Below are positions 1 to 64,000 of a DNA stretch of 64,000 nt, in pieces. Each line of letters opens with the position of its first letter. The stretch's first letter is position 1. Location of the stretch: the NCBI RefSeq assembly GCF_026011735.1, contig NZ_BRVN01000003.1:124001-188000 (forward strand). Reading direction: 5' to 3'. The notes beneath the pieces were generated by a model that saw only the letters and a program-made list of their open reading frames with translations, had not been told where the DNA came from and did no database searches. The position numbers were made by a program, and so were the translations under genes. The stretch is from Dietzia sp. NCCP-2495. Its GTDB lineage: Bacteria > Actinomycetota > Actinomycetes > Mycobacteriales > Mycobacteriaceae.

Positions 1-797
1 ACCGCGTGGCCGGCGTGGATCGGGAACACCGCGCTGTGCGGGAGCAGGTCCGCCATCTCGTCCTGGATCCACTGCGGGAACGCGATGTCGTGCGTGGTCT
101 TGATGATCGCCACGGGCAGGTCGAGCTCGTGCAGCCACGAGGTGGAGTTGAATCGCCCCACCTCGCTGATCACTTGGCGGTGCGTGGTCAGGGGCGTCCT
201 CGACAGCTCCCGCAGTGCCCACTCGTGGGGGCCGAGGGGCGTGTCGGTGATCTCGCGGGCGACCTCCTCGGGCACCGCGTTGAGCAGCGGCTGTGACCGG
301 GCGAGGCCGCCGAGGGTGATCTTCTCGATCGCGTTGCGCTCGGCGCCGGTCCCGGTGGCGGCCAGGACGAGCCCGCCGAGCCGGGAGGGGTCCTTGCGGG
401 CCGCGAGCTGGGAGACTATTCCGCCCATCGAGTAGCCGCCGAGGATCGGGGCCTCCAGTTCGAGGTGATCGGCGACGCGCACGGCGTCCTCGGCGAGGGC
501 CTGGAAACTGAACGGGCCGGTGTGACCCATCCCGTGCTGGCGCTGGTCATAGGTGATGAGGCGGTACTCACCGCGCAGGCGCTCGAAGGTCTGGTACCAG
601 TTCAGCATCCCTGTGGCGACCATGCCGTGCAGCAGGATGACGGGCTCGAGGTGCTCCTCGCCGGTGTCGTACAGGCGGGTCGTCACGTCGTCGGCGAGCG
701 TGACGATGCGGGGGGTGGGCAGCAGCGACATGTTCGGTGCCATGCGAGGCAGTCGCAGGACTGAGCGGGGCAGTCCGATGATCGGGTTGGTGCGCAC
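1..797 (-). CDS. alpha/beta hydrolase (3' end beyond window)
   Basis: Read on the minus strand from a GTG at 797, preceded by a purine-rich GAGGAGGAGC ribosome site. The 265 visible residues have an alpha/beta-hydrolase fold signature: an HG oxyanion motif near residue 57, the nucleophile elbow GYSMGG at about 121-126 (Ser123), and a GH near residue 262 that is probably the catalytic histidine. The C-terminus lies outside the window. The substrate cannot be told; relatives include esterases, haloperoxidase-like and 3-oxoadipate enol-lactonase-like enzymes. It is divergent from the HisN-type gene at 949, with about 150 bp of shared upstream DNA. Confidence 0.85.
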   Translation of the reverse strand, partial: MRTNPIIGLPRSVLRLPRMAPNMSLLPTPRIVTLADDVTTRLYDTGEEHLEPVILLHGMVATGMLNWYQTFERLRGEYRLITYDQRQHGMGHTGPFSFQALAEDAVRVADHLELEAPILGGYSMGGIVSQLAARKDPSRLGGLVLAATGTGAERNAIEKITLGGLARSQPLLNAVPEEVAREITDTPLGPHEWALRELSRTPLTTHRQVISEVGRFNSTSWLHELDLPVAIIKTTHDIAFPQWIQDEMADLLPHSAVFPIHAGHA

Positions 798-936
798 GTG
801 CTCCTCCTCGAGTGCGTCCCGCGGGCGGGTGTTCGGCCCGCGGACGTGTCCACGATTGTGCGGCACGAGCGTCGTTGTCGCATCACCTCTCCGCCGCGCG
901 CTCGGGATCTGATCGGTGACTGTCGGATCGTTGGGG

Positions 937-942
937 CACGAT
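937..942 (+). promoter_or_regulatory. candidate -10 (CACGAT), leaderless
   Basis: The hexamer lies exactly 6 nt before the ATG at 949. It keeps A2 and T6 of the actinobacterial TAnnnT -10 consensus but has C at position 1. No Shine-Dalgarno sequence fits in the gap, so the mRNA may start at the ATG. Confidence 0.4.
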
Positions 943-948
943 GGGGGC

Positions 949-1839
949 ATGACGCCACGGCCCACCCGCCCCCTCGGTCCGGATCAGATCGAGCGCCTCG
1001 ACGAGCTGCTCGCCTCGAGCGGTCGCATCGCCCGCCGCCATTTCCACGGCGATCTCGCGGCACTCGCGGCCGCGGACAAGAACGCCGCGGACAAGAACGC
1101 CGCGGACAAGTACGCGGCACCCGGAACCGGCAACCTCGGCGGCTACGACCCGGTCACCGAGGCCGACCGCGCGATCGAGGAACTCCTCCGCGCCGGCATT
1201 CAGTCGATGTCGCCGGGGGACGCGGTGGTGGGTGAGGAGAACGGGCGGAGCGGCCCAGTCGACGCCGCGCGCACCTGGTACCTGGACCCGATCGACGGGA
1301 CCAAGGCCTTTCTCACCGGCATGGCGGGCTGGGGCACGCTCGTGGGCGTGGTCGAGGGCGGCCGCGCGGTCGCGGGATGGATGGACCAGCCGGTGCTCGG
1401 CGAGACCTTTTCCGCGGTGGGCGGCCGCGCGACGCTGCGGCGCACGGACGTCGACACGGGCCGGCCCGTGACTGTCGACCTGCACACTTCCCAGTGCCGT
1501 CAGCTCTCCGACGCGATCCTCTACACCACGCATCCGTCGATGTTCGGGGACACCGGGCCGGCCCGCGAGGGGTACGACGAGCTCGCCCGCCGCGTCCGCC
1601 TCCAGCGGTTCGGCGGCGACTGTTACGCCTACTGCATGCTCGCCGCCGGGCGCGTGGATCTGGTGGTCGAGTCCGACCTCAATTCGTACGACATCGTGGC
1701 GCTCATCCCGATCATCGAGGCCGCGGGCGGCGTCATCACCGGTCCGGACGGCGCGCAGCCGATCGAGGGCGGCACCGTGGTCGCGGCGGCGACGCCCGAG
1801 CTGGCCGAGCAGGCGTGGGACGTGCTGGGTCGCGCATGA
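949..1839 (+). CDS. hisN: inositol-monophosphatase-family phosphatase, likely histidinol-phosphatase
   Basis: 296 residues. Metal-dependent phosphatase motifs are in the usual order: DPVTEAD at 67-73, GEE at 95-97, WYLDPIDGTKAF at 110-121, and a C-terminal S-YDIVALIPIIEAAGG block. In Corynebacteriales this family supplies histidinol-phosphate phosphatase (HisN), which dephosphorylates histidinol phosphate in histidine synthesis; other IMPase substrates are possible. Start ATG 949 is preferred over the in-frame codon at 916 because a -10-like hexamer sits 6 nt upstream. An unusual three-copy AADKN repeat (about residues 41-55) lies just before the first metal motif, where this family has a mobile catalytic loop. 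alkB follows 10 bp downstream. Confidence 0.8.
   Translation: MTPRPTRPLGPDQIERLDELLASSGRIARRHFHGDLAALAAADKNAADKNAADKYAAPGTGNLGGYDPVTEADRAIEELLRAGIQSMSPGDAVVGEENGRSGPVDAARTWYLDPIDGTKAFLTGMAGWGTLVGVVEGGRAVAGWMDQPVLGETFSAVGGRATLRRTDVDTGRPVTVDLHTSQCRQLSDAILYTTHPSMFGDTGPAREGYDELARRVRLQRFGGDCYAYCMLAAGRVDLVVESDLNSYDIVALIPIIEAAGGVITGPDGAQPIEGGTVVAAATPELAEQAWDVLGRA
1069..1113 (+). repeat. 3 x 15-bp in-frame tandem repeat in hisN
   Basis: Units at 1069-1083, 1084-1098 and 1099-1113. The first two are identical (gccgcggacaagaac); the third ends in tac. They encode AADKN-AADKN-AADKY. The length keeps the reading frame, so copy number can vary without breaking the gene. Confidence 0.95.
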
Positions 1840-1849
1840 GTCGGCAGTC

Positions 1850-2575
1850 GTGACCGAGCCGCTGTTCGGCGTCCACCGCGAGCCGGCGGTACTGGGGCCC
1901 GGCGCGGTGCACGTCCCGGACTGGCTCAGTCGTGACCAGCAGGAATACCTCCTGCGGGCGTGTGTCGAGTGGGCGGCGGTCCGCGTGCCCCGCACGATGG
2001 TGCTGCCGGGCGGTGGCCGGATGTCGGTGCGGACCTTCAGCCTGGGGCGGGACTACTCGCCGTATAGATATGACGACGACGAGACCATCCCGCCGATCCC
2101 GGAGTGGCTCCTGCGGGCGGCCCGTTCCGCGCTGATCTCGGTGGCGGAGATCGATCCCACGGCCGCAGCGGTCGATGCCGACACCACGGACGGTCGAGGT
2201 GTGGCACCACATGGTTCGGGCATGGCACCACTTGGTCCGGCCGAGTACACGCCCGATGCCGCACTGGTGAACCTCTACGGCCCCGGCGCCACGATGGGCC
2301 TTCACCAGGACCGCGACGAGGCGCGCGGCGACCCGGTCGTCTCGCTCAGTCTGGGGGACGCGTGCACGTTCCGCTTCGGTACGCCCGAGCACCGGGGGCG
2401 CCCGTACACGGATGTGCGGCTGGAATCGGGAGACCTGGTGGTGTTCGGTGGCCCGTCGAGGCTGGCGTTCCACGGGGTGCCGAAGGTTTTCGACGGCACT
2501 GCCCCTGCCTGGTGCCGCGAGGTGCTGGGGGCGGCCCCGGGGCGAGTCAACATCACGCTCCGCAGGACTCGGTAG
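1850..2575 (+). CDS. alkB: AlkB-type alpha-ketoglutarate-dependent dioxygenase
   Basis: 241 residues from GTG 1850. Family enzymes oxidatively remove methyl lesions (1-methyladenine, 3-methylcytosine) from DNA or RNA using Fe(II), oxygen and 2-oxoglutarate. Seen here: NLYGPGATMGLHQDRDE with the iron-binding HxD (His152, Asp154), the distal iron histidine in RLAFHGV (His208), and the C-terminal RVNITLRRTR 2-oxoglutarate-binding arginine motif (232-241). Length matches bacterial AlkB. Residues 105-130 are a low-complexity insert with a duplicated VAPHG/MAPLG element. It sits 10 bp after hisN on the same strand and may be co-transcribed. Confidence 0.9.
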   Translation: MTEPLFGVHREPAVLGPGAVHVPDWLSRDQQEYLLRACVEWAAVRVPRTMVLPGGGRMSVRTFSLGRDYSPYRYDDDETIPPIPEWLLRAARSALISVAEIDPTAAAVDADTTDGRGVAPHGSGMAPLGPAEYTPDAALVNLYGPGATMGLHQDRDEARGDPVVSLSLGDACTFRFGTPEHRGRPYTDVRLESGDLVVFGGPSRLAFHGVPKVFDGTAPAWCREVLGAAPGRVNITLRRTR

Positions 2576-2621
2576 CCCCACGGCGCACGAGGCCACGATG
2601 CGCGAGGCCCACGGGCACACC

Positions 2622-2627
2622 TACGCT
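2622..2627 (+). promoter_or_regulatory. -10 element TACGCT, leaderless start
   Basis: A perfect TAnnnT hexamer 6 nt before ATG 2634, with no ribosome site between. This favours a leaderless mRNA and fixes the start at 2634, not upstream inside alkB. Confidence 0.6.
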
Positions 2628-2633
2628 GACCCC

Positions 2634-3329
2634 ATGAACACTTCGTCGTCCCAGGGACGTGGCCTGACCATCGCGGTGATCGTCCTCGTGGCGCTCGTCG
2701 CCATGATCGCGGCGGTCGGAACGGTGGTGGTGTCGCAGCGGACCTACGGGTCGAGCGAGCGCACGATGAGTGCCAAGACCCAGGTCGCGGCGGGATCCGA
2801 CCACACGGACCCGGCGGCAGGCCTGACCATCCGGGTCCCGGCCGGCTGGGAGGCGCAGTCCGGTCCGCTGCCGTTCGGCACCACCGCACTGATGCCTGAG
2901 GGGGCGTCTGATTCAGGTGGTGCGAGCGGGATCGTGTTCCTCGGCGCGCTGACTCCGGAGATGCTCGCCGGACAGGACGTCAGCAACGAGCAGGCCGCGT
3001 TCTCGCTGGCCACGGGCATCGGCCAGGCGGTTTTGCCGGTCCCGGGCAGCCCCACCGAGGAGCGGGTCGACGAGATCTCGAGCCGGGTCGGCGACGGTAC
3101 GGCCCTGTCCTTCCGGATCATCCCGTCGATCCAGCAGCCGATGGTCGGTCCCGAGGGCGCGCTGGTCTACTCGGCGGTCGTCGGCGAGGGCGATTCGCGG
3201 TTCTGGCTCACCTACATCGCGACCCCGGGCGACGGCAGCATGGATTCCCCGCGCGCGGAGTGGGCCGACGAGATCGTCGAGCGTTTCGAGCTCGCCGACG
3301 TACCGGCCGAGGTCGGCACCACGACCTGA
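2634..3329 (+). CDS. single-pass membrane-anchored hypothetical protein
   Basis: 231 residues. A short polar N-terminus is followed by one hydrophobic helix (about residues 10-32) and a soluble, extracytoplasmic-looking domain rich in proline, glycine and acidic residues. There is no lipobox cysteine after the helix, so it is an anchored rather than a lipidated protein. I recognise no catalytic motif; the shape recalls the small secreted or anchored proteins common in mycobacteria. The ATG at 2634 is chosen for its -10 hexamer and because earlier in-frame codons overlap alkB. The gene ends just before a strong bidirectional terminator. Confidence 0.7.
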   Translation: MNTSSSQGRGLTIAVIVLVALVAMIAAVGTVVVSQRTYGSSERTMSAKTQVAAGSDHTDPAAGLTIRVPAGWEAQSGPLPFGTTALMPEGASDSGGASGIVFLGALTPEMLAGQDVSNEQAAFSLATGIGQAVLPVPGSPTEERVDEISSRVGDGTALSFRIIPSIQQPMVGPEGALVYSAVVGEGDSRFWLTYIATPGDGSMDSPRAEWADEIVERFELADVPAEVGTTT

Positions 3330-3364
3330 GGCACGCCCAGACCCGAGACACGCCCAGACGACTT

Positions 3365-3396
3365 GAGCTCGGCCCTCCCGCGGGAGGGCCGGGCTC
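3365..3396. terminator. bidirectional terminator hairpin
   Basis: A 16-bp stem with one mismatch, centred on the palindrome ccctcccgcgggaggg. It lies between the convergent genes ending at 3329 and 3421 and can serve both. Confidence 0.8.
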
Positions 3397-3420
3397 AGAT
3401 CTCAGGTCAGCCGGAAAAGG

Positions 3421-4041
3421 TCAGAGCGTGGTGACGACCTCGTCGTACTCGAGGCGCGGGAGGCGATCGAACCAGGCGCCCTCGGCGGCGGGCTTGCCGA
3501 TGTTGATCGCGACGAGCACGCGGTGGCGGCCGTCGGGGAAGAACTCCTTCGAGATCGCCTCGGCGTCGAAGCCGGTCATCGGGCCGGCGGCCAGACCCGC
3601 GGCGCGGATGCCGAGGATCGCGTAGCCGATCTGCAGGCCGGCGTTGAGCTCGGCGGTGCTGGCGCGGCTGGCCTCGTCGCCGTCGAACAGGTCACGGGCG
3701 CCGGGGAAGTGCGGGAAGAGCTTGGGCAGCTCGTCGTGGAAGTCCACGTCTGCGGCGAGCAGCGCGACGGCAGGGGCGGCGGCGGTCTTGGCCTGATTTC
3801 CCTCGGCGAGGAGCGGGACGAGGCGGGCCTTGGCCTCCTCGGACCGGAGGACCACGACGCGCAGCGGCTGGTTGTTCATGGAGGTGGGCGCCCACTTGAC
3901 CAGGTCGTAGATGGCCTCGAGCTGTTCGTCGGTCACCGGCTCGTCGGTGAAGGCGTTGGCGGTGCGCGCCTCGCGGAAGAGCAGGTCCTGGGCGGCCTCG
4001 TCGAGCTGCAGGGCGGTGCGGGAATCCAGAGAAGTTGTCAT
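3421..4041 (-). CDS. nitroreductase-family protein (malonic semialdehyde reductase-like)
   Basis: 206 residues from ATG 4041. In-frame TTG 4050 and ATG 4047 are alternatives; none has a clear ribosome site, so the start is uncertain. The sequence is a compact FMN-dependent nitroreductase: an N-terminal F-EARTANAFTDEPV segment, PTSMNNQPLR (FMN-binding S-N-QP motif), and a central NAGLQIGYAILGIRAAGL helix followed by GPMTGFD. This pattern matches the RutE-like subgroup annotated as malonic semialdehyde reductase, which reduces 3-oxopropanoate to 3-hydroxypropanoate with NAD(P)H. No rut pyrimidine-degradation genes are nearby, so the physiological substrate is open. Confidence 0.75.
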   Translation of the reverse strand: MTTSLDSRTALQLDEAAQDLLFREARTANAFTDEPVTDEQLEAIYDLVKWAPTSMNNQPLRVVVLRSEEAKARLVPLLAEGNQAKTAAAPAVALLAADVDFHDELPKLFPHFPGARDLFDGDEASRASTAELNAGLQIGYAILGIRAAGLAAGPMTGFDAEAISKEFFPDGRHRVLVAINIGKPAAEGAWFDRLPRLEYDEVVTTL

Positions 4042-4156
4042 GTCCATCAAAAACGCGTCCCCGGCACGGGCATTCCAGAGGCGATCGTGATCCTGGACAC
4101 CTCACCTATGGCGGCAGCCTCTGCGGCAGCCCCAGCCCCTGCCCCAGCCGCGATCC

Positions 4157-4894
4157 TCAGGGCCGCTTGCGGGTGAATCCCACCACCGGATCACCGTCGG
4201 CCAGTCCCTCGACCGGCGCGACCATCCGCTCCACCTGAGCCCGCGCCTGGTCCCGCACCGGAGTCTGCGGATCCAGCACCGACATGTACTCCCGGTGTTC
4301 GGCCAACGCGTCGACCGCCGGCTCGATGAATCCCTTCACGTCCACGTAGTGACTCGGCTGCGGGTCGGACTCGAACCACATCTGCGGGCGACCCTCGCGT
4401 GAGTCCACCCCGGCGGCCGCGACCACGTCGTCGTAGGCCGCGCCCACGGCGGCGCCGAACTCGATGTGGTCGGACTGGTTGGGGAAGCCCGGGGCGAACT
4501 CCGCGCCCGAGTACAAGGAGACGACGACGTCGGGGCGGTGCTTGCGGATCGAGTCGGCGATCGCATCGCGGAGGTCGCCGTTGTTGACGATCCGGCTGTC
4601 CGGGAATCCCAGGAACTCCACGGTGTGCACGCCGACATGCGCCGCCGAACGCCGCTGCTCCTCCTCGCGGATCGGCCCGGCGATCGACGGCGCCATGCCC
4701 TCGATTCCCGCCTCGCCACTGGATGCCAGCACGTACACGACACTCCGGCCCTCGGCCGTCCACCGGGCGATGGCAGCCGACATTCCGTACTCGGTATCGT
4801 CCGGGTGCGCCACCAGGACGAGGCAGCGGGTCCAGTCGGTGGGGAAGGGCTCGGGGAGGGTTGTCGGCGTCGGCTGGTCCGTGGAGTCGCTCAT
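4157..4894 (-). CDS. PIG-L family (LmbE-like) deacetylase
   Basis: 245 residues. The zinc motif AHPDDTE (His30, Asp32, Asp33) is near the N-terminus, and a second metal-region motif QSDHIEFG is near residue 143. Family members are zinc amidases that remove acyl groups from N-acetyl sugars or bacillithiol/mycothiol intermediates. It is shorter than MshB and Mca and not obviously either, so the substrate is unassigned. ATG 4894 has a CATACT hexamer 6 nt upstream, suggesting leaderless translation. Confidence 0.8.
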   Translation of the reverse strand: MSDSTDQPTPTTLPEPFPTDWTRCLVLVAHPDDTEYGMSAAIARWTAEGRSVVYVLASSGEAGIEGMAPSIAGPIREEEQRRSAAHVGVHTVEFLGFPDSRIVNNGDLRDAIADSIRKHRPDVVVSLYSGAEFAPGFPNQSDHIEFGAAVGAAYDDVVAAAGVDSREGRPQMWFESDPQPSHYVDVKGFIEPAVDALAEHREYMSVLDPQTPVRDQARAQVERMVAPVEGLADGDPVVGFTRKRP

Positions 4895-4900
4895 GCCACG

Positions 4901-4906
4901 AGTATG
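4901..4906 (-). promoter_or_regulatory. candidate -10 (CATACT), leaderless
   Basis: On the minus strand, 6 nt before ATG 4894. It keeps A2 and T6 of TAnnnT. Confidence 0.4.
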
Positions 4907-5007
4907 GCCTCGCCGGTGGCCGTCAGGTCCGAACTCGCCGAATGACGCGGTCGTAGACTGGGCCGGAACTCGTCGTCGTCGTCATCACACAGTCCTGGAG
5001 GCCCCTC

Positions 5008-6165
5008 ATGTCCGCACTCTTCCCCGACTACCGCCCGTCCTGGGAGACCGAGGACCACCGGCTCCTCCGCGAGCACGCCCGGTCGTTCTTCGGCAAGGAG
5101 ATGACCCCCAACCAGGAGAAGTGGGCCGCGCAGAAGCACGTCGACCGCGAGACGTGGCTGCGCACCGGCGAGGCCGGGCTCATCTGCCTCGACGTGCCCG
5201 AGGAGTACGGCGGGCAGGGCGGCGACGCCGGCATGGAGTACCTCGTCACCGAGGAGCTCGTCTACTCCGGCGACACCGCGTTCGGCATGGGCGTCGGCTC
5301 CACCATCACCCCGCACTACGTGGCCAACTACGCCACCGAGGAGCAGAAGCGCGAGTGGCTGCCGAAGATCTGCTCGGGTGAGTGGATCTCCGCCATCGCG
5401 ATGACCGAGCCCGGCGCCGGATCCGACCTTCAGGGCGTGCGCACCACCGCCAAGCGGGACGGCGACGACTACATCATCAACGGCTCCAAGACCTTCATCT
5501 CCAACGGCGGCTCCGCCGACTTCGTCGTGGTGGTGGCCAAGACCGACCTCGACGCCGGCCACAAGGGCATGGCCCTGTTCGCGGTCGAGGCGTCGACCCC
5601 CGGATTCGAGCGCGGTCGCGTCCTGGAGAAGATGGGGCGCCACGGCGCCGACACCGCCGAGTTGTTCTTCAACGACATGCGCGTGCCCGCCGCCAACATC
5701 CTCGGCGGCGAAGAGGGCCAGGGCTTCTACCAGCTCATGAACCAGCTCCCGCGTGAGCGCCTGGCCATCGCCGTGGACGCGCTCGCCATGGCCGAGGCCG
5801 CCGTCGTGGAGACCATCGAGTACACCAAGGAGCGGCAGGCGTTCGGCAAGCCGATCCTCGACTTCCAGAACACTAAGTTCGAGCTGGCGCACTGCAAGAC
5901 GCAGGTCATGGCCACCCGCACCTACGTTGACTACTGCATCGAGCAGGAGCTCGCCGGGAAGCTCGACGCCGTGACCGCCTCCATGGTCAAGATGCAGGCC
6001 ACCGACATGCTCGACGACGTGGTGGACCGCTGCCTCCAGCTCTTCGGCGGCTACGGCTACATGATGGAGTACCCCATCGCGCAGAAGTTCGCCGGCGCCC
6101 GCGTCATGCGGATCTACGGCGGCACGAACGAGATCATGAAGGAGGTCATCGGCCGGGCGCTGTGA
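5008..6165 (+). CDS. acyl-CoA dehydrogenase
   Basis: 385 residues, the usual family length. FAD-dependent alpha,beta-dehydrogenation of acyl-CoA thioesters. Signatures seen: AMTEPGAGSDLQGVRTTA (FAD and substrate loop), INGSKTFISNGGSADF, and the C-terminal RIYGGTNEIMKEVIGRAL, where the family's C-terminal motif lies. The ATG at 5008 has a CTGGAGG ribosome site 6 nt upstream. The gene is monocistronic, between a divergent PIG-L gene and a convergent MerR gene. Acyl chain preference cannot be read; similarity to long- or medium-chain FadE enzymes is likely. Confidence 0.9.
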   Translation: MSALFPDYRPSWETEDHRLLREHARSFFGKEMTPNQEKWAAQKHVDRETWLRTGEAGLICLDVPEEYGGQGGDAGMEYLVTEELVYSGDTAFGMGVGSTITPHYVANYATEEQKREWLPKICSGEWISAIAMTEPGAGSDLQGVRTTAKRDGDDYIINGSKTFISNGGSADFVVVVAKTDLDAGHKGMALFAVEASTPGFERGRVLEKMGRHGADTAELFFNDMRVPAANILGGEEGQGFYQLMNQLPRERLAIAVDALAMAEAAVVETIEYTKERQAFGKPILDFQNTKFELAHCKTQVMATRTYVDYCIEQELAGKLDAVTASMVKMQATDMLDDVVDRCLQLFGGYGYMMEYPIAQKFAGARVMRIYGGTNEIMKEVIGRAL

Positions 6166-6181
6166 GGCGGCGCGGGCGTGA

Positions 6182-6637
6182 TCAGCGGAGCCGGTCGATG
6201 ATCTCGACGAACTCCTCCGCGTAGGCCAGGTGCTTGCGAAGTCGCTCGAGACGCTGCGTGGCCTCGGCTCCGATCTCGGAGAGGGTGGCCGCGACGGCGT
6301 CGTCGTCGTCACCGATCGCGCCCGCACCGTCCCCTCCAGCGACATCACCACCCGCGCCGCCGCCTCCCGTGCTGCCCTTCCCGGCGCTCCGGGCGTCGAG
6401 CGCGCGGCAGAAGTCCTTCATCCGGTCGAGGCTGAAGCCCAGCGGTTTCATGCGGCGGATGAGGAGGAGGCGCTCGACATCGGCCTCGGTGTAGAGGCGG
6501 AACCCGCCGGGCGAGTGGGCTGACGGGCTGACGAGGCCGAGCTCGTCGTAATGGCGCAGGCTGCGGATCGACAGGGCGGTGCGCTCGGCGACCTCCCCGA
6601 TCTTCATGGTCTGCTCGCCAGGATTTTCCTCGGCCAC
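6182..6637 (-). CDS. MerR-family transcriptional regulator
   Basis: 151 residues from GTG 6637, which has a GGGAG site 4 nt upstream; ATG 6607 is the alternative. The N-terminal helix-turn-helix and wing are clear: KIGEVAERTALSIRSLRHYDE, then LVSPSAHSPGGFRLYTEAD, followed by a coiled-coil dimer helix. The C-terminus has no cysteines, so it is not a metal or SoxR-type redox sensor. It carries a glycine/aspartate-rich linker (GGGGAGGDVAGGDGAG) not usual in the family. It is divergent from the SulP gene, with a perfect inverted repeat in the gap, so it probably controls itself and possibly SulP. Confidence 0.85.
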   Translation of the reverse strand: MAEENPGEQTMKIGEVAERTALSIRSLRHYDELGLVSPSAHSPGGFRLYTEADVERLLLIRRMKPLGFSLDRMKDFCRALDARSAGKGSTGGGGAGGDVAGGDGAGAIGDDDDAVAATLSEIGAEATQRLERLRKHLAYAEEFVEIIDRLR

Positions 6638-6662
6638 AACTCTCCCGCTACGGTAGGTTTCT

Positions 6663-6683
6663 ACTCTCTCGGAGCGAGAGAGT
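6663..6683. promoter_or_regulatory. 21-bp perfect inverted repeat, likely MerR operator
   Basis: Arms actctctcg and cgagagagt (9 bp each, no mismatch) flank a 3-nt centre. It lies between the divergent MerR and SulP genes, just upstream of a minus-strand TACCGT -10 candidate (6650-6655). MerR proteins bind dyads placed between or beside the -35 and -10. Confidence 0.7.
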
Positions 6684-6707
6684 TCGACCTCAGACTGTAG
6701 GTGATCA

Positions 6708-8285
6708 GTGAACAGCGTGCCCACGGCGAGCGGATCGACCGGATCGTCAAGCCGCGACTCCGCCGCATCGTCGACCAGTGAGTTCCCCATCGGAGTGGGG
6801 GCGTCGTTCCGCGCGGCGTTCTCCTCGCCGGCCCGACTGCGCACGGAGGTCCTCGCCGGCCTGGTGGTGGCGCTGGCGCTGATCCCGGAGGCGATCTCGT
6901 TCTCGATCCTCGCGGGCGTCGACCCGCGGGTGGGTCTGTTCGCGTCGGTCACCATGGCCGTGACCATCGCCTTTACCGGCGGTCGGCCCGCCATGATCTC
7001 GGCGGCCACGGGGGCGGTGGCCCTGGTCGTCGCGCCGGTCGCCGCGAACCACGGGCTCGAATACCTCATCGCGACCGTCCTGCTGGCGGGTGTCCTGCAG
7101 ATCGTCCTGTCGCTGCTGGGCGTGGCCAAGCTGATGCGGTTCATCCCGCGGTCGGTGATGATAGGTTTCGTCAACTCGCTGGCGATCCTCATCTTCCTCG
7201 CGCAGATCCCGCACCTGCTCGGCGTCCCGTGGCTGGTGTATCCGCTGGTGGCGGCGGGAATCGTGATCATGGTGGGTTTCCCGCGCACGACCACGATCGT
7301 GCCGGCGCCGCTCGTGGCGATACTCGTGATCGCCGGCGCGGTCCTGCTGTTCGGGTGGACCGTCCCCGATGTGGCGGATCAGGGCGAGCTCCCGACCACG
7401 TTGCCGTCGTTGCTCTTCCCCGACGTCCCGCTGACGCTGGAGACCCTCGAGATCATCGCGCCCTACGCGCTGGCGACGGCGCTGGTCGGGCTCATGGAGT
7501 CACTCCTGACCGCCAAGCTGGTCGACGACATCACCGAGACCCACTCCGACAAGACCCGCGAGGGCTGGGGCCAGGGCGTGGCCAACCTCGTGACCGGCTT
7601 CTTCGGTGGCATGGGCGGCTGCGCGATGATCGGACAGACGATGATCAACGTCAAGGAATCCGGCGCTCGGACGCGGCTGTCGACGCTGCTCGCGGGCGTG
7701 TTCCTGCTGATCCTCGTGGTGGCGCTCGGCGACATTGTGGGGCTGATCCCCATGGCCGCGCTGGTGGCGGTGATGGTCATGGTGTCGGTCGGTACGTTTG
7801 ACTGGCATTCCGTGCACCCGCGGACCCTTCGCTTCATGCCGCTGTCGGAGACGCTGGTCATGGTGGTCACCGTGGTGGCGACGGTGTGGACCGGGAACCT
7901 GGCGATCGGCGTGGTGTTGGGCGTGGTCACCGCGATGGTGATGTTCGCCCGCCGGGTCGCGCACATGACCACGGTGGAGAAGGTCGCCGAGCTCGACACC
8001 GACCACGACGGCACCGTCGACACCCGCACCTACCGCGTCACCGGCGAGCTCTTCTGGGCCTCGAGCAATGATCTGGTCTACCAGTTCGACTACTCGGGCG
8101 ATCCGGAGAACGTGGTCCTGGACCTCACCGACGCCGACATCTGGGACGCCTCGACCGTCGCAACCCTCGACGCGGTGCAGCAGAAGTACGCCGAGAAGGG
8201 CAAGACCCTGTCGGTGATCGGCCTCGACGGCGCGAGCCAGGAGCGTCTCGACACCCTCTCGGGGCGATTGGGCGGGGCGTTCTAG
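6708..8285 (+). CDS. SulP-family anion transporter with STAS domain
   Basis: 525 residues from GTG 6708. The N-terminal 30 residues are Ser-rich and polar. A long membrane domain follows, with the SulP motif LVVALALIPEAISFSILAGVDPR near the start and the TGFFGGMGGCAMIGQTMIN signature. A C-terminal cytosolic STAS domain (about 435-520) includes VVLDLTDADIWDASTVATLD. Family members move sulfate, bicarbonate or other anions. No carbonic anhydrase or sulfur-assimilation genes are adjacent, so the ion is unknown. The divergent MerR gene and the palindrome between them suggest ligand-controlled expression. A 14-nt stretch around the stop codon is duplicated (8282-8304). Confidence 0.9.
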   Translation: MNSVPTASGSTGSSSRDSAASSTSEFPIGVGASFRAAFSSPARLRTEVLAGLVVALALIPEAISFSILAGVDPRVGLFASVTMAVTIAFTGGRPAMISAATGAVALVVAPVAANHGLEYLIATVLLAGVLQIVLSLLGVAKLMRFIPRSVMIGFVNSLAILIFLAQIPHLLGVPWLVYPLVAAGIVIMVGFPRTTTIVPAPLVAILVIAGAVLLFGWTVPDVADQGELPTTLPSLLFPDVPLTLETLEIIAPYALATALVGLMESLLTAKLVDDITETHSDKTREGWGQGVANLVTGFFGGMGGCAMIGQTMINVKESGARTRLSTLLAGVFLLILVVALGDIVGLIPMAALVAVMVMVSVGTFDWHSVHPRTLRFMPLSETLVMVVTVVATVWTGNLAIGVVLGVVTAMVMFARRVAHMTTVEKVAELDTDHDGTVDTRTYRVTGELFWASSNDLVYQFDYSGDPENVVLDLTDADIWDASTVATLDAVQQKYAEKGKTLSVIGLDGASQERLDTLSGRLGGAF

Positions 8286-8793
8286 GCGGGGAGTTCTAGG
8301 CGGGGAGCGCAGCTGGGCGCGGCGGCGCGTCAAGGCTGGCAGCGCTTCTGGTCGGGCCGGCGTGGTTCGACCCGACCGGGTCGGGTCGGGGTGTCACGCG
8401 GTGGTTCCGCGCGCTGTGGCCTTGTGCCCGGCGCCGTGTGACCCGGGGTCCGGTAGGCGGCGTGTGGCGTCCCTGGATTATGACGACGACAACGACGGCC
8501 TTTCCCGCCCCGTGGCGTTCACCCGACTGGCTCGTTGTGCATGGTCGTCGTGCGTGGTCGGCGTTGGCCTTCGTGTTGCTGCTCCTCGGGTGTGTTCGCC
8601 TCGGTGGCCATGAGCGTGCCGGATGCCGGAAACAGCGTCCTGGCCCCTCGATTCGCCTGGCGATTTCTGGTCGGATGGACGCGGAATACTCGTCCGAGAA
8701 ACTTCCTAAAAACGCTTGCATGTTCGAATTATGCGTCTGTAAACTCGAAAATAACATCGAGGCATTTCGACAGATCGGGCGAGGGGGCGGCAT
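8286..8793. other. 508-bp intergenic region
   Basis: No convincing gene in either strand. It holds the SulP terminator at the left. The right-hand ~110 bp turns clearly AT-rich (around 8690-8780) and must contain the promoter of the HNH gene. A half-site tgttcga near 8717 recalls the LexA box of mycobacterial 13E12 genes, but the other half is degenerate. Confidence 0.6.
8368..8388 (+). terminator. hairpin after SulP gene
   Basis: Perfect 9-bp stem (cgacccgac / gtcgggtcg) with a 3-nt loop, 83 bp after the SulP stop codon. No U-tract, as is usual in high-GC actinomycetes. Confidence 0.65.
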
Positions 8794-10812
8794 ATGAGCT
8801 ACGAGCGCAGCGCTTGGGCCGCGTCCAATGATTTCCTTGATTCGCTCCTCTCTGCCGCATCGACGCTGCGGGCGGGGTGGGAAGCTGAAAATCGTGCGAT
8901 TGGGCAGCGCTTCGTTGCCGCGCACGAGTTGATGGTCGAGTGCGTCAATCATCCGGATTGTGGGGATGATTCCGCCGAGGCTCGTCGCGGCCGCTCGGTT
9001 GTTGATCCGCAGGTCATGGCAGGCAGCTACCTCGTCCGCGAACTGTCGATCTCGGCCGATCGTGCCGAGTACATGATCTCGTTCGCCGCGGATCTCCACT
9101 TCCGCTATCCCGCCATCCTGCAGGCGATGCTCGACGGGCTGATGGAGGAGCGGGTCGCCCGCGGCCTGGCCAGGCAGATGTCCTGTGTCGCTGACGATGT
9201 TCTGGGTCCGATCCAGGAGGAAGTGGTCAAGGACTACCTCGATTCGCTCAAGGCGGGTGGGCTCCGTGGAGAGAATGAGCGAAATGCAAGGGCGGACGAG
9301 ATAATTGGCAAGCATGACCCGGACGGAATTCGGGAACGCAAGGCTGATGCCGTCCGTGCCCGCAGTGTGACGTTCCGTAAGGGGCAGGACGGAATGTCCG
9401 CGTTGAGCGCCACATTGCGGTCGGATGAGGCGGCAGTCCTTGCCGAGGCGATTGAGGCGAAGGTCGCCCAGGATCGTGCGGCGGACGAGGCGGCTCGAGC
9501 TGCTGCAGTCGCGGATGCCGAAGCCGCGGGAGAGCCGGTGCCGGAACTCGACGAGGATCCCGACTACACGATGGGGCAGCGGAAGGCGGATGCTCTGCTC
9601 TCCTTGTCCTGCGGTGATGTGGCCGAGACCGGGAGTGCCGATTCTGGCAATGGTGCTCGCACTGGCACTCGCACTGGCACTGGCACCGATTCCGGCACAG
9701 ATTCCGGCACCGATGCAAGCGCTGGCCCTGCCGCCACCACTAAGTCCAAGTCCCTGGTCCTGCGCCCGCGCATAACCGTCATCACGAGCGCGGTCGGCGG
9801 AAATATGCCGGACTACCTCGCTTCGTTGTCCGGGGCATGCCCTGAGTCAGGTCATGGTCAAGGACTCGGGTCGACCGCAGGCGTCGAATTCCTCCGCACC
9901 GGCGAAGCTGCTCTGCAGTCGCTACTCGATCTGTTGGCCGCGGCCGACGGAGCATCTATCGAGCCGATCAGTCCAGCTATCGGCGCGGCAGACGACGCGG
10001 ATGCAGCTCTGAGATACCGGCCCCGCGCAGAACTCGCTCGCCGGATCAGATTGAGAGACGGGACGTGTAGACATCCGGGATGCACCGTCTCCGCTGAGTC
10101 CTGCGACCTGGACCATTGCGTGCCGTTCAATCATGACGATCCCAAATCTGGTGGATTGACGGTCGAGTCGAACCTGGGCGCATTGTGCCGTCGACACCAT
10201 CGCTTCAAGACCTTCGCCGGTTGGCGCTACGAGATGTCACCGGACGGCACTCTCGTCATCACCTGTCCGGACGGCACGACGATGGTCACGAGACCCTCCG
10301 GGCCGTTGGCCGCCTACCGGCGCGAACAGGAGCGGGACGAAGCCGAGTCGTGGAAGCGGCAACAGCGCCGTAACCGCGACCCGAACCATCCTGGAGCCGC
10401 AGGGCATTCCAGCTCCGGTGCGCAGGTGCATGCACAGGAGTCGGCTTGGATGCGACGGGCCAGACGTCAGGAGGCCAAGCGCGAAGAGAGCCGGGAAGCG
10501 TCACGTGCTGAACGGGAGCGCATCGAACGGGAACGCAGAGAAGACGAATATTGGCGCAAGTTGGCTGATGCCTATTCGGCGGGTGCCACCGTTCGGTACT
10601 GCCTGCGTGAGCATGACCGAGTCATCCAGCGTCGGCGTGCAGCGAGAGTCCTGGTCATGAAGCAGCCGAGTTGGGTCACAATGCACGACGCCGCACCTGA
10701 GTCGAGCGGTAGTCGTTGGTGGGATGCGCGCAGGCCGCATGAGGAATCGAAGCAGCTCGCGGAAAAGGTCAAACGCTTCCGTGAGGAACTCGCAGATCCA
10801 CCACCTTTCTGA
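8794..10812 (+). CDS. DUF222/HNH endonuclease (13E12 repeat family)
   Basis: 672 residues. The N-terminal two-thirds match the DUF222 domain of the 13E12 repeat family. The C-terminal part has an HNH nuclease: GTCRHPGC near 422, the CDLDHCVPFNH histidine motif near 438, and NLGALCRRHHRFK near 464, with cysteine pairs that would bind zinc. A repetitive Thr-Gly-Thr-Asp-Ser-Gly linker (about 287-307) precedes it, and a charged Arg/Glu-rich tail of ~170 residues is longer than usual. Base composition is visibly lower in G+C than the neighbours, fitting the mobile, multi-copy behaviour of this family. In M. tuberculosis such genes are often damage-inducible. Confidence 0.85.
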   Translation: MSYERSAWAASNDFLDSLLSAASTLRAGWEAENRAIGQRFVAAHELMVECVNHPDCGDDSAEARRGRSVVDPQVMAGSYLVRELSISADRAEYMISFAADLHFRYPAILQAMLDGLMEERVARGLARQMSCVADDVLGPIQEEVVKDYLDSLKAGGLRGENERNARADEIIGKHDPDGIRERKADAVRARSVTFRKGQDGMSALSATLRSDEAAVLAEAIEAKVAQDRAADEAARAAAVADAEAAGEPVPELDEDPDYTMGQRKADALLSLSCGDVAETGSADSGNGARTGTRTGTGTDSGTDSGTDASAGPAATTKSKSLVLRPRITVITSAVGGNMPDYLASLSGACPESGHGQGLGSTAGVEFLRTGEAALQSLLDLLAAADGASIEPISPAIGAADDADAALRYRPRAELARRIRLRDGTCRHPGCTVSAESCDLDHCVPFNHDDPKSGGLTVESNLGALCRRHHRFKTFAGWRYEMSPDGTLVITCPDGTTMVTRPSGPLAAYRREQERDEAESWKRQQRRNRDPNHPGAAGHSSSGAQVHAQESAWMRRARRQEAKREESREASRAERERIERERREDEYWRKLADAYSAGATVRYCLREHDRVIQRRRAARVLVMKQPSWVTMHDAAPESSGSRWWDARRPHEESKQLAEKVKRFREELADPPPF

Positions 10813-11176
10813 CCCGAGATTCTGACCGGAGTTACTGTCCCCGGTAGTGCCGGCTGGTCCGAACGGCAGGCCGTTCAGGCTGAGTAATGCTCCGGGTCCT
10901 CGGCGAAGGTGTATCTCGACGAAAACGAATCTCAACGTGAGAATCCAGGGTTTGGGGTCAGGTTCCTCCGCACGGTCGATCTCGCCAGCACCGTTCGAGT
11001 TCTCGACATTAAGGAAAATCTCTCACTCCTATACCCCGGTGGGGAGACTGTGAGATAAATGGGTAGTGACCAGCTTCACTCTGGGGCGGTCACCTGCGGA
11101 CTCATCATCATTTCAGGTAACGATTTGGCCAGGCGGGTGCAACAACGTGGTGGCCTCACTACGGTGGAGGGCGCTT
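10813..11176. other. 364-bp region upstream of ectA
   Basis: No gene is supported. The segment 10990-11060 is AT-richer than average. It has a small dyad (tctcac 11021-11026 / gtgaga 11050-11055) enclosing CCCC-GGT-GGGG (11034-11044), and a TATACC hexamer at 11030. This is the best place for the osmoregulated ect promoter, but I cannot fix -35/-10 elements with confidence. Confidence 0.4.
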
Positions 11177-11692
11177 ATGAACCCAGGAGAACGAGCAGTA
11201 CCCCGTACCCCTGATTCGTCCGACGCGCTTTTCCGGCCGCCCACAGCAGCCGATGGAAACCGCATGTGGGAGATCGCCCGCGACAGCGGAGTCCTCGATG
11301 TGAACTCTCCCTATGCCTACGTACTGTGGGGCGCCGAGTTCGCCGACAGTTCGATCGTGGTTGAGGTCGAAGGCCGAGTCGTCGGATTCGTCACAGGATT
11401 CATCCGTTCCTCCGAGCCGGACACGATCTTCGTGTGGCAGGTAGGCGTTGACGCTGATCAACGAGGTAAAGGCCTCGCTGCACGTCTGCTCCACGGACTC
11501 ATGGACCGGACCGGAGAAGAAAAGGGCACGGTGCGCCTGCGCACCACGATCAGCCCGGACAACGAGGCCTCTCAGCGCACCTTCGGTGCAGTTGCCCGCG
11601 ACCGCGGAATGACCCTGAACCGCGAGGACTACCTGAGCGCCGACCTCCTCGGCGAGGGCCACGAGCAAGAAGACCTCTACACGATTTCCTGA
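11177..11692 (+). CDS. ectA: L-2,4-diaminobutyrate acetyltransferase
   Basis: 171 residues. GNAT-fold enzyme of ectoine synthesis that acetylates L-2,4-diaminobutyrate with acetyl-CoA to N-gamma-acetyldiaminobutyrate. Seen: an N-terminal FRPPTAADGNRMWEIARDSG, LDVNSPYAYVLW (EctA signature), and the acetyl-CoA loop VGVDADQRGKGLAARLLHGL. ATG 11177 has GGAGG 6 nt upstream; in-frame codons from 11066 lack a ribosome site. First gene of ectABC, with 68 bp to ectB. Confidence 0.95.
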   Translation: MNPGERAVPRTPDSSDALFRPPTAADGNRMWEIARDSGVLDVNSPYAYVLWGAEFADSSIVVEVEGRVVGFVTGFIRSSEPDTIFVWQVGVDADQRGKGLAARLLHGLMDRTGEEKGTVRLRTTISPDNEASQRTFGAVARDRGMTLNREDYLSADLLGEGHEQEDLYTIS

Positions 11693-11760
11693 AGGACTGG
11701 GCGTACGGGCCGCCCGGCCCACCGCCGATGCCCGACTTTTTAAATGGAGTGAGCACGACT

Positions 11761-13056
11761 ATGACCGAGACCCCGCACGATTCGAGCACCAACACTGAGA
11801 TTTTCACCGACCGCGAGTCGGAGGTGCGTAGCTACTCGCGCAACTGGCCGGTCGTCTTCGACACGGCCAAGGGCGCCACGCTGACCACAGTCGATGGCGT
11901 CGAGTACCTCGACTTCTTCGGCGGTGCCGGCGCGCTCAACTACGGCCACAACGACGAGGACATGAAGAACGCCCTCCTGGAGTACATCTCCAACGACGGT
12001 GTCATTCACTCACTCGACAAGTTCACCGTCGCCAAGCGTCGGTTCCTCGAGACCTTCACCAGCAACATCCTCGAGCCGCGCGGCCTGGACTACAAGGTGA
12101 TGTTCCCCGGCCCGACCGGTACCAACGCTGTGGAGTCCGCGCTCAAGCTGGCCCGTAAGGTCACCGGCCGCGAAGCCATCATCAACTTCACCAACTCGTT
12201 CCACGGCATGACCCTCGGATCGCTGTCGGTGACCGGTAACTCGATGAAGCGCGCCGGTGCCGGCATCCCGCTGGTCCACGCCACGCCGATGCCGTACGAC
12301 AACTACTTCGGTGGCGTCACCGAGGACTTCCAGTGGATGGAGCGCGTCCTCGTCGACTCCGGCTCGGGCATGAACCGCCCGGCCGCGGTGATCGTGGAGT
12401 GCGTCCAGGGCGAGGGCGGCATCAACGCCGCTCGCGCCGAGTGGCTTCAGGCGCTTAATGAACTGTGTGCCCGCCACGACATCCTGCTGATCGTCGACGA
12501 CGTCCAGATGGGCTGCGGACGCACGGGTGAGTTCTTCTCGTTCGAGTTCGCCGGGATCAAGCCCGACATCGTCACCCTGTCCAAGTCGATCGGCGGCTCC
12601 GGCCTGCCCCTGGCGGTCACCCTGTTCCGCCGGGATCTCGACGAGTGGACCCCGGGCGAGCACAACGGCACCTTCCGCGGCAACAACCTCGCGTTCACCA
12701 CCGCCGAGGTCGCACTGCGCAAGTACTGGTCGGACGACACGCTCCAGAACCGCACCCTCGAGAACGGCCGCATCCTGCGGGAGCGCTTCTCGCCGCTCAT
12801 CTACAAGTACGAGGGCAAGCTCGAGCTGCGTGGACGCGGCATGGCCTTCGGCATCGCGTTCCTCGAGAACCCCGAGCTGGCGGAGCAGGTCATGGCCCGC
12901 TGCTTCGACAACAAGATGCTGGTCGAGACCGCCGGACCGAGCGACGAGGTCGTCAAGTTCCTGGCGCCGCTGACCATCACCGACGAGGAGCGCGAGCGCG
13001 GCATCGAGATCTGCTACGAGGCCGTCGACCACGTCCTCGCGCAGCAGTACGCCTGA
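11761..13056 (+). CDS. ectB: L-2,4-diaminobutyrate transaminase
   Basis: 431 residues. Class III PLP aminotransferase that converts L-aspartate semialdehyde and glutamate to L-2,4-diaminobutyrate, the first committed step to ectoine. Motifs: FPGPTGTNAVESALKLAR (PLP phosphate site), NFTNSFHGMTLG, VDDVQMGCGRTG, and the Schiff-base lysine in LSKSIGGSG near residue 276. GTG 11749 is in frame, but ATG 11761 has a GGAG at better spacing. Length is standard for EctB. ectC follows 37 bp downstream. Confidence 0.95.
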   Translation: MTETPHDSSTNTEIFTDRESEVRSYSRNWPVVFDTAKGATLTTVDGVEYLDFFGGAGALNYGHNDEDMKNALLEYISNDGVIHSLDKFTVAKRRFLETFTSNILEPRGLDYKVMFPGPTGTNAVESALKLARKVTGREAIINFTNSFHGMTLGSLSVTGNSMKRAGAGIPLVHATPMPYDNYFGGVTEDFQWMERVLVDSGSGMNRPAAVIVECVQGEGGINAARAEWLQALNELCARHDILLIVDDVQMGCGRTGEFFSFEFAGIKPDIVTLSKSIGGSGLPLAVTLFRRDLDEWTPGEHNGTFRGNNLAFTTAEVALRKYWSDDTLQNRTLENGRILRERFSPLIYKYEGKLELRGRGMAFGIAFLENPELAEQVMARCFDNKMLVETAGPSDEVVKFLAPLTITDEERERGIEICYEAVDHVLAQQYA

Positions 13057-13093
13057 ACCAGCAGTACGGGACCACCCCTCAAGGAGGCAATCC

Positions 13094-13516
13094 ATGATCG
13101 TTCGCACCACCGCCGAGATCACCGATACCGATCGCCACATCAAGGGCAACAACGGTAACTGGGAGTCCAAGCGCATCGTCCTGGCCGACGACCGCGTGGG
13201 TTTCTCGTTCCACGAGACCACCATCGCCGCCGGTACGACCAACGATTTCCACTACGCCAACCACATCGAGGCCGTGTGGCTCACCCGCGGCAAGGGCACT
13301 CTGCGTGACCTGACCAACGACAAGGAGTACCCGCTCGCGGCGGGCACGATGTACCTGCTCGACGGCAACGAGAAGCACCAGGTGATCGTCGAGGAGGAGA
13401 TGCAGATGCTCTGCGTCTTCAACCCGCCGGTCGTCGGCGACGAGAACCACGACGAGAACGGCATCTACCCGCTCCTGCGCCTGCAGGACGACGGCTCGGT
13501 CGTCCGCGAGAAGTAG
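13094..13516 (+). CDS. ectC: ectoine synthase
   Basis: 140 residues. Cupin-fold enzyme that cyclises N-gamma-acetyldiaminobutyrate to ectoine. Begins MIVRTTAEITDTDRHIKGNNG and keeps the cupin core HYANHIEAVWLTRGKGTL and LLDGNEKHQVIVEEEMQM. The C-terminal tail is a little longer than many EctC proteins. A strong AAGGAGG site precedes ATG 13094. Last gene of the operon: no ectD (ectoine hydroxylase) and no dedicated aspartokinase follow, only a terminator. Confidence 0.95.
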   Translation: MIVRTTAEITDTDRHIKGNNGNWESKRIVLADDRVGFSFHETTIAAGTTNDFHYANHIEAVWLTRGKGTLRDLTNDKEYPLAAGTMYLLDGNEKHQVIVEEEMQMLCVFNPPVVGDENHDENGIYPLLRLQDDGSVVREK

Positions 13517-13569
13517 CCGTTCAGATCGCGTAGATCGTCAGGGTCGCGCAGACTGCGCCCCCGCGCTCA

Positions 13570-13608
13570 GGGCCTGGCCACGTCGACATCAGTCGAACGG
13601 CCAGGCCC
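13570..13608. terminator. terminator after ectC, shared with the convergent gene
   Basis: Perfect 10-bp stem gggcctggcc / ggccaggccc with a 19-nt loop. The right arm lies inside the last codons of the convergent minus-strand gene ending at 13589. Confidence 0.75.
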
Positions 13609-14452
13609 TTCGCATGTCCCGGTGCTCATCCCGCTCGGACAGGTCCGGCTCGATGAGGTACTCGGTGCCGAACGACAGCGCGTACAGGTCCGCCGGCATG
13701 CTCAACATCAGGCCGATGTCGCTCGTCTGACTCGCGTGGCAGCCCATTGCGCTGCGCTTGAGTTCGATCACGTCCTCGGGCGGGTCGACGGCCCAGTCGA
13801 TCTCCTCCTCGAGGACGCCGACCGGGAGGCCGTCGTCGCCGGTGAGGATCATGTCGCGGAGGTTGTCGACGTCCACCTCGATCCCGCTCTCGGCGAGCAC
13901 CGCGAGGAACCGCGCCGCCTCCTCGCTCTCGAGCATCGCCATCTGAGCGGTACGGTTCCCCGCCGCCTCGAGCAGACGCGGCCGGCGCGCGGCCAGGTCG
14001 ACGGCGCGACGCGCGAGGCGGTGCACCGCGAGGTGGTCGGGATGGCCGTAGTTGCCGCGGTAGTCGTAGCCGACCAGAACGTCGGCGTCCTCCCGGTCGA
14101 GGATCCGGGCCAGCCGTCCGGCGGCCTCGTCGCTGCCAGACTCGTCGATCATCGCCTGGTGCAGGCAGAGCGTGTCGCTGTTCTGATCCCACCCCGTCAT
14201 GCCGGAGTCGCGGTATCCCAGCCAGTCGACGCGCTCCACGCCCAGGACGCGCGCGGCCGCACGGGCCTCGCCGCGGCGATGTTCGACCAGGTCGCCGTCG
14301 TCGCCCAGTTCTTCCGGCCGTTGGCCGTGGTCACCGTTGGTACCGAACACGGTCACCACGCGGTGACCGGCGCGCGCGGCGAGCGCCATCATCCCGGCGG
14401 TCTGCGAGGTCTCGTCGTCGGGATGGGCGTGGAGGAACACGATGGTGGACAC
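13589..14452 (-). CDS. PIG-L family (LmbE/MshB/Mca-like) deacetylase
   Basis: 287 residues from GTG 14452. The zinc motif AHPDDET is at 9-15 and a second motif, NYGHPDHLAVH, near residue 145. Size and layout resemble mycothiol enzymes MshB (deacetylase) and Mca (S-conjugate amidase), but the flanking motifs differ, so it is only placed in the superfamily. The C-terminus has TSDIGLMLSMPADLYALSFGTEYL, typical of uncharacterised actinobacterial members. A CAGAAT hexamer 6 nt upstream hints at a leaderless mRNA. It is unrelated in sequence detail to the other PIG-L protein in this window. Confidence 0.75.
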   Translation of the reverse strand: MSTIVFLHAHPDDETSQTAGMMALAARAGHRVVTVFGTNGDHGQRPEELGDDGDLVEHRRGEARAAARVLGVERVDWLGYRDSGMTGWDQNSDTLCLHQAMIDESGSDEAAGRLARILDREDADVLVGYDYRGNYGHPDHLAVHRLARRAVDLAARRPRLLEAAGNRTAQMAMLESEEAARFLAVLAESGIEVDVDNLRDMILTGDDGLPVGVLEEEIDWAVDPPEDVIELKRSAMGCHASQTSDIGLMLSMPADLYALSFGTEYLIEPDLSERDEHRDMRRAWPFD

Positions 14453-14458
14453 CCCGAC

Positions 14459-14464
14459 ATTCTG
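14459..14464 (-). promoter_or_regulatory. candidate -10 (CAGAAT), leaderless
   Basis: Minus strand, 6 nt before GTG 14452; matches TAnnnT except position 1. Confidence 0.35.
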
Positions 14465-14498
14465 CCCTGACCGATGCGGCCGGCGGCGGGCCCGGTGG

Positions 14499-15533
14499 TT
14501 AGCTCGGGTCGAGGGCGCGGACCCAGTCGCCGTGACCGTGCGCCGTGGCCAGGGGGCGTCCGTTGACGGCGACGACGAAGATGCCCTTGTTCCGGCGGAT
14601 CGACTCCGGGACCTGCGCCGCGATCTCGGGAAGCAGCGTGATGCCCTCGACCGAGATCCATACCGCCCCGGCGCTGTCGCAGAGCCCGGTGACTCGGCGG
14701 ACGAACTCGGCCCGCTCCGGTGGCTCGAGGTAGCCCAGCACCGCGGTGTGGAACACGACGGGCGTCGACCCGGCGGGGCAGGCGGCGACGGCGGCCTCCA
14801 CTTGCTCGACCAGGTCGCCGGTGATGATCTTCGGCGGGTCCGAGGCGGCGATGTCGAGCGCTGCGTCGAGCCGTGGCACCCGCTCGGCCTGCTGGCCAGG
14901 CCAGATGAGGCTACGCAGCCAGGCGTGCGAGTCGGGATCAGCCGGGTCGATGGGATTCAGATCAACCCCGCCGCGGTGCACGACCTCAGGTAGCGCGCGC
15001 GGGGCGGGGATGCCGTCGCGCAGGTCGCAGTCCAGGACCGGCGGGGTGCGGGGCGCCGCGACGTCGGAGGACGAGGCCGGCCGCAGCTCGCGTGTCGCGC
15101 CGCCGTCGAGGGAGAAATGGTAGGCGTACCGGTCCGGGTAGAGGCACAGGCCGGCGGCGGCGCCCACCTCGACCAGCGAGAGGGGGCCGGGCAGCATCGA
15201 CAGGAACGGGAGCAGGACCGCGCACCGCTTGGCTTCGTTGGTCTGCGTGGAGTGGGTGAGCACGATCTGATCGACCTCGGCCCAGTGGGAGTGGAGGAAG
15301 CTTCGGAACTCGTCGTAGTCCTCGGTCTCGGTGGCGCCGGCGTGGCGGGCCGCGGCGAACACCAGGACGGGCTGCCGCTTGATGCGGGGCAGGCGCGCGA
15401 TGAGATCGCAGGTGGCGGGATCGTCCGCAATGCCGCGGGCCCATGCCAGATAGACCGGAGTGCGGCCACGGACCTCGTACCGGGCGAAATCGGAGTAGCG
15501 GGTCGAGACGTCGTCGACATGCGCGGAGTCCAT
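14499..15533 (-). CDS. DUF2332 family protein
   Basis: 344 residues from ATG 15533. Matches the DUF2332 family by overall pattern: an N-terminal YLAWARGIADDPATCDLIARLP segment, QPVLVFAAARHAG, and LVEVGAAAGLCLYPDRYAY, which looks like a Rossmann-type methyltransferase glycine motif, then LDCDLRDGIPAP. These hint at an S-adenosylmethionine-binding fold, but no activity is established. A CACCCT hexamer lies 6 nt upstream of the start. Divergent from the gene at 15718. Confidence 0.75.
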   Translation of the reverse strand: MDSAHVDDVSTRYSDFARYEVRGRTPVYLAWARGIADDPATCDLIARLPRIKRQPVLVFAAARHAGATETEDYDEFRSFLHSHWAEVDQIVLTHSTQTNEAKRCAVLLPFLSMLPGPLSLVEVGAAAGLCLYPDRYAYHFSLDGGATRELRPASSSDVAAPRTPPVLDCDLRDGIPAPRALPEVVHRGGVDLNPIDPADPDSHAWLRSLIWPGQQAERVPRLDAALDIAASDPPKIITGDLVEQVEAAVAACPAGSTPVVFHTAVLGYLEPPERAEFVRRVTGLCDSAGAVWISVEGITLLPEIAAQVPESIRRNKGIFVVAVNGRPLATAHGHGDWVRALDPS

Positions 15534-15539
15534 GGCCCA

Positions 15540-15545
15540 AGGGTG
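15540..15545 (-). promoter_or_regulatory. candidate -10 (CACCCT), leaderless
   Basis: Minus strand, 6 nt before ATG 15533; keeps A2 and T6. Confidence 0.3.
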
Positions 15546-15717
15546 GCACAGGTGTACGACACACGAAGGCGGGGTCCGGGACGCGTCAGCACAAGTGAGT
15601 GCGGAACCGCTGACACCTGCCACAGCGGGGCTAGCCTGGGATGGTCAGGCCGGATATGGTGGATGACGCATCAACCAAGTAGGTGGCCCCCGGCCCCGCA
15701 GACCGTAGGAGACTCCC

Positions 15718-16803
15718 ATGGCAGACGAGACCGAGTTCATCGCAGCGAAAAACGCCTCCACCAGCGGCGAGTTCGTGCGCGACGCCACCTACATCAACGA
15801 CCGGGTGGTCAAGGCCGGCACCGTCGACGGCCTCGAGCCGGGCGGCGGCCCCGTCGGCGACAAGATCGGCGAGATGCGCTGGCCCGTCGAGGCCGGCCGC
15901 TACCGCCTCATGGCCGCCCGCGCCTGCCCGTGGGCCAGTCGGACGATCATCGTCCGCCGCCTCTTGGGCCTCGAGGACGCCATCTCCATGGGCCTGGCCG
16001 GCCCGACGCACGACATCAACTCGTGGGTCTTCGACCTCGACCCGGACGGACGTGATCCCGTCACCGGCCTGCACCGCCTGCAGGAGGCGTACTTCAACCG
16101 GATCCCCGACTACCCGCGCGGTATCACCGTGCCCGCCCTGGTCGATCTGCCGACGAAGTCCGTGGTGACCAACGCGTATCAGAAGCTCAACTTCGACATG
16201 CTCTCCGAGTGGACCGACTTTCACCGCGACGGCGCCCCGGACCTGTACCCGGACGAGCACCGCGACGAGATCGACGAGCTCGACTCCTGGATCTACCCCA
16301 CCGTCAACAACGGCGTGTACCGCTGCGGCTTCGCCGCCGACCAGGGGGCCTACGAGCAGGCCTACGACGAACTGTGGGCCTCGCTCGACCGGCTCGAGGA
16401 GCGGCTGGCCACCCGCCGCTACCTGGTGGGCGACACGATCACCGTCGCCGATATCCGCCTGTTCACCACCCTGGTGCGCTTCGACCCCGTCTACCACGGC
16501 CACTTCAAGGCGAACCGCAGCAAGATCACCGAGATGCCGGCGCTGTGGGGCTACCTGCGCGACCTGTTCCAGACCCCCGGCTTCGGCGACACCTGCGACT
16601 TCCCGCAGATCAAGGAGCACTACTACAACGTGCACCGCGACGTGAACCCCACCGGTGTGGTCCCCAAGGGACCCGAGCTGGCCAACTTCCTCACCCCGCA
16701 CCACCGCGAGGAACTGGGCGGACGCCCGTTCGGCGACGGCACCGCGCCGGGCCCGATCGACATTGCCTCCGAGCGCGTTCCGGCAGGCCACGGCGCGCAG
16801 TAG
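15718..16803 (+). CDS. glutathionyl-hydroquinone reductase-like (Xi-class GST) protein
   Basis: 361 residues. Has the family's catalytic ARACPWASR motif (Cys70), the downstream VPALVDLPTKSVVTN segment, NNGVYRCGFA, and the GST C-terminal helical domain with DTITVADIRLFTTLVRFDPVYHGHFK. Family enzymes reduce S-glutathionyl-hydroquinones. Actinomycetes of this group make mycothiol rather than glutathione, so the physiological thiol is probably different. AGGAG precedes ATG 15718 by 6 nt. Monocistronic; a small gap precedes gtrA. Confidence 0.85.
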   Translation: MADETEFIAAKNASTSGEFVRDATYINDRVVKAGTVDGLEPGGGPVGDKIGEMRWPVEAGRYRLMAARACPWASRTIIVRRLLGLEDAISMGLAGPTHDINSWVFDLDPDGRDPVTGLHRLQEAYFNRIPDYPRGITVPALVDLPTKSVVTNAYQKLNFDMLSEWTDFHRDGAPDLYPDEHRDEIDELDSWIYPTVNNGVYRCGFAADQGAYEQAYDELWASLDRLEERLATRRYLVGDTITVADIRLFTTLVRFDPVYHGHFKANRSKITEMPALWGYLRDLFQTPGFGDTCDFPQIKEHYYNVHRDVNPTGVVPKGPELANFLTPHHREELGGRPFGDGTAPGPIDIASERVPAGHGAQ

Positions 16804-16826
16804 GCGCTCCGGCACGGGGGAGGGCC

Positions 16827-16832
16827 TAGACT
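16827..16832 (+). promoter_or_regulatory. -10 element TAGACT
   Basis: Perfect TAnnnT, 8 nt before GTG 16841; suggests a leaderless mRNA for the GtrA gene. Confidence 0.5.
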
Positions 16833-16840
16833 GGCTCGCT

Positions 16841-17419
16841 GTGACCCCGGCTCCAGGCGAGATCGGCCGCTACCGACGTAGCTTCCGACAATTCATCATG
16901 TTCGGGATCGTCGGCGGCTCCGGGATGGTCGTCAACATGATCGTCACGGTTCTGATGAACAAGGTCAACGGCGGCACCCAGAACGCGCAAAACGTTCTGT
17001 TCCCCTTCCCGGGTACCGACTTCAATTTCCGTTTCACCACGCTGGTCTGGATCGTCGCGTTTCTCGCGGCGAACTTCTATAACTTCCTCCTCAACCGGCA
17101 CTGGACCTTCGGTCAGGGCCACAAGGCGCCGGCGTGGCAGGAGTTCTGGCCGTTCCTCGTGGTGGGCTCGGTGGCCGCGGTGGCGGGCATCTTCATCAAG
17201 CTCGCGTTCACCAACCCCACCTCGCCGATCTACCTGCCCGAACCGTTCTGGCACGAGGACGCAGGACTGCATTCGCGGGAGTACTGGAGTCAGCTCCTGA
17301 CGATCGTCATCACCATGCCGATCAACTTCATCGTCAACAAGTTCTGGACCTTTCGCTCGGTGCGGCACAGGCACCGCGAGCGGTTGGAGGCGGCCGGGCC
17401 AGCGGACCCGGTGGGCTAG
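16841..17419 (+). CDS. GtrA-family membrane protein
   Basis: 192 residues. Four hydrophobic helices with the GtrA pattern: FRQFIMFGIVGGSGMVVNM at the start, AANFYNFLLNRHWTF in the middle, and INFIVNKFWTFR at the end. GtrA proteins are thought to help move polyprenyl-phosphate-linked sugars across the membrane for envelope glycosylation; mycobacterial Rv3789 is a relative. Between helices 1 and 2 there is a longer loop (NGGTQNAQNVLFPFPGTDFNFR) than usual. GTG 16841 is chosen over codons inside the preceding gene. The next gene starts 9 bp later in the same frame. Confidence 0.85.
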   Translation: MTPAPGEIGRYRRSFRQFIMFGIVGGSGMVVNMIVTVLMNKVNGGTQNAQNVLFPFPGTDFNFRFTTLVWIVAFLAANFYNFLLNRHWTFGQGHKAPAWQEFWPFLVVGSVAAVAGIFIKLAFTNPTSPIYLPEPFWHEDAGLHSREYWSQLLTIVITMPINFIVNKFWTFRSVRHRHRERLEAAGPADPVG

Positions 17420-17428
17420 GAGTCGGCC

Positions 17429-18049
17429 GTGGAGTCCTCCCCGCTGCTGCTGTGGTTCGACCTGATGGGCGTGTTCTTCTCCGCGCTCCCGCTCGTGCAC
17501 CGGGTCAAGACGCTGATCGTCACGTTCGACGCCGCGGGGCTCGGTCTGTTCTGCACCTTCGGTACCGCCCGCGCGTTGGAGTTCGGGATGCCGGTCGCCT
17601 CGGCGATCGGGTTGGGTGTGGTCACCGCTGTCGGCGGCGGGCTCTTGCGTGACGTGGTGGCCAACGAGATCCCGGCGGTGTTCAGCGGGTCGAACCTGTA
17701 CGTGGTGCCGGCGGCGACCGGTGCGGCGTCGACGGCGCTCGCCGTGGAGACCGGCACGTGGGGGCCGATCACCGCGGCGCTGCTCGCCGCGTTCGTGTTC
17801 GCGTTCCGGATGGTGGCCTGGTGGAAGCAGTGGCGCGTCCCGTCCCAGATGCGCGGTTGGACCGTGCGTGATCTCGGCGAGCTCCGCCGCCGTGAGAGGT
17901 CCGTGTTCGGCCGACCTGATCGTGGTGGGGACGACGACGAGGTCACAGCCACCGATCGTGGCGACCTCGGACCAGACGTCCACGGCAGAGGCCCAGGCGG
18001 CAGTGGCTCAGACGACAGCGGCTCCGGCCACGGCGACCCCCGCCGGTAG
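17429..18049 (+). CDS. TRIC-channel/UPF0126-like membrane protein, internally shortened
   Basis: 206 residues from GTG 17429. The part from VTFDAAGLGLFCTFGTARALE through VVTAVGGGLLRDVVANEIPAVF matches the second glycine-rich repeat of bacterial TRIC (YadS-like) cation channels. Normal proteins have two such repeats; here a first-helix-like segment (WFDLMGVFFSAL) joins almost directly to the second repeat, so about 60-70 residues are missing. A polar Asp/Gly-rich tail of ~50 residues is added. Channel function is doubtful. It is 9 bp downstream of, and in frame with, the stop codon of gtrA. Confidence 0.65.
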   Translation: MESSPLLLWFDLMGVFFSALPLVHRVKTLIVTFDAAGLGLFCTFGTARALEFGMPVASAIGLGVVTAVGGGLLRDVVANEIPAVFSGSNLYVVPAATGAASTALAVETGTWGPITAALLAAFVFAFRMVAWWKQWRVPSQMRGWTVRDLGELRRRERSVFGRPDRGGDDDEVTATDRGDLGPDVHGRGPGGSGSDDSGSGHGDPRR

Positions 18050-18052
18050 GGT
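18047..18052 (+). promoter_or_regulatory. -10 element TAGGGT, leaderless
   Basis: Perfect TAnnnT 6 nt before GTG 18059. It overlaps the stop codon of the preceding gene. Confidence 0.55.
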
Positions 18053-18058
18053 GATCCG

Positions 18059-18754
18059 GTGCAGTATTACCTCAGCGTGCTGGGATTCGCGGCGATCGAT
18101 TCGCTCAACATCCTCGCATGGGCCGTCATCGCGGGACTGTGGTTGACCGCTGCCGGTCGCAGCGAGGCGTTCACCCCCAAGGCCGCGCGTTTCACCGGTG
18201 GTGCGTTCTGCGGCATCGTGATCCTTGCGCTCGTCTCGGTCTGGGTGATCGGGAACAACGAGGAGTTCGTCCGCAGCCTGTTCCATAATCTGTGGGCGAT
18301 GGTGGTGCTGGGCGTGATCGGCCTGGTCATCACGGTGCTGGGGCTGCGGTCCCGGCCCGCGGAGGACGAGGCCCCTCCCGAGGCGCCGGTGGCGCAGAGC
18401 ATCCTGGCGAAGTTCGGGATCATGCTCACCGGTATCACGCTGGGCATCGTCCAGTCGGGCACGTCAGCGCCGTTCGCCGCCGGGATGGTGCTCATCTCCC
18501 TCAACGATTTCCAGTGGTGGGTCAAGGTGATCCACATCGTGCTGTTCGCGATAGTGGCGATCATCCCCAGCGTCGCGCTCATCGTCACGCTGTCGCGGGT
18601 GAAGTCTGGTGCGGTCGCCGCGGCGACGCGTCGGATCGACCGTTTCCTGTCCTTCGGTCGTGTCGCCGGTCGGATCCTCACCCTGGTGGTGGGTATCGCG
18701 CTGCTCGTGGTGGCGGCGGTGCGGATCGTGCAGCTCTCCGGGGTCGTGTCGTAA
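18059..18754 (+). CDS. GAP/Sap-family (sulfolipid-1-addressing-like) integral membrane protein
   Basis: 231 residues, six predicted helices. The LysE-like layout of the GAP/Sap family is visible: an N-terminal FAAIDSLNILAWAVIAGLWLTAAGR helix, a charged central loop (RSRPAEDEAPPEA), LTGITLGIVQSGTSAPFAAGM, and a C-terminal pair of helices around a positively charged loop. In mycobacteria, Gap and Sap help export glycopeptidolipid or sulfolipid; the cargo here is unknown. The start codon follows a TAGGGT -10 hexamer by 6 nt. Confidence 0.65.
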   Translation: MQYYLSVLGFAAIDSLNILAWAVIAGLWLTAAGRSEAFTPKAARFTGGAFCGIVILALVSVWVIGNNEEFVRSLFHNLWAMVVLGVIGLVITVLGLRSRPAEDEAPPEAPVAQSILAKFGIMLTGITLGIVQSGTSAPFAAGMVLISLNDFQWWVKVIHIVLFAIVAIIPSVALIVTLSRVKSGAVAAATRRIDRFLSFGRVAGRILTLVVGIALLVVAAVRIVQLSGVVS

Positions 18755-18814
18755 CCCGCGCCTAGTCTGGCGGCTGCCACCGGGACCGGTGGACGACGAA
18801 CAGACGGAGATCCC

Positions 18815-19492
18815 ATGCAGAACATCACTGATACACAGCGCAGCGCAGCCACCCAGGACACCGCAGCCACAGATCACCCGGTCGCGGACAGTGCCGGTTC
18901 GATCCTGTGCGAGGACGGTCTGCGCCGACCCCTGTGGGCGGCGAAGGACCCGCTGCTGCGGGAGTATTACGACACCGAGTGGGGGATGCCCGTCCACGGC
19001 GAGGCGGAACTGTTCGAGCGGCTCGTGTTAGAGGGCTTCCAGTCCGGACTGAGCTGGGCCACCATCCTGCGCAAGCGCCCGGCGTTCCGCGAGGCGTTCG
19101 CAGGCTTCTCACCGGACGCGGTGGCACAGTTCGGGCCTGATGATGTGGAGCGGCTCATGGCCGATGAGCGGATCGTGCGCAACCGCCGCAAGATCGATGC
19201 CGCCATCGCCAACGCTCGGGCGGTGGTCGAGCTCCGTGCCGACGGTGGGCTGGACCAGCTCCTCTGGTCGTACAGGCCCGATCACACGCCCGAGCCCCGG
19301 ACGATGGAGGAGGTCCCCAGTCGGTCGCCCGAATCCGAGGCGCTGGCCAAGGAACTCAAACGCCGGGGCTTCGGCTTCGTCGGCCCGGTGACGGTCTTCG
19401 CCCTCATGGAGGCCGTCGGGATCGTCGACACCCACCTCGTGGACTCGCACCGACGCGGGACGTCGGGTGTCTGGGGCGAGGCCGCGGGATAG
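18815..19492 (+). CDS. tag: DNA-3-methyladenine glycosylase I-like protein lacking zinc ligands
   Basis: 225 residues. TagI excises 3-methyladenine from DNA. The family core is plain: DPLLREYYDTEWGMPVHGEAELFERLVLEGFQSGLSW, RKRPAFREAF, RNRRKIDAAIANARAV, LKRRGFGFVGP. The metal site is not conserved: the family's YHDxEWG histidine is Tyr (YYDTEWG), the C-terminal HxxxC is HLVDS, and the N-terminal cysteine next to Trp is replaced (RRPLW), though another Cys lies 8 residues earlier. A 30-residue Thr/Ala-rich N-terminus is extra. GGAG lies 6 nt before ATG 18815. Activity may persist because zinc is structural, but this needs testing. Confidence 0.8.
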   Translation: MQNITDTQRSAATQDTAATDHPVADSAGSILCEDGLRRPLWAAKDPLLREYYDTEWGMPVHGEAELFERLVLEGFQSGLSWATILRKRPAFREAFAGFSPDAVAQFGPDDVERLMADERIVRNRRKIDAAIANARAVVELRADGGLDQLLWSYRPDHTPEPRTMEEVPSRSPESEALAKELKRRGFGFVGPVTVFALMEAVGIVDTHLVDSHRRGTSGVWGEAAG

Positions 19493-19556
19493 TCCGGAGC
19501 GCAGGGGCGCGGCGAGGTTCAGACTCAGTGGGGTTCGGGCTCAGCGGAGTTCGCGC

Positions 19557-20912
19557 TCAGCGAGGCAGCGGCGCGAGCGGGGGCGGGGGAGGGGGCGATG
19601 GGGAGACTGTGGGCCCTGCTAGCGAGCCCGCTCCCGCCAGCCGCCCGGTGATCGGGCCGGTGGCGCACTCGGGGAGGCGCCGGATGTCTGCCATCCGCTC
19701 GAGCGAACGGTTGAGGTCCTCGGTGGAGAGCACCCCGTTGGCGACGGCACTCTCGACCGCGGTCACCGCCTCGCCGATGCCGTCGGTGGTGATCCACAGC
19801 GGGGAATCGGCGCCCGCGATGAGTGCCTCGGTCACGGCGCGGGGGAGGGAGTACTCGCCGGATATCGCGCGCATGCCGGAGAGGTCGTCGGTGAAGATCG
19901 GTCCCTCGAAGGCGGGGGCGTCGTAGCCGTGCCCCTCTCGCAACAGCCGGTAGGTGGCGGGGGAGAGGGAGGCGGGACGGTCTGCACCGGTCAACCCGGG
20001 GACCTGTTGGTGCCCGAGCATCATCCCGGTCCCCGAAATCGACGCCAACTCCGCGAACGGCCTGAGATCGTGCGGGACCAGCTGGTCCAGGGGCGGCACG
20101 GTGACGGAGTCGACGTGACTGTCGCCGGAGGACCGGCCGTGACCGGGGAAGTGCTTGAACACCGGTGTGATGCCGGCGTCGAGGAGGCCTGTCGCGAACG
20201 CCCGGGCGTACGTGGTGACCTGCGCGGGATCGGCGGAGAACGAGCGGTCACCGATCACGGACTGGTCGGGCTGCGCCGAGACGTCCAGGGACGGGGCGAA
20301 ATCGACGGTCACTCCCATGCGTGCCAGGAACTCACCGCGGCCGCGCGCGATGGCGCGAACCTCCTCGGGGGACATGGTGGCGGCCATGACTCGCGCTGAC
20401 GGGATCGGTCCGGCGTACGGAGCGACGCGGGAGACCCGACCGCCCTCTTCGTCGATGGCGACGAGCAGCGGCAGCGGTGCGTCGCGCTGGAGTTGCGCCA
20501 GGGCATCGCCGGACACGACCTCGCCGACGACCCCTGAACCGATGAACACGCCGCCGATGTTGAACTCCTCTACGGCCCGGCGGGCATCGGCTATCGAGCT
20601 CACGCCGACCGTGAACAGCTGCGCGATCCGTTCGCGCTGCGTCATGTCCGCGAACGGTGAATCACACGGTGCCACGGGACCGGCGGGCTCCGCGGGGGCG
20701 CTGGTCGCAGCGGCAGAGGCCGCCGTCGAATCGGCGTCATCGGCGCTATCGGCACGGTCGGAGGTGGAGCACGCGACACCGGACGCGGTCACTGCGGCGA
20801 CCAGGACGAGCGCTGCGGTCAACCGTCCTACGCGCAGGGGTCCGCGGCCCCGTGGGCGCACGTCCGTGCGCGGGGGTGCGGGGGTCGCGGGTGACCGGCG
20901 CGGCGAGGACAC
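19557..20912 (-). CDS. glycoside hydrolase family 3, NagZ/LpqI-like beta-N-acetylglucosaminidase
   Basis: 451 residues from GTG 20912. A basic N-terminus, hydrophobic segment and Cys (TASGVACS) form a signal peptide with a weak lipobox, so it is probably a surface lipoprotein. The catalytic domain shows KHFPGHG near 253 followed by the NagZ-type DSH dyad loop (GDSHVDSV), and the nucleophile region FTDDLSGM near 340. Such enzymes remove GlcNAc from muropeptides in peptidoglycan recycling. A Pro-rich tail (SPSPPPPPPLAPLP) closes it. The start is supported by a TACATT hexamer 6 nt upstream; GTG 20957 is a longer alternative. Confidence 0.85.
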   Translation of the reverse strand: MSSPRRSPATPAPPRTDVRPRGRGPLRVGRLTAALVLVAAVTASGVACSTSDRADSADDADSTAASAAATSAPAEPAGPVAPCDSPFADMTQRERIAQLFTVGVSSIADARRAVEEFNIGGVFIGSGVVGEVVSGDALAQLQRDAPLPLLVAIDEEGGRVSRVAPYAGPIPSARVMAATMSPEEVRAIARGRGEFLARMGVTVDFAPSLDVSAQPDQSVIGDRSFSADPAQVTTYARAFATGLLDAGITPVFKHFPGHGRSSGDSHVDSVTVPPLDQLVPHDLRPFAELASISGTGMMLGHQQVPGLTGADRPASLSPATYRLLREGHGYDAPAFEGPIFTDDLSGMRAISGEYSLPRAVTEALIAGADSPLWITTDGIGEAVTAVESAVANGVLSTEDLNRSLERMADIRRLPECATGPITGRLAGAGSLAGPTVSPSPPPPPPLAPLPR

Positions 20913-20918
20913 CAGAAC

Positions 20919-20924
20919 AATGTA
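20919..20924 (-). promoter_or_regulatory. -10 element TACATT, leaderless
   Basis: Minus strand, 6 nt before GTG 20912. A perfect TAnnnT that decides this start. Confidence 0.6.
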
Positions 20925-20985
20925 ACGGCAGGACACCGGCCGCAGGACCGCGCCCACCGTTCACCCGTCGGCAACCTTCCACTGG

Positions 20986-20991
20986 CATGGT
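20986..20991 (+). promoter_or_regulatory. candidate -10 (CATGGT), leaderless
   Basis: 6 nt before GTG 20998; TAnnnT apart from position 1. Confidence 0.4.
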
Positions 20992-20997
20992 GCTCCG

Positions 20998-22296
20998 GTG
21001 ACCGCTGCACTCGAACGAAGACTGGGACTGACCGACGCCGTCGTCGTGGGACTCGGCGCGATGATCGGCGCGGGTGTGTTCGTCGCGTTCGCTCCCGCTG
21101 CGGCGCGCGCGGGGTCACTCGTGTGGGTTTCGCTCGCTATCGCCGCCGTGATCGCGGTGTGCAACGCCCTCTCCTCGGCCAGACTGGCCGCGCGGTTCCC
21201 TGCCGCAGGAGGGACGTACGTCTACGGACGTGTGTTGCTCGGACAGTTGCCCGGCTTCCTCGCGGGCTGGGGATTCGTGGTGGGTAAGACCGCCTCGTGC
21301 GCGGCCATGGCACTGACCGTGGGGCTGTACCTCTGGCCGGAGAGGGCACACGTCGTCGCCGCCGCGGCCGTGCTCGCGCTGACCGTCCTGTCGGTGATGG
21401 GTGTGCAACGTACGGCAACTGCGTCAAAGGTGCTGGTCGGCATCGTGCTGGTGGTTCTCGCGGTGTTCCTCGTGATGGCGTGGGGCGTGCCGACCGCCGG
21501 CCCGGATACCCCCGCATCGATGTCGCTCGCCCCGCCCGTCATCGACGGGGAACACTGGTCCGCCCGGATGCTCGGTGTGCTGGGCGGTGCCGGTTTCTGT
21601 TTCTTCGCGTTCGCGGGCTATGCGCGTATCGCGACGCTCGGTGAAGAGGTCCGTGACCCGGAACGCACCATCGGCCGGGCGGTGGTGGTGGCGATCACCG
21701 TGGTGATCGTGGTCTACGCGCTGGTCCTGGCCGCGATCATCCACGTTTTGGGGGTCTCGGGTGTGGCCGCTGGTGCGGCACCCGTCCTCGAGGCCGCGGA
21801 GCGGATCGGCGGCGGCGAGCTCGGCCCGGTGGTCCGCATCGCCGCCGGGATCGCGGCTCTCGGCGCCCTCCTCGGCGGCATCCTGGGAGTGTCCCGAACT
21901 ACCATGGCGATGGCCCGGGACCGGCACCTGCCCGCGCGGCTGGCCGCGGTGCACCCCACCTCGCAGACGCCGTACATCGCGGAGATCTGCGTAGGCGTGA
22001 TCGTTGCCGGGGTGGTCCTTCTCGCAGATGTCCGCCAGGCGATCGGCTTCTCGTCGTTCGCTGTGCTCATTTACTACCTGGTGGCCAACGCCTCCGCGTT
22101 GAAACTCGACCGCGCCACGCGACGCCTGCCCGCATGGGTCCCGATGCTCGGCGGCGTGGGCTGCGTGATCGTGGCGGGGAGTCTGCCCTGGCAGTCGGTG
22201 CTCGGCGGGCTCGTCGTGTTCGCACTCGGCGGGGTCGTCTACGCGGTGACCCGGCGACGCATGGTCCCACCCGCCGCGCGGTCCCACCAGGCGTAA
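20998..22296 (+). CDS. APC-family amino acid permease
   Basis: 432 residues, about 12 hydrophobic helices. Starts with the APC signature LGLTDAVVVGLGAMIGAGVFVAF, followed by FPAAGGTYVYGR in helix 2 to 3, FFAFAGYARIATLGEEVRDPERTIGRA (helix 6 region), and SRTTMAMARDRHLPARLAAVHPTSQTPYIAE. These fit the amino acid/polyamine/organocation superfamily; substrate unknown. No metabolic genes sit beside it that would point to one. The following gene begins 10 bp later. Confidence 0.9.
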   Translation: MTAALERRLGLTDAVVVGLGAMIGAGVFVAFAPAAARAGSLVWVSLAIAAVIAVCNALSSARLAARFPAAGGTYVYGRVLLGQLPGFLAGWGFVVGKTASCAAMALTVGLYLWPERAHVVAAAAVLALTVLSVMGVQRTATASKVLVGIVLVVLAVFLVMAWGVPTAGPDTPASMSLAPPVIDGEHWSARMLGVLGGAGFCFFAFAGYARIATLGEEVRDPERTIGRAVVVAITVVIVVYALVLAAIIHVLGVSGVAAGAAPVLEAAERIGGGELGPVVRIAAGIAALGALLGGILGVSRTTMAMARDRHLPARLAAVHPTSQTPYIAEICVGVIVAGVVLLADVRQAIGFSSFAVLIYYLVANASALKLDRATRRLPAWVPMLGGVGCVIVAGSLPWQSVLGGLVVFALGGVVYAVTRRRMVPPAARSHQA

Positions 22297-22299
22297 CGT
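22294..22299 (+). promoter_or_regulatory. -10 element TAACGT
   Basis: Perfect TAnnnT 7 nt before ATG 22307. A GGGAG between it and the ATG leaves both leaderless and leadered translation possible. Confidence 0.5.
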
Positions 22300-22306
22300 C
22301 GGGAGC

Positions 22307-23392
22307 ATGACTGCTTCCGACACCCGAGTCCGACTGCTCCCGTCTCACCTGCGCCGCGCCGTGATCGGCGCGCCGATGGCCGGGGGTCCCACCACCGGAG
22401 AGCTCATCGCCGCGGTGGGCGAGGCCGGCGGACTCGGCATGATCGGGTCCGGCTACCTGGACGGGGAAGCCACTCGCGCCGAGATCGCGGCCGTCCGCGA
22501 GCTCACCGACGCGCCGTTCGGCGTCAACGTGTTCCTGCTGGACGAGGCCGACTCCGCCGCGGCCCTCGACGCGGCGGGAGGGGCGGCCGCACTCGAGGAG
22601 TACGCGGCCGCGCTGGAGCCCGTCGCCCGACGACTCGGAATCGACCTGGCCCGGGATCCGCAGTTCACCGACTTCGACCAGGACGGGACCATCGCCGCGT
22701 TGGTCGAGGAGGCCGTACCGGTGGTCTCGTTCACCTTCGGCATCCCGGACGCAGACACGGTGCGAAGGCTTCAGGAGGTGGGATCGGCCGTCGTGGTGAC
22801 CGTCGCCAGCGTCGAGGACGCCCGGCGGTCAGTCGAGGTGGGAGCGGACTGGCTCTCGGTGCAGGGCGCCGAGGCCGGCGGGCACCGCTCCACCACGACC
22901 GTGGGTGAGGAGCCGAACCTGACGAGCACCGTCGACCTGGTGCGGGCGGTCCGCGCGGCGCTGACGGAGACCGAGTTCGTGGCGGCCGGCGGGATCAGCA
23001 CCCCGGCCGACGTCGCGGCCGCGCTCGAGGCGGGCGCCACCGGCGTGCAACTGGGCACCGTGCTGCTGCGGACGCCGGAAGCCGGGACGACGGCGCTGCA
23101 CCGGGCGGCGCTGGGCGACGAGAGGTTCACCGAGTCCCGGCCGACGCGCTGCTACACCGGCCGGTACGCCCGCTCGCTGGTCAACGGGTTCGTGGCCGAG
23201 CATCACGACGCCGCCCCGGCCGCGTACCCGCACCTGCACGTCCTCACCGGGCCGATGCGCAAGGCGGCGGCGCGGGCCGGGGACGCGGACGTGCCGCCGC
23301 TGTGGGCGGGCGCGGGCTGGCGCGCGGCCGGGGCGTACGCCGACCGGCCGGCGGCGGAGATCGTCGCCGAGCTCTGGGACGGCGCCAGGTAG
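22307..23392 (+). CDS. nitronate monooxygenase-like flavoprotein
   Basis: 361 residues. TIM-barrel FMN enzyme: GAPMAGGPTTGELIAAVGEAGGLGMIG at the N-terminus, SFTFGIPD, the catalytic-histidine motif QGAEAGGHRS, and the phosphate-binding AAGGISTPADVAAALEAGATGVQLGTV. This is the nitronate monooxygenase / 2-nitropropane dioxygenase family, which detoxifies alkyl nitronates such as propionate-3-nitronate. Starts 10 bp after the permease gene. Confidence 0.85.
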   Translation: MTASDTRVRLLPSHLRRAVIGAPMAGGPTTGELIAAVGEAGGLGMIGSGYLDGEATRAEIAAVRELTDAPFGVNVFLLDEADSAAALDAAGGAAALEEYAAALEPVARRLGIDLARDPQFTDFDQDGTIAALVEEAVPVVSFTFGIPDADTVRRLQEVGSAVVVTVASVEDARRSVEVGADWLSVQGAEAGGHRSTTTVGEEPNLTSTVDLVRAVRAALTETEFVAAGGISTPADVAAALEAGATGVQLGTVLLRTPEAGTTALHRAALGDERFTESRPTRCYTGRYARSLVNGFVAEHHDAAPAAYPHLHVLTGPMRKAAARAGDADVPPLWAGAGWRAAGAYADRPAAEIVAELWDGAR

Positions 23393-23454
23393 CGCGGGCG
23401 GGCCGTGCGCGGGGCCGGACGGCACTGCTCTGGGCCAGGCGGCACAGCTCTGAG

Positions 23455-23916
23455 TCAGGCGGCGCGGCGCTCGGCCTCGGCCGCGATGTCGGCCAGGTCC
23501 TGCTCCATGGCCTTGCGCGTGGCGTTGAGGGCCACCTTGCCCATCAGGGCCGTCACCACGCGGGAGATCGCCGGGGCGTGCGTGGTCTCGGCGCCGAATT
23601 GCATGGACAGGGTGGTGCCGCCCCCGGCGTCTGCCGACAGGGTGAAGACGGTCTTGTACTCAGTGCCGCCGTTCTCGGCGACGATCGTCGTGGAGTGGGG
23701 TGCGTCCGCGGACTGCACCATCATCTCCTCGGTCGCCTTCATGCCGAACATCTTTCGCGTCTCGCGCCAGCGAAAGCCCGGCTCGTAGACGCCGGCGGTG
23801 AGGATCTCGACGGCCGTGACCCCGCTCAGCGTGCGGTGGGCGTTGGGGATGTCGGTGAGGACGTCCCAGACGGTGTGGGGGTCGGCGGCGACGTGGCGGG
23901 ACAGGTCGAGCTGCAT
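23455..23916 (-). CDS. SRPBCC (polyketide-cyclase-like) family protein
   Basis: 153 residues. START/SRPBCC fold signature: an N-terminal DLSRHVAADPHTVWDVLTDI strand-helix, a central GFRWRETRKMFG, and a long amphipathic C-terminal helix. Such proteins bind hydrophobic ligands; the ligand is unknown. ATG 23916 follows a TACACT -10 element by 7 nt. No clear operon partner. Confidence 0.75.
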   Translation of the reverse strand: MQLDLSRHVAADPHTVWDVLTDIPNAHRTLSGVTAVEILTAGVYEPGFRWRETRKMFGMKATEEMMVQSADAPHSTTIVAENGGTEYKTVFTLSADAGGGTTLSMQFGAETTHAPAISRVVTALMGKVALNATRKAMEQDLADIAAEAERRAA

Positions 23917-23923
23917 GGGCGCC

Positions 23924-23929
23924 AGTGTA
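23924..23929 (-). promoter_or_regulatory. -10 element TACACT, leaderless
   Basis: Minus strand, perfect TAnnnT, 7 nt before ATG 23916. Confidence 0.5.
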
Positions 23930-24016
23930 ATGACGGGCGGGCGGAGCGGGTGCCACGGCGGGCAGGGGCTCCGCAGGTGCGGGCGCCGCGTTGCACGAGG
24001 CCCCGAAATAGCCGAA

Positions 24017-24045
24017 ACCGGCCCCGTCGGGAAGACGGGACCGGT
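24017..24045 (-). terminator. second hairpin of tandem terminator
   Basis: 12-bp stem accggccccgtc / gacgggaccggt with one wobble pair and a 5-nt loop, following the 24057-24084 hairpin in the minus direction. Confidence 0.65.
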
Positions 24046-24056
24046 GTCAGAACCGG

Positions 24057-24084
24057 GGCTGCCGGGCGCACTGGCCCGGCAGCC
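24057..24084 (-). terminator. strong terminator of peptide gene A
   Basis: Perfect 11-bp stem ggctgccgggc / gcccggcagcc with a 6-nt loop, 6 bp beyond the stop codon. A second hairpin follows. Back-to-back hairpins suggest a highly transcribed gene. Confidence 0.8.
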
Positions 24085-24090
24085 GCGAGG

Positions 24091-24249
24091 TCACTCGACC
24101 AGCGAGCCGGTGGCGCTCTTGACGAAGTCACCGATGGTGTCGAGGATGTCGCCGAAGATGCCGGTCGCGCCGTCAACGACATCGGAACCGGTGTTCACGT
24201 TGGAGGAGCCGTTGGCCAGGCCGGGGAGGAAGCTCTGAATGGAACCCAT
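24091..24249 (-). CDS. small acidic peptide A (52 aa), candidate envelope/porin-type peptide
   Basis: 52 residues starting MGSIQSFLPGLANGSSNVNT. No signal peptide and no cysteine; rich in Ser, Gly, Thr and Asp, with an amphipathic C-terminal half (GDILDTIGDFVKSA). It is paralogous to peptide B at 24629: both share ANG(x2-4)NTGS followed by a run of small residues and spaced glycines. AAAGGA lies 7 nt before ATG 24249. Size, composition and absence of a signal peptide recall the PorA/PorH cell-wall channel peptides of corynebacteria, but sequence identity to them is not evident; function is inference. Promoter, CRP-like site and terminators are listed separately. Confidence 0.7.
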   Translation of the reverse strand: MGSIQSFLPGLANGSSNVNTGSDVVDGATGIFGDILDTIGDFVKSATGSLVE

Positions 24250-24363
24250 GTCGTGGTCCTTTCGTCGTGGGCGGCGCGAGGGTGCGCCGCTCCCTGTGCG
24301 GTGGAGTCCATGTGAACCCACTGGGCTGTGAACCCACTGGGGTCATCCGGATCTCACGACTGG

Positions 24364-24369
24364 ACGTTA
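24364..24369 (-). promoter_or_regulatory. -10 TAACGT of peptide gene A
   Basis: Minus strand. The block tccgTAACGT is repeated exactly upstream of peptide gene B. A GATGAC hexamer sits 18 nt upstream as candidate -35. Confidence 0.6.
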
Positions 24370-24471
24370 CGGATGGGACGACGCATCGTCATCCATCGTC
24401 TGGGAATCCAACCGCGAAAACGCGTGAGGCGCACTTATAATCGCTGCTAACGCCACTGCCGGATCTTCACG

Positions 24472-24487
24472 TGTGAATCAGCTCACA
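24472..24487. promoter_or_regulatory. CRP/GlxR-type site TGTGA-N6-TCACA
   Basis: Perfect match to the TGTGA-N6-TCACA consensus of CRP-family regulators (GlxR in corynebacteria). Located 223 bp upstream of ATG 24249 and about 100 bp upstream of its -10. Confidence 0.7.
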
Positions 24488-24548
24488 AAGGTGGTGTGAC
24501 CCACGGATTCCCGCCGGCCGGGTGCGGGTCCGGCGGCGGGAAATGCAC

Positions 24549-24584
24549 GACGCCGGCACCCGCCCGGAGGCGGATGCCGGCGTC
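24549..24584 (-). terminator. terminator of peptide gene B
   Basis: Perfect 10-bp stem gacgccggca / tgccggcgtc with a 16-nt loop, 45 bp beyond the stop codon. Confidence 0.75.
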
Positions 24585-24628
24585 AGCTCAACCGGTCAGC
24601 GGGCTAGGCCGCTGGGGGGTTGTTCAGC

Positions 24629-24790
24629 TCAGAGCGAGCCGACGATGTTGCCGACCGAGCCGACGACGGTGCCCGCAACGTCCTCGGCGGCGGTGGAGCC
24701 GGTGTTGAGGAAGCCGTTGGCGGCGGTGGAGCCGGTGCCGATGAGGTCGGTGAAGAAGCCGACGACGCCGTTGAAGATCTTCTCGATCAT
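24629..24790 (-). CDS. small peptide B (53 aa), paralogue of peptide A
   Basis: 53 residues starting MIEKIFNGVVGFFTDLIGTG. Lacks a signal peptide, cysteine and tryptophan; alternates hydrophobic and small residues, ending VVGSVGNIVGSL. Shares ANG-NTGS and the glycine spacing with peptide A. GGAAGGAT lies 7 nt before ATG 24790, similar to the AAAGGACC of gene A. The first half is more hydrophobic than that of A, so the two could form a hetero-oligomer as PorA/PorH do; this is inference from size, pairing and expression signals. Confidence 0.7.
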   Translation of the reverse strand: MIEKIFNGVVGFFTDLIGTGSTAANGFLNTGSTAAEDVAGTVVGSVGNIVGSL

Positions 24791-24918
24791 GGTGATGATC
24801 CTTCCGTTCGTGCTCGCGACACACTCTGCGTCGCGACGACTGTGGTTGAGCCCCAAGGGGACTCAATGTCAGGTCCCCCGTGAGGGACTCGCCAAGTTCA
24901 TCTCGAACTCACGGCGGA

Positions 24919-24924
24919 ACGTTA
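24919..24924 (-). promoter_or_regulatory. -10 TAACGT of peptide gene B
   Basis: Minus strand, in the block tccgTAACGT, identical to that of gene A. A GGTGAT hexamer is 18 nt upstream, similar to GATGAC of gene A. Confidence 0.6.
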
Positions 24925-25026
24925 CGGAGACGGGGCCTCGGAATCACCCTGAGGCCGGGTTTGGCCCCCGATTTCCGTTCCGCCGATACTTAGGTTCGCT
25001 GCATAAACGGCATTTCTGTTCTTATC

Positions 25027-25042
25027 TATGAAACGAATCACA
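25027..25042. promoter_or_regulatory. CRP/GlxR-like site TATGA-N6-TCACA
   Basis: One mismatch to TGTGA-N6-TCACA. It lies 237 bp upstream of ATG 24790, nearly the same distance as the site of gene A, and 104 bp upstream of argJ, so it could serve either. Confidence 0.55.
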
Positions 25043-25132
25043 AACGGGTCACGATCGCATGTATTGGCGGTGTCGCCGGGGCTCTGCGGGGACCACCGAG
25101 GGCCCGTCGATGACATCCGTCGCGGCGGCGGG

Positions 25133-25138
25133 GGACAA
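25133..25138 (+). promoter_or_regulatory. candidate -10 (GACAAT), leaderless
   Basis: 7 nt before ATG 25146; keeps A2 and T6. Confidence 0.35.
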
Positions 25139-25145
25139 TAGGGAC

Positions 25146-26378
25146 ATGACTGACTCGACCGACCCCTCCGCGTCGATCCCGCTTCCCGCCGGATTCCGAG
25201 CCCACTCGGGTGCCGCGGGACTGCGCGAGGACGGTGACGATGTCGTCGTCGTCGTCAACGACGGCCCGACACCCTCCTCCTCGGCGGTCTTCACCCGGTC
25301 CCTCTTCGCCGGGCCCTCGGTGGTCCTCAGCCGCGCCAACGCGGCGAGCGGCCGTGCGCGTGGAGTCGTGGTGGTGGCCAAGAACGCGAACGTCGCCACC
25401 GGCGAGCAGGGCATGGCCAACGCGCGCGAGGTCCTCGACCGCACCGCGGCGGCCGTCGGGGTCCCGGCCGACGACCTGCTCATCGCGTCCACCGGCGTGA
25501 TCGGCCGCCAGTACCCCATGGACCTGCTGCGCACCCACCTCGACGGGCTCGCCGGCGAGGAGTTCCGCGCCGACGCGCGGGCCGTTGCCACCGCGATGAT
25601 GACCACGGACACGCACGCCAAGACGTCGGTGAGGGGAATGACGACGACGACGGGGACCGCTGCCCGGGTCGTGGGCATCGGCAAGGGCGTCGGGATGATC
25701 GAACCCGACATGGCCACGATGATCGCGGTGATCCTCACCGACGCCGCCGTGGAGCCCGGCGTGCTGGACGCCGCGTTCAGGGCCGCGGTGGACGACACGT
25801 TCAACTGCCTGTCCGTCGACACGGACACCTCCACCTCGGACACCGCGATCGCGCTCGCCAGCGGTGAGGCGGGCGAGGTGGCCGAGATCGAGCTGCGGGC
25901 GGCCCTGCGCGAGGTGTGCCTGGACCTGACCCGGCAGCTCGCACGCGACGGCGAGGGGGCCACGAAGCTGCTCACCGTCGAGGTGACGGGCGCGCGCGAC
26001 CGCGACCAGGCCAAGCGCGTCGCCAAGGCGATCCTCAACTCGCCGCTGGTCAAGACCGCCGTGCACGGCGCCGACCCGAACTGGGGGCGCGTGGCCATGG
26101 CGATCGGAAAATGCCACGACGACACGGACATCGACCCCGAGCGCGTACGCATCGTCTTCGGCGACCTCGAGACGTACCCCGCGTTCCCCGGCGAGGCCGA
26201 GCTCGAGCGGCTCACCGAGATCATGCGGGCCGAGGAGGTCACCATCGCGGTGGATCTCGGTGTCACCGACAGCGGCGCCGACGGTGAGGCCGGCGGCAGT
26301 GCGGACGGGTCCTGCACCGTCTACGGATGCGACCTCACGCGTGAGTACATCTCGATCAACGCGGACTACACGACGTGA
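25146..26378 (+). CDS. argJ: ArgJ-type glutamate N-acetyltransferase
   Basis: 410 residues. ArgJ transfers the acetyl group from N-acetylornithine to glutamate (and may use acetyl-CoA) in the cyclic arginine pathway. The self-cleavage/nucleophile region is GVGMIEPDMATMIAV, near residue 184; the threonine of MATM is kept, while the usual Asn before it is Asp. Other family segments: TTDTHAKTS, SVDTDTSTSDTAIALASG, and HGADPNWGRV. The gene stands alone: no argC, argB, argD or argF is nearby. The next gene overlaps its stop by 4 nt. Confidence 0.85.
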   Translation: MTDSTDPSASIPLPAGFRAHSGAAGLREDGDDVVVVVNDGPTPSSSAVFTRSLFAGPSVVLSRANAASGRARGVVVVAKNANVATGEQGMANAREVLDRTAAAVGVPADDLLIASTGVIGRQYPMDLLRTHLDGLAGEEFRADARAVATAMMTTDTHAKTSVRGMTTTTGTAARVVGIGKGVGMIEPDMATMIAVILTDAAVEPGVLDAAFRAAVDDTFNCLSVDTDTSTSDTAIALASGEAGEVAEIELRAALREVCLDLTRQLARDGEGATKLLTVEVTGARDRDQAKRVAKAILNSPLVKTAVHGADPNWGRVAMAIGKCHDDTDIDPERVRIVFGDLETYPAFPGEAELERLTEIMRAEEVTIAVDLGVTDSGADGEAGGSADGSCTVYGCDLTREYISINADYTT

Positions 26379-26905
26379 CGGGCGGTGGCGGCGCGGCGGC
26401 CGGGGAGTCAGTCGGCGCGGAGACCGGGCAGTCGGCCGGCGCAGCGGCCGGCCTCTCACCGAGCGACCTCGAGGAGATCCGCGCGGTGTTCGCCCGGCGG
26501 CTCTACGTCATGGACACCAAACAGTGGGAGCACTACGGACCGTGCCACACCGAGGACGTGGTGAGCGAGTCGTGGTCCGCGGAGGGCGGGGCGCCGCAGG
26601 TGCGTGGTCGCGAGGCGCTCACCGACGCGATCCGGCGGACGCTCGACGGGGACGCGCCCGTGACGAGCGTGCACCACGGGCACACGCCGCTGATCGAGTA
26701 CGCCGGGCCGGACCCGGAGACCGGGGAGCCGACCGCCACCGGGATCTGGGCGATGGAGGACCTGCTGTGGTGGAGCGTCGACGGCGCCGAGCGGCACCTC
26801 CACGGCTGGGGGCACTACCACGAGCGCTACCGCCGGGTGGACGGTCAGTGGCTCATCTCGTACCGGCGGCTCGAGCGGATCCGTGTCGAGAAGACCCGGG
26901 GCTGA
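26375..26905 (+). CDS. SnoaL/NTF2-like protein
   Basis: 176 residues from GTG 26375, overlapping the argJ stop codon (GTGA), so translation is probably coupled. After a Gly/Ala-rich head, the alpha+beta cone fold is recognisable: LEEIRAVFARRLYVMDTKQWEHYGPCHTEDV, REALTDAIRRTL, VHHGHTPLIEYA, HLHGWGHYHERYRRVDGQWLISYRRLERIRV. Members are enzymes or ligand binders for small hydrophobic molecules. No link to arginine synthesis is known, so the coupling may be accidental. Confidence 0.75.
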   Translation: MTGGGGAAAGESVGAETGQSAGAAAGLSPSDLEEIRAVFARRLYVMDTKQWEHYGPCHTEDVVSESWSAEGGAPQVRGREALTDAIRRTLDGDAPVTSVHHGHTPLIEYAGPDPETGEPTATGIWAMEDLLWWSVDGAERHLHGWGHYHERYRRVDGQWLISYRRLERIRVEKTRG

Positions 26906-26911
26906 GCGGGC

Positions 26912-27916
26912 TCAGCCGGCCGGGTTCGGACTGCGGCGGGCCATCGTCAGCAGGGTCTCGCGGGTGGAGTTCCAGACCTCGCCGGTGATATCGCCCCACG
27001 GGTCATGGCCGCCGGGGACGAGCGTGAGGCGAGCGTTGTCGCCGGCCTGCCGGGCCGCGCGGACGTAGGCCTCGGACTGCTCGGGCAGGACCACCGTGTC
27101 CTCGCTCCCGTGGATGCACACCACGGGGACACCGGTGGGCACGTGCGTCACGGGGGAGGCGTCGACATAGCGTTCGCGGCGCTCGTCCGGGCGGCCACCG
27201 AGGAGTCGGTGGACGTAGACATCACCCGCACGCTCGGCCATGAGCAGGTCCGCGACCCCGGCGAGTGAGACGCACCCCGCGACCGGGACGACCGGGTCCG
27301 CGCCCGGCAATTTCGAGGGCAGTCCCTGCCGACCGGCCACCCACAGGGCGAGGTGCCCGCCGGCGGAATGCCCGGCCACCACGACCCTGCGCAGGTCGAG
27401 TCGGCCGTTCAGGCCAGCAGAGATCTCGGCCAGGTGATCCACCGCGTTGCACACGTCGGCGACGGTGGTGGGCCAGCCGCCGCCCGAGGCGACCCTGCGG
27501 TACTCGATATTCCACACGGCCACGTCGAAGGACGCCAGGTCCCGGGCCTGGTTCTCCATGTACGTCAGGCCGAGGGAGTCGAGCCAGCCGCCGCCGTGGA
27601 CGAGGACCACCACCGGGTACGCCGGATTGGCGGAGTCGGGGAGGTAGAGGTCACCGAAGGTCTGTCCATCGGTGTCGCCCGGGTCGTCGTAGTAATACCG
27701 TCGCGGTTCACGGACCGGAACCGCGCCCTCCGGCGGCCGGTAGGGGCGCGGTTCGACGGCATCGGGATTCGGGGCGTCCCGTGCGCGTTCGTCCGCACGT
27801 CGGTCCTCGCGGTCGTCGAGTGCCGAGGTCGCCGCCCACCCTGCTGCGCCACCGATTCCGGCCGCGAGTCCGATCAGGACCGAACGGCGGGTTCGGTCGG
27901 TCCTCGGTCTGGGCAT
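26912..27916 (-). CDS. Tat-exported alpha/beta-hydrolase (BD-FAE/carboxylesterase-like)
   Basis: 334 residues. The N-terminus RTRRSVLIGLAAGIGGAAGW is a twin-arginine-like signal. The mature part has a VHGGGW oxyanion motif, the nucleophile motif GHSAGGHLALW, an HGSEDTVV acid loop and a late GGHDPW histidine, a full Ser-Asp-His triad of the esterase/lipase HGGG group. Substrate unknown. AGGAGG lies 12 nt before ATG 27916. It sits 40 bp after the fadD gene in the same direction and could be its last operon member. Confidence 0.8.
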   Translation of the reverse strand: MPRPRTDRTRRSVLIGLAAGIGGAAGWAATSALDDREDRRADERARDAPNPDAVEPRPYRPPEGAVPVREPRRYYYDDPGDTDGQTFGDLYLPDSANPAYPVVVLVHGGGWLDSLGLTYMENQARDLASFDVAVWNIEYRRVASGGGWPTTVADVCNAVDHLAEISAGLNGRLDLRRVVVAGHSAGGHLALWVAGRQGLPSKLPGADPVVPVAGCVSLAGVADLLMAERAGDVYVHRLLGGRPDERRERYVDASPVTHVPTGVPVVCIHGSEDTVVLPEQSEAYVRAARQAGDNARLTLVPGGHDPWGDITGEVWNSTRETLLTMARRSPNPAG

Positions 27917-27956
27917 ACGGCGGCAGGTCCTCCTGATATCTCGGTGCCGCCTGCGG

Positions 27957-29834
27957 CTAGGCGGTGCCGGCGACGATGTCGCGTTCCGCACCATCGTAGA
28001 ACGGGACGTACCCGTTCTTCTTGGACAGCACGAAGACCGGATCGTCGAAGGTGGAGGTGTCGAACGCCTGCTCGCGCAGTTCCGTCTTGCGGCTCTTGAA
28101 GGTCGAGGTGGTCTCGAGTTCTTCGGACAGGCGGATGAACTGCGGGACGGCGTAGGAGGGGAGGGTCTCGCGCAGGTGCCGGGCCAGTCCCTCGCCGTCG
28201 AACTCGGCGCCGTCGTGCATCCGGACGGCGGCCATGCCGGCCTTGCCGTCCGCGCCGGGAACCGCCACGCCGTAGACGACGGCCTGGTCCACGTCCGGGT
28301 AGGTACCGACGGCCGCCTCGACCTCGGTGGTGGCCACGTTCTCGCCCTTCCAGCGGAAGGTGTCGCCCAGACGGTCGACGAACGAGGCGTGCTTGAGGCC
28401 CTGGTCCAGCATGAGGTCGCCGGAGATGAACCAGGCGTCACCGTCGGTGAAGGCGTCGCGGACGATCTTCTTCTCCGTGGCCTCGGGGTCGGTGTAGCCG
28501 TCGAAGGGCTGCGAGGAGGAGATCCCGCTGAGCAGGAGGCCGACGCCGCCGGTGCCGACCCTGGTCAGGCGGCCGTCGGGCCCGCGGCTGGGCTGGCCGG
28601 TGTCCGGGTCGTAATCGACGATCGCGAAGTTCATCGGGCAGTAGCCGGTGGTGCGGGGGACGTTGAAGGCGTTGACGAAGGCGATGTTGCACTCGCTGGC
28701 GGCGTAGAACTCGCAGATCCGGTCGATCCCGAATCGCTCCTGGAACCTGGTCCAGAGTTCGGGGCGCAGGCCGTTGCCGGTCACGACGCGGATCGAGTGG
28801 TCGCGGTCGCCGGGGCCGGGGTCCTGGTTGAGGAGGTAGCGGCAGATCTCGCCGATGTAGATCGCGGCCGTGGCGCCCGAGGCGCGGGCCTGGTCCCAGA
28901 ACCGGGAGGCGGAGAAGTGCTCCTCGATGGCCATCGCGGCGCCGGCGGCGAGCACGCAGCCGAGCCCGACCGTGAGGGCGTTGTTGTGGTACATCGGCAG
29001 GGTGCAGAGGAGGACGTCGTCCTTCTTCAGGCGCACACCCGACAGGCCGAAGCCGGCCATCGCCCGGTTCCACCGGTAGTGGGACATAGTCGAGGCCTTG
29101 GGAAGGCCGGTCGTGCCGGAGGTGAAGATGTAGTACGCGGTCTCGGTTCCGACGGTTTCGGCCGTCTCCGGTGGGTTGACGTCGCCGACGGTGTCGCCGA
29201 GTCCGGCGAGCTCGTCCTCGAGCCAGGACATGTCGGCCAGGGACTCCGGTCGGTCACCGGCGGTCAGGCCGCTGTGGGGGAGGTCGACGGGGGAGCTGAC
29301 GGCGATCAGTTCGCCGATCCACTTCTCGCGGGGGACCGAGGCGGCGGCCTCGGCGCACTCGGCGCCGACGAGCACCACGCGGGACTGCAGGATGTTCTGC
29401 GAGTGGTCGAGCACCTCGCCGCGCTGGTGGTGGTTGAGCAGGCCGACCGAGGCGCCGGCCTTGACGGCTCCGAGGATCGCGAGCATGACCTCCGTGCGGT
29501 TCGACATGCACACCCCCACCACGTCACCGCGGGTCACGCCGTGGGCCTTGAGGACCTCGGCGATGCGGTTGGCGCGGCGGTTGGCCTCGCCGTAGGTGAC
29601 CGAGGTGCCGAGGAACCTGAGGAACAGCGAGTCGGGCCGGGATGCGGCGAGCTCCTCGAAACGACGGCCGATCGAGAGCGTGTCGTCCGGCCGTGAGGTC
29701 CGCACGATCCGCAGGCCGTTCAGGACCGACGGCAGGTTGCTCATGAGCGAGGGCAGCCCCTTGGCCAGATCGAGGGGGGACAGGGTCCGTGCCTCGTCGA
29801 TGCGGGAGCTGGTCGGTGCTGTCGTGCCGGTCAC
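27957..29834 (-). CDS. long-chain acyl-CoA synthetase (FadD6/FATP-type)
   Basis: 625 residues. AMP-forming ligase that activates fatty acids to acyl-CoA. Motifs: YIFTSGTTGLPKAS (ATP P-loop), FYAASECN, GDAWFISGDLMLDQG, and FRWKGENVATTEVEAAV (hinge). It resembles the very-long-chain FATP subgroup (M. tuberculosis FadD6). GTG 29834 has GAGGAG 6 nt upstream and overlaps the TetR stop codon by 4 nt, so it is translationally coupled to its regulator. Confidence 0.9.
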   Translation of the reverse strand: MTGTTAPTSSRIDEARTLSPLDLAKGLPSLMSNLPSVLNGLRIVRTSRPDDTLSIGRRFEELAASRPDSLFLRFLGTSVTYGEANRRANRIAEVLKAHGVTRGDVVGVCMSNRTEVMLAILGAVKAGASVGLLNHHQRGEVLDHSQNILQSRVVLVGAECAEAAASVPREKWIGELIAVSSPVDLPHSGLTAGDRPESLADMSWLEDELAGLGDTVGDVNPPETAETVGTETAYYIFTSGTTGLPKASTMSHYRWNRAMAGFGLSGVRLKKDDVLLCTLPMYHNNALTVGLGCVLAAGAAMAIEEHFSASRFWDQARASGATAAIYIGEICRYLLNQDPGPGDRDHSIRVVTGNGLRPELWTRFQERFGIDRICEFYAASECNIAFVNAFNVPRTTGYCPMNFAIVDYDPDTGQPSRGPDGRLTRVGTGGVGLLLSGISSSQPFDGYTDPEATEKKIVRDAFTDGDAWFISGDLMLDQGLKHASFVDRLGDTFRWKGENVATTEVEAAVGTYPDVDQAVVYGVAVPGADGKAGMAAVRMHDGAEFDGEGLARHLRETLPSYAVPQFIRLSEELETTSTFKSRKTELREQAFDTSTFDDPVFVLSKKNGYVPFYDGAERDIVAGTA

Positions 29835-30463
29835 GGATACTCCTCGGTGGGGATCGGGGTGGTCTGGGGGCGGGACGCGCCGCCGGCCAGACCACGCCAC
29901 GCGAGGTCGACGACGACGCCAGCGGCGACTTCGGTGGGCATGGAGTGTGCGGCGATCTGGTTGGCGACCGCCTCACCCGCACCGACGAGTGCGGTGGCCA
30001 CCACCTGGAGCACCTCGCGGCTGCGGGATTCGACCGAGTTCTGGGCGAGCAGGTCGGCGGTGAGGTCGACGAGGACCGATCGGGTCTTCTCGACCTCGTC
30101 CCGGAAGACCGGCTCGGCCATGGCCTGACGGTAGACGACCGTCCACGAGTCCGTGTTGGCATCGACGAATTCGAGGAACGCCTGGACCACGCTCTCGAGA
30201 CTGTCGCGGGGGCCGTCACTGCCCGTGGCGGCGCTGGTGAGTCCTTCGATCAGGCGACCGGACTCGCGGGCGACGCACGCGGAGAACAGTTCCTCTTTGG
30301 AGCCGTAGTACAGGTAGAGCATCGGCTTGGAGATGTTCGCGTCACGCGCGATGGTGTCCATCGATGCCGAGCGGTACCCGAGATCGGCGAAGACCCGGAT
30401 GGCGGAGTCGAGCATCTGCTGCTCTCGGATGGCGCGTGGGATGCGCTTTGTCTTGGCCGACAC
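29831..30463 (-). CDS. TetR-family transcriptional regulator
   Basis: 210 residues from GTG 30463 (GGAGGAG upstream). The N-terminal DNA-binding domain is typical: QQMLDSAIRVFADLGYRSASMDTIARDANISKPMLYLYYGSKEELF. The C-terminal ligand domain is helical and unassigned. First gene of a fadD operon, so a fatty acid or acyl-CoA is a likely inducer. A perfect dyad about 105 bp upstream is the likely operator. Confidence 0.9.
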   Translation of the reverse strand: MSAKTKRIPRAIREQQMLDSAIRVFADLGYRSASMDTIARDANISKPMLYLYYGSKEELFSACVARESGRLIEGLTSAATGSDGPRDSLESVVQAFLEFVDANTDSWTVVYRQAMAEPVFRDEVEKTRSVLVDLTADLLAQNSVESRSREVLQVVATALVGAGEAVANQIAAHSMPTEVAAGVVVDLAWRGLAGGASRPQTTPIPTEEYP

Positions 30464-30566
30464 AGTGCTCCTCCGGGCGGGTCGTGGATCGGTGGTCGTG
30501 GCCCGGGGATGAGGCGGGCTGCCGCGCGCCCGGACCTGACCCCGTGGTGTGTTCTGCCACACTAAC

Positions 30567-30580
30567 TTACCCGTCGGTAA
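30567..30580. promoter_or_regulatory. likely TetR operator TTACC-N4-GGTAA
   Basis: Perfect 5-bp dyad with a 4-nt centre, upstream of the TetR-fadD operon and in the gap to the divergent DUF2613 gene. TTAC/GTAA arms are common in TetR-family operators. Confidence 0.6.
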
Positions 30581-30726
30581 TAACGTATGGGTTTCTTCGT
30601 CATTCCGGGGTGCGGGACTCACTGCGCAGGGAGGTGGGCGGGGCGGGTGCTAGTCTGTGCCCGTCGGGGTGCCCTCGGGGCGCTCCATGATTCGCATTTG
30701 TCACACCGGAACGCAGGGAGAACTCG

Positions 30727-30894
30727 ATGAGCTTCGGTACCGGAGCGCTCGCCAGCGCAGTCGGCGGAATCGTCCTCGGCGGCATCGTCGCGTTCGGCGT
30801 CAACACCGCGATGGCCGAGAACTCGATCCCCGAGGTGCCGCAGCCGCCGGTCGACCAGGCCCTGCTCGGCCAGGTCGAGTACGGCGCGCGCTGA
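30727..30894 (+). CDS. DUF2613-type small membrane protein (Rv0236A-like)
   Basis: 55 residues starting MSFGTGALASAVGGIVLGGI. One hydrophobic helix or uncleaved signal anchor (7-30) followed by a Pro/Glu-rich tail (ENSIPEVPQPPVDQALLGQVEYG). It lies just before aftD, the place held by the small protein Rv0236A next to aftD in M. tuberculosis. A GGGAG site precedes ATG 30727. Function unknown; the linkage suggests a role with AftD. Confidence 0.8.
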   Translation: MSFGTGALASAVGGIVLGGIVAFGVNTAMAENSIPEVPQPPVDQALLGQVEYGAR

Positions 30895-30925
30895 CCCGCA
30901 CGCACCTTCACCTCCGCCGGTCCAG

Positions 30926-33900
30926 GTGATCCGCAGGGTCCGTCCCGGCGCCGGCGCGCGCGACGGCATCGTCGCGTTTCTCGCCTTTCTCCTGCTGGCC
31001 TGCCTGCAGTCGCCCGGCCTGATCGTCCCGGACACCAAGTACGACCTCGTCGCGGACCCCGTCGGGTTCCTCTCCGGTGCGACGCACCTGTGGACCGGCA
31101 TGTCCTTCGCCGGTCAGGTCCAGAACCAGGCGTATGGCTACCTGTTCCCGCAGGGTCCGTTCTTCGCCCTGTTCGACCTGGTGGGGATGCCCGACTGGCT
31201 GACCCAGCGCCTGTGGTGGGCGGTCGTACTCACCGTCGCCTACCTCGGGGTGGTGCGCGTCGCGGCGGCGCTGCGGATCGGCACCCGGTTCACCCGCGCC
31301 GTCGCCGGGGTCCTCTACGCGCTCGCGCCGCGCATGCTCGGCGATCTGGGCTCCATCTCCTCGGAGGTCTGGCCAGTCGCGCTCGCGCCGTGGGTGTTGC
31401 TGCCGGTCATCCGGGTGTTGCAGGGACGCATGTCCCCGCGGCGTGGTGGCGCGGGTGCGGCGCTCGCCCTGGCGTTGATGGGTGCGGTCAATGCCGTGGC
31501 CACCGCCGCGGCGTGCCTGCCGGCGATCCTGTGGTGGGCCATGCACCGGCCTTCTCGGACGTGGGCGCGACTCGCCGCGTGGTGGCTGCCGTTGTCGGCC
31601 GCGGTGTGCGTGTGGTGGGCAGTACCGTTGGTGCTGCTCGGTCGGGTGTCGCCGCCGTTCCTGGACTATATCGAGTCCGCCGAGGTCACCACCCGGTGGT
31701 CGTCCGCGACCGAGGCGTTGCGCGGCGCCGCGACGTGGGTGCCGTTCGTCTCGACCGACCGCACCGCCGGGGCAGCCCTCACGAGTGAGCCGGCGTTTGT
31801 CCTGGTCACCGGCGTGGTCGCGGCCGTGGGCGTCCTCGGTCTCCTGCGTCGGGAGATGCCGGCGCGCGGCAGGTTGATGGGGATCGCCGCGGTCGGGCTC
31901 GTCGCGATGACCGCCGCGTGGGTCGGCCCCGCCGGTGGTGGGCTCGCCGAGGCGGCGCGGGCGTTCCTCGACGGCGGCGGCGCGCCGTTGCGCAACGTCC
32001 ACAAGTTCGAGCCGCTGCTGCGACTGCCGCTCGTCCTGGGCGTCGCCCATCTGTTGGCGCACCTGCTCGCCGGGATCGGTCGTGACCGCCGGTCGGTGGT
32101 GGGCGCCCTGGCACATCCCGAGCGGGACAAGTCGGTGGCGCTGGCGATGATCGTGGTACTCGCGGCCTCGGTCTCGGTGGCGCCGGCGTGGCTCGGCCGA
32201 CTCGCCCCGGTCGGCGCGCACGAGAAGGTGCCGGACCACTGGACCGAGGCCGCCGCGTGGCTGTCGGAGAACGCGCCGGTCCCGGCAGATCCCACCGGGG
32301 CAGATCCGGCCGCCACCACGCGCGCGCTCGTCGTTCCCGGTTCCTCCTTCGGCCGTCAGGTGTGGGGGGTGACGCGTGACGAGCCGTTGCAGCCGCTCGC
32401 CGAGACCCCCTGGGCAGTTCGCGATTCGGTTCCCCTGCAGCCCGCCCCGGCGATCCGTGCCCTCGACGCCGTGCAGCGACGCCTCGCCGATGGTCGCCCC
32501 GCGCCGGGGATGGCGGCCACGCTCGCCTCGCTCGGCATCGGGTACCTGGTGGTGCGCAACGACCTGTCCGCCGACTCCGAGGCAGCCCGCCCGGTTCTGG
32601 TGCACGAGGCGATCGACGGATCGCCGGGGTTGGTGCGCGTCGCCGACTTCGGGGAACCGGTCAGTGCCGCGCCGGTCGAGGGCGGAGAGGGGGTAGAGGG
32701 CGGAGAGGGGGTAGAGGGCGGAAAGGGCGCCGGAAACGGCGGGAATGACGACGACGAGCCCGTCGTCGTCGCCGATTCCGGACTCCGGCCCGCGTATCCG
32801 GCGATCGAGATCTACCGCGTCGACTCCCGGCTGGGCTCGGACGCGACCCCGCCGGGGCCTCCGCGCTCGGCCACGGCCCCGTACACGGTGGAGCTGCGCG
32901 ACCTGCCGGTGGTGGCGGGCGGACCGGAGGCGATGGCCGCGCTGGACGACCTGCTGGCTTCCCGCGACGCGATCGGATCGCCCGCCCGTGTGACGCGCCT
33001 GCTCGAAGCCGATGCGCTCGCCGCCGGTGTCGGCCCGGCGACGGACCCGTTCCCGCGACCGAAGCCGGTCAACTCCGTTGGGCCGGTCCTCACCGATTCG
33101 CCGATGGACCGCGAGACCGACTTCGGGCGCCTCGACCACCACTCGTCCGCCGTGCGGGCCGAGGACGATCCGCGGCGGAGTCGAGGCACGGTGCCGGACT
33201 ACGCGGCCAGCGTCAACGGGCCCGCGGCCAGCATCAACGGGCCCGCGGCCAGCGTCGCCGACGACCAGCCCCCGCTGGCCCGCGCGACGTGGTGGGACGC
33301 GCGGGTGAGCGTGTCGTCGTCGGCGTCGGACTCCTCCCAGACCGGACAGGTGCTGCCCGCGCACTCGGTGGCCGCGGCCGTCGACGGCGACCCGGACACG
33401 ACCTGGCGCTCGGGAGGCTTCGGCTCGGGGTTCGGTGAGTGGATGGAGATCGAGACGTCCGAGCCCGTCGACCGGGCAGTCCTCCGGCTGACCGTGCCCG
33501 ATCCGTCCGCGGGGCCGGCGGTGACGTCCCTGCAGATCCGGACCGATTCCGGCACCACCTCGGTGTTCCCGACGCTGGGGGAGGAGACCACCGTCGCGCT
33601 TCCGCCGGGCCCCACGTCGCGGGTGCGGGTCACCGCGACCGGATTCGCGGACGGCACCCGGGGCACGTACTTCGAGATCGCCGACATCGGCCTGACCTCC
33701 CGGGGCGAGGACGTCCCGCTGCTGCGGACGATCGCTCTGCCGGAGCGGCCGGACGCGGGAGACCCAGCCGCGGGAGACACAGCGGTGGCACCGTCCGGGT
33801 GGCTCCTGCGCCAGGAACTGCCGGGGCGCTCGGACTGCGTCCACTCCGGCCAGACGGTGGACGGACTGGCTGGTGCGGAAGAGGAGACCGGGTCCGTCCG

Positions 33901-35614
33901 CTGCGCACCCGGACTGCAGATCGACGCCGAGGAACCCGGCCGGTTCGCCCGTCTGCTCGACGTCCCGGCGGACACCGCCGTGACGCCACAGCTGCTGGTG
34001 CGTGCCCGGCCCGGGGAGGCGCTCGACGACGTTCTCCGCGGTGACCCCGCCACCCGATTCCGGCAGGTCCGCGCCAGTGGCGAGTCGCCGGTCACCGATC
34101 CGGCGGGCGGCCCGAGCGCCGCCGTCGACGGTGACCGGGCCACGAGTTGGCACGCCCCCGACGGGCCGTCGCCCACCCTTGACCTGGCGCTACCGGGCAG
34201 ACACCTCGTCGGCTCGCTGCGCCTGTGGGCACCCCGCTCCGCGGCCCCCGCGGCCCCGACGGTCGTGACGATCGATTCCGGTGTGCAGCGCACGACGGTC
34301 GATCTGACGACGCTCGAGCCGGAGGAGGACGGCTCCGTCGTCGTCGACCTCCCACCCGACTACACCGACGAGGTGACCCTGCGCGTCGACACCACGCGCG
34401 ACGTCCGCACGCCCGCCGGGGCACCCGTGCCCCCCGGCCTGGCGGAAGTGTGGGTGCAGGACGACACCGGCGCCCGCATCGGCGCACTCCCCGCCGCGAA
34501 CGACGAGCCCGTGACGCTGGCCTGCTCGGACGGACCCACCCTCCACATCGGTGACCGGGTGGTGGCGTTCCGGCTCACCGCGACCCGCCGGGACCTGCTC
34601 ACCGGCGCCGCCGTGACGGCCGAACCCTGCAGTAGCGGGCCCGTCGCGCTGTCGTCGGGGGCGCAGGAGGTCTCGGTCGATCCCGGGCAGGCGTTCAGCG
34701 TCGACACGGTGGGGCTCGTCGTCGTCGACCCCGAGAGCGGAGACGGTGAGGGGAACCGGGGCGTACCGAACCGGCGCGACCGTGGCCTCTCCACCGATCA
34801 CTCGGTGCCGCTCGGCGGAGCGCTGCAGCCCACCCGCGCCGTCACCACGGTGCGGTGGGACGACTCGCGGCGCGAACTCGCGGTCCCGGGGTCAACGAGG
34901 TCCCGCGTGCTCGTCGTGCCGGATTCGATCTCGCCGGCGTGGCGGGCACGGCTCGTGATCGGAGGTGACACAGCCGGGGGTGAGGCGATCGACGTGCAGC
35001 CCATCGCGATCGACGGCTGGAAACAGGGGTGGGTCCTGCCCGCCGGACCCGCCGCGACGCTCGTCCTGGACGTGCCGCTGGACCGGCCGTACCGGGCCGC
35101 GCTGCTGACCGGGCCGATCGCCGCGCTGCTCGTCGCGCTGCTGTTCCTCGTGCGCGGCCGCCATGACCGGGCCGGAGACCGCGCCCGTCCGAGGCGCGCC
35201 GGTGGCGCGGTGATCGTGGCCGCGACCGCCGCGGTCGGGTTCCTGGTGGCGGGGGTGACCGGACTCGGCCTCACCGCGGCGGTGGTCGCCGCGGCTTTGG
35301 CGACCAGCCGCTACCTCGGCGCGGCGCGGGCCCGCCGGTGGCTCGTGGTGGGATCCGGGACCGGGATCGTCCTGGGCGCGGCGCTGCTCGCCCGCGCACC
35401 GTGGCCCGATCCGCTCGGCTACGCCGGGGACGGACTCGGGCCGTCGCTGGCGACCGCCTTCGGGCTGGTCTGCGCGGGGCTCGCGCTCGGCTGGCCGTCG
35501 GTGGGCGAGGCGTCGGTGGGCGTGTCGTCGGTGAGACGTCCGGATTCCGGCAGGGCCCCGGGATCGCGGCGCGGCGTCAACCAGCCACGCGACGGCTCCT
35601 CGACCAGCGAGTAA
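30926..35614 (+). CDS. aftD: alpha-(1->3)-arabinofuranosyltransferase
   Basis: 1562 residues. Membrane GT-C enzyme that adds arabinofuranose from decaprenyl-phosphoarabinose to arabinogalactan and lipoarabinomannan. The N-terminus has ~11 helices; the first external loop VPDTKYDLVADPVGFLSGA holds the acidic residues expected for GT-C catalysis. Galactose-binding-like (F5/8 type C) modules follow at about 790-925 (AVDGDPDTTWRSGG) and 1055-1160 (AVDGDRATSWHAP), then C-terminal helices (~1390-1500). It is longer than the ~1400-residue mycobacterial protein; repeat inserts lie at ~585-600 (EGGEGV) and ~755-775 (NGPAAS). The 3' end overlaps the convergent acyltransferase by 196 bp. Confidence 0.9.
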   Translation: MIRRVRPGAGARDGIVAFLAFLLLACLQSPGLIVPDTKYDLVADPVGFLSGATHLWTGMSFAGQVQNQAYGYLFPQGPFFALFDLVGMPDWLTQRLWWAVVLTVAYLGVVRVAAALRIGTRFTRAVAGVLYALAPRMLGDLGSISSEVWPVALAPWVLLPVIRVLQGRMSPRRGGAGAALALALMGAVNAVATAAACLPAILWWAMHRPSRTWARLAAWWLPLSAAVCVWWAVPLVLLGRVSPPFLDYIESAEVTTRWSSATEALRGAATWVPFVSTDRTAGAALTSEPAFVLVTGVVAAVGVLGLLRREMPARGRLMGIAAVGLVAMTAAWVGPAGGGLAEAARAFLDGGGAPLRNVHKFEPLLRLPLVLGVAHLLAHLLAGIGRDRRSVVGALAHPERDKSVALAMIVVLAASVSVAPAWLGRLAPVGAHEKVPDHWTEAAAWLSENAPVPADPTGADPAATTRALVVPGSSFGRQVWGVTRDEPLQPLAETPWAVRDSVPLQPAPAIRALDAVQRRLADGRPAPGMAATLASLGIGYLVVRNDLSADSEAARPVLVHEAIDGSPGLVRVADFGEPVSAAPVEGGEGVEGGEGVEGGKGAGNGGNDDDEPVVVADSGLRPAYPAIEIYRVDSRLGSDATPPGPPRSATAPYTVELRDLPVVAGGPEAMAALDDLLASRDAIGSPARVTRLLEADALAAGVGPATDPFPRPKPVNSVGPVLTDSPMDRETDFGRLDHHSSAVRAEDDPRRSRGTVPDYAASVNGPAASINGPAASVADDQPPLARATWWDARVSVSSSASDSSQTGQVLPAHSVAAAVDGDPDTTWRSGGFGSGFGEWMEIETSEPVDRAVLRLTVPDPSAGPAVTSLQIRTDSGTTSVFPTLGEETTVALPPGPTSRVRVTATGFADGTRGTYFEIADIGLTSRGEDVPLLRTIALPERPDAGDPAAGDTAVAPSGWLLRQELPGRSDCVHSGQTVDGLAGAEEETGSVRCAPGLQIDAEEPGRFARLLDVPADTAVTPQLLVRARPGEALDDVLRGDPATRFRQVRASGESPVTDPAGGPSAAVDGDRATSWHAPDGPSPTLDLALPGRHLVGSLRLWAPRSAAPAAPTVVTIDSGVQRTTVDLTTLEPEEDGSVVVDLPPDYTDEVTLRVDTTRDVRTPAGAPVPPGLAEVWVQDDTGARIGALPAANDEPVTLACSDGPTLHIGDRVVAFRLTATRRDLLTGAAVTAEPCSSGPVALSSGAQEVSVDPGQAFSVDTVGLVVVDPESGDGEGNRGVPNRRDRGLSTDHSVPLGGALQPTRAVTTVRWDDSRRELAVPGSTRSRVLVVPDSISPAWRARLVIGGDTAGGEAIDVQPIAIDGWKQGWVLPAGPAATLVLDVPLDRPYRAALLTGPIAALLVALLFLVRGRHDRAGDRARPRRAGGAVIVAATAAVGFLVAGVTGLGLTAAVVAAALATSRYLGAARARRWLVVGSGTGIVLGAALLARAPWPDPLGYAGDGLGPSLATAFGLVCAGLALGWPSVGEASVGVSSVRRPDSGRAPGSRRGVNQPRDGSSTSE
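32678..32728 (+). repeat. 18-bp in-frame tandem repeat in aftD
   Basis: Units 32678-32695 and 32696-32713 are identical (gagggcggagagggggta); a third partial copy follows. They encode EGGEGV-EGGEGV-EGGKGA, in a loop between the membrane and carbohydrate-binding parts. Confidence 0.9.
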
Positions 35615-36726
35615 CTCACCGCCGCGATCACCGTCGACACCACCGCGGTGACCAGCCACACCTCGAGCATCCGGCCGGAGAACATGGGCACGAACGCGAT
35701 CTCGAACGCGAAGTACAACACCAGCACGTGCCACAGGAACACCCCGTACGACCAGCGGCCGAGCATGGTCATGGGGCCCGAGCCCAGCCCGGCGAAACGG
35801 AGACCGGCCGGCGCGAGCGCGACCGGGGCCAGCAGGCAGAACGCCACCACCGCACCCAGCGCGGTGCGGGCCGCGAACTCCGGTCCGGGCGGATGGACGA
35901 ACCCCTCGGTGAACCACTGAGGCACCGTCGTGGCCACGAACGCCACGCCCGCCAGCGCCCACCAGCCCCAGCGGGCGTGGCGGTGTCGTGCCAGCGCGGC
36001 CATACGGCCGGGCGGGGCGGCGACCAGCTCGGCGAGGATCATCCCCGCCGCGAACCACGAGGCGAACGCCGGCGGCAGGATCTGGTCGTTGAGTCGCTCG
36101 GGCAGACCCAGGTCATGCCACGGCACGAGCGCCCAGCCGAGGCTGAGTGCGGCAACCACCGAGATCACCGGGATCCGCCAGCGCGCAGCCCGGCCGCGCA
36201 GTCCGGCGAGCGAGAACCACAGCAGCGGCAGGACGAGATAGAAGGACATCTCCACGGACAGTGACCACGCGTGGGTGAGGCCCTCGACGAGGGAATCGGG
36301 GACGAACACCTGCGTCAGGGTCAGGTTGGCGACCCAGGTCGACGCCGAGGCGGACGCGTTGTGGGGCACGAGCAGGAAGGCCGCCGCCACCAACGCGAGG
36401 TAGGCGGGCATGATCCGCACGACCCGCGAGCGGAGATAGGTGCGGGCCGGGCGGGCGGTCCCCGGGGCACCGGAGCGGGCGTGCAGGGCGTGGACCCGCC
36501 AGAGGAGAAAGCCCGACAGGGCGAAGAACACCGCCACGGACAGGTCCATCCGGCCCCAGATCCGGTGGATCGCCGAGCCCGTGGACGAGGCCGTCTGGAA
36601 CGCCACGTGCGTCGTGAGAACGGCGAACGCGGCCACCGCGCGCAGTCCTTCGAGGGCCGGGACGAAGCCCCGCGCGGCGGGCAGGGTTCCGACTTCCGGG
36701 TCGGGGGTGCCTAATGCGTTCTTCAT
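35419..36726 (-). CDS. acyltransferase 3 family membrane protein (Rv0228-like)
   Basis: 435 residues from ATG 36726. Ten or so helices with the AT3 signature: PALEGLRAVAAFAVLTTHVAF (catalytic His), RMDLSVAVFFALSGFLLWR, RSRVVRIMPAYLALV, HAWSLSVEMSFYLVLPLL, and a terminal YSLVEEPSRGW. Such enzymes O-acylate sugars or lipids of the envelope. The last ~60 residues are a Pro/Ser/Thr-rich tail encoded opposite the end of aftD. M. tuberculosis Rv0228 is the positional counterpart. Confidence 0.85.
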   Translation of the reverse strand: MKNALGTPDPEVGTLPAARGFVPALEGLRAVAAFAVLTTHVAFQTASSTGSAIHRIWGRMDLSVAVFFALSGFLLWRVHALHARSGAPGTARPARTYLRSRVVRIMPAYLALVAAAFLLVPHNASASASTWVANLTLTQVFVPDSLVEGLTHAWSLSVEMSFYLVLPLLWFSLAGLRGRAARWRIPVISVVAALSLGWALVPWHDLGLPERLNDQILPPAFASWFAAGMILAELVAAPPGRMAALARHRHARWGWWALAGVAFVATTVPQWFTEGFVHPPGPEFAARTALGAVVAFCLLAPVALAPAGLRFAGLGSGPMTMLGRWSYGVFLWHVLVLYFAFEIAFVPMFSGRMLEVWLVTAVVSTVIAAVSYSLVEEPSRGWLTPRRDPGALPESGRLTDDTPTDASPTDGQPSASPAQTSPKAVASDGPSPSPA

Positions 36727-36823
36727 CACTGTTAATCTTCTCCTGATGATGGTCCGACCGGGCAATCGCCCCGAGGTACCCGGGGCGGGTCGGACCCAGG
36801 CCGCAACTCCAGGAGGACTACGG

Positions 36824-38170
36824 ATGGCACGACAGAACAATTCTGCGGGGGCGAGGTCAGCGATTCCCGCGATGGTTCTTGTAGGACTCGGCGCATTCCT
36901 CCTCACCATCGCACTCGCCCTGGTGTTCTTCGTGGTGCCGTCACAGAAGAAGACGCCGCTGGACATCAACTCCACGACGGTCACCGAGGTTGTCCCCGGC
37001 GCGGTCCTCGTCGGCAAGGCGCTGGCCGGCAACACGCCGACCGAGCTCAACGCCGATCGTCCCGAATGCCGGCCGGCGGACGGCGGAGCCGAGGGCGACG
37101 ACGCTGAGGTCGCCGAGGGCGACGACGCTGAGGTCGCCGAGGGCGACGACGCTGAGGTCGCCGAGGGCGCCGAGGCCGAGGGCGCGTCGGATTCCGACGA
37201 GCAGCTCCCGGTGAACTGCTTCATCGACAACGACATCCCGATGTTCTCGCAGCGTCGTGTCATGGCCGTCGAGCCCTCCGATTCCGACACGGTGACGTTC
37301 CAGGCCGCGCAGACGCTGATGCGTGAGGACAAGGCGGAGAGCGGCGACGAGGCCGCGCTGATCAACGCGACCATCGACCGCGTCACCCTGGACCGCGTGA
37401 CCGCCGAGCCCGTCGACGAGCCCACGAGCACCGTCCAGCTCACCCAGTCCGCCGGCGACGGTGCCGCCCCGACCGGCTTCGTCCGGAACGGCGTCCAGTA
37501 CAAGTTCCCGTTCGACACCGAGCAGCGCGCGTACGACTACTTCGACGCGAGCACCTTCACCACCAACCCGATCGAGTTCGTCGGCGAGACGACTGTCGGC
37601 GGCGTCGAGGCGTACGAGTTCAAGCAGGAGCTCGGCCCGATCGACATGTGGTCCTCGATCCGCGACCACTTCGCGTCGATCTCCGACGGCTACGACCCGA
37701 CCGTCGAGTCGGTGCTCGCGAGCTACAAGCGCGAGGGCATGAAGGCCGGCGCCTGGGGCCTCGAGGGGGACCCGGAGCGCGAGGTCGACATGACTCGCTT
37801 CTACACCAACACCCGCACGGTCTGGGTGAACCCGGAGACCGGTCAGATCGTCAACGGTTCCGAGCAGCAGTTCCAGTTCTTTGCCGAGAACCAGGCCGAG
37901 GCCGACGCGTTCTTCGCCGACAAGGCGGCCGTCGAGGAGGAGAAGGTCAACCCGACCCGCACGGCTGTCCGTTTCGATTCGGGCTGGGACGAGGCCACCC
38001 AGGAGCGCACCCTCGCGGGCGCCCAGGACTCCGCGGACACGCTCAACACGTTCGGTCGCATCGTGCCGATCATCCTCGGCATCCTCGGCATCCTGTCGCT
38101 CGCCGGCGGTATCGTGCTGGGCGGCCGGGGCAAGTCCGGCAAGAAGGGCCGTCGGGGCGCCAAGGCCTGA
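36824..38170 (+). CDS. DUF3068 (PorA-family) membrane protein, Rv0227c-like
   Basis: 448 residues. One N-terminal helix (about 14-38), a large extracytoplasmic domain, and one C-terminal helix before a Lys/Arg-rich tail (GRGKSGKKGRRGAK). This two-anchor layout and segments such as FPFDTEQRAYDYFD and the TRTVWVNPETGQIVNGSEQQFQFF region fit DUF3068, which databases label PorA family. A three-copy acidic repeat GDDAEVAE sits near residue 90. AGGAGG precedes ATG 36824 by 7 nt. Role in the mycomembrane is likely but not proven. Divergent from the acyltransferase; followed by a strong terminator. Confidence 0.85.
   Translation: MARQNNSAGARSAIPAMVLVGLGAFLLTIALALVFFVVPSQKKTPLDINSTTVTEVVPGAVLVGKALAGNTPTELNADRPECRPADGGAEGDDAEVAEGDDAEVAEGDDAEVAEGAEAEGASDSDEQLPVNCFIDNDIPMFSQRRVMAVEPSDSDTVTFQAAQTLMREDKAESGDEAALINATIDRVTLDRVTAEPVDEPTSTVQLTQSAGDGAAPTGFVRNGVQYKFPFDTEQRAYDYFDASTFTTNPIEFVGETTVGGVEAYEFKQELGPIDMWSSIRDHFASISDGYDPTVESVLASYKREGMKAGAWGLEGDPEREVDMTRFYTNTRTVWVNPETGQIVNGSEQQFQFFAENQAEADAFFADKAAVEEEKVNPTRTAVRFDSGWDEATQERTLAGAQDSADTLNTFGRIVPIILGILGILSLAGGIVLGGRGKSGKKGRRGAKA
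37091..37162 (+). repeat. 3 x 24-bp in-frame tandem repeat in the DUF3068 gene
   Basis: Three identical units (gagggcgacgacgctgaggt-cgcc) at 37091, 37115 and 37139, each encoding EGDDAEVA. Confidence 0.95.
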
Positions 38171-38203
38171 CCTGTAGCAGCAGCCCGGGGAACACAGCCC
38201 AGA

Positions 38204-38246
38204 GCGCCCCGCACAACCGATCGGTCGGATCGGATGTGCGGGGCGC
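38204..38246. terminator. bidirectional terminator
   Basis: Perfect 11-bp stem gcgccccgcac / gtgcggggcgc with a 21-nt loop, between convergent genes ending at 38170 and 38311. Confidence 0.8.
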
Positions 38247-38310
38247 ATTGTCGTGTGCGGCGGCGGTGACGCGGGACGGCGGTCAGACCGGGCGCGTCAG
38301 GCTGGGCGGG

Positions 38311-39525
38311 TCAGGCCGTGCGGGTCCCCAGCGCCCGCCAGCCCGCGACGACCGTGGTGACGACGACGACACCGAGCGCGGCAGCCAGCACCCCGACCAC
38401 GTCCCGGGGTGCGAACCACACCGCCGCCACGGTGAGCACCAGTCCGCACCAGGCGATCGTGGCCTCGACGGTCCGGTCGGTGGCGATGGTGGCGAGCAGG
38501 AACGCCTGCAGCACGCTCAGGGTCACGCCGAGTGCGGCGAACGCCCACAGGTACCCGGCCACCGGCTGGTAGTCGGCCCCGACCAGGACGGGGACGAGCG
38601 GGGACGCGACCGCCGCCGCGGCCACCACCACCGCGCCGATGCCGAGCAGGACCCCGACTGCCGAGCGGACGGCGCCCCGGTGCCCGGCGGGATCGGCCAT
38701 GCGCGGGTAGAGCACCGTGCCGACCGCCTGGGGCAGCCAGAACGCGGCCTTGGCGGCTACCGCACCGAGCGCGTACCGACCCGCGTCCTCGGGGGCCAGG
38801 AGTGCCCGCGCCAGCAGGAGGTCGACGGAGGTCAGGGCCATCATGACCAGTTGCACCTGCCCGGCCGCGAGGACCGACGCGACGCCCACCGTCGACGACC
38901 CGGCATCGCCGGGAGACGTGCGGCGGCCGGCGGCGACGATCCGCGCTGCGACCAGCCACGACAAGGCCACACCGACCGCTCCCGCGGCCAGGGCCGCACC
39001 GACCCCACCGCCGAACGCGAGCACGGCCACCGCCGGCACCACCTTGCCGGCCCCTGCCGTGGCGAGCACGATCCCCAGAGCCCGGAACCGTTCAGCTCCC
39101 TGGAGCAGGCCCTGCTCGGTGGCGAGCAGGCACAGGATCGGTCCGGGGGCGAGGGCGGCGGCCGTCGCGGCGAGCGGGGTGTCGAGGAATAGGGATACCG
39201 GCGCCACCGCGAGCGCGGCGATCAGGGCCACCAGGAGGGCGACCCGGCGGCCCAGCGGTCGCAGTCGGTCGCCCGGGATCCCCCGCACGAGCTCGCGCGC
39301 CACGACGGCCTGCAGTGCCAGCGACGGCACGGCCACCAGCAGTTGCGCAGAGAGCAGCGCGGCGAACGCACCGTAGCCCTCCGGGCCCAGCCACCGGGAT
39401 GCCGGCAGGTGCAGGAGGTAGGCGGCGATATTGGCGAGTATCGAGCCCGCCGTTACCGCCCCGGCGCCCGTCAGGAAGCGCCAGGTGGCCGAGTTCGGCG
39501 TCGCCTCGCGCTTCGGAAGAGTCAC
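38311..39525 (-). CDS. polysaccharide flippase (MOP/Wzx-like)
   Basis: 404 residues, about 12 helices with the MOP-exporter pattern: GAVTAGSILANIAAYLLHLPASRWLGPEGYGAFAAL at the start and AGRYALGAVAAKAAFWLPQAVGTVLYPRMADP in the middle. Such proteins move lipid-linked sugars across the membrane. It sits among envelope glycosylation genes, so an arabinogalactan or glycolipid precursor is a fair guess. GTG 39525 follows a TACGAT -10 element by 7 nt. Confidence 0.8.
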   Translation of the reverse strand: MTLPKREATPNSATWRFLTGAGAVTAGSILANIAAYLLHLPASRWLGPEGYGAFAALLSAQLLVAVPSLALQAVVARELVRGIPGDRLRPLGRRVALLVALIAALAVAPVSLFLDTPLAATAAALAPGPILCLLATEQGLLQGAERFRALGIVLATAGAGKVVPAVAVLAFGGGVGAALAAGAVGVALSWLVAARIVAAGRRTSPGDAGSSTVGVASVLAAGQVQLVMMALTSVDLLLARALLAPEDAGRYALGAVAAKAAFWLPQAVGTVLYPRMADPAGHRGAVRSAVGVLLGIGAVVVAAAAVASPLVPVLVGADYQPVAGYLWAFAALGVTLSVLQAFLLATIATDRTVEATIAWCGLVLTVAAVWFAPRDVVGVLAAALGVVVVTTVVAGWRALGTRTA

Positions 39526-39532
39526 ACCGGTG

Positions 39533-39538
39533 ATCGTA
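39533..39538 (-). promoter_or_regulatory. -10 element TACGAT, leaderless
   Basis: Minus strand, perfect TAnnnT, 7 nt before GTG 39525. Confidence 0.55.
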
Positions 39539-39629
39539 GGCGGGGGCGGTGACGGCTCCGGTGGCGGTGGTGCGGGGTCCGGTCCGGGCGTGGGAGTGTC
39601 CGGCCCTGCAGACGTGATGGAATGTGCGC

Positions 39630-41537
39630 ATGTCAGCCCCCGCCTCAGGTCATCGCCGTGCCGCGCTCGTCGACGCCGGCGTCGGCCTGGTCGTGACGAC
39701 GGCCCTGCTGGCGGGCCTGGCGCGGCCGGGCTTCCCGCTCCTGCGGGACTGGGTGGCCACCCCGCGGCCTCCGTTGTCGGACGCGGCGCTCGGTCTCGGG
39801 GAGTCGGCGGCGCGGGCGGTGCCGCAGGATGTCGCCGTGGTGTGGGCGAGCCGCGTGCTTTCCGCGGTCGGGTTGCCGGTCTGGCCGCTGACGGGGCTGC
39901 TCACGGCGGTGTTCTGCGTGTGGCTCGCCGTGGCGGCGGGCGCGCTGGTGCGGATGGTCGCGGACGAGCTCCCCGGACCGTCGGCGGTCGGGCCCAGCCC
40001 GTCTGCGGTTCGGGCCGCTGCGCTCCGGCTGCCCGCGGTGGTGCTGGCGGTGTGGAATCCGTTCGTCGTGGAACGCCTGCTGCAGGGGCACTGGTCGCTG
40101 CTCGCCGGTGTCGCGGCGGTCATGACGATGCCGGTGCTGCTCGCCCGGGCCACGGGACGGTTGCGTGTCGCCGGCGCGTGTGCGGCGTTGGCGGTCGCCG
40201 GTCTCACCCCGACCGGCTGGGTGCTGGCCGTCGTCGCCGCCGCGGTGGCCCTGGTCTGCGTGGGTGGACGCAGTCCGCGGCGGGGCGCCGCCGTCGCCCT
40301 CGCCGTGACCGCGGCGCTCACGGCGCTGCCGTGGCTGCTCGCGACGGTTATCGCCGGTGGTGTTGCAGCGGGAGGTGCTGCCGGGGCGTCGGGCGGGACG
40401 ACCGGTGTGGCCGCGTTCGCCGCGCGCGCCGAGCCCGGGATCGGGACGGCCGGGTCGGTGGTGGCGTTGGGCGGCATCTGGAACTCGCAGGCGGTGCCGC
40501 CGTCGCGGGCGACGTGGTGGGCGGCCGTGGCGCTGGTGCTGCTGCTCGTGGTGTGGGCGCTGGCGGCGCCGGGACTGTGGCGGGCCCGTCGGCACCCGGC
40601 GGTCCGGGCGACGGTCCCCGTGGCGATCGCGGTCTGGGTGCTGGTGGTGCTCGCGGCGACCGGTCCGGGGATCGCCCTGCTCGACGCGCTGGTCGGGGCC
40701 GTTCCGGGCGCCGGGCTGCTTCGGGACACCCAGAAGTTCGTGGCGCTGGCGCTGCCCGCGACCGTCCTCGCGTACTCCTTCGCGACGGCGGCCGTGACGC
40801 GCGCCCTGACCTCCCGCCCGCTGGGTGCGGTCGGCGTGGCCGTGGCGGTCACCGCCGTCGTGCTGGCCGCCGTCCCGGACGCCCCCCGCGCTCTGTGGGA
40901 CCAGCTGCGGCCGGTGACGTATGGGCCCGGCTGGACGGAGGTGGCCGGGATCGTCGACGGGCAGCCCGGTGACCTGCTCGTCCTGCCGGCGGGATCGTTC
41001 CGGTCCACGCCCCTGTGGGTCGACGGTCGCGCGGTCCTCGACCCGGCGCCGAGGCTGCTCGACGCCCGCGTCCTGGTCGCAGGTGATCTCGTCGTGGGCG
41101 GAGCAACGAGTGGCACGACGAGCGGCGCGACCGGCGGCACTACCCCGGCGGGCGCGGGGCAGTCGAGCCAGACCGTGTCGGGGGAGGGGGACCGTGCGCG
41201 GCGGGCCACCGACGCGCTGCTGCGCGGCGAGGATCCGCGCGTCCTGGCCGGCATGGGCGTGCGGTGGGTGCTCGACGAGCGCACGTCGGCGGGGCCGCGC
41301 GGCGAGTCGGCGACGACCCTGGACGATCCGACGACGACGAAGTTCTCCGACACCGAGCTCACCCTCTACGAGCTGCCGCGACCTGAGGGGTCGGACTGGT
41401 CGACCGGCACGGGCACCGGCACCGGCACCGGCGCCTCGACGACCGAGCGGGCGGCGGTTCTCGCGGCCCACGCGGCGTGGCTGATCGCGATGGCGGTGGC
41501 GCTCGCGCTGGCGGTCAGTCGACGGTCCGGCCGCTGA
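39630..41537 (+). CDS. large integral membrane protein (Rv0226c-like)
   Basis: 635 residues from ATG 39630 (GTG 39624 also possible). Eleven or so helices with a GT-C-like layout: an early external loop LARPGFPLLRDWVATPRPPLS, VWNPFVVERLLQGHWSLLAG, and GLLRDTQKFVALALP. A soluble part (about 430-610) carries Thr/Gly repeats (TSGTTSGATGGTTP, TGTGTGTGTGAS) before a last helix. It lies next to the GT4 and methyltransferase genes, as does Rv0226c. No activity is proven. Its last 23 bp overlap the convergent glycosyltransferase gene. Confidence 0.75.
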   Translation: MSAPASGHRRAALVDAGVGLVVTTALLAGLARPGFPLLRDWVATPRPPLSDAALGLGESAARAVPQDVAVVWASRVLSAVGLPVWPLTGLLTAVFCVWLAVAAGALVRMVADELPGPSAVGPSPSAVRAAALRLPAVVLAVWNPFVVERLLQGHWSLLAGVAAVMTMPVLLARATGRLRVAGACAALAVAGLTPTGWVLAVVAAAVALVCVGGRSPRRGAAVALAVTAALTALPWLLATVIAGGVAAGGAAGASGGTTGVAAFAARAEPGIGTAGSVVALGGIWNSQAVPPSRATWWAAVALVLLLVVWALAAPGLWRARRHPAVRATVPVAIAVWVLVVLAATGPGIALLDALVGAVPGAGLLRDTQKFVALALPATVLAYSFATAAVTRALTSRPLGAVGVAVAVTAVVLAAVPDAPRALWDQLRPVTYGPGWTEVAGIVDGQPGDLLVLPAGSFRSTPLWVDGRAVLDPAPRLLDARVLVAGDLVVGGATSGTTSGATGGTTPAGAGQSSQTVSGEGDRARRATDALLRGEDPRVLAGMGVRWVLDERTSAGPRGESATTLDDPTTTKFSDTELTLYELPRPEGSDWSTGTGTGTGTGASTTERAAVLAAHAAWLIAMAVALALAVSRRSGR

Positions 41538-42717
41538 TCACCCCACTGACGCGACGCCCGGCGGCCACGGCATCGAGGACCTGCGCCATCGCCGACGCGG
41601 TGGCGGGCCACGACATCCCCGACGCCTTGCGCCTCGCCGCCTCGCCCATCCGGTCACGACGCGTCGGGTCGGCCAGGAGACTGTCCGTCGCGTCGGTCAT
41701 GGCCGCGACATCGTGGGTGAGAAGACCGGTCTCGCCGTCGTCGATCGAGTCGCGCAGTCCCGCGGCGTGGTGGTAGCCCACGGTCGGCACGCCGTGCTGC
41801 GCGGCCTCGGACACCGCCAGCCCCCAACCCTCCTTGCGCGACGGCATGAGGTGCACGGTCGCGGCGTCGAGTACCCGGTGTTTGGTGGCCTCGTCGACGA
41901 AACCGTGGAACACCACCGCGCCGGTATCCGCGGCCTCACTGGTCCCGGTGCCGAGGAGCCCGCGTTCGGCCGCGTAGTCGAGCAGCTTGTCGGCCCACCA
42001 CCCGCTGCCGATCACGTCGAGCTGCAGGCCGGGGTGCCGCGGTCGCAGGGCCGCCACCACGTCGATCGCGTCCTCGACGTGCTTGTGTGGGACGAGCCTG
42101 GACAGGACGACCAGGCGTGGAGCGGTCGCCTCGCCGGCTGCGGACACGACGTCCTCCGGCAGCGGGTCGAGGCCATTGCGCACCACCGCGATGCGTTGCG
42201 GGTCCACGCCGAGACCGGCCAGCTCCTCCGACGACGGCAGCGACACCGTCACGTACTGACTGCGCGCGTGCACCCGCGGCGCCAGCCACGATTCGATGAA
42301 CCACCCGATCGGCGCCACGACCGGCCCAGCGACGGGCCACTGCTCGCGGTGGATGTGGTGCACCAGCACCACGACGGGGGAGGTGGTGGCGAGCCGGGCG
42401 AAGAAGGGGACGCCGTTCTGGGTGTCGACGACGACGTGGGGTCGCCGCAGCTCCCCGAGCGGCCCCAGCCCGAACCGTCCCAGGACCATCGCGAGCAGCG
42501 CCAGGGGATAGACGGTGAAGCGGCCGCCCGCCCGGCTGTACCGGACACCGCTGGGAGCGGTTTCCGAGCGGGCCGCGCCGGGAGACCGCGAGGTGCGGAA
42601 GACGACGGTGTGTCCGGCAGCGGCCAGACCGTCGGCGACGTGCTCGAGGTAGCGCTCGCTTCCGCCGCCCTGCGGATGAGTGCTGTCTCGCCAGCACAGC
42701 AGCAGGATTCGGGACAC
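41515..42717 (-). CDS. GT4-family glycosyltransferase (Rv0225-like)
   Basis: 400 residues. GT-B fold: the N-terminal CWRDSTHPQGGGSERYLEHVADGL donor-site glycine loop, RIAVVRNGLDPLPEDV linker, APRLVVLSRLVPHKHVEDAID, and the C-terminal EX7E-type motif SRKEGWGLAVSEAAQHGVPTVGY. Retaining glycosyltransferase for envelope glycans or glycolipids; donor and acceptor unknown. GTG 42717 follows a TACAGT -10 element by 6 nt. Divergent from the methyltransferase gene, as Rv0225 and Rv0224c are neighbours in M. tuberculosis. Confidence 0.85.
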   Translation of the reverse strand: MSRILLLCWRDSTHPQGGGSERYLEHVADGLAAAGHTVVFRTSRSPGAARSETAPSGVRYSRAGGRFTVYPLALLAMVLGRFGLGPLGELRRPHVVVDTQNGVPFFARLATTSPVVVLVHHIHREQWPVAGPVVAPIGWFIESWLAPRVHARSQYVTVSLPSSEELAGLGVDPQRIAVVRNGLDPLPEDVVSAAGEATAPRLVVLSRLVPHKHVEDAIDVVAALRPRHPGLQLDVIGSGWWADKLLDYAAERGLLGTGTSEAADTGAVVFHGFVDEATKHRVLDAATVHLMPSRKEGWGLAVSEAAQHGVPTVGYHHAAGLRDSIDDGETGLLTHDVAAMTDATDSLLADPTRRDRMGEAARRKASGMSWPATASAMAQVLDAVAAGRRVSGVISGRTVD

Positions 42718-42723
42718 GCGGAC

Positions 42724-42729
42724 ACTGTA
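42724..42729 (-). promoter_or_regulatory. -10 element TACAGT, leaderless
   Basis: Minus strand, perfect TAnnnT, 6 nt before GTG 42717. Confidence 0.6.
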
Positions 42730-42802
42730 CTCGGGCGCCTCGCCTGAGCATTCCGCCCGGCTCCCGGGCGACGAGATCGCGGCCCGGTTCGGAGGTCGGC
42801 GG

Positions 42803-42808
42803 TATCGT
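42803..42808 (+). promoter_or_regulatory. -10 element TATCGT, leaderless
   Basis: Perfect TAnnnT, 7 nt before GTG 42816. It supports this start over the in-frame GTG 42888. Confidence 0.55.
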
Positions 42809-42815
42809 CACCGCC

Positions 42816-43706
42816 GTGATCACCGACCCCGTCCATCGCTCGGACGTAAACTGCTCGGACGTACATCGCTCGGCCGTCCTGCGCCACGTGGCCCGCCGCG
42901 CCACGCTAGGCCGGTCGATGAGGCTGCTGCGCTCGTTCCCGCAGGAGCAGTCCGACCCGGACGCGTTCTACTCCGGGCTGGCCCGCGACACCGTCGAGCT
43001 GGTGGCGGACCTGTGGGAGGGCGCAGGCGGCGGGGCCGGCGCAGCTGGCGAGGTTGTCGCTGGCGGTGGGGCCGGAACAGACGGTGTGGTCGGAGCAGAC
43101 GGCGTCGGTCGGCTGCAGGGGCTCACCGTCCTGGACGTGGGCGGCGGTCCGGGCTATTTCTCCGACGCCTATGCCGCGGAGGGTGCCCGGTACGTCTCCG
43201 TGGAGCCGGACGTCGGGGAGATGGCGGCCGCCGGGATCAGCCAGGTCGGCTCGGTCCGGGGCAGCGGGATGGCACTGCCGATCGCCACCGACAGCGTGGA
43301 CATCTGTATCTCCAGCAATGTGGCCGAGCACGTGCCCGAGCCCTGGACGATGGCCGAGGAGATGTGCCGGGTCACGAGGCCGGGCGGTGTCGTCGTCGTC
43401 TCCTACACGCTCTGGTACGGACCCTTCGGCGGCCACGAGATGGGCCTGACCCACTACCTCGGCGGGGACCGCGCGCGGCGGATGTACGAGCGCAGACACG
43501 GACACCCACCGAAGAACTACTACGGCGAGTCCCTGTTCGAGGTGGGCTGCGCCGAGGGCCTGGAGTGGGCGCGGTCGACGCGCTCGGCCGACCTGCTGGC
43601 CGCGTTCCCGCGCTACCACCCGCGCTGGGCGTGGTGGCTCGTGCGCGTGCCCGGCATCCGCGAGGTGATGGTGTCCAACCTGGTGCTGGTCCTGCGATCG
43701 CGCTGA
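42816..43706 (+). CDS. SAM-dependent methyltransferase (Rv0224c-like)
   Basis: 296 residues. Class I methyltransferase: LTVLDVGGGPGYFSDAYAAEG (SAM loop), VSVEPD, SGMALPIATDSVDICISSNVAEHVPEPW. The C-terminal GPFGGHEMGLTHYLGG and FPRYHPRWAWWLVRVPGIREVMVSNLVLVL are close to my recollection of Rv0224c. That family's conserved start is near ARRATLGRS, so the first ~25 residues, made by a 15-bp triple repeat (HRSDV-NCSDV-HRSAV), are an addition or a mis-called leader. Substrate unknown, probably an envelope glycolipid. Confidence 0.85.
   Translation: MITDPVHRSDVNCSDVHRSAVLRHVARRATLGRSMRLLRSFPQEQSDPDAFYSGLARDTVELVADLWEGAGGGAGAAGEVVAGGGAGTDGVVGADGVGRLQGLTVLDVGGGPGYFSDAYAAEGARYVSVEPDVGEMAAAGISQVGSVRGSGMALPIATDSVDICISSNVAEHVPEPWTMAEEMCRVTRPGGVVVVSYTLWYGPFGGHEMGLTHYLGGDRARRMYERRHGHPPKNYYGESLFEVGCAEGLEWARSTRSADLLAAFPRYHPRWAWWLVRVPGIREVMVSNLVLVLRSR
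42834..42878 (+). repeat. 3 x 15-bp tandem repeat at the methyltransferase 5' end
   Basis: Units at 42834, 42849 and 42864, all of the form (cat/aac)-yrctcgg-(a/c)cgt-n. They keep the reading frame. Confidence 0.85.
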
Positions 43707-43800
43707 GCCGCCGAGCCGGCGAACACGGACCCCCGGGGCGCCCGACACTGGTCTACAGTGGCCTGGAACACGTTCCTATTTTACTTCCTCGGAGGTCACC

Positions 43801-45273
43801 GTGGTCGTCGTCCATGACAAGCTCTTCTCCGGCACACGCTGGGCAGATCCCATCACCACCGGTGTCCTCGAGGTCACCTCGCCGGCCACACGAGCCGTGG
43901 TGGGGCGCGTCGCGGAGACCACCACCGAGGACCTCGACGAGATGGTCAGCCAGGCCCGCGACTCAGTCGAATCCGGCATCTGGAGCAACACGCCGCCCGC
44001 CGAGCGCGGCGCCCTGCTCGGCCGCGTCGCCGACATGCTCGAGGAGCGCCAGGCCGAGGTGTGCCAGATCCTCTCCGACGAGATGGGCACCCCCGCCTCC
44101 ACCGCCGCGATGATCCAGGTGACGCCGACGCTCGGCGTCCTGCGCTACTACTCGCGTCTGGCCGCGGACTTCCCGTGGAGCGAGGTCCGACAGGGCGACT
44201 TCGGTGCGTCCGTCGTGACCCGGCAGCCGGTCGGCGTGGTGGCCGCCATCACCGCCTGGAACGTCCCGCTCTACCTCAACGCCGCCAAGCTCGGCCCGGC
44301 ACTGCTGTCCGGCAGCTCGGTCGTGCTCAAGCCGTCCTCCGCCACCCCGCTGTCCGCGCTGTGGCTCGCCGAGCTGTTCCGCGCGGCCGGCCTGCCCGAG
44401 GGGGTGCTCTCCGTCGTGACCGGCCCCAGCTCCGTGGGCGACCACCTCGTGTCCCACCCGGAGGTCGACAAGATCTCCTTCACCGGCTCGACCGGCGTCG
44501 GCAAGCACATCGCCAAGATCGCCGCCGAGAACCTCACCCGGTGCTCGCTCGAACTCGGCGGAAAGAGCGCCGCGATCGTGCTCGAGGACGCCGACCTGGC
44601 CTCGGCCGCCGGCACCATGGTGTTCTCCGCCCTGATGAACTCGGGCCAGGCCTGCGTCTCCCAGAACCGCATCCTCGCGCCGCGCTCCCGCTACGACGAG
44701 GTGGTCGACGCACTGGTCGAGAACGTCGCGCTCATGCCCGTCGGCGACCCGGCCGACGAGGGCACCGTCTTCGGCCCGCTCGCCAACCACAAGCAGCAGG
44801 CCAGCGTGAAGGGCTACATCGCGAAGGGCCTCGAGGAGGGCGCGACCCTCGCCTACGGCGGCGGTGAGGTCGAGGGCCTGCCCGCCGAGGTGGCCGACGG
44901 CGCCTTCGTCCAGCCGACGGTCTTCCGCGACGTCGACAACTCGATGACCATCGCCCAGGAGGAGATCTTCGGGCCGGTCATCCAGGTGATCCCCTACGAC
45001 ACGGTCGACGAGGCCGTGCAGATCGCCAACGACTCCGAGTTCGGCCTCGCCGGCGCCGTCTACTCCGCCGACCCGGACGCCGCGCTCGCCGTGGCCCAGC
45101 GGGTCCGCACCGGCACGATGGGCATCAACTGGTACGCCTTCGATCCGACCGCTCCGTTCGGCGGCTTCAAGAACTCCGGTATCGGTCGCGAGAACGGACC
45201 CGAGGGGCTGGACGCGTACTGCGAGCTGCAGAGCGTGCTCATGCCGTTCGGCTGGGAGCCCACCGAGGGCTGA
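43801..45273 (+). CDS. aldehyde dehydrogenase (Rv0223c-like)
   Basis: 490 residues. NAD(P)-dependent oxidation of an aldehyde. Motifs: ITAWNVPLYLNAAKLGPALLSG, FTGSTGVGKHIAK (cofactor glycine), SLELGGKSA (general base Glu near 259), SGQACVSQNR (catalytic Cys near 284), QEEIFGPV. GTG 43801 has a CGGAGG site 5 nt upstream. It follows the methyltransferase gene as Rv0223c follows Rv0224c. Substrate not readable. The next gene on the opposite strand ends at the very next base. Confidence 0.9.
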   Translation: MVVVHDKLFSGTRWADPITTGVLEVTSPATRAVVGRVAETTTEDLDEMVSQARDSVESGIWSNTPPAERGALLGRVADMLEERQAEVCQILSDEMGTPASTAAMIQVTPTLGVLRYYSRLAADFPWSEVRQGDFGASVVTRQPVGVVAAITAWNVPLYLNAAKLGPALLSGSSVVLKPSSATPLSALWLAELFRAAGLPEGVLSVVTGPSSVGDHLVSHPEVDKISFTGSTGVGKHIAKIAAENLTRCSLELGGKSAAIVLEDADLASAAGTMVFSALMNSGQACVSQNRILAPRSRYDEVVDALVENVALMPVGDPADEGTVFGPLANHKQQASVKGYIAKGLEEGATLAYGGGEVEGLPAEVADGAFVQPTVFRDVDNSMTIAQEEIFGPVIQVIPYDTVDEAVQIANDSEFGLAGAVYSADPDAALAVAQRVRTGTMGINWYAFDPTAPFGGFKNSGIGRENGPEGLDAYCELQSVLMPFGWEPTEG

Positions 45274-45744
45274 TCAGCGCGTGGCCAACACGAGCCGCTG
45301 GAGGTCGCGGCCCACGATCACCTCGCCGTCGTACCCGTCCTGGGCCCAGGCCTTCCACTTCGCCTCGTCGATCACGCCGGTGTGGTCACCCAGGTGTGAG
45401 AGCACGAGGCGCGTGGCGCCTGCCTTCTGCGCGATCTTCCCCACCTCCTGGACCTCCACGTGGGACTCCAGGTTGTGGGCGACAAACGCCGGAGGAAGGC
45501 CGGAGCCTTCGACGTTGATCGCCTTGTGGACGAGCGTGTCAGTGCCGGCGGCCAGGCGGTCCAGGTTCTCGCTGAGGCGGGTGTCGCCCGAGAACGTGAC
45601 CGAGCCGTAGTCGGTGTCGAAGCGGAACGCGAACGACGGATACACGGGCCCGTGAGGGACGAGAGTCGCCGTGACGGGGCCGGGGATCTGAGGGCATGAG
45701 AGCACCTTCTCGGGGGAGGGGGTAGTGCACGTGACGCGACCCAT
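45274..45744 (-). pseudogene. C-terminal fragment of a metallo-beta-lactamase-fold hydrolase
   Basis: 156 residues from ATG 45744. It matches only the C-terminal half of MBL-fold hydrolases of the RNase Z/arylsulfatase-like type: FRFDTDYGSVTFSGDTRLSENL, AHNLESHVEVQEVGKIAQKAGATRLVLSHLGDH. The N-terminal HxHxDH zinc motif and first beta sheet are absent, and the open frame upstream contains nothing like them. Full proteins have ~300 residues. Just upstream is an AT-rich dyad (45758-45771). Probably a decayed remnant; a separate function cannot be excluded. Confidence 0.65.
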
Positions 45745-45865
45745 CCGCACGAGAATATTAAAGAACTTTAAAGAGGAACTCCGGGAGTGGTTGTGAGGCT
45801 GCAGGTATGACGAACGTCCGGTGGCGGGTGACGCGCTCCGGTGGCAGCCGGCCCCTCTCACGGGG

Positions 45866-46528
45866 TCATTCGACCCGGTAGCCGACCCCCCGGACGGTCT
45901 GCACCTTGTTCTCGCCGATCTTGCGGCGCAGCGAACGGATGTAGACGTTGACGATGTTCGAGCCGGGATCAAAATCCATGCCCCAGACGCTCTCGAGGAG
46001 CTGCTCGCGGCTGATGGTCTCACCCTTGTGGCGCAGCAGCATCTCGAGGAGCGAGTACTCGCGGTTGGTGAGTTCCTGGATTCGTCCGTCGACCTCGACG
46101 CGACGGGTCCGGATGTCCAGACGCATGCCCCCGTGCTCGAGGATGCCCGGCCCGTCCGCGTTCTCGTGCTCACGCAGGCGCAGGCGGATGCGGGCCAGCA
46201 GCTCCGGGACGCGGAACGGCTTGACCATGTAGTCGTTCGCGCCGGAATCCAGCCCCTCGACCGTGTTGGAGACGCTGTCCCGCGCGGTGAGGATGATGAC
46301 CGGGGCGGTGAATCCGTGCGACCGCGCCTCACGGAGCAGGGACAGTCCATCCGTGTCGGGAAGCCCGATGTCCAGGAGCATGAGGTCGATATCGGAGATC
46401 GTCGACAGGATCGCCTGCGCGCTCTCCCCGTCGACGGCCTCCAGCGCCGTGTACTCCGCGCCGCCGAGTGCCTTGACCAGGACGGAGCGAATGAGGTCAT
46501 CGTCCTCGACGACCAGGATGTTCGTCAT
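45866..46528 (-). CDS. OmpR-family response regulator
   Basis: 220 residues. Receiver domain with the acidic pocket VVEDDD (8-11), phosphoacceptor Asp53 in LMLLDIGLPD, ILTARD, and the conserved Lys in NDYMVKPF. The C-terminal winged helix shows LTNREYSLLEMLLRHKGETISREQLLESVWG and SNIVNVYIRSLRRKIG. GAAGGAG lies before ATG 46528. It pairs with the histidine kinase upstream on the same strand (111-bp gap containing a 16-bp palindrome). Targets unknown; the secreted protein at the head of the cluster is a likely one. Confidence 0.9.
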   Translation of the reverse strand: MTNILVVEDDDLIRSVLVKALGGAEYTALEAVDGESAQAILSTISDIDLMLLDIGLPDTDGLSLLREARSHGFTAPVIILTARDSVSNTVEGLDSGANDYMVKPFRVPELLARIRLRLREHENADGPGILEHGGMRLDIRTRRVEVDGRIQELTNREYSLLEMLLRHKGETISREQLLESVWGMDFDPGSNIVNVYIRSLRRKIGENKVQTVRGVGYRVE

Positions 46529-46599
46529 GCAGCTCTCCTTCTCCGAGTTCGGAGTATCGCACGGTGGGGACCGGACAGGTCATTCCACCGTGATCGTGT

Positions 46600-46615
46600 C
46601 TCCCCGATCGGGGAG
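46600..46615. promoter_or_regulatory. 16-bp perfect palindrome between kinase and regulator genes
   Basis: ctccccgatcggggag has no loop, so it is a better candidate for a dimeric DNA-binding site than for a terminator. It lies 72 bp upstream of the regulator start. Confidence 0.4.
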
Positions 46616-46639
46616 GAAAAGACCGGTTATCGGAAGCAA

Positions 46640-48205
46640 TTAATCATCGTCGACCACGCCCGGCGAGGAAAGTGGCGCAGGTCCCTCGCTCTCGGTGTCC
46701 CCGTTGAGGAATGGGATGACCATGCAGAAGGCGGCGCCGCCCTGTCTCGAATTGAACGCGAAAGCCCGACCGCCGTGGGCGCGGGCGATCGTCGACACGA
46801 TGGCCAGCCCCAGTCCGGTGCCCCCGCGTCCGTCGCGGAGCTGACCTCGTGCGGTGTGGAACCGTTCGAAGATGCTCTCCTCCTCGCCGGGCGGGATCCC
46901 CGCACCGCTGTCCCGCACCCACCAGAGCAGTCTCCGATTCGACCGGTCGGCCTCGGCGGCGGCCGGAACCGTGGCCGCGACGACGTCTGGGTTGATCGTG
47001 GGGTCCCCCGGCTGGAGTATCCGGCACCCGATCTCGATGAGATCGCCCGGCTTGGTGAAACGAACAGCGTTGGAGCAGAACTGCATGAGCGCCTGGGTGA
47101 TCCGGTGCGGATCGAGGACGGCCGTTCCCTCGGCATACGGGAGGACATTCCAGTTGCGATCCGCGAGTACCTCGACCTTGGCCTCGATGTTGAGGATGAG
47201 TTCGGAGACCTCCGTGGGCTCCGTGACGAGGAAATCGGGCCGGTCAGCACGGGCGAGGGTGAGCAGGTCCTCGACGATCCGGGTCATCCGCGACAGCTCG
47301 TCCTGGATGACGAGTGTCGTCGCCGCCCGCCCCTCGGCGTCCTCGGGCATGAGGTCGAGATTTCCCTGCACGACGGTGAGCGGCGTGCGGAGCTCGTGTC
47401 CGGCATCGTCCAGGAACTCCCGTTGGGTGCGGTAGGCCTCGTCGACGCGCTCGAGCATCTCGTTGACGGTGTTGGCGAGGGAGATGATCTCGTCCGGTCC
47501 GTCCGCCGGCACGCGTCGAGACAGATGCGCAGCGGAGATGGTCGCGGCGGCCTCGCGGATCCGGCGGACCGGCACGATCATGCGGCCGGCGATCCACCAT
47601 GCGAGGAACGCGCTGAGGACCATGCCGGCAGCGCTCGCGAGGATGAGCGACTCGGCAACGCGACGGGTCTCGGCGGACGTGTCGATGACGTTGACGGCGA
47701 CGACGAGGTTCACCGGCCCCGCGGGACTCTCCACGGTCGTCTTCCGCCACGCCACCTCGTCGTTGACCGTGCCGGACTCCCCGGAGTCGCTCAGTCCGAT
47801 CCTCTGGATCTGCGACCGGGTGGCTGGCGGGAAGAGGCGGTCTTCCGACGGGCCGAACCGCGACAGCGTGAACTGGGTTCCGGACTCGCTGGCGGTGCCG
47901 ATGAGGAGGAGCTCAGCCGACGGATACTGCTGGGCGAGGTACGCGCGCAGGAGTTGCTCGACGGTGGGGTCCTCGGTCTCGAACGAGGGCAGGATGCCGG
48001 CCGTCATGAAGGTGGTGAAATCGGCGGCTTCGCGGTTGAGGCGGGTGTCGATGTTCCGCTCGGCGCTCAGGGTCAGCAACTGGCTGGTGAGAACGATCAT
48101 CGCCGCGAAGACCGCAGCGGTGATGAAGGTGATCCCCACGGTGATCCGCAGGCGCGCCGAGTTCCACCAACGAATCGGGGTGGGCGTCGTCTTGTCGCGA
48201 CTCAC
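46640..48205 (-). CDS. sensor histidine kinase
   Basis: 521 residues. Helix 1 (about 18-45), an extracytoplasmic sensor region of ~140 residues, helix 2 (about 185-207), HAMP (VPVRRIREAAATIS), then the H-box FLDDAGHELRTPLTVVQGNL (His270) and an ATPase domain with N (CSNAVRFT), G1 (VRDSGAGIPP), F (IFERFH) and G2 (GGTGLGLAIV) boxes. The GTG start overlaps the stop of the secreted-protein gene by 4 nt (GTGA), so the two are translated together. Confidence 0.9.
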   Translation of the reverse strand: MSRDKTTPTPIRWWNSARLRITVGITFITAAVFAAMIVLTSQLLTLSAERNIDTRLNREAADFTTFMTAGILPSFETEDPTVEQLLRAYLAQQYPSAELLLIGTASESGTQFTLSRFGPSEDRLFPPATRSQIQRIGLSDSGESGTVNDEVAWRKTTVESPAGPVNLVVAVNVIDTSAETRRVAESLILASAAGMVLSAFLAWWIAGRMIVPVRRIREAAATISAAHLSRRVPADGPDEIISLANTVNEMLERVDEAYRTQREFLDDAGHELRTPLTVVQGNLDLMPEDAEGRAATTLVIQDELSRMTRIVEDLLTLARADRPDFLVTEPTEVSELILNIEAKVEVLADRNWNVLPYAEGTAVLDPHRITQALMQFCSNAVRFTKPGDLIEIGCRILQPGDPTINPDVVAATVPAAAEADRSNRRLLWWVRDSGAGIPPGEEESIFERFHTARGQLRDGRGGTGLGLAIVSTIARAHGGRAFAFNSRQGGAAFCMVIPFLNGDTESEGPAPLSSPGVVDDD

Positions 48206-49317
48206 CTCTCGGCCGGGAGCCCGATGCCGGAGTCGGCCGGGTCGACGGCTGACTCGACCTCTGGGGCCGTCACGACGAGCGCGGGCACCTCTGTGTCTGA
48301 GTCTGTGGACGGGGCCGCGTCCGTGGGTGCGTCGGCATTCGTGTCACCGGTACCCTGGCCAACTGCAGCGGTGTCGGTCTGCGGCGCGGCATACCGCGTC
48401 ATGTCCGGGGCGTCGCCGGCAGCGCCCGCCGTGCCGTCAGGAGCGGTGGTCTTCGTGATGGTGGCAGGGCTCTCGGTCGGCACGGTCACCGTCGCGGCGG
48501 GAGGAGGTGAGCCCGGGACTCCGGCATGGATCTGCGGGCCGGCCATCTGGATTTTCCCGTTGCCGGTGTCGACAAGTCCCCGGACGCCGTCGACTGCCCG
48601 TCCGGAGGCATTGGCCTTGCCGGTGTTGCTGCCGTTGCCCTTGCCGTTGTTGCCGTTGTTGCCACTGTTGTTGTCCGCGGCGTGCGGCGGCGGTCCCGGG
48701 ACCCCTGCGTGCGGTGGGGGGACCTGTTCGCCTGCGTGCGGCGGCGGTCCCTGTTCGCCTGCGTGAGGCGGAGGGCTGCCCGCGGCCTGGGAGGGGAGGT
48801 CCGGGCGACCGGGGTCGGGAGCATCCATGTCGTCAACCGCTGCCGATGACACTCGATCCTGCTCGTTGTTCGGAACATTGACCAGAGGCGGGCGGGGGGC
48901 GTTCGCGGGGGATAGTCTGGCGGGTGACGGGTTCGGCCCCGGGAGCAACGAGGTGAGGGGTGCCCAACCGCTGTTGTCACCGATCTCCTGTCGGGGGAGG
49001 GGTGAGAGATCCATCGCGGCCGCCGGCAGCAGGGGCAGCAGCGCGGGGATGAGTGCGGATACCACGACGTTGCCGTGGCCCTCCATGACCGTCAGGTGCG
49101 GGCGCAGACCGTCGATCGCGGTGCCGGTCTGGCCCTCCATCGCCACGTCGCTGGATTCGAAACCGGCGTCCGTGGCATCTCCCGCCGTCGTGGGCAGAGA
49201 TTCTCCGGCGGAGTTGTTGAACAGGGGCAGGCGTTCGAGGTCGCCTGAGAGAGCGACGATCCCGAGTCCGCCGAGGACAACTGGTATCGCTGCTATTGCG
49301 ACGGTGACGGACCGCAT
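48202..49317 (-). CDS. secreted proline-rich repeat protein coupled to the two-component system
   Basis: 371 residues from ATG 49317 (GGAGGAAGGGGG upstream). A signal peptide (about 1-28) precedes a disordered-looking chain. A central block has four copies of PPPHAG or PPPHAA (about residues 179-212), then an Asn/Gly stretch (NNSGNNGNNGKGNGSN). The rest is rich in Pro, Thr, Ala and Asp. No domain is recognised. The 4-nt overlap with the kinase gene implies a shared role, for example as an envelope ligand, sensor partner or cell-wall-bound target. I know of no named family. Confidence 0.75.
   Translation of the reverse strand: MRSVTVAIAAIPVVLGGLGIVALSGDLERLPLFNNSAGESLPTTAGDATDAGFESSDVAMEGQTGTAIDGLRPHLTVMEGHGNVVVSALIPALLPLLPAAAMDLSPLPRQEIGDNSGWAPLTSLLPGPNPSPARLSPANAPRPPLVNVPNNEQDRVSSAAVDDMDAPDPGRPDLPSQAAGSPPPHAGEQGPPPHAGEQVPPPHAGVPGPPPHAADNNSGNNGNNGKGNGSNTGKANASGRAVDGVRGLVDTGNGKIQMAGPQIHAGVPGSPPPAATVTVPTESPATITKTTAPDGTAGAAGDAPDMTRYAAPQTDTAAVGQGTGDTNADAPTDAAPSTDSDTEVPALVVTAPEVESAVDPADSGIGLPAER
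48678..48783 (-). repeat. four-copy PPPHAG-coding repeat
   Basis: Imperfect 24-27 bp units encode PPPHAGEQG, PPPHAGEQV, PPPHAGVPG and PPPHAADNN. A fifth, HAGVPGSPPP, lies further downstream. Confidence 0.85.
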
Positions 49318-49509
49318 CTGCCCCCTTCCTCCGGTTTGAAGACAGGTCAACTAGCTACTATCGCACGACCGGGTCCGCGATGGTTGATCCTGAACACATT
49401 CTAATAGTTGCGACTTCGGTGTGTCGACGGTGATTTTTGGTACCGCAGTACGGGAGTGACCAGGGTAGCCGGGTGGGGCAGTTTATCTGTCCGTGGACAC
49501 AGGGGGCCC

Positions 49510-49559
49510 GACAGCAGTGGGCGGGCCCCACCTCGCGGTGTGGCCCGCCCACTGCTGTC
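49510..49559 (-). terminator. strong terminator after pckA
   Basis: Perfect 18-bp stem gacagcagtgggcgggcc / ggcccgcccactgctgtc, extended by 3 bp across a mismatch; 12 bp beyond the pckA stop codon. One of the strongest hairpins in the window. Confidence 0.85.
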
Positions 49560-49571
49560 GGGGCTGTCGGA

Positions 49572-51398
49572 TCAGCCCAGGCGCTCCTTGAGCGCGGCGA
49601 ACTCGGCGTGCACCTCGGCCGGGACCTTGGGGCCACAGAACTCGAGCCACTCCGTGATGAGCGGCAGTTCGCGGCGCCATTCCTCGGGGTCGACGGCCAG
49701 TGCGGCCTCGACGTCCTCGAGCGGGGTGTCCAGGCCGGTCATGTCGATGTCGGCCGCGCGGGCGGTGATGCCCGCCGCGGTCTTGTCGCCCTCGACGCGA
49801 CCCTCGATGCGGTCGACGATCCACTTGAGCACGCGGCTGTTCTCGCCGAATCCGGGCCAGACGAACCGGCCGTCGTCGCCCTTGCGGAACCAGTTGACCA
49901 GGAAGATCTTGGGCATCTTGTCGCCGCCACGAGCGCCCATATCGACCCAGTGCTGGAAGTAGTCACCGACGTTGTAGCCGAGGAACGGCAGCATGGCCAT
50001 CGGGTCGCGGCGCACGGCGCCGACCTGGCCCTCGGCGGCGGCGGTCTGTCCGGAGGACAGGGTCGCACCGATGTAGACGCCGTGGTTCCACGAGTAGGCC
50101 TCGCTCACCAGCGGGACGGTGTCGGCGCGGCGGCCGCCGAAGAGGATCGCCGAGATCGGCACGCCCTCGGGCGAGTTGAACTCGGGCGCGGCGACGGGGC
50201 ACTGTTCGATCGGCACGCAGTAGCGCGAGTTGGGGTGCGCGGCGTTGCCGGCCTTGCCGTCGCCCTCCGGGGTCCACTCGTTGCCGAGCCAGTCGATGAG
50301 GTGGTCCGGGGTGCCCTCGAGGCCCTCCCACCACACATCGCCGTCGTCGGTCAGGGCGACGTTGGTGTAGATCGCGTTGCCCGGTTCCAGCGTCTTCATG
50401 GCGTTGGGGTTGGACGAGTAGTTGGTCCCCGGGGCCACGCCGAAGAAGCCGAACTCGGGGTTGACCGCGTACAGGCGGCCGTCGGCGCCGAAGCGCATCC
50501 ACGCGATGTCGTCGCCCACCACCTCGGCCGTCCAGCCCCCGATCGTCGGCTGGATCATCGCGAGGTTGGTCTTGCCGCACGCCGAGGGGAACGCTCCGGC
50601 GATGTAATACGCCTTGTCCTCGGGCGAGGTGAGCTTGAGGATGAGCATGTGCTCGGCCATCCAGCCCTCGTCGTGGGCCATGGCGGAGGCGATGCGCAGG
50701 GCGAAGCACTTCTTGCCGAGCAGGGCGTTGCCGCCGTAGCCGGAGCCGAACGACCAGATCTCTCGGCTCTCCGGGAAGTGGGTGATGTACTTCTCCTCGT
50801 TGCACGGCCAGGCGACGTCCTCCTCGCCCTCGGCGAGCGGCGCACCCACGGTGTGCAGGCCCTTGACGTACGCGCCGTTCGAGCCGATCTTGTCCATCGC
50901 GGCCTGGCCCATGCGCGTCATGATCCGCATGGACACCACGACGTACGCGGAGTCGGTGAGCTCGATACCGAGCTTGGGGTCCTCGGCGTCCAGCGGGCCC
51001 ATGCAGTAGGGCACGACATACATGGTGCGCCCGCGCATGCTGCCGCGGAACAGTTCGGTCATGTGGGCGCGCATCTCGGACGGGGCGCGCCAGTTGTTGG
51101 TCGGGCCGGCATCCTCTTCCTTCTCCGAGCAGATGAACGTCCGCGACTCGACGCGGGCGACGTCCTTCGGGTCGGACTGTGCGAGGAACGAGTTCGGCTT
51201 ATTCGACTCGTTCAGCTTGACGAAGGTGCCCCCGTCCACGAGCAGGGAGGTGAGACGATTCCACTCTTCGTCGGAGCCGTCGGCAAAGACGACCCGGTCC
51301 GGCTGGGTCAGTTCGGCCACCTCGCTGATCCACGCGAGCATCTCCGCGTGATCTGTCGGTGCCTGCCCATCGAGGCCGGGAATGGTGGTGCTGGTCAT
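49572..51398 (-). CDS. pckA: phosphoenolpyruvate carboxykinase (GTP)
   Basis: 608 residues. Converts oxaloacetate and GTP to PEP, CO2 and GDP in gluconeogenesis. Motifs: the kinase P-loop [15 protein letters not shown] near 267-281 with the reactive Cys, [27 protein letters not shown], and [24 protein letters not shown]. Length is typical for the GTP type and unlike the ~540-residue ATP type. ATG 51398 has a GAGGAG site; upstream in-frame codons to 51506 are not supported. Counterpart of M. tuberculosis Rv0211. Monocistronic, ended by a strong terminator. Confidence 0.95.
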
Positions 51399-51510
51399 CT
51401 CTGCTCCTCGCGCGTGGTGCATAGTCTCCTCGACACAGTATCCTCCTCGGTCGTGGCGCGAGTATCCCACTGCCGTGCAGGCGCCAAAATGTGAGGAATC
51501 CCTCAACTAG

Positions 51511-51924
51511 TCAGATCTGGCCATGGTCGATCCGCTCCCACCGCGCGGGCATGGGGGAGTCGCCGGGGGCGTCGGTGCGCGGCTCGTTGGTGAAGCCGCC
51601 GAACGGCAGGCCCTCGGTGGGATTGGCCAGACGCCACGAGTCGTAGGTGCCGTCGAACCGGACGGTGGAGACATGGTCCACGGTGCCGTCACCGTCCGCG
51701 TCCGTATAGACGGTCAGTCCCCGGTCGTCGCCGAGCGTGACCGCCTCCATGAACCCGTCGCCGTCCAGGTCGGCCTCCGGCGCGCCGAGATCGAGCACGT
51801 CCTCGCCGACGGGAACGTGCAACCCCAGCGACGAGGACTCGGCGAGCGGCGCCCCGTCGAGTCCGCAGACGTCCGGTGCCGGGCTGTGGTCGAAGGGGTC
51901 CGATCCGAAAAGGGGGTCGGTCAT
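51511..51924 (-). CDS. DUF6802-type protein with EF-hand-like calcium loops
   Basis: 137 residues. Two Asp-rich loops, ADLDGDGFMEAVTLGDDRG and YTDADGDGTVDHV, look like calcium-binding loops of VCBS/FG-GAP or thrombospondin-3 type. The family name is my best recollection for short actinobacterial proteins of this kind. No signal peptide. ATG 51924 overlaps the stop of the upstream gene (ATGA), making it the third gene of a coupled set. Function unknown. Confidence 0.65.
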   Translation of the reverse strand: MTDPLFGSDPFDHSPAPDVCGLDGAPLAESSSLGLHVPVGEDVLDLGAPEADLDGDGFMEAVTLGDDRGLTVYTDADGDGTVDHVSTVRFDGTYDSWRLANPTEGLPFGGFTNEPRTDAPGDSPMPARWERIDHGQI

Positions 51925-53342
51925 GGGGAGGGGCTCCCTGTGGGAACGGGCGGGGCCTGTGCCCCGCTGACGGGTGCGGTAACTGTAACCGCGGCCGGCG
52001 CCGCCGGGGTGTTCCCTCTCGACCGGAGTCGCCGGACCCGTCGTTCGAGGTCGGCGACGCGGGGCCCGGGGTCGTGGGCGAAGCCGTCGGTGATGATCGC
52101 CTCGGCCGCGAGGATCCTCGACCCCAGCGCCTGTTCGGCCTCGCCGCGCAGCGCCGCCAACCGGTCGCCCACCGCGGCCACGGAGTGGGTCCGCAGCGCC
52201 TGGGTACGCCGGACCCGGACTGTGGTCCACCCGAGCGCGAGACCGCACAGCAGGGCCAGCGGCACGACGGCCACCGCCAGTCCGGGTACCTCGGCCAACG
52301 GCGAGAGCAGCATGCGGCCGACGCCCGTGCCGCCGGCGGCGCCCATGAGCAGCATGAGCAGTTCTTCGCCCCGGTTACGCGGTGGAACAGACGGGGCGAT
52401 GCCGCCGGTGGGGGAGGGGATGTGGGGTGCTGTCGGGGCGGTGGCGCCCAGATGTCGCACGACCAGGGCGTCGGCGCGGCGGTCGGCCCGCTCGACGGCT
52501 CCCGCGACCGCCGCGTCGGCGTCGGCCGCGATCCCGTCCACGATCCCGTCGATCCGCGTGCGGGGTGCCGCCGCCAGTTCGTCCCGTGCCCGCCCGCCGA
52601 GGTCACGCAGTGAGCGTTGTAGGTCCTGGAGGACCTCCATCCGGAGGGCCTGGACGTCCTGGCGCAGGGCCTGCGAGCGGGTGGTGATCGCCTCGGTGCG
52701 GCGAGCCAGGAGCCAGTCCACGACGGCGGTGGGATCAGTCGCGGTGATGGTGCCAGGGGTAGTGGCGCCAGGGATGGTGGAACCCGGGGTGGTGGAGCCA
52801 GACGGCGGGGTGCCCGGCCTGGTGCCGCGGGACCGCACCGACTCGACGAGGGTCGCCAGGAGAGCGGCCGGGGCCGCCGGCCTGCTGTCGTCCACCACGT
52901 GCACCCGGACGTCCACCCCGGCATCGGCGAGGCGGCGCGTGGTGACGTCGACCGTCGCCGAGAGTGCCGCGGACGTGCAGGTGTCGGCGCGTCCGGCCAG
53001 CGCGACCGCCAGCGGCAGGCGCGAGGCCACGCCGCGCGCGATCTCGACGTCGTCGGGGCGTACCGGGCAGACGGCGTCGACGACGAGGACCGCGGCGTCC
53101 GGCCGGTCGGCGGGGGTCGCGTCGACCATCACGCGGATGTCGCGGGTGCGGGTCCCCGGCGGGCCCGCAGGCACCCCGGTGGCTGCTGCCGCCTCCAGCG
53201 CCGCGGCGACCTCGGGGGCCGCGGAGTCGCGGGCGCCCAGGACCGCGATGGTCAGAGGCGGAACCGGCTGAACAGGCCGAGCCGGCTGAACTGGCGGAAC
53301 CGGCTGAACCGGGTCCGCTGCGGCGGACAGTTCCGACGTCAT
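51921..53342 (-). CDS. large membrane-associated hypothetical protein (positional match to Rv0210)
   Basis: 473 residues from ATG 53342. A Pro-rich head (PVQPVPPVQPARPVQPVPP) is followed by a Rossmann-like part (LTIAVLGARDSAAPEV, DAAVLVVDAVCPVRPDDVEIA, LPLAVALAGRADTC) that resembles a GTPase core without the classic P-loop lysine. A Ser/Thr/Pro linker, a helical section and two hydrophobic helices (about 340-395) follow. That layout recalls dynamin-like or septation GTPases, but this is weak. It lies between pckA and trmB, as Rv0210 does in M. tuberculosis. ATGA overlaps on both sides mark an operon. Confidence 0.6.
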   Translation of the reverse strand: MTSELSAAADPVQPVPPVQPARPVQPVPPLTIAVLGARDSAAPEVAAALEAAAATGVPAGPPGTRTRDIRVMVDATPADRPDAAVLVVDAVCPVRPDDVEIARGVASRLPLAVALAGRADTCTSAALSATVDVTTRRLADAGVDVRVHVVDDSRPAAPAALLATLVESVRSRGTRPGTPPSGSTTPGSTIPGATTPGTITATDPTAVVDWLLARRTEAITTRSQALRQDVQALRMEVLQDLQRSLRDLGGRARDELAAAPRTRIDGIVDGIAADADAAVAGAVERADRRADALVVRHLGATAPTAPHIPSPTGGIAPSVPPRNRGEELLMLLMGAAGGTGVGRMLLSPLAEVPGLAVAVVPLALLCGLALGWTTVRVRRTQALRTHSVAAVGDRLAALRGEAEQALGSRILAAEAIITDGFAHDPGPRVADLERRVRRLRSRGNTPAAPAAVTVTAPVSGAQAPPVPTGSPSP

Positions 53343-54151
53343 CGGCGCATCCCGGTCCGGGCGCCAGGGTGAGGGCTGAGGTCGCGGTGGGGAGCAGGGT
53401 GTCGCTCGTGGTGCAGTGCGCACAACGCCGCTTCCGCGAGGTCGCCGACCTCCGCATCGACCGCCAGACGCTCCAACTCCGTTTCCAGGCGTGCGACCCG
53501 CAGTGACGGGAGCGCGTCCAGTGCGCGTTCCACGAACGAGATCACCTGGTCGACGGACCGGTGTTCGGGATCGCGAGGATCGACCGCCGCGAGATCGCGG
53601 GCCCAGGCCGGTCGCGCCACGGTGTCGTCGTCGTCCCCGACCCCCACCGCGACCACCATCAGGGGGTGACGCCGCGCGCGCCGGACCCACGACTCCTCGT
53701 GGCGGCACGGCGCGGTGCGCAGGCAGAGGATCTCGACGTCGGGGACCGGCCGCGGCGTGGCCCCCGGCGCGGCGATCTCGTCCACGTCGTCGACGGTGAC
53801 CCGCCACCCGCGGCGAGTCCGCAGTGCCGTGGCCAGCGTGCGGCGACCGGAACCGAGTCCACCACGCACGCGGATGTCGACCGGGGCGTCGAACCTCGCG
53901 AGTGCCCCGGTGAGCGCGGGGGAGGCGGCGACCCGGTCACGGCGGTCGCCGACCTCCGGCGACGACCCGAGCAGGCGGCGGACGCGCGCGACGGGATCCG
54001 GCACGACCGTGTTGGTGGATGGGCCGGTGGACGGGTCGGTGGCCGGGTGGGTGGCGGCATCGGTGGACGGACCCGTGGCGGGGACGGGTTCGGTGTCGTG
54101 GATCACGGGCGGCACGGGCACATCGTCGCCCGTCAGGGACGTGTCCGACAA
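53339..54151 (-). CDS. P-loop-like hypothetical protein (positional match to Rv0209)
   Basis: 270 residues from a TTG start at 54151 (GGAAGG just upstream). After a Pro/Thr-rich head with short repeats (ATDPSTGPSTN) comes VDIRVRGGLGSGRRTLATAL, which looks like a Walker A loop with Arg in place of Lys. PDVEILCLRTAPCRHEESWV and HPLMVVAVGVGDDD resemble the Walker B and G4 strands of small GTPases. It probably works with the following protein, whose ATG overlaps its stop. Divergent from trmB. Role unknown. Confidence 0.6.
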   Translation of the reverse strand: MSDTSLTGDDVPVPPVIHDTEPVPATGPSTDAATHPATDPSTGPSTNTVVPDPVARVRRLLGSSPEVGDRRDRVAASPALTGALARFDAPVDIRVRGGLGSGRRTLATALRTRRGWRVTVDDVDEIAAPGATPRPVPDVEILCLRTAPCRHEESWVRRARRHPLMVVAVGVGDDDDTVARPAWARDLAAVDPRDPEHRSVDQVISFVERALDALPSLRVARLETELERLAVDAEVGDLAEAALCALHHERHPAPHRDLSPHPGARTGMRR

Positions 54152-54262
54152 GACCTTCCCCCAGGCAGGAGCGGCTCACGGACCCCGATCCGGGCCCAGG
54201 GCCGGGCACCGTCGGTGGGCGCCCCGACGGCCGGGGATTCGTGACACGACCGCGCATTACGG

Positions 54263-54268
54263 GATGAT
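54263..54268 (+). promoter_or_regulatory. candidate -10 (GATGAT), leaderless
   Basis: 6 nt before GTG 54275; keeps A2 and T6. Confidence 0.35.
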
Positions 54269-54274
54269 GGCCAG

Positions 54275-55075
54275 GTGAACTCCAGCGAGAACCCCGTGTC
54301 GGAGCCCGACGTGACCGGTGAACCCGACGTGACCGGCGACGACGGCACGACCGCCGGCCGGGACGACGGCGCCACCCCGGACGACAGCTCCCGGCTGTTC
54401 CCCCGCGTCACCGCCTACCGGTTCCGGCGCGGCACCATGCGCCCCGGCCAGCAGCGCAACTGGGACGAGCACTGGCCGACCTACGGGCAGAACGTCTCGG
54501 ACGAGACGGTCGACCCGGAGGCCCTGTTCGGCCGGAAGGCCCCGCTGGTGGTGGAGATCGGGTCCGGCACAGGCACGTCCACCGCGGCGATGGCGGCCGC
54601 GGAGCCCGAGCTCGACGTGATCGCCGTGGAGGTCTACCAGCCGGGCCTGGCCCAGCTCCTGGGTATGGTCCTGCGCGAGGAACTGAACAACGTCCGCATG
54701 ATCCGTGGCGACGGCGTGGACGTGCTCACCAACATGATCGCCCCCGACAGTCTGACCGGCGTCCGCGTGTTCTTCCCGGACCCGTGGCCCAAGGCCCGCC
54801 ACCACAAGCGGCGCCTGCTGCAGTCGGGCACCTTCGCCCTGATCTCCTCGCGACTCAAGCCGGGTGGCGTCCTCCACGTTGCCACCGACCACGTGGACTA
54901 CGCCGAGTGGATCGGCCCTACCGGCGACGCCGAGCCCTCACTCGAGCGGCTTGACGCCACAACGGACCGCGGCCACGTACCGTTCAGTCTCGACAGACCC
55001 GTGACGAAGTTCGAGGGCAAGGGTTTGCAAGAGGAGCGCGTCATCAACGAGTTCCTCTGGCGGCGCCGGGGCTGA
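54275..55075 (+). CDS. trmB: tRNA (guanine-N7-)-methyltransferase
   Basis: 266 residues. Makes m7G46 in the tRNA variable loop using SAM. Motifs: PLVVEIGSGTGTSTAAMAAAE, VAVEVYQPGLAQLL, VRVFFPDPWPKARHHKRRLLQ (signature), and the C-terminal TKFEGKGLQEERVINEFLW. A 40-residue acidic N-terminal extension is usual in actinobacteria. First of the trmB-NYN-mmpL3 series, matching Rv0208c-Rv0206c. Confidence 0.95.
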   Translation: MNSSENPVSEPDVTGEPDVTGDDGTTAGRDDGATPDDSSRLFPRVTAYRFRRGTMRPGQQRNWDEHWPTYGQNVSDETVDPEALFGRKAPLVVEIGSGTGTSTAAMAAAEPELDVIAVEVYQPGLAQLLGMVLREELNNVRMIRGDGVDVLTNMIAPDSLTGVRVFFPDPWPKARHHKRRLLQSGTFALISSRLKPGGVLHVATDHVDYAEWIGPTGDAEPSLERLDATTDRGHVPFSLDRPVTKFEGKGLQEERVINEFLWRRRG

Positions 55076-55150
55076 TCGGGCACCCGAACGGTACCGACGA
55101 CCCGCAGCGACGATCCGACCCCGAGAACACACGACGAACGAGGCGGAACC

Positions 55151-55825
55151 ATGACCCCACCGAACGAGACCCAGAACCACGACGGTGACGTCGTGGGCGC
55201 GCCCGACGCCCCGGGCGTGGTGCTCCTGGTGTGGGACGCGCCGAACGTCGACATGGGCCTGGGATCGATCCTCGGTGGCCGGCCCACCGCCGCCTTCCGC
55301 CCCCGCTTCGACGCGCTGGGACGCTGGCTCCTCGGTTTCACCGCGGACCTGTCCGCGAGCACTCAGGACACGCTCGAGGCCGAGGCGACGGTCTTCACCA
55401 ACATCGCCGCCGGCACCTCCGACAACGTCCGGCCGTGGGTCGAGGCGCTGCGGAACGTCGGTTTCGCGGTCTTCGCCAAGCCCAAGACCAGCGAGGACTC
55501 GGACGTCGACGAGGACATGCTCGAGCACATCGACCTGCGGGCCGAGTCCGGGCGCCTCGCCGGAGTGGTGGTGGCCTCCGCCGACGGTCAGGCGTTCCGC
55601 GAACCGCTCGAGGACCTCGCCGAGGACATCCCGGTCACGGTTATCGGCTTCCGCGAGCACGCCACGTGGGCCGTCCAGCACGACACGATCTCGTTCCTCG
55701 ACCTCGAGGAGATCCCCGGCGTATTCCGCGAGCCGTTGCCGCGGATCAGCCTCGACAACCTGCCCGATGAAGGCGCCTGGCTGCAGCCGCTCCGGCCGCT
55801 CACCGCCTTGCTCACCTCGCGCTAG
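55151..55825 (+). CDS. NYN-domain protein (Rv0207c-like)
   Basis: 224 residues. NYN (PIN-like) RNase fold: VVLLVWDAPNVDMGLGSIL holds the first acidic cluster, and VDEDMLEHIDLRAESGRLAGVVVASADGQAFREPL the second. A C-terminal tail binds no known motif. The gene sits between trmB and mmpL3 as in M. tuberculosis, and the mmpL3 start is only 15 bp further on. RNA-processing activity is plausible but untested. Confidence 0.8.
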   Translation: MTPPNETQNHDGDVVGAPDAPGVVLLVWDAPNVDMGLGSILGGRPTAAFRPRFDALGRWLLGFTADLSASTQDTLEAEATVFTNIAAGTSDNVRPWVEALRNVGFAVFAKPKTSEDSDVDEDMLEHIDLRAESGRLAGVVVASADGQAFREPLEDLAEDIPVTVIGFREHATWAVQHDTISFLDLEEIPGVFREPLPRISLDNLPDEGAWLQPLRPLTALLTSR

Positions 55826-55839
55826 GAGCTCTGCCTTTC

Positions 55840-58611
55840 GTGTTCAACTCACTCGGGCGATTCGTCGCTCGCCGCCGCATCCTGGTCCTGGTCTGTTCAG
55901 TTCTGGTCATGGCGTTCCTGTCCGTCGCCGGCAGCGCGTTCGGCAACCCGTTCGGTCAGGGCGGGTTCGAGGACCCCGAGAGCGGCTGGGCCACGGCGGA
56001 GCAGCTAGAGCAGGAGGCCTACGGGCGTGACGCACTGGGCGACGTGGTGGTCAGCTACCACGCGCCCGAGGGCATGACGGTCGATGACCCGGCGTTCCAG
56101 GAAGTAGTCCGGGTCTCGCTGGACCTGATCCAGAACGAGCACCCGGACCAGGTCACCGGCGTGACCAGCTTCGCCTACAACCAGTCGCCGGCCCTGGTGA
56201 ACCGCGACGCCGGGATCATCGTGGCCTCGATCCAGATCGCGGGTGAGAACGAGGAGATCCTCGAGAACTTCCGGGTGATCGAGGACCAGATCCCCGTCCC
56301 GGGCATCGAGACCGACATCGCCGGCCTGCAGCCGGTGGCCGGTGCGCTGCAGGACGGGATGGACGCCGACCTGGTGCGCGCCGAGCTCATCGCGCTCCCG
56401 CTGGTGTTCCTGCTGCTCATCGTGGTGTTCGGCGGCGTGGTGGCCGCGGCGCTGCCCGTCGCCGTGGGCGTGTTGACGATCCTCGGGTCGCTCGGTTCGC
56501 TGCACCTGCTCTCGCTCATCACCCCGGTCAACTCGTTCGCCCAGAACGTGGTGACGCTGATCGGACTGGGCCTGGCGATCGACTACGGACTGTTCGTCGT
56601 GAGTCGGTACCGCGAGGAGATGGCGGAGGGCTATCCGCCCGACGTGGCGGCCAGGCGGTCGGTGGCCACGGCCGGTCGCACGGTGGTGTTCTCCGCCGTC
56701 ATGGTGGGCGTGACCCTGTCCGGACTGTTGATCTTCCCGCAGGCGTTCCTCAAGTCCGTGGCGTACGGCGCGATCGCCGCGGTGATCCTGGCGGCCGTCC
56801 TGTCGGTGACACTGCTGCCCGCCGTCCTGGTGCTTCTCGGCCACCGCGTCGACGCGCTGGGCGTCAAGCGCTTCCAGCGCCACCGGACGCGTGAGCAGGT
56901 CGAGAACGGACTGTTCGGCCGCATCGCCGACTTCTCAATGAAGCACCCGGTCGCCGTGACGGTCCCGATCGTCGTGGTCCTGGTCGCCTTGATCATCCCG
57001 TTCTCCGGGGTCAAGTTCGGCGGCATCAACGAGACCTATCTCCCGCCGAACAACACCACCCGAGTGGCGCAGGAGGAGTACGACCAGAACTTCCCGGGAA
57101 CCCGCACCGACCCGGTCAAGCTGATCGTCCTGGGCTCCGACGGCAACAGCCTGTCGCAGATCCGCTCCGCCGCGAACGAGGCCCCGGGTCTCACGGGGCC
57201 TTTCCAGTTCGCCCGATCCGGTCAGACCGACGACCATGGCCGTGAGGTCGTGGTGCTCCAGACCGGTCTTCTCGACCGGAACTCGCCCGGCGAGACGGTC
57301 GACTACCTCCAGTCGTTCCCGATCCCGGCGGGGACCGAGGTGTACGTGGGCGGCAATCCCGCCATGGAGACGGATTCGGTCGCCGCGCTGGTCGACGGGC
57401 TCCCATGGTTCGTGCTCTACGTCCTGCTGGCCACGACGATCCTCATGTTCCTGGCGTTCGGGTCGTTGGTGCTCCCTATCAAGGCCGCACTCATGAACAT
57501 GTTGGGGCTCGGAGCGACCCTCGGCATCCTCACGTGGATCTTCGTCGACGGCCACGGCGCGAGCATGCTCGGCTTCACCCCGGGTCCGCTCACCTCGCCG
57601 GTCGTGGTGCTGCTCATGGCGATCATCTACGGCCTGTCGACCGACTACGAGGTGTTCCTCATCTCGCGCATGGTCGAGGCCCGTGCGCGCGGGGCGAAGA
57701 CCGCAGAGGCGATCCGCAGCGGTGTGGCCAACACGGGCCGCATCATCACGTCCGCCGCGTTGATCCTTATCGTGGTGACGGGCGCGTTCGCGTTCTCCGA
57801 GATCGTGATGATGAAGTACATCGCGTTCGGCATGATCGCGGCGCTGATCCTCGACGCGACGGTCATCCGCATGTTCCTCGTGCCGGCGGTCATGCAGCTG
57901 CTCGGCCCGGACTGCTGGTGGGCGCCGGCGTGGATGAGGCGCATCCAGGAGAGGATCGGCCTGGGCGAGGCGGAGCTCGAGGACGAGCCCGAGCTCCTCA
58001 CGGCCGGAGGTGACGACAACCGTGGTCACGACCGCGGTGACGACAACCGTGACGACAACCGTGACGACAACCGTGACGACGACAACGAGTTCGCCCTCGT
58101 CGGTGCCGGCGCCGGTGCCGGTGCTGCCACCGGCGCCACGGCCGCTGCTCTGTCCTCCCGGGGCGGTTCGCCTGAGGGTGCCGGTCCCACGGCCTCCGTC
58201 ACTCCCTGGGCCGAGGAGTCGGAGTCGGGCGCTGACGCCGACGCGTGGGCCGAGGACACCGAGACCGGCTACGAAACGGAGTCCGGCTACGAGGTGCAGG
58301 CCGATCGTGAGCCGGAGGCCAGGGCCTGGCCGGATGCCGATTCCCGGGAGGACGCCCGAGCTGAGGCAGGGGCTGATACTAGGACAGAGACCGGGGCCGA
58401 GTCCGGGGCTGACACTGAGGTCGACGTGGACAGCGAGGTCGACGTGGACAGCGAGGCCGGCGAGGCCAGCGAGGACACCAAGGACACCGAGGACGCCGAG
58501 GACGCCGGGTCGACGGGCGCGACAGCCGACGAGGCGCCCCTCGATCGGATCCCGGCGACCGAGCTGATCGCACGGCTCATGCGCGAGCGGGAGCAGAGGC
58601 GCAACGAGTGA
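55840..58611 (+). CDS. mmpL3: MmpL3-type trehalose monomycolate transporter
   Basis: 923 residues. RND exporter that moves trehalose monomycolate across the membrane for mycolic-acid outer-membrane assembly; target of SQ109-type inhibitors in mycobacteria. Two halves, each with helices and a periplasmic porter domain. The proton-relay Asp-Tyr pairs are Asp248/Tyr249 (GLAIDYGLFVVSRYREE) and Asp602/Tyr603 (YGLSTDYEVFLISRMVE). The C-terminal ~200 residues are cytosolic, acidic and repetitive (DDNRDDNRDDNRDDDN; many ES, ED and GAD runs). GTG 55840 has AGGAG 13 nt upstream. Confidence 0.9.
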   Translation: MFNSLGRFVARRRILVLVCSVLVMAFLSVAGSAFGNPFGQGGFEDPESGWATAEQLEQEAYGRDALGDVVVSYHAPEGMTVDDPAFQEVVRVSLDLIQNEHPDQVTGVTSFAYNQSPALVNRDAGIIVASIQIAGENEEILENFRVIEDQIPVPGIETDIAGLQPVAGALQDGMDADLVRAELIALPLVFLLLIVVFGGVVAAALPVAVGVLTILGSLGSLHLLSLITPVNSFAQNVVTLIGLGLAIDYGLFVVSRYREEMAEGYPPDVAARRSVATAGRTVVFSAVMVGVTLSGLLIFPQAFLKSVAYGAIAAVILAAVLSVTLLPAVLVLLGHRVDALGVKRFQRHRTREQVENGLFGRIADFSMKHPVAVTVPIVVVLVALIIPFSGVKFGGINETYLPPNNTTRVAQEEYDQNFPGTRTDPVKLIVLGSDGNSLSQIRSAANEAPGLTGPFQFARSGQTDDHGREVVVLQTGLLDRNSPGETVDYLQSFPIPAGTEVYVGGNPAMETDSVAALVDGLPWFVLYVLLATTILMFLAFGSLVLPIKAALMNMLGLGATLGILTWIFVDGHGASMLGFTPGPLTSPVVVLLMAIIYGLSTDYEVFLISRMVEARARGAKTAEAIRSGVANTGRIITSAALILIVVTGAFAFSEIVMMKYIAFGMIAALILDATVIRMFLVPAVMQLLGPDCWWAPAWMRRIQERIGLGEAELEDEPELLTAGGDDNRGHDRGDDNRDDNRDDNRDDDNEFALVGAGAGAGAATGATAAALSSRGGSPEGAGPTASVTPWAEESESGADADAWAEDTETGYETESGYEVQADREPEARAWPDADSREDARAEAGADTRTETGAESGADTEVDVDSEVDVDSEAGEASEDTKDTEDAEDAGSTGATADEAPLDRIPATELIARLMREREQRRNE
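58039..58074 (+). repeat. 3 x 12-bp in-frame repeat in mmpL3 tail
   Basis: Identical units gacgacaaccgt at 58039, 58051 and 58063, encoding DDNR three times in the disordered cytosolic tail. Confidence 0.95.
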
Positions 58612-58662
58612 CCCCTGACTCGGTGCCCGGCGTTGGTTCCGGAGCGGAGTCCGGGATGTGGT

Positions 58663-58668
58663 TATGGT
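58663..58668 (+). promoter_or_regulatory. -10 element TATGGT, leaderless
   Basis: Perfect TAnnnT, 6 nt before ATG 58675; it selects that start. Confidence 0.6.
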
Positions 58669-58674
58669 GACTGC

Positions 58675-60045
58675 ATGACGGATGCACGAGGTGTCGAACT
58701 CCGGCGCCGTATCCGGACGGTCCTGGCCAATCCGTGGTTCAAGGCCATCGCGACCCTCACGGTCCTGGGCTTCATCCTCTTCTGGCTACGCGGCCAGATG
58801 CCGTTCTTCGCGAAAGGCTTCGAGGCCGTCGTCCGACCCCACTGGGGCTGGGTCGCGGCCGCCCTCGTCTTCTCCTACCTCTCCATGTCGAGCTACGGCT
58901 CGGTCCAGAAGCTGCTGCTGCAGTCCGCGGGCGTCCGGGTGGGCTACTGGTCCAGCGTCGGACTGGTCTTCTCGTCCAACGCCTTCTCCACCTGCATTCC
59001 CGGCGGGCAGGTGTTCGGCACCACGCTGACCTACCGGAAGACCCGCCAGTGGGGTGCCACCCGGGTGATCGCGTCCTGGCAGCTCGTCATCTCCGGCGTT
59101 CTCTCCACGGTCGGCATCGTGCTGCTGGCGTTGATCGGGTTCTTCCTCGTCGGTTCCGTCTCGAACCCCTTCCTGCTCGTGCTGTCGGCGATCGGACTCG
59201 TCGCGATCTTCGGTGCGGTCCAGTGGGCGGCCCGTAATCCGGACAAGATCGAGGGCGTCGCGCTCTCCTTCCTGGCGTGGATCAACGACCGGCGCGGAAA
59301 GCCCGCCGACCACGGCGCGGGCGGGGTGCAGCGCGTCGTCGAGCAGGCCGAGGCCGTCGAGTTGTCCAAGTCGCAGCTCACCAAGGCGTTCGCGTTCTCG
59401 CTCCTCAACTGGGTCGCCGACATCGGCTGCCTCTGGGCGGCGGCCAACGCGGTCGGCGCCGAGCACAGCATCGGCGGCCTGTGCATCGCGTACGTCACCG
59501 GAAAAATCGTGGCGACCGCCCCCATCACGCCGGGCGGTCTCGGGACGGTCGAGTTCGCGCTCATCACGACCCTGACCGCGGGTGGTCTCGGCGCCCACGA
59601 AGCGTTCGCGACGGTGTTCGTCTACCGCATCGTCAGCTTCGTCCTGGTCGCCCTCGCCGGGTGGGTGGTGTTCTTCCTCTTCTACCGCCATGTCGCCGAT
59701 ATCGACCCGGACGAGGAGTCGAAGGATGCGGACCCGGGCGAGTCGACGCCGTTGTCGTCGTCGTCCTCCCCGTCCTCGTCGTCGCTTCCCGCATCGGGGA
59801 CGACTTCGGGGAACAACCGCGATCACACGGCCACCACGCCGTCTCCGGCTGTGGTGACCGGCGGCGACCCGGCACCGGTCACCACGGGGATGTGGCCCCT
59901 CAAGGGCACCCAGTGGCGCCCGACGGTGCCGCACTTCTCCGGCCCGATCCCGCGGCTCCGCCCGCGCGACGACCGGGCCGGCCACGCATCGGACACCCCG
60001 CCCCGGACCGATGGGGGCGACGACGACACGGAAGACGGGCGATAG
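58675..60045 (+). CDS. LPG-synthase-TM/flippase-like membrane protein (Rv0204c-like)
   Basis: 456 residues. Eight or so helices of the UPF0104/lysylphosphatidylglycerol-synthase TM type: PHWGWVAAALVFSYLSMSSYG, VFSSNAFSTCIPGGQVFGTTLTYRKTRQWGATR, APITPGGLGTVEFALITTLTAGG. A Ser/Thr-rich cytosolic tail (~105 residues) follows. No catalytic domain is attached, so it is more likely a lipid flippase than a synthase. It follows mmpL3, as Rv0204c lies near Rv0206c. Confidence 0.8.
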   Translation: MTDARGVELRRRIRTVLANPWFKAIATLTVLGFILFWLRGQMPFFAKGFEAVVRPHWGWVAAALVFSYLSMSSYGSVQKLLLQSAGVRVGYWSSVGLVFSSNAFSTCIPGGQVFGTTLTYRKTRQWGATRVIASWQLVISGVLSTVGIVLLALIGFFLVGSVSNPFLLVLSAIGLVAIFGAVQWAARNPDKIEGVALSFLAWINDRRGKPADHGAGGVQRVVEQAEAVELSKSQLTKAFAFSLLNWVADIGCLWAAANAVGAEHSIGGLCIAYVTGKIVATAPITPGGLGTVEFALITTLTAGGLGAHEAFATVFVYRIVSFVLVALAGWVVFFLFYRHVADIDPDEESKDADPGESTPLSSSSSPSSSSLPASGTTSGNNRDHTATTPSPAVVTGGDPAPVTTGMWPLKGTQWRPTVPHFSGPIPRLRPRDDRAGHASDTPPRTDGGDDDTEDGR

Positions 60046-60050
60046 ACGAC

Positions 60051-60416
60051 ATGGGCGCACTGGGAATGTTCGTGCTGGACGCGGTACTGGTCGTGGTGTT
60101 CGCGCTGTTCGGACGCGGCGCGCACTCCGAGGGGCTCAGCGTCGCGCAGGTGTGGGGGACCGCCTGGCCGTTCCTCGTGGGCCTCGTGGTGGGTTGGCTG
60201 ATCCTGCTGGTGACCCGACGCGCGCCTGGGACCGTCGCGTCGGGCGCGCTGCTGTGGGTGGTGACGCTCGTCGGCGGCATGGTGATCCGCGCGATCGACG
60301 GCGGACGCGTGCCGCACTGGAGTTTCATCGTGGTGGCCGCAACGGTGACGGCCCTGTTCCTCATCGGTTGGCGGGCGATCCGCGCCGCGGTAGTGCGCGG
60401 CCGGTCGCGCCGCTGA
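60051..60416 (+). CDS. DUF3054 family membrane protein
   Basis: 121 residues, four helices: LDAVLVVVFALFGRGAHSE, WPFLVGLVVGWLILLVTR, LLWVVTLVGGMVIRA, WSFIVVAATVTALFLIGWRAI. This is the compact pattern of DUF3054. Starts 5 bp after the preceding gene, so it is probably co-transcribed. Function unknown. Confidence 0.8.
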   Translation: MGALGMFVLDAVLVVVFALFGRGAHSEGLSVAQVWGTAWPFLVGLVVGWLILLVTRRAPGTVASGALLWVVTLVGGMVIRAIDGGRVPHWSFIVVAATVTALFLIGWRAIRAAVVRGRSRR

Positions 60417-60423
60417 TCGCTCG

Positions 60424-60451
60424 CTGACCGGTCGAGTCGGGGGCCGGTCAG
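60424..60451. terminator. hairpin between convergent genes
   Basis: Perfect 8-bp stem ctgaccgg / ccggtcag with a 12-nt loop, overlapping the stop codon of the lysozyme gene. Confidence 0.55.
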
Positions 60452-61443
60452 GCCGGCGGTGCCGGCGGGGCAGGGGGCTCGACCGGTGCCGGCGGTGGAG
60501 GCTCGACTGGTGCTGGCGGTGGGGGCTCGACGGGCGGCGCGTCCGTGACCGGGTCTGGTGCCGGCTGGGTTGCCGCCACCGGTTCTGGAGCCGGTTCCGG
60601 CGCAGGTGCGGGTGCCGGCGCGGGGTCGGGAACGGGGGTGACCGGCCCTGACCAAGCGTCCAGGTCCGCTCGGGTACCGGCGAAGACGTTGAGGTCCACG
60701 TCGTCGGTGAAACCGGGAACCCGGCCGGTGTCGGCACGTTGCCAGAACGACCACTCGTCCCAGCCGCCGATCATGGGGGTCGTGGGCTGCGAGACGCCGT
60801 ACTCGGCGAGCCACAGCGGGTGGTCGGCGAACCGGGTGGTGTTGGCCATCCGATCGATCCAGAAGCTCCGGTACGTGTAGATGATCGCCGTGCGCCCGGT
60901 GCGGTGCCTCAGTGTGTCGAGGAAGACCTGGGTCCACTCGGCGAGCTCGGCTGGTTCGAGGCCCTCGTCGTACTCGAGATCGAGTACGGGCGGCAGCTGG
61001 GGCCCGCCCACGGCCTGCAGACGGTCGGCGAACGCGTGTGCCTGCTGCGCCGGCTCCATCGCGGGACGTGCCATGTGATATCCGCCGGTCAGCATGCCTG
61101 CGGAGCGCGCGGCGTGGGTGTCCGCCTCGTAGTGGCGGTTGGCCGGTCCGGTGCCTTCGGTGGCCTTGATGAAGGCGAAAGACTTCCCCGAGGCACCGGC
61201 GTCGTGCCAGTTCACGTGCGCGCCGTGTGGGTGCTGCCAACTCGATGCGTCGACACCGAGAGCGAGTCCGTGGAACACAGGGTCGAGGGGCGCCGCGGCA
61301 TGGGTGCGGGCAGTGGTGTCGCCGCCGATGGCGACGACGAAGCCGAGGGTCACCATCGCCGCGGACACGAACGCGAGGAGGCGGCACGGTATGGCGGGAC
61401 GACAGGCGGGAGTGGCTCGGGCTGGCGGACCGGCTGGAGTCAT
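60448..61443 (-). CDS. secreted GH25 lysozyme
   Basis: 331 residues from ATG 61443; GTG 61467 and ATG 61464 are longer alternatives. A signal peptide (to about residue 50) is followed by a GH25 muramidase: LGVDASSWQHP (first Asp), SFAFIKATEGTG, GGYHMARP, PPVLDLEYDEG (catalytic Asp/Glu), YTYRSFW and WDEWSFWQRAD. The tail is Pro/Ala-rich with repeated PVEPPPPA units, a typical cell-wall linker. It would cut peptidoglycan. The chosen ATG has a CATACT hexamer 6 nt upstream and a TTGTGT 17 nt before that. Confidence 0.85.
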   Translation of the reverse strand: MTPAGPPARATPACRPAIPCRLLAFVSAAMVTLGFVVAIGGDTTARTHAAAPLDPVFHGLALGVDASSWQHPHGAHVNWHDAGASGKSFAFIKATEGTGPANRHYEADTHAARSAGMLTGGYHMARPAMEPAQQAHAFADRLQAVGGPQLPPVLDLEYDEGLEPAELAEWTQVFLDTLRHRTGRTAIIYTYRSFWIDRMANTTRFADHPLWLAEYGVSQPTTPMIGGWDEWSFWQRADTGRVPGFTDDVDLNVFAGTRADLDAWSGPVTPVPDPAPAPAPAPEPAPEPVAATQPAPDPVTDAPPVEPPPPAPVEPPPPAPVEPPAPPAPPA

Positions 61444-61449
61444 GAGGGG

Positions 61450-61455
61450 AGTATG
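61450..61455 (-). promoter_or_regulatory. candidate -10 (CATACT), leaderless
   Basis: Minus strand, 6 nt before ATG 61443, with TTGTGT as -35 at 17-nt spacing. Confidence 0.45.
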
Positions 61456-61664
61456 CGTGAGCATCACTAGTCACACAAGCAACTTGCGCAACTTTTCAGT
61501 ATGTTGCTGTCGGAGGTTTCCGGGGCCGGCCAGCCGGTGTGATGTGCGAGATAGAAAGTCACGGATTCACAACAACCTGTAACACGACGCCTCACCAGTG
61601 CGATTGCCGACTTTTCGCGCCTACCCTTGTATGCGTACCAATCAGCAAGTCGGGAGTGCCCCTC

Positions 61665-61937
61665 ATGACCGATGCAGTCGACCTCTCCACGCCGCGATTC
61701 CGTCAGAGCCTCGTCACCGAGATCGACGGGCCGGAGGATGACCCGTTCTTCGAGGTGCTCGTCGAGGAGACGGTGATCCTCGACGAGGACGGTGCGGGCC
61801 GTGGCGCGCCGGAACTGCGCCTGCGCACGGGGGTCGACGGGATCGTCCTGAACGACCGCGATCAGATCCTGCGACTCCAGGCCGTCATCAATCGCGCCGT
61901 CAACCAGTGGCGGGACTCCGCATCGCACCTGCCCTGA
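61665..61937 (+). CDS. small conserved-looking hypothetical protein
   Basis: 90 residues from ATG 61665, with GGGAG upstream. Acidic, soluble, no helix or signal peptide; a middle part LVEETVILDEDGAGRGAPELRLRTGVDGIVLNDRDQI looks like a beta-rich fold. No family recognised. It stands alone between the lysozyme and pentapeptide-repeat genes; a TACCCT hexamer (61622-61627) may be its -10. Confidence 0.6.
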   Translation: MTDAVDLSTPRFRQSLVTEIDGPEDDPFFEVLVEETVILDEDGAGRGAPELRLRTGVDGIVLNDRDQILRLQAVINRAVNQWRDSASHLP

Positions 61938-61987
61938 CCCCGCTCGCGCCGCCTCCGGGTTTCCGGTGGAGCGAAACGGCGCGTGGG

Positions 61988-62677
61988 TCAGACGACCCGG
62001 ATTCCCGCCTCGCCGATCAGTGCGAGCCCCACACCGAGGACCTGCTCGGAAGAGATGATCGCGCCCCTCAGGGCGGAGGCGCCACGGACGTCCTCGAGGG
62101 CCGCACCCCTGAGGTCCGCCGCGGCGAGGCGGGCCTTCTCGAAGACCGCGCCGCCCAGGTCTGCCCCGTCCGTCGACAGGTCCGACACCTGGGCGTCGAG
62201 GAGGTCGGCCTGGCGGCAGCGCGTTCCGGAGAGGCTGATCCGCTGGAGTCGGGACATGCGCAGGTTGATCATGTCGGCGTGGCAGTCCTCGAACGCCACG
62301 TCGGTCAACCGGGCGTCCGACAGGATGAGGCCGGTCAGGCGGCAGCCGACGAATCGGACCCGGGTCAGTGAGGCGCCGTCGGCGACGAGGCCGGACAGGT
62401 CGCAGTCCCGGAGTTCGACATCGGTCAGCCGCAGGCCGTCCGCACGGGCGCTGCTCAAGCGCAGTCCGTCCAATACTGACTCGCGGATCTCCATTCCGCT
62501 GAGTTGTGCCGGGCCGTCCAGGGGGTCCGGGGCGTCGTCTGTCGAGGCCAGCACGCCGTCCCACAGTCCGTCGTTCTCGAGCTCCGAGGTGGGCGAGTGG
62601 AGCTGCTCGTGTCGCGGAAGTCCCGGCGCGGCGGGTGAGCGCGGGGATTCTGATCGACGACGAAGCGGAGGGGCCAC
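61988..62677 (-). CDS. pentapeptide-repeat protein
   Basis: 229 residues from GTG 62677; GTG 62686 is a slightly longer alternative. From about residue 65 the chain follows A(D/N)LxX periodicity: LRLTDVELRDCDLSGLVADG, ARLTDVAFEDCHADMINLRM, ADLGGAVFEKARLAAADLRG. This predicts a right-handed beta-helix. Such proteins can protect DNA gyrase (MfpA type) or act as scaffolds; the repeat here is irregular and no specific role can be given. The chosen start has TAGAGT 7 nt upstream. Confidence 0.85.
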   Translation of the reverse strand: MAPPLRRRSESPRSPAAPGLPRHEQLHSPTSELENDGLWDGVLASTDDAPDPLDGPAQLSGMEIRESVLDGLRLSSARADGLRLTDVELRDCDLSGLVADGASLTRVRFVGCRLTGLILSDARLTDVAFEDCHADMINLRMSRLQRISLSGTRCRQADLLDAQVSDLSTDGADLGGAVFEKARLAAADLRGAALEDVRGASALRGAIISSEQVLGVGLALIGEAGIRVV

Positions 62678-62684
62678 GGCGACC

Positions 62685-62690
62685 ACTCTA
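62685..62690 (-). promoter_or_regulatory. -10 element TAGAGT, leaderless
   Basis: Minus strand, perfect TAnnnT, 7 nt before GTG 62677. Confidence 0.5.
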
Positions 62691-62749
62691 GGTGTGACGG
62701 AGGGCTGTCTGGGAATCCGCCTGAGGCGGGAGTACTCTCGACACTCGAG

Positions 62750-62767
62750 ATAGACAGATCGGTCTAT
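62750..62767. promoter_or_regulatory. TetR-type operator-like dyad atagac-N6-gtctat
   Basis: Perfect 6-bp arms around a 6-nt centre (agatcg). It lies 26 bp upstream of ATG 62794, overlapping where the promoter should be. TAGAC-GTCTA dyads are typical of TetR repressors. No TetR gene is adjacent in this window. Confidence 0.6.
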
Positions 62768-62793
62768 ACGCGACAGTAGATGAGGTCGACCCG

Positions 62794-63306
62794 ATGAGCC
62801 TGCGTGAGGTATTCGCCTTCCCCGAGATCGTCAACGACTACGCCGCGCGGTGTACCGCAGCGTTGGTCGTGGGGCTCGCCGTGATCACCGTCCTCGTGCC
62901 GTCCCCGCTGCAGACCTGGCTCGCCGGCGCGCTCGTGCTGGGATTCGCGTTGCGGGTGGCCGGAGGTCCGCGGTACTCGCCGTTTGGACGGCTGTCGGTC
63001 CACGTCCTGGCGCCCCGGGTCAGCGCCGAGCCCAAGATGGTCGCCGGCGCTCCGAAGCGATTCGCGCAGACGATCGGGCTGGTCATGTCGTCGGTCGCCT
63101 TCGCGCTCGTCCTCGCGGGCCTGGCCACCGCGGGCGTCGTCGTCCTGGTGGTCCTCATCGTCGCCGCACTGGCCGAAGCGGCGTTGGGCTTCTGCCTCGG
63201 CTGCTGGATCTACGGGCAACTGCAGCGCGCGGGCGTCGTTTCCGAGGGCGCCTGCGTGGACTGCGCGGACATCTGGGCGCGGCCCGGGATGACCGCACGG
63301 AACTGA
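62794..63306 (+). CDS. DUF4395 family membrane protein
   Basis: 170 residues. Four helices with the DUF4395 pattern: an N-terminal FPEIVNDYAARCTAALVVGLAV, FALRVAGGPRYSPFGRLS, AEPKMVAGAPKRFAQTIGLV, and EAALGFCLGCWIYGQLQRAGV with a CxxC pair. The final CVDCADIW adds another CxxC. The cysteines hint at redox or metal chemistry, and the family often neighbours thioredoxin- or rhodanese-like genes, though none is seen here. Likely repressed through the TetR-type dyad upstream. Confidence 0.8.
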   Translation: MSLREVFAFPEIVNDYAARCTAALVVGLAVITVLVPSPLQTWLAGALVLGFALRVAGGPRYSPFGRLSVHVLAPRVSAEPKMVAGAPKRFAQTIGLVMSSVAFALVLAGLATAGVVVLVVLIVAALAEAALGFCLGCWIYGQLQRAGVVSEGACVDCADIWARPGMTARN

Positions 63307-63382
63307 CGGGCACCGCGCCTGACGAGCGTCGCGCCGGTGGCGGGTCGGCACTGTCCCGGCGGCCCGGTTCCGCCCGCTTCCG

Positions 63383-63388
63383 TACCCT
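63383..63388 (+). promoter_or_regulatory. -10 element TACCCT, leaderless
   Basis: Perfect TAnnnT, 6 nt before ATG 63395. Confidence 0.6.
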
Positions 63389-63394
63389 GGTCGC

Positions 63395-64000
63395 ATGACA
63401 GCGACCGTGAACCCCACCACCGACGCCCCGCGCCCTTCGGGCCTGGACCTCCGGTACGTCGATCCCACCGTCCGGTCCCAGGACGACCTCTACAAGCACG
63501 TCAACGGCACCTGGATCCGCGACCACGAGATCCCGGCCGACCGTCCCATCGACGGCGCGTTCCTCGCCCTGCGTGACCTGTCCGAGGAGCGGGTGCGCGA
63601 CATCATCACCGACGCGCCCGTCGACTCGCGCATCGGCGCCTTCTACGCCTCCTTCATGGACACCGACGCGGTGGAGGCGGCCGGCCTCGGCGCCCTGGCC
63701 CCGGATCTCGCGGAGATCGACGCGGCGACCGACTCCGACTCGCTGGCGCTGGCGATGGCGCGCCTGGAGAAGTCGGGCGTCGGCGGCCTGATCGGCGCGT
63801 ACGTCAACAACGACGCCAAGAACTCCAGCGAGTACATCCTCTATCTCGTGCAGTACGGCATCGGGCTCCCGGACGAGTCGTACTACCGGGAGGAGCAGTA
63901 CGCCGGGATCCGCGAGGAGTACACCGCGCACGTGGCCCGGATGCTCGAGTTGGCCGGGCTCGCACCCGAGGGCGCGGCCGGCGAGGACTCGGCGCGGGCC
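63395..64000 (+). CDS. M13-family zinc metallopeptidase, N-terminal part (Zmp1/PepO-like)
   Basis: 202 residues visible; the gene runs off the right edge before the HExxH zinc motif. The N-terminal half of M13 peptidases is clear: RSQDDLYKHVNGTWIRDHEIPADRP, SRIGAFYASFMDTDAVEAAGL, YLVQYGIGLPDESYYREEQYAGIREEY. No signal peptide, as with mycobacterial Zmp1 (Rv0198c), which is the positional counterpart. The start is fixed by the TACCCT hexamer 6 nt upstream. Confidence 0.9.
   Translation, partial: MTATVNPTTDAPRPSGLDLRYVDPTVRSQDDLYKHVNGTWIRDHEIPADRPIDGAFLALRDLSEERVRDIITDAPVDSRIGAFYASFMDTDAVEAAGLGALAPDLAEIDAATDSDSLALAMARLEKSGVGGLIGAYVNNDAKNSSEYILYLVQYGIGLPDESYYREEQYAGIREEYTAHVARMLELAGLAPEGAAGEDSARA

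Follow-up and report, generated by a model that had tools for sequence, protein, structure and literature searches.

Gene Organization of pepA and pepB

In the window, i.e., the whole 64-kb stretch of Dietzia sp. NCCP-2495 DNA analyzed here, two ORFs for small peptides, designated pepA and pepB, lie in tandem on the minus strand between argJ (ORF 25059-26378, plus strand) and a Polyketide_cyc2/SRPBCC gene (23455-23916, minus strand).

24629..24790, minus strand: pepA, ATG start, 53-residue signal-less peptide with two TGS motifs (S21, S32), matched in 12/23 Dietzia genomes at E≤1e-3
24799..24805, minus strand: ribosome binding site of pepA, GGAAGGA (from sequence)
24091..24249, minus strand: pepB, ATG start, 52-residue signal-less peptide with GS at S15 and TGS at S22, matched in 13/23 Dietzia genomes at E≤1e-3
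24257..24263, minus strand: ribosome binding site of pepB, GAAAGGA (from sequence)

The first-pass annotation had described two tandem minus-strand small-peptide genes with good ribosome binding sites, and both points held: the ORFs occupy these coordinates, have orthologues in other Dietzia, and carry GGAAGGA and GAAAGGA 7-8 nt ahead of the respective ATG codons. Neither peptide contains a Cys residue, and no signal peptide was seen in either by eye, as had also been noted. The proposed common motif ANG(x2-4)NTGS was present in the window peptides (ANG-FL-NTGS and ANG-SSNV-NTGS), but among orthologues only its (T)GS part was invariant and ANG varied. The invariant residues were G20, S21, G31, and S32 in 12/12 pepA orthologue rows, and G14, S15, T20, G21, S22, and D26 in 15/15 pepB rows; several pepB peptides terminate in GS.

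The matches in 12/23 (pepA) and 13/23 (pepB) Dietzia genomes, obtained in single-sequence searches with the own genome counted, argue that both ORFs are genuine genes. The pair adjoins argJ in 11/23 genomes (G000, which is the present genome, G002, G003, G004, G006, G008, G009, G010, G011, G017, and G020), a single member was found in others such as G012, G013, and G016, and several Dietzia assemblies end at or near the argJ locus. Three genomes (G001, G003, and G009) have a third in-line copy. At loci L063 and L065 (G001 and G003), this copy encodes 46 residues (MFSDILNQLGWGS..), and its GTAAC..GAT match, which may be coincidental, encloses a CRP-like palindrome.

The two peptides had been taken for paralogs, and the profile comparisons bore this out at the level of a modest homology. 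The pepB profile scored pepA at 9.3 bits, a value attained by 13/5000 shuffles. With 400 shuffles, the pepA profile gave the floor value (p 0.002) for 5/6 pepB sequences and 0.005 for the sixth, while the pepB profile reached the floor for 2/6 pepA sequences and gave 0.005-0.032 for the other four. The likeness between pepA and pepB is read as better than chance, consistent with paralogy, with the reservation that the shuffles preserve nothing but composition and that convergence is possible among Gly/Ser-rich helices.

With a superfamily profile (E≤1e-3), at least one member of this TGS family was detected in 22/23 Dietzia genomes, which carry multiple unlinked TGS genes each. One further locus of the present genome (L161, contig C26) holds a divergent TGS pair at 3391-3573 (plus strand, 60 residues) and 3004-3153 (minus strand, 49 residues), which recurs in several other Dietzia and has no sigma-D motif within 260 nt. 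A 32-residue similarity to pepA in a Pseudomonas cedrina contig (L062; E 3e-6 among candidate stretches only) is probably due to chance.

Transcription Signals

Upstream and downstream of the two genes, the following elements were recognized.

24900..24925, minus strand: sigma-D-type promoter of pepA, GTAAC-N18-GAT, matching the published consensus; exact in 12/13 orthologues
24345..24370, minus strand: sigma-D-type promoter of pepB, GTAAC-N18-GAT; exact in 5/15 orthologues, degenerate or absent in the others
25027..25042, minus strand: CRP/GlxR-like palindrome upstream of pepA, one mismatch (from sequence)
24472..24487, minus strand: CRP/GlxR-like palindrome upstream of pepB, exact TGTGA-N6-TCACA (from sequence)
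24434..24439, minus strand: TATAAG, possible -10 element of a second, CRP-linked pepB promoter (similar letters in the aligned leader column)
24549..24584, minus strand: perfect 16-bp hairpin after pepA, probable terminator (-35.6 kcal/mol)
24054..24087, minus strand: hairpin after pepB, probable terminator (-27.6 kcal/mol)

The sigma-D promoter of Corynebacterium glutamicum has been reported to consist of -35 GTAAC(A/G) and -10 GAT separated by 17-18 nt (PMC6338062, PMC11588781), a spacer of 18-20 nt being stated as well (PMC11588781), and its regulon to include porA, porH, and cmt1 or other mycoloyltransferases (PMC11175481). The promoter block that the first-pass annotation saw before both genes was identified as GTAAC-N18-GAT, and both window genes carry GTAAC(A/G) and GAT exactly, with a 17-18 nt spacer. 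In an alignment of 13 pepA and 15 pepB leaders, the GTAAC and GAT of pepA stood at a fixed distance with varying letters between them. Exact sites were found within 260 nt of the start in 12/13 pepA and 5/15 pepB leaders, the orthologues not being independent samples; several of the other pepB leaders retain GTAAC or GTAGC but not GAT.

These sites are rare. GTAAC-N16-19-GAT occurred three times in the window, two of them being those of pepA and pepB, and the reversed motif was absent. The third, a GTAAC-N18-GAT at 61579-61604 (plus strand), lies upstream of a small ORF that runs to 61937 and has an in-frame ATG near 61665, some 60 nt past the site. In the 3.69 Mb genome, GTAACG-N17-GATG occurred six times and its reversed control not at all, and one of the six sites is at sigD. 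The motif was present at 20/21 Dietzia sigD loci, the remaining one (L267) not being read by the patterns, and about 250 nt before the groEL2-linked mycoloyltransferase gene in 17/17 Dietzia genomes with a readable gene start (among 19 with the locus; G009 and G022 left out). From its sequence context, GTAAC-N18-GAT appears to behave as a sigma-D site in Dietzia.

As for the other genome-wide sites, one (L246) lies inside a fadD32-like gene before a pks13-like gene, another (L243) before a FabD-like gene (names assigned by eye), and a third (L242) within an ORF of no assigned kind or right where it starts. At the Dietzia sigD loci (L247/L248-L268), the -10 GAT shares letters with the apparent sigD ATG, so that either a more downstream true start or a second promoter is probable. 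Exact sites were absent from the 260 nt upstream of the groEL2-linked Dietzia peptides (0/56) and the locus II TGS peptides (0/15), and from the upstream regions of Corynebacterium porH genes (0/7; the other seven of the 14 Corynebacterium regions scanned belong to an unrelated gene). MtrA was considered as the reader of the block and rejected, since the Dietzia MtrA motif, reported as a TCG-rich 21-nt element, does not describe the block whereas sigma-D does.

The TGTGA-N6-TCACA-type palindrome is a candidate binding site for a CRP/GlxR protein. With up to two mismatches it was found 211-252 nt upstream in 12/13 pepA leaders and 217-238 nt upstream in 14/15 pepB leaders. Single two-mismatch palindromes are weak (p 0.04-0.10 versus shuffles), the constant position being the better argument; with at most one mismatch the window contains only the two at pepA and pepB, although 21/100 shuffles also had two.

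Since GAT sits 109 nt (pepA) and 95 nt (pepB) from the start codon, the leader from the sigma-D site would be approximately 85-105 nt. A long leader, as had been claimed, would thus apply if the upstream CRP-type promoter is used, and not from the sigma-D site. On the 3' side, hairpins of -30 kcal/mol or stronger follow pepA in 8/11 orthologues when only even lengths are considered, and the other three gave -33.8 each when odd lengths were allowed; pepB is followed in 13/13 orthologues by a hairpin at -24.5 or stronger. These energies are raw values in GC-rich DNA; the pepA stems pair perfectly or almost perfectly. As promoter elements and a terminator-like hairpin flank pepA and pepB individually, the two are probably separate transcription units, in line, in silico, with their earlier description as monocistronic genes followed by strong hairpins.

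Codon Use and Sequence Change

Of the 35 four-fold codons of pepA, a fraction of 0.89 end in C, and of the 31 in pepB, 0.71, compared with 0.53 in argJ and 0.65 in both groEL2 and the neighboring SRPBCC gene. Between the same six genome pairs, pepA showed fewer synonymous changes than argJ (pS 0.04-0.25 versus 0.30-0.42) and more amino acid changes (pN 0.16-0.23 versus 0.06-0.10); pepB compared with eight genomes gave pS 0.27-0.50 and pN 0.22-0.32. We read pepA as a gene under strong codon selection, and hence as highly expressed, with a fast-changing sequence. The codon case for expression of pepB is weak, its value being little above that of the SRPBCC neighbor.

Relatives Outside Dietzia

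A homologue search beyond the genome had been proposed as a check, and it returned, besides the Dietzia members, homologues in Nocardia. A Dietzia-only pepB profile run over 401 genomes of the family (E≤0.1) matched 95, of which 19 were Dietzia; the other 76 had weak scores, many in long frames, and most of these were taken as chance. The best non-Dietzia match (L169, Nocardia) has 77 residues (E 1.2e-4 per genome, approximately 0.05 over the whole search) and comprises a clear Sec signal peptide, judged by eye (MRAFSGILASVAIAGAVALAAAPAQA), followed by a TGS module. In a second type (L172; E 0.00135 per genome), several TGSA repeats accompany a signal peptide, likewise recognized by eye. The pepB profile scored them at 27.5 and 20.8 bits, respectively, values reached by 0/5000 shuffles each, while the pepA profile recognized neither L169 nor L172 (74 and 3641 of 5000 shuffles as high). 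With both included, the superfamily profile matched 22 Dietzia, 10 Nocardia, and one g15 genome among the 401. Against the Dietzia-only profile, four further L172-type relatives, found with a profile already containing L169 and L172, scored 12.7, 7.2, 11.3, and 14.8 bits; 0, 3, 0, and 0 of 3000 shuffles, respectively, reached these values.

Nocardia also encodes signal-less TGS peptides of 35-44 residues, three of them in tandem in G202 and G175. One 38-residue member has a 100% match in Nocardia farcinica, by which genus g22 was recognized as Nocardia. A mixed TGS profile, for which three Dietzia pepB sequences were combined with five signal-less Nocardia peptides and the module of L169, matched 85/98 Nocardia genomes (E≤0.01). 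In 25/30 upstream regions, taken from the 30 loci that scored highest with this profile, GTAAC-N18-GAT occurs near position -80 relative to the main TGS peptide (reversed control 1/34); all 25 have N18, with spacer letters different from those of Dietzia. The motif was found before neither the other Nocardia paralogues (0/4 regions) nor the Sec-bearing Nocardia genes (0/8). The coupling of a sigma-D motif to a signal-less TGS peptide, as judged from these upstream regions, exists in two genera and not in every relative. In loci L182-L211, the strongly conserved signal-less Nocardia peptide has 38-39 residues, and a gene that looks cold-shock-like by eye lies nearby in some of them.

Predicted Structure and Database Searches

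In pepA, the best 18-residue helical moment reached 0.48 (p 0.003 versus shuffles), and in pepB 0.51 (p 0.002); by the same measure, PorH was significant and PorA was not (p 0.136). AlphaFold2 predicted for pepB one helix spanning residues 8-51, with a mean pLDDT of 75.7 and a pTM of 0.38 on a two-row alignment containing one orthologue. Both peptides are thus predicted to form an amphipathic α-helix of the PorA/PorH kind. Their net charge is negative, and a search of PDB sequences returned matches only at E 0.32 and 0.86.

No family in Pfam or NCBIfam matched pepA or pepB above cut-off. The closest resemblance was that of pepB residues 34-44 to delta-lysin (Pfam E 0.039, NCBIfam E 0.032), scoring 13.7 bits against curated cut-offs of 25 (Pfam) and 65 (NCBIfam). 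The peptides share a short amphipathic helix with delta-lysin and the phenol-soluble modulins, and differ in falling below every curated cut-off, in the match covering only 11 residues, and in belonging to another group of organisms. That they are released as surfactant or antibacterial peptides, like the phenol-soluble modulins, seems improbable to us: apart from this short match and the negative charge, the envelope is where the sigma-D-type promoters and the Sec-bearing relatives would place them, although both are compatible with release too.

The peptides are also small, hydrophobic, and in tandem, as a type I toxin or another cytoplasmic-membrane peptide might be, and the downstream SRPBCC gene (23455-23916) matches the Rv0910 toxin model below threshold, at 32.7 bits for a cut-off of 100. 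We consider this reading very unlikely indeed. The first-pass annotation had named homology to a toxin–antitoxin family as an observation that would count against its interpretation, and none was found above cut-off in Pfam or NCBIfam and none in PADLOC; no known toxin family or partner gene was recognized. PHROGs gave two weak pepA matches only (E 0.021 to a family of no known function, and 0.23 to a tail tape measure protein), pepB had no match in phage and plasmid records, and the only Rfam match at the locus was sub-threshold and on the opposite strand. The conserved locus and the codon bias of pepA favor steady expression instead. The toxin–antitoxin, phage, plasmid, and RNA-element readings were dropped after these searches.

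We found no description of pepA or pepB in the openly licensed PubMed Central literature on Dietzia. The terms "porin" and "small protein" were absent from the main text of a Dietzia vesicle proteome paper (PMC8027190), and passages of a Dietzia alkane transcriptome paper (PMC12472514) contained nothing bearing on the peptides.

Comparison with PorA/PorH and Other Mycolata Channels

The earlier interpretation had been a porin-like envelope function, drawn from PorA and PorH, with the remark that there was no clear sequence identity. The remark was confirmed: with the pepB profile, 323/5000 shuffles scored as high as PorH and 9/5000 as high as PorA (7.8 bits, suggestive only), the counts for the pepA profile being 109/5000 (PorH) and 164/5000 (PorA). 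The lack of similarity to PorH is weak evidence, because one PorH query recognized PorH in only 7/81 Corynebacterium genomes. Direct membership in PorA/PorH was rejected on these profiles and shuffles, leaving a resemblance in kind.

This resemblance comprises a length of 40-60 residues, an acidic character, a predicted helix, the lack of a signal peptide (by eye), and a sigma-D-type promoter, porA and porH being reported members of the sigma-D regulon (PMC11175481). The differences, besides the non-significant PorH and marginal PorA (pepB profile) matches, concern position and transcription: pepA and pepB adjoin argJ instead of groEL2, and form two apparent transcription units in silico, whereas porH-porA is an operon. 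In Corynebacterium, porH-porA has been reported to sit downstream of groEL2 (PMC5944148), as was also read in Corynebacterium loci L175-L181. In the present genome, that position (L087) is taken by two other signal-less peptides, followed by a mycoloyltransferase-like esterase.

L087 (G000 contig C5), 4026-4181 and 4296-4457: tandem signal-less groEL2-linked peptides of 51 and 53 residues

Relatives of the second were found in 19/23 Dietzia genomes, and both types often stand in tandem, the longest array, in G020, counting six genes. Against them, the pepB profile was marginal for the second type (2/5000 shuffles) and gave 274/5000 for the first; a comparison with 400 shuffles gave the same picture for PorA/PorH and the groEL2-linked peptides. 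This array is a better positional candidate for PorA/PorH than pepA/pepB.

The reported mycoloylation site of PorA is S15, which lies in the short linker joining two helices (PMC11927696). In an ungapped start-to-start comparison with C. glutamicum PorA, the invariant S15 of pepB falls on this residue (5/18 identities; 11/15 pepB rows), although the four short pepB rows gave one identity and the coincidence was noticed post hoc. Together with the size, the missing signal peptide, the amphipathic helix, the marginal PorA score, and the existence of single-peptide pores of 37-40 residues (PMC5944148), this match could mean that pepA and pepB are true channel formers, the helices of which oligomerize into a water-filled pore, alone or together, like PorA/PorH or the homo-oligomeric PorACur. 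The absence of PorH similarity, the better-placed groEL2-linked array, and the assignment of the published Dietzia channel to another superfamily (PMC9233653) speak against it, and we regard the channel reading as a real possibility that falls somewhat short of even.

That published channel, from Dietzia maris, has been placed in the MspA superfamily (PMC9233653, PMC4901239). MspA-type proteins (PF09203) resemble the peptides in being cell-wall channels of mycolata, the reported D. maris channel included, and differ from them in kind, being β-barrels of approximately 20-kDa chains with a signal peptide, as described, whereas pepA and pepB have 52-53 residues and are predicted to be helical. 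No match to PF09203 was found in either peptide using Pfam.

Proposed Envelope Function

Of the porin-like reading, the analogy in size, missing signal peptide, Ser/Gly-rich helix, and regulon stands, whereas sequence membership in PorA/PorH does not. An envelope location is supported, at the sequence level, by the sigma-D-type promoters and Sec-bearing homologues, and pepA and pepB probably represent an undescribed outer-envelope peptide family. As a whole, the explanation that we consider likely is that they form an undescribed family of "TGS peptides", signal-less, controlled by sigma-D, located in the mycolate outer membrane, and O-mycoloylated. The genes, the family, the promoter match, the terminator-like hairpins, and the Sec-bearing relatives are supported at the level of sequence; sigma-D dependence, signal-independent export, acylation of the TGS serines, and mycomembrane insertion are what we infer beyond this.

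In the proposed mechanism, RNA polymerase with the envelope-stress factor sigma-D would transcribe each gene as a separate mRNA, probably with the help of a CRP/GlxR-type activator, the pepA mRNA probably being abundant. The peptides would then leave the cell by the signal-independent route of PorA, PorH, and ProtX, and a mycoloyltransferase belonging to the sigma-D regulon would O-mycoloylate them at one or more of the invariant TGS serines. Finally, the amphipathic helical peptides would insert into the mycomembrane as homo- or hetero-oligomers. The invariant TGS serines are candidate acylation sites: the mapped O-mycoloylation sites are reported to favor Ser among Gly, Ala, and Ser (PMC11066868). 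As they follow no strict consensus, TGS by itself predicts no acylation.

PorH and ProtX have been reported to be mycoloylated near the last residue, ProtX at its penultimate Ser (PMC5310785), and ProtX to be induced when sigma-D is active (PMC11175481); linkage of ProtX to the cell wall has been reported as well. In small size and missing signal peptide, and in their putative O-mycoloylation and sigma-D control, pepA and pepB recall ProtX as described, and several pepB peptides end in GS. Alternatively to pores, they might be non-channel, ProtX-like lipopeptides of the mycomembrane, with a role in tethering or spacing the outer membrane or in covering its surface. The several unlinked TGS genes per genome, the fast amino acid change of pepA with its few synonymous changes, and the behavior of ProtX are in favor of such a role, for which we have the same tentative confidence as for the pore.

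Whether the TGS peptides constitute a third class of mycolata outer-membrane proteins beside the MspA barrels and the PorA/PorH type, common to Dietzia and Nocardia, under sigma-D control in either genus, and comprising Sec-dependent and signal-less forms, appears to us evenly balanced. If so, one lineage with both forms would provide a natural experiment on the signal-less route of mycomembrane export. The passage of the signal-less PorA, PorH, and ProtX through the cytoplasmic membrane and into the mycomembrane has been described as unsolved (PMC12632848), and a second peptide family, lacking clear sequence kinship with these three but with a sigma-D-type promoter in two genera and Sec-tagged cousins, would add new export substrates and a means of comparison. 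More proteins would also count as likely residents of the outer membrane in genera for which the MspA-type porins are those described, with genes so short that annotation may miss them.
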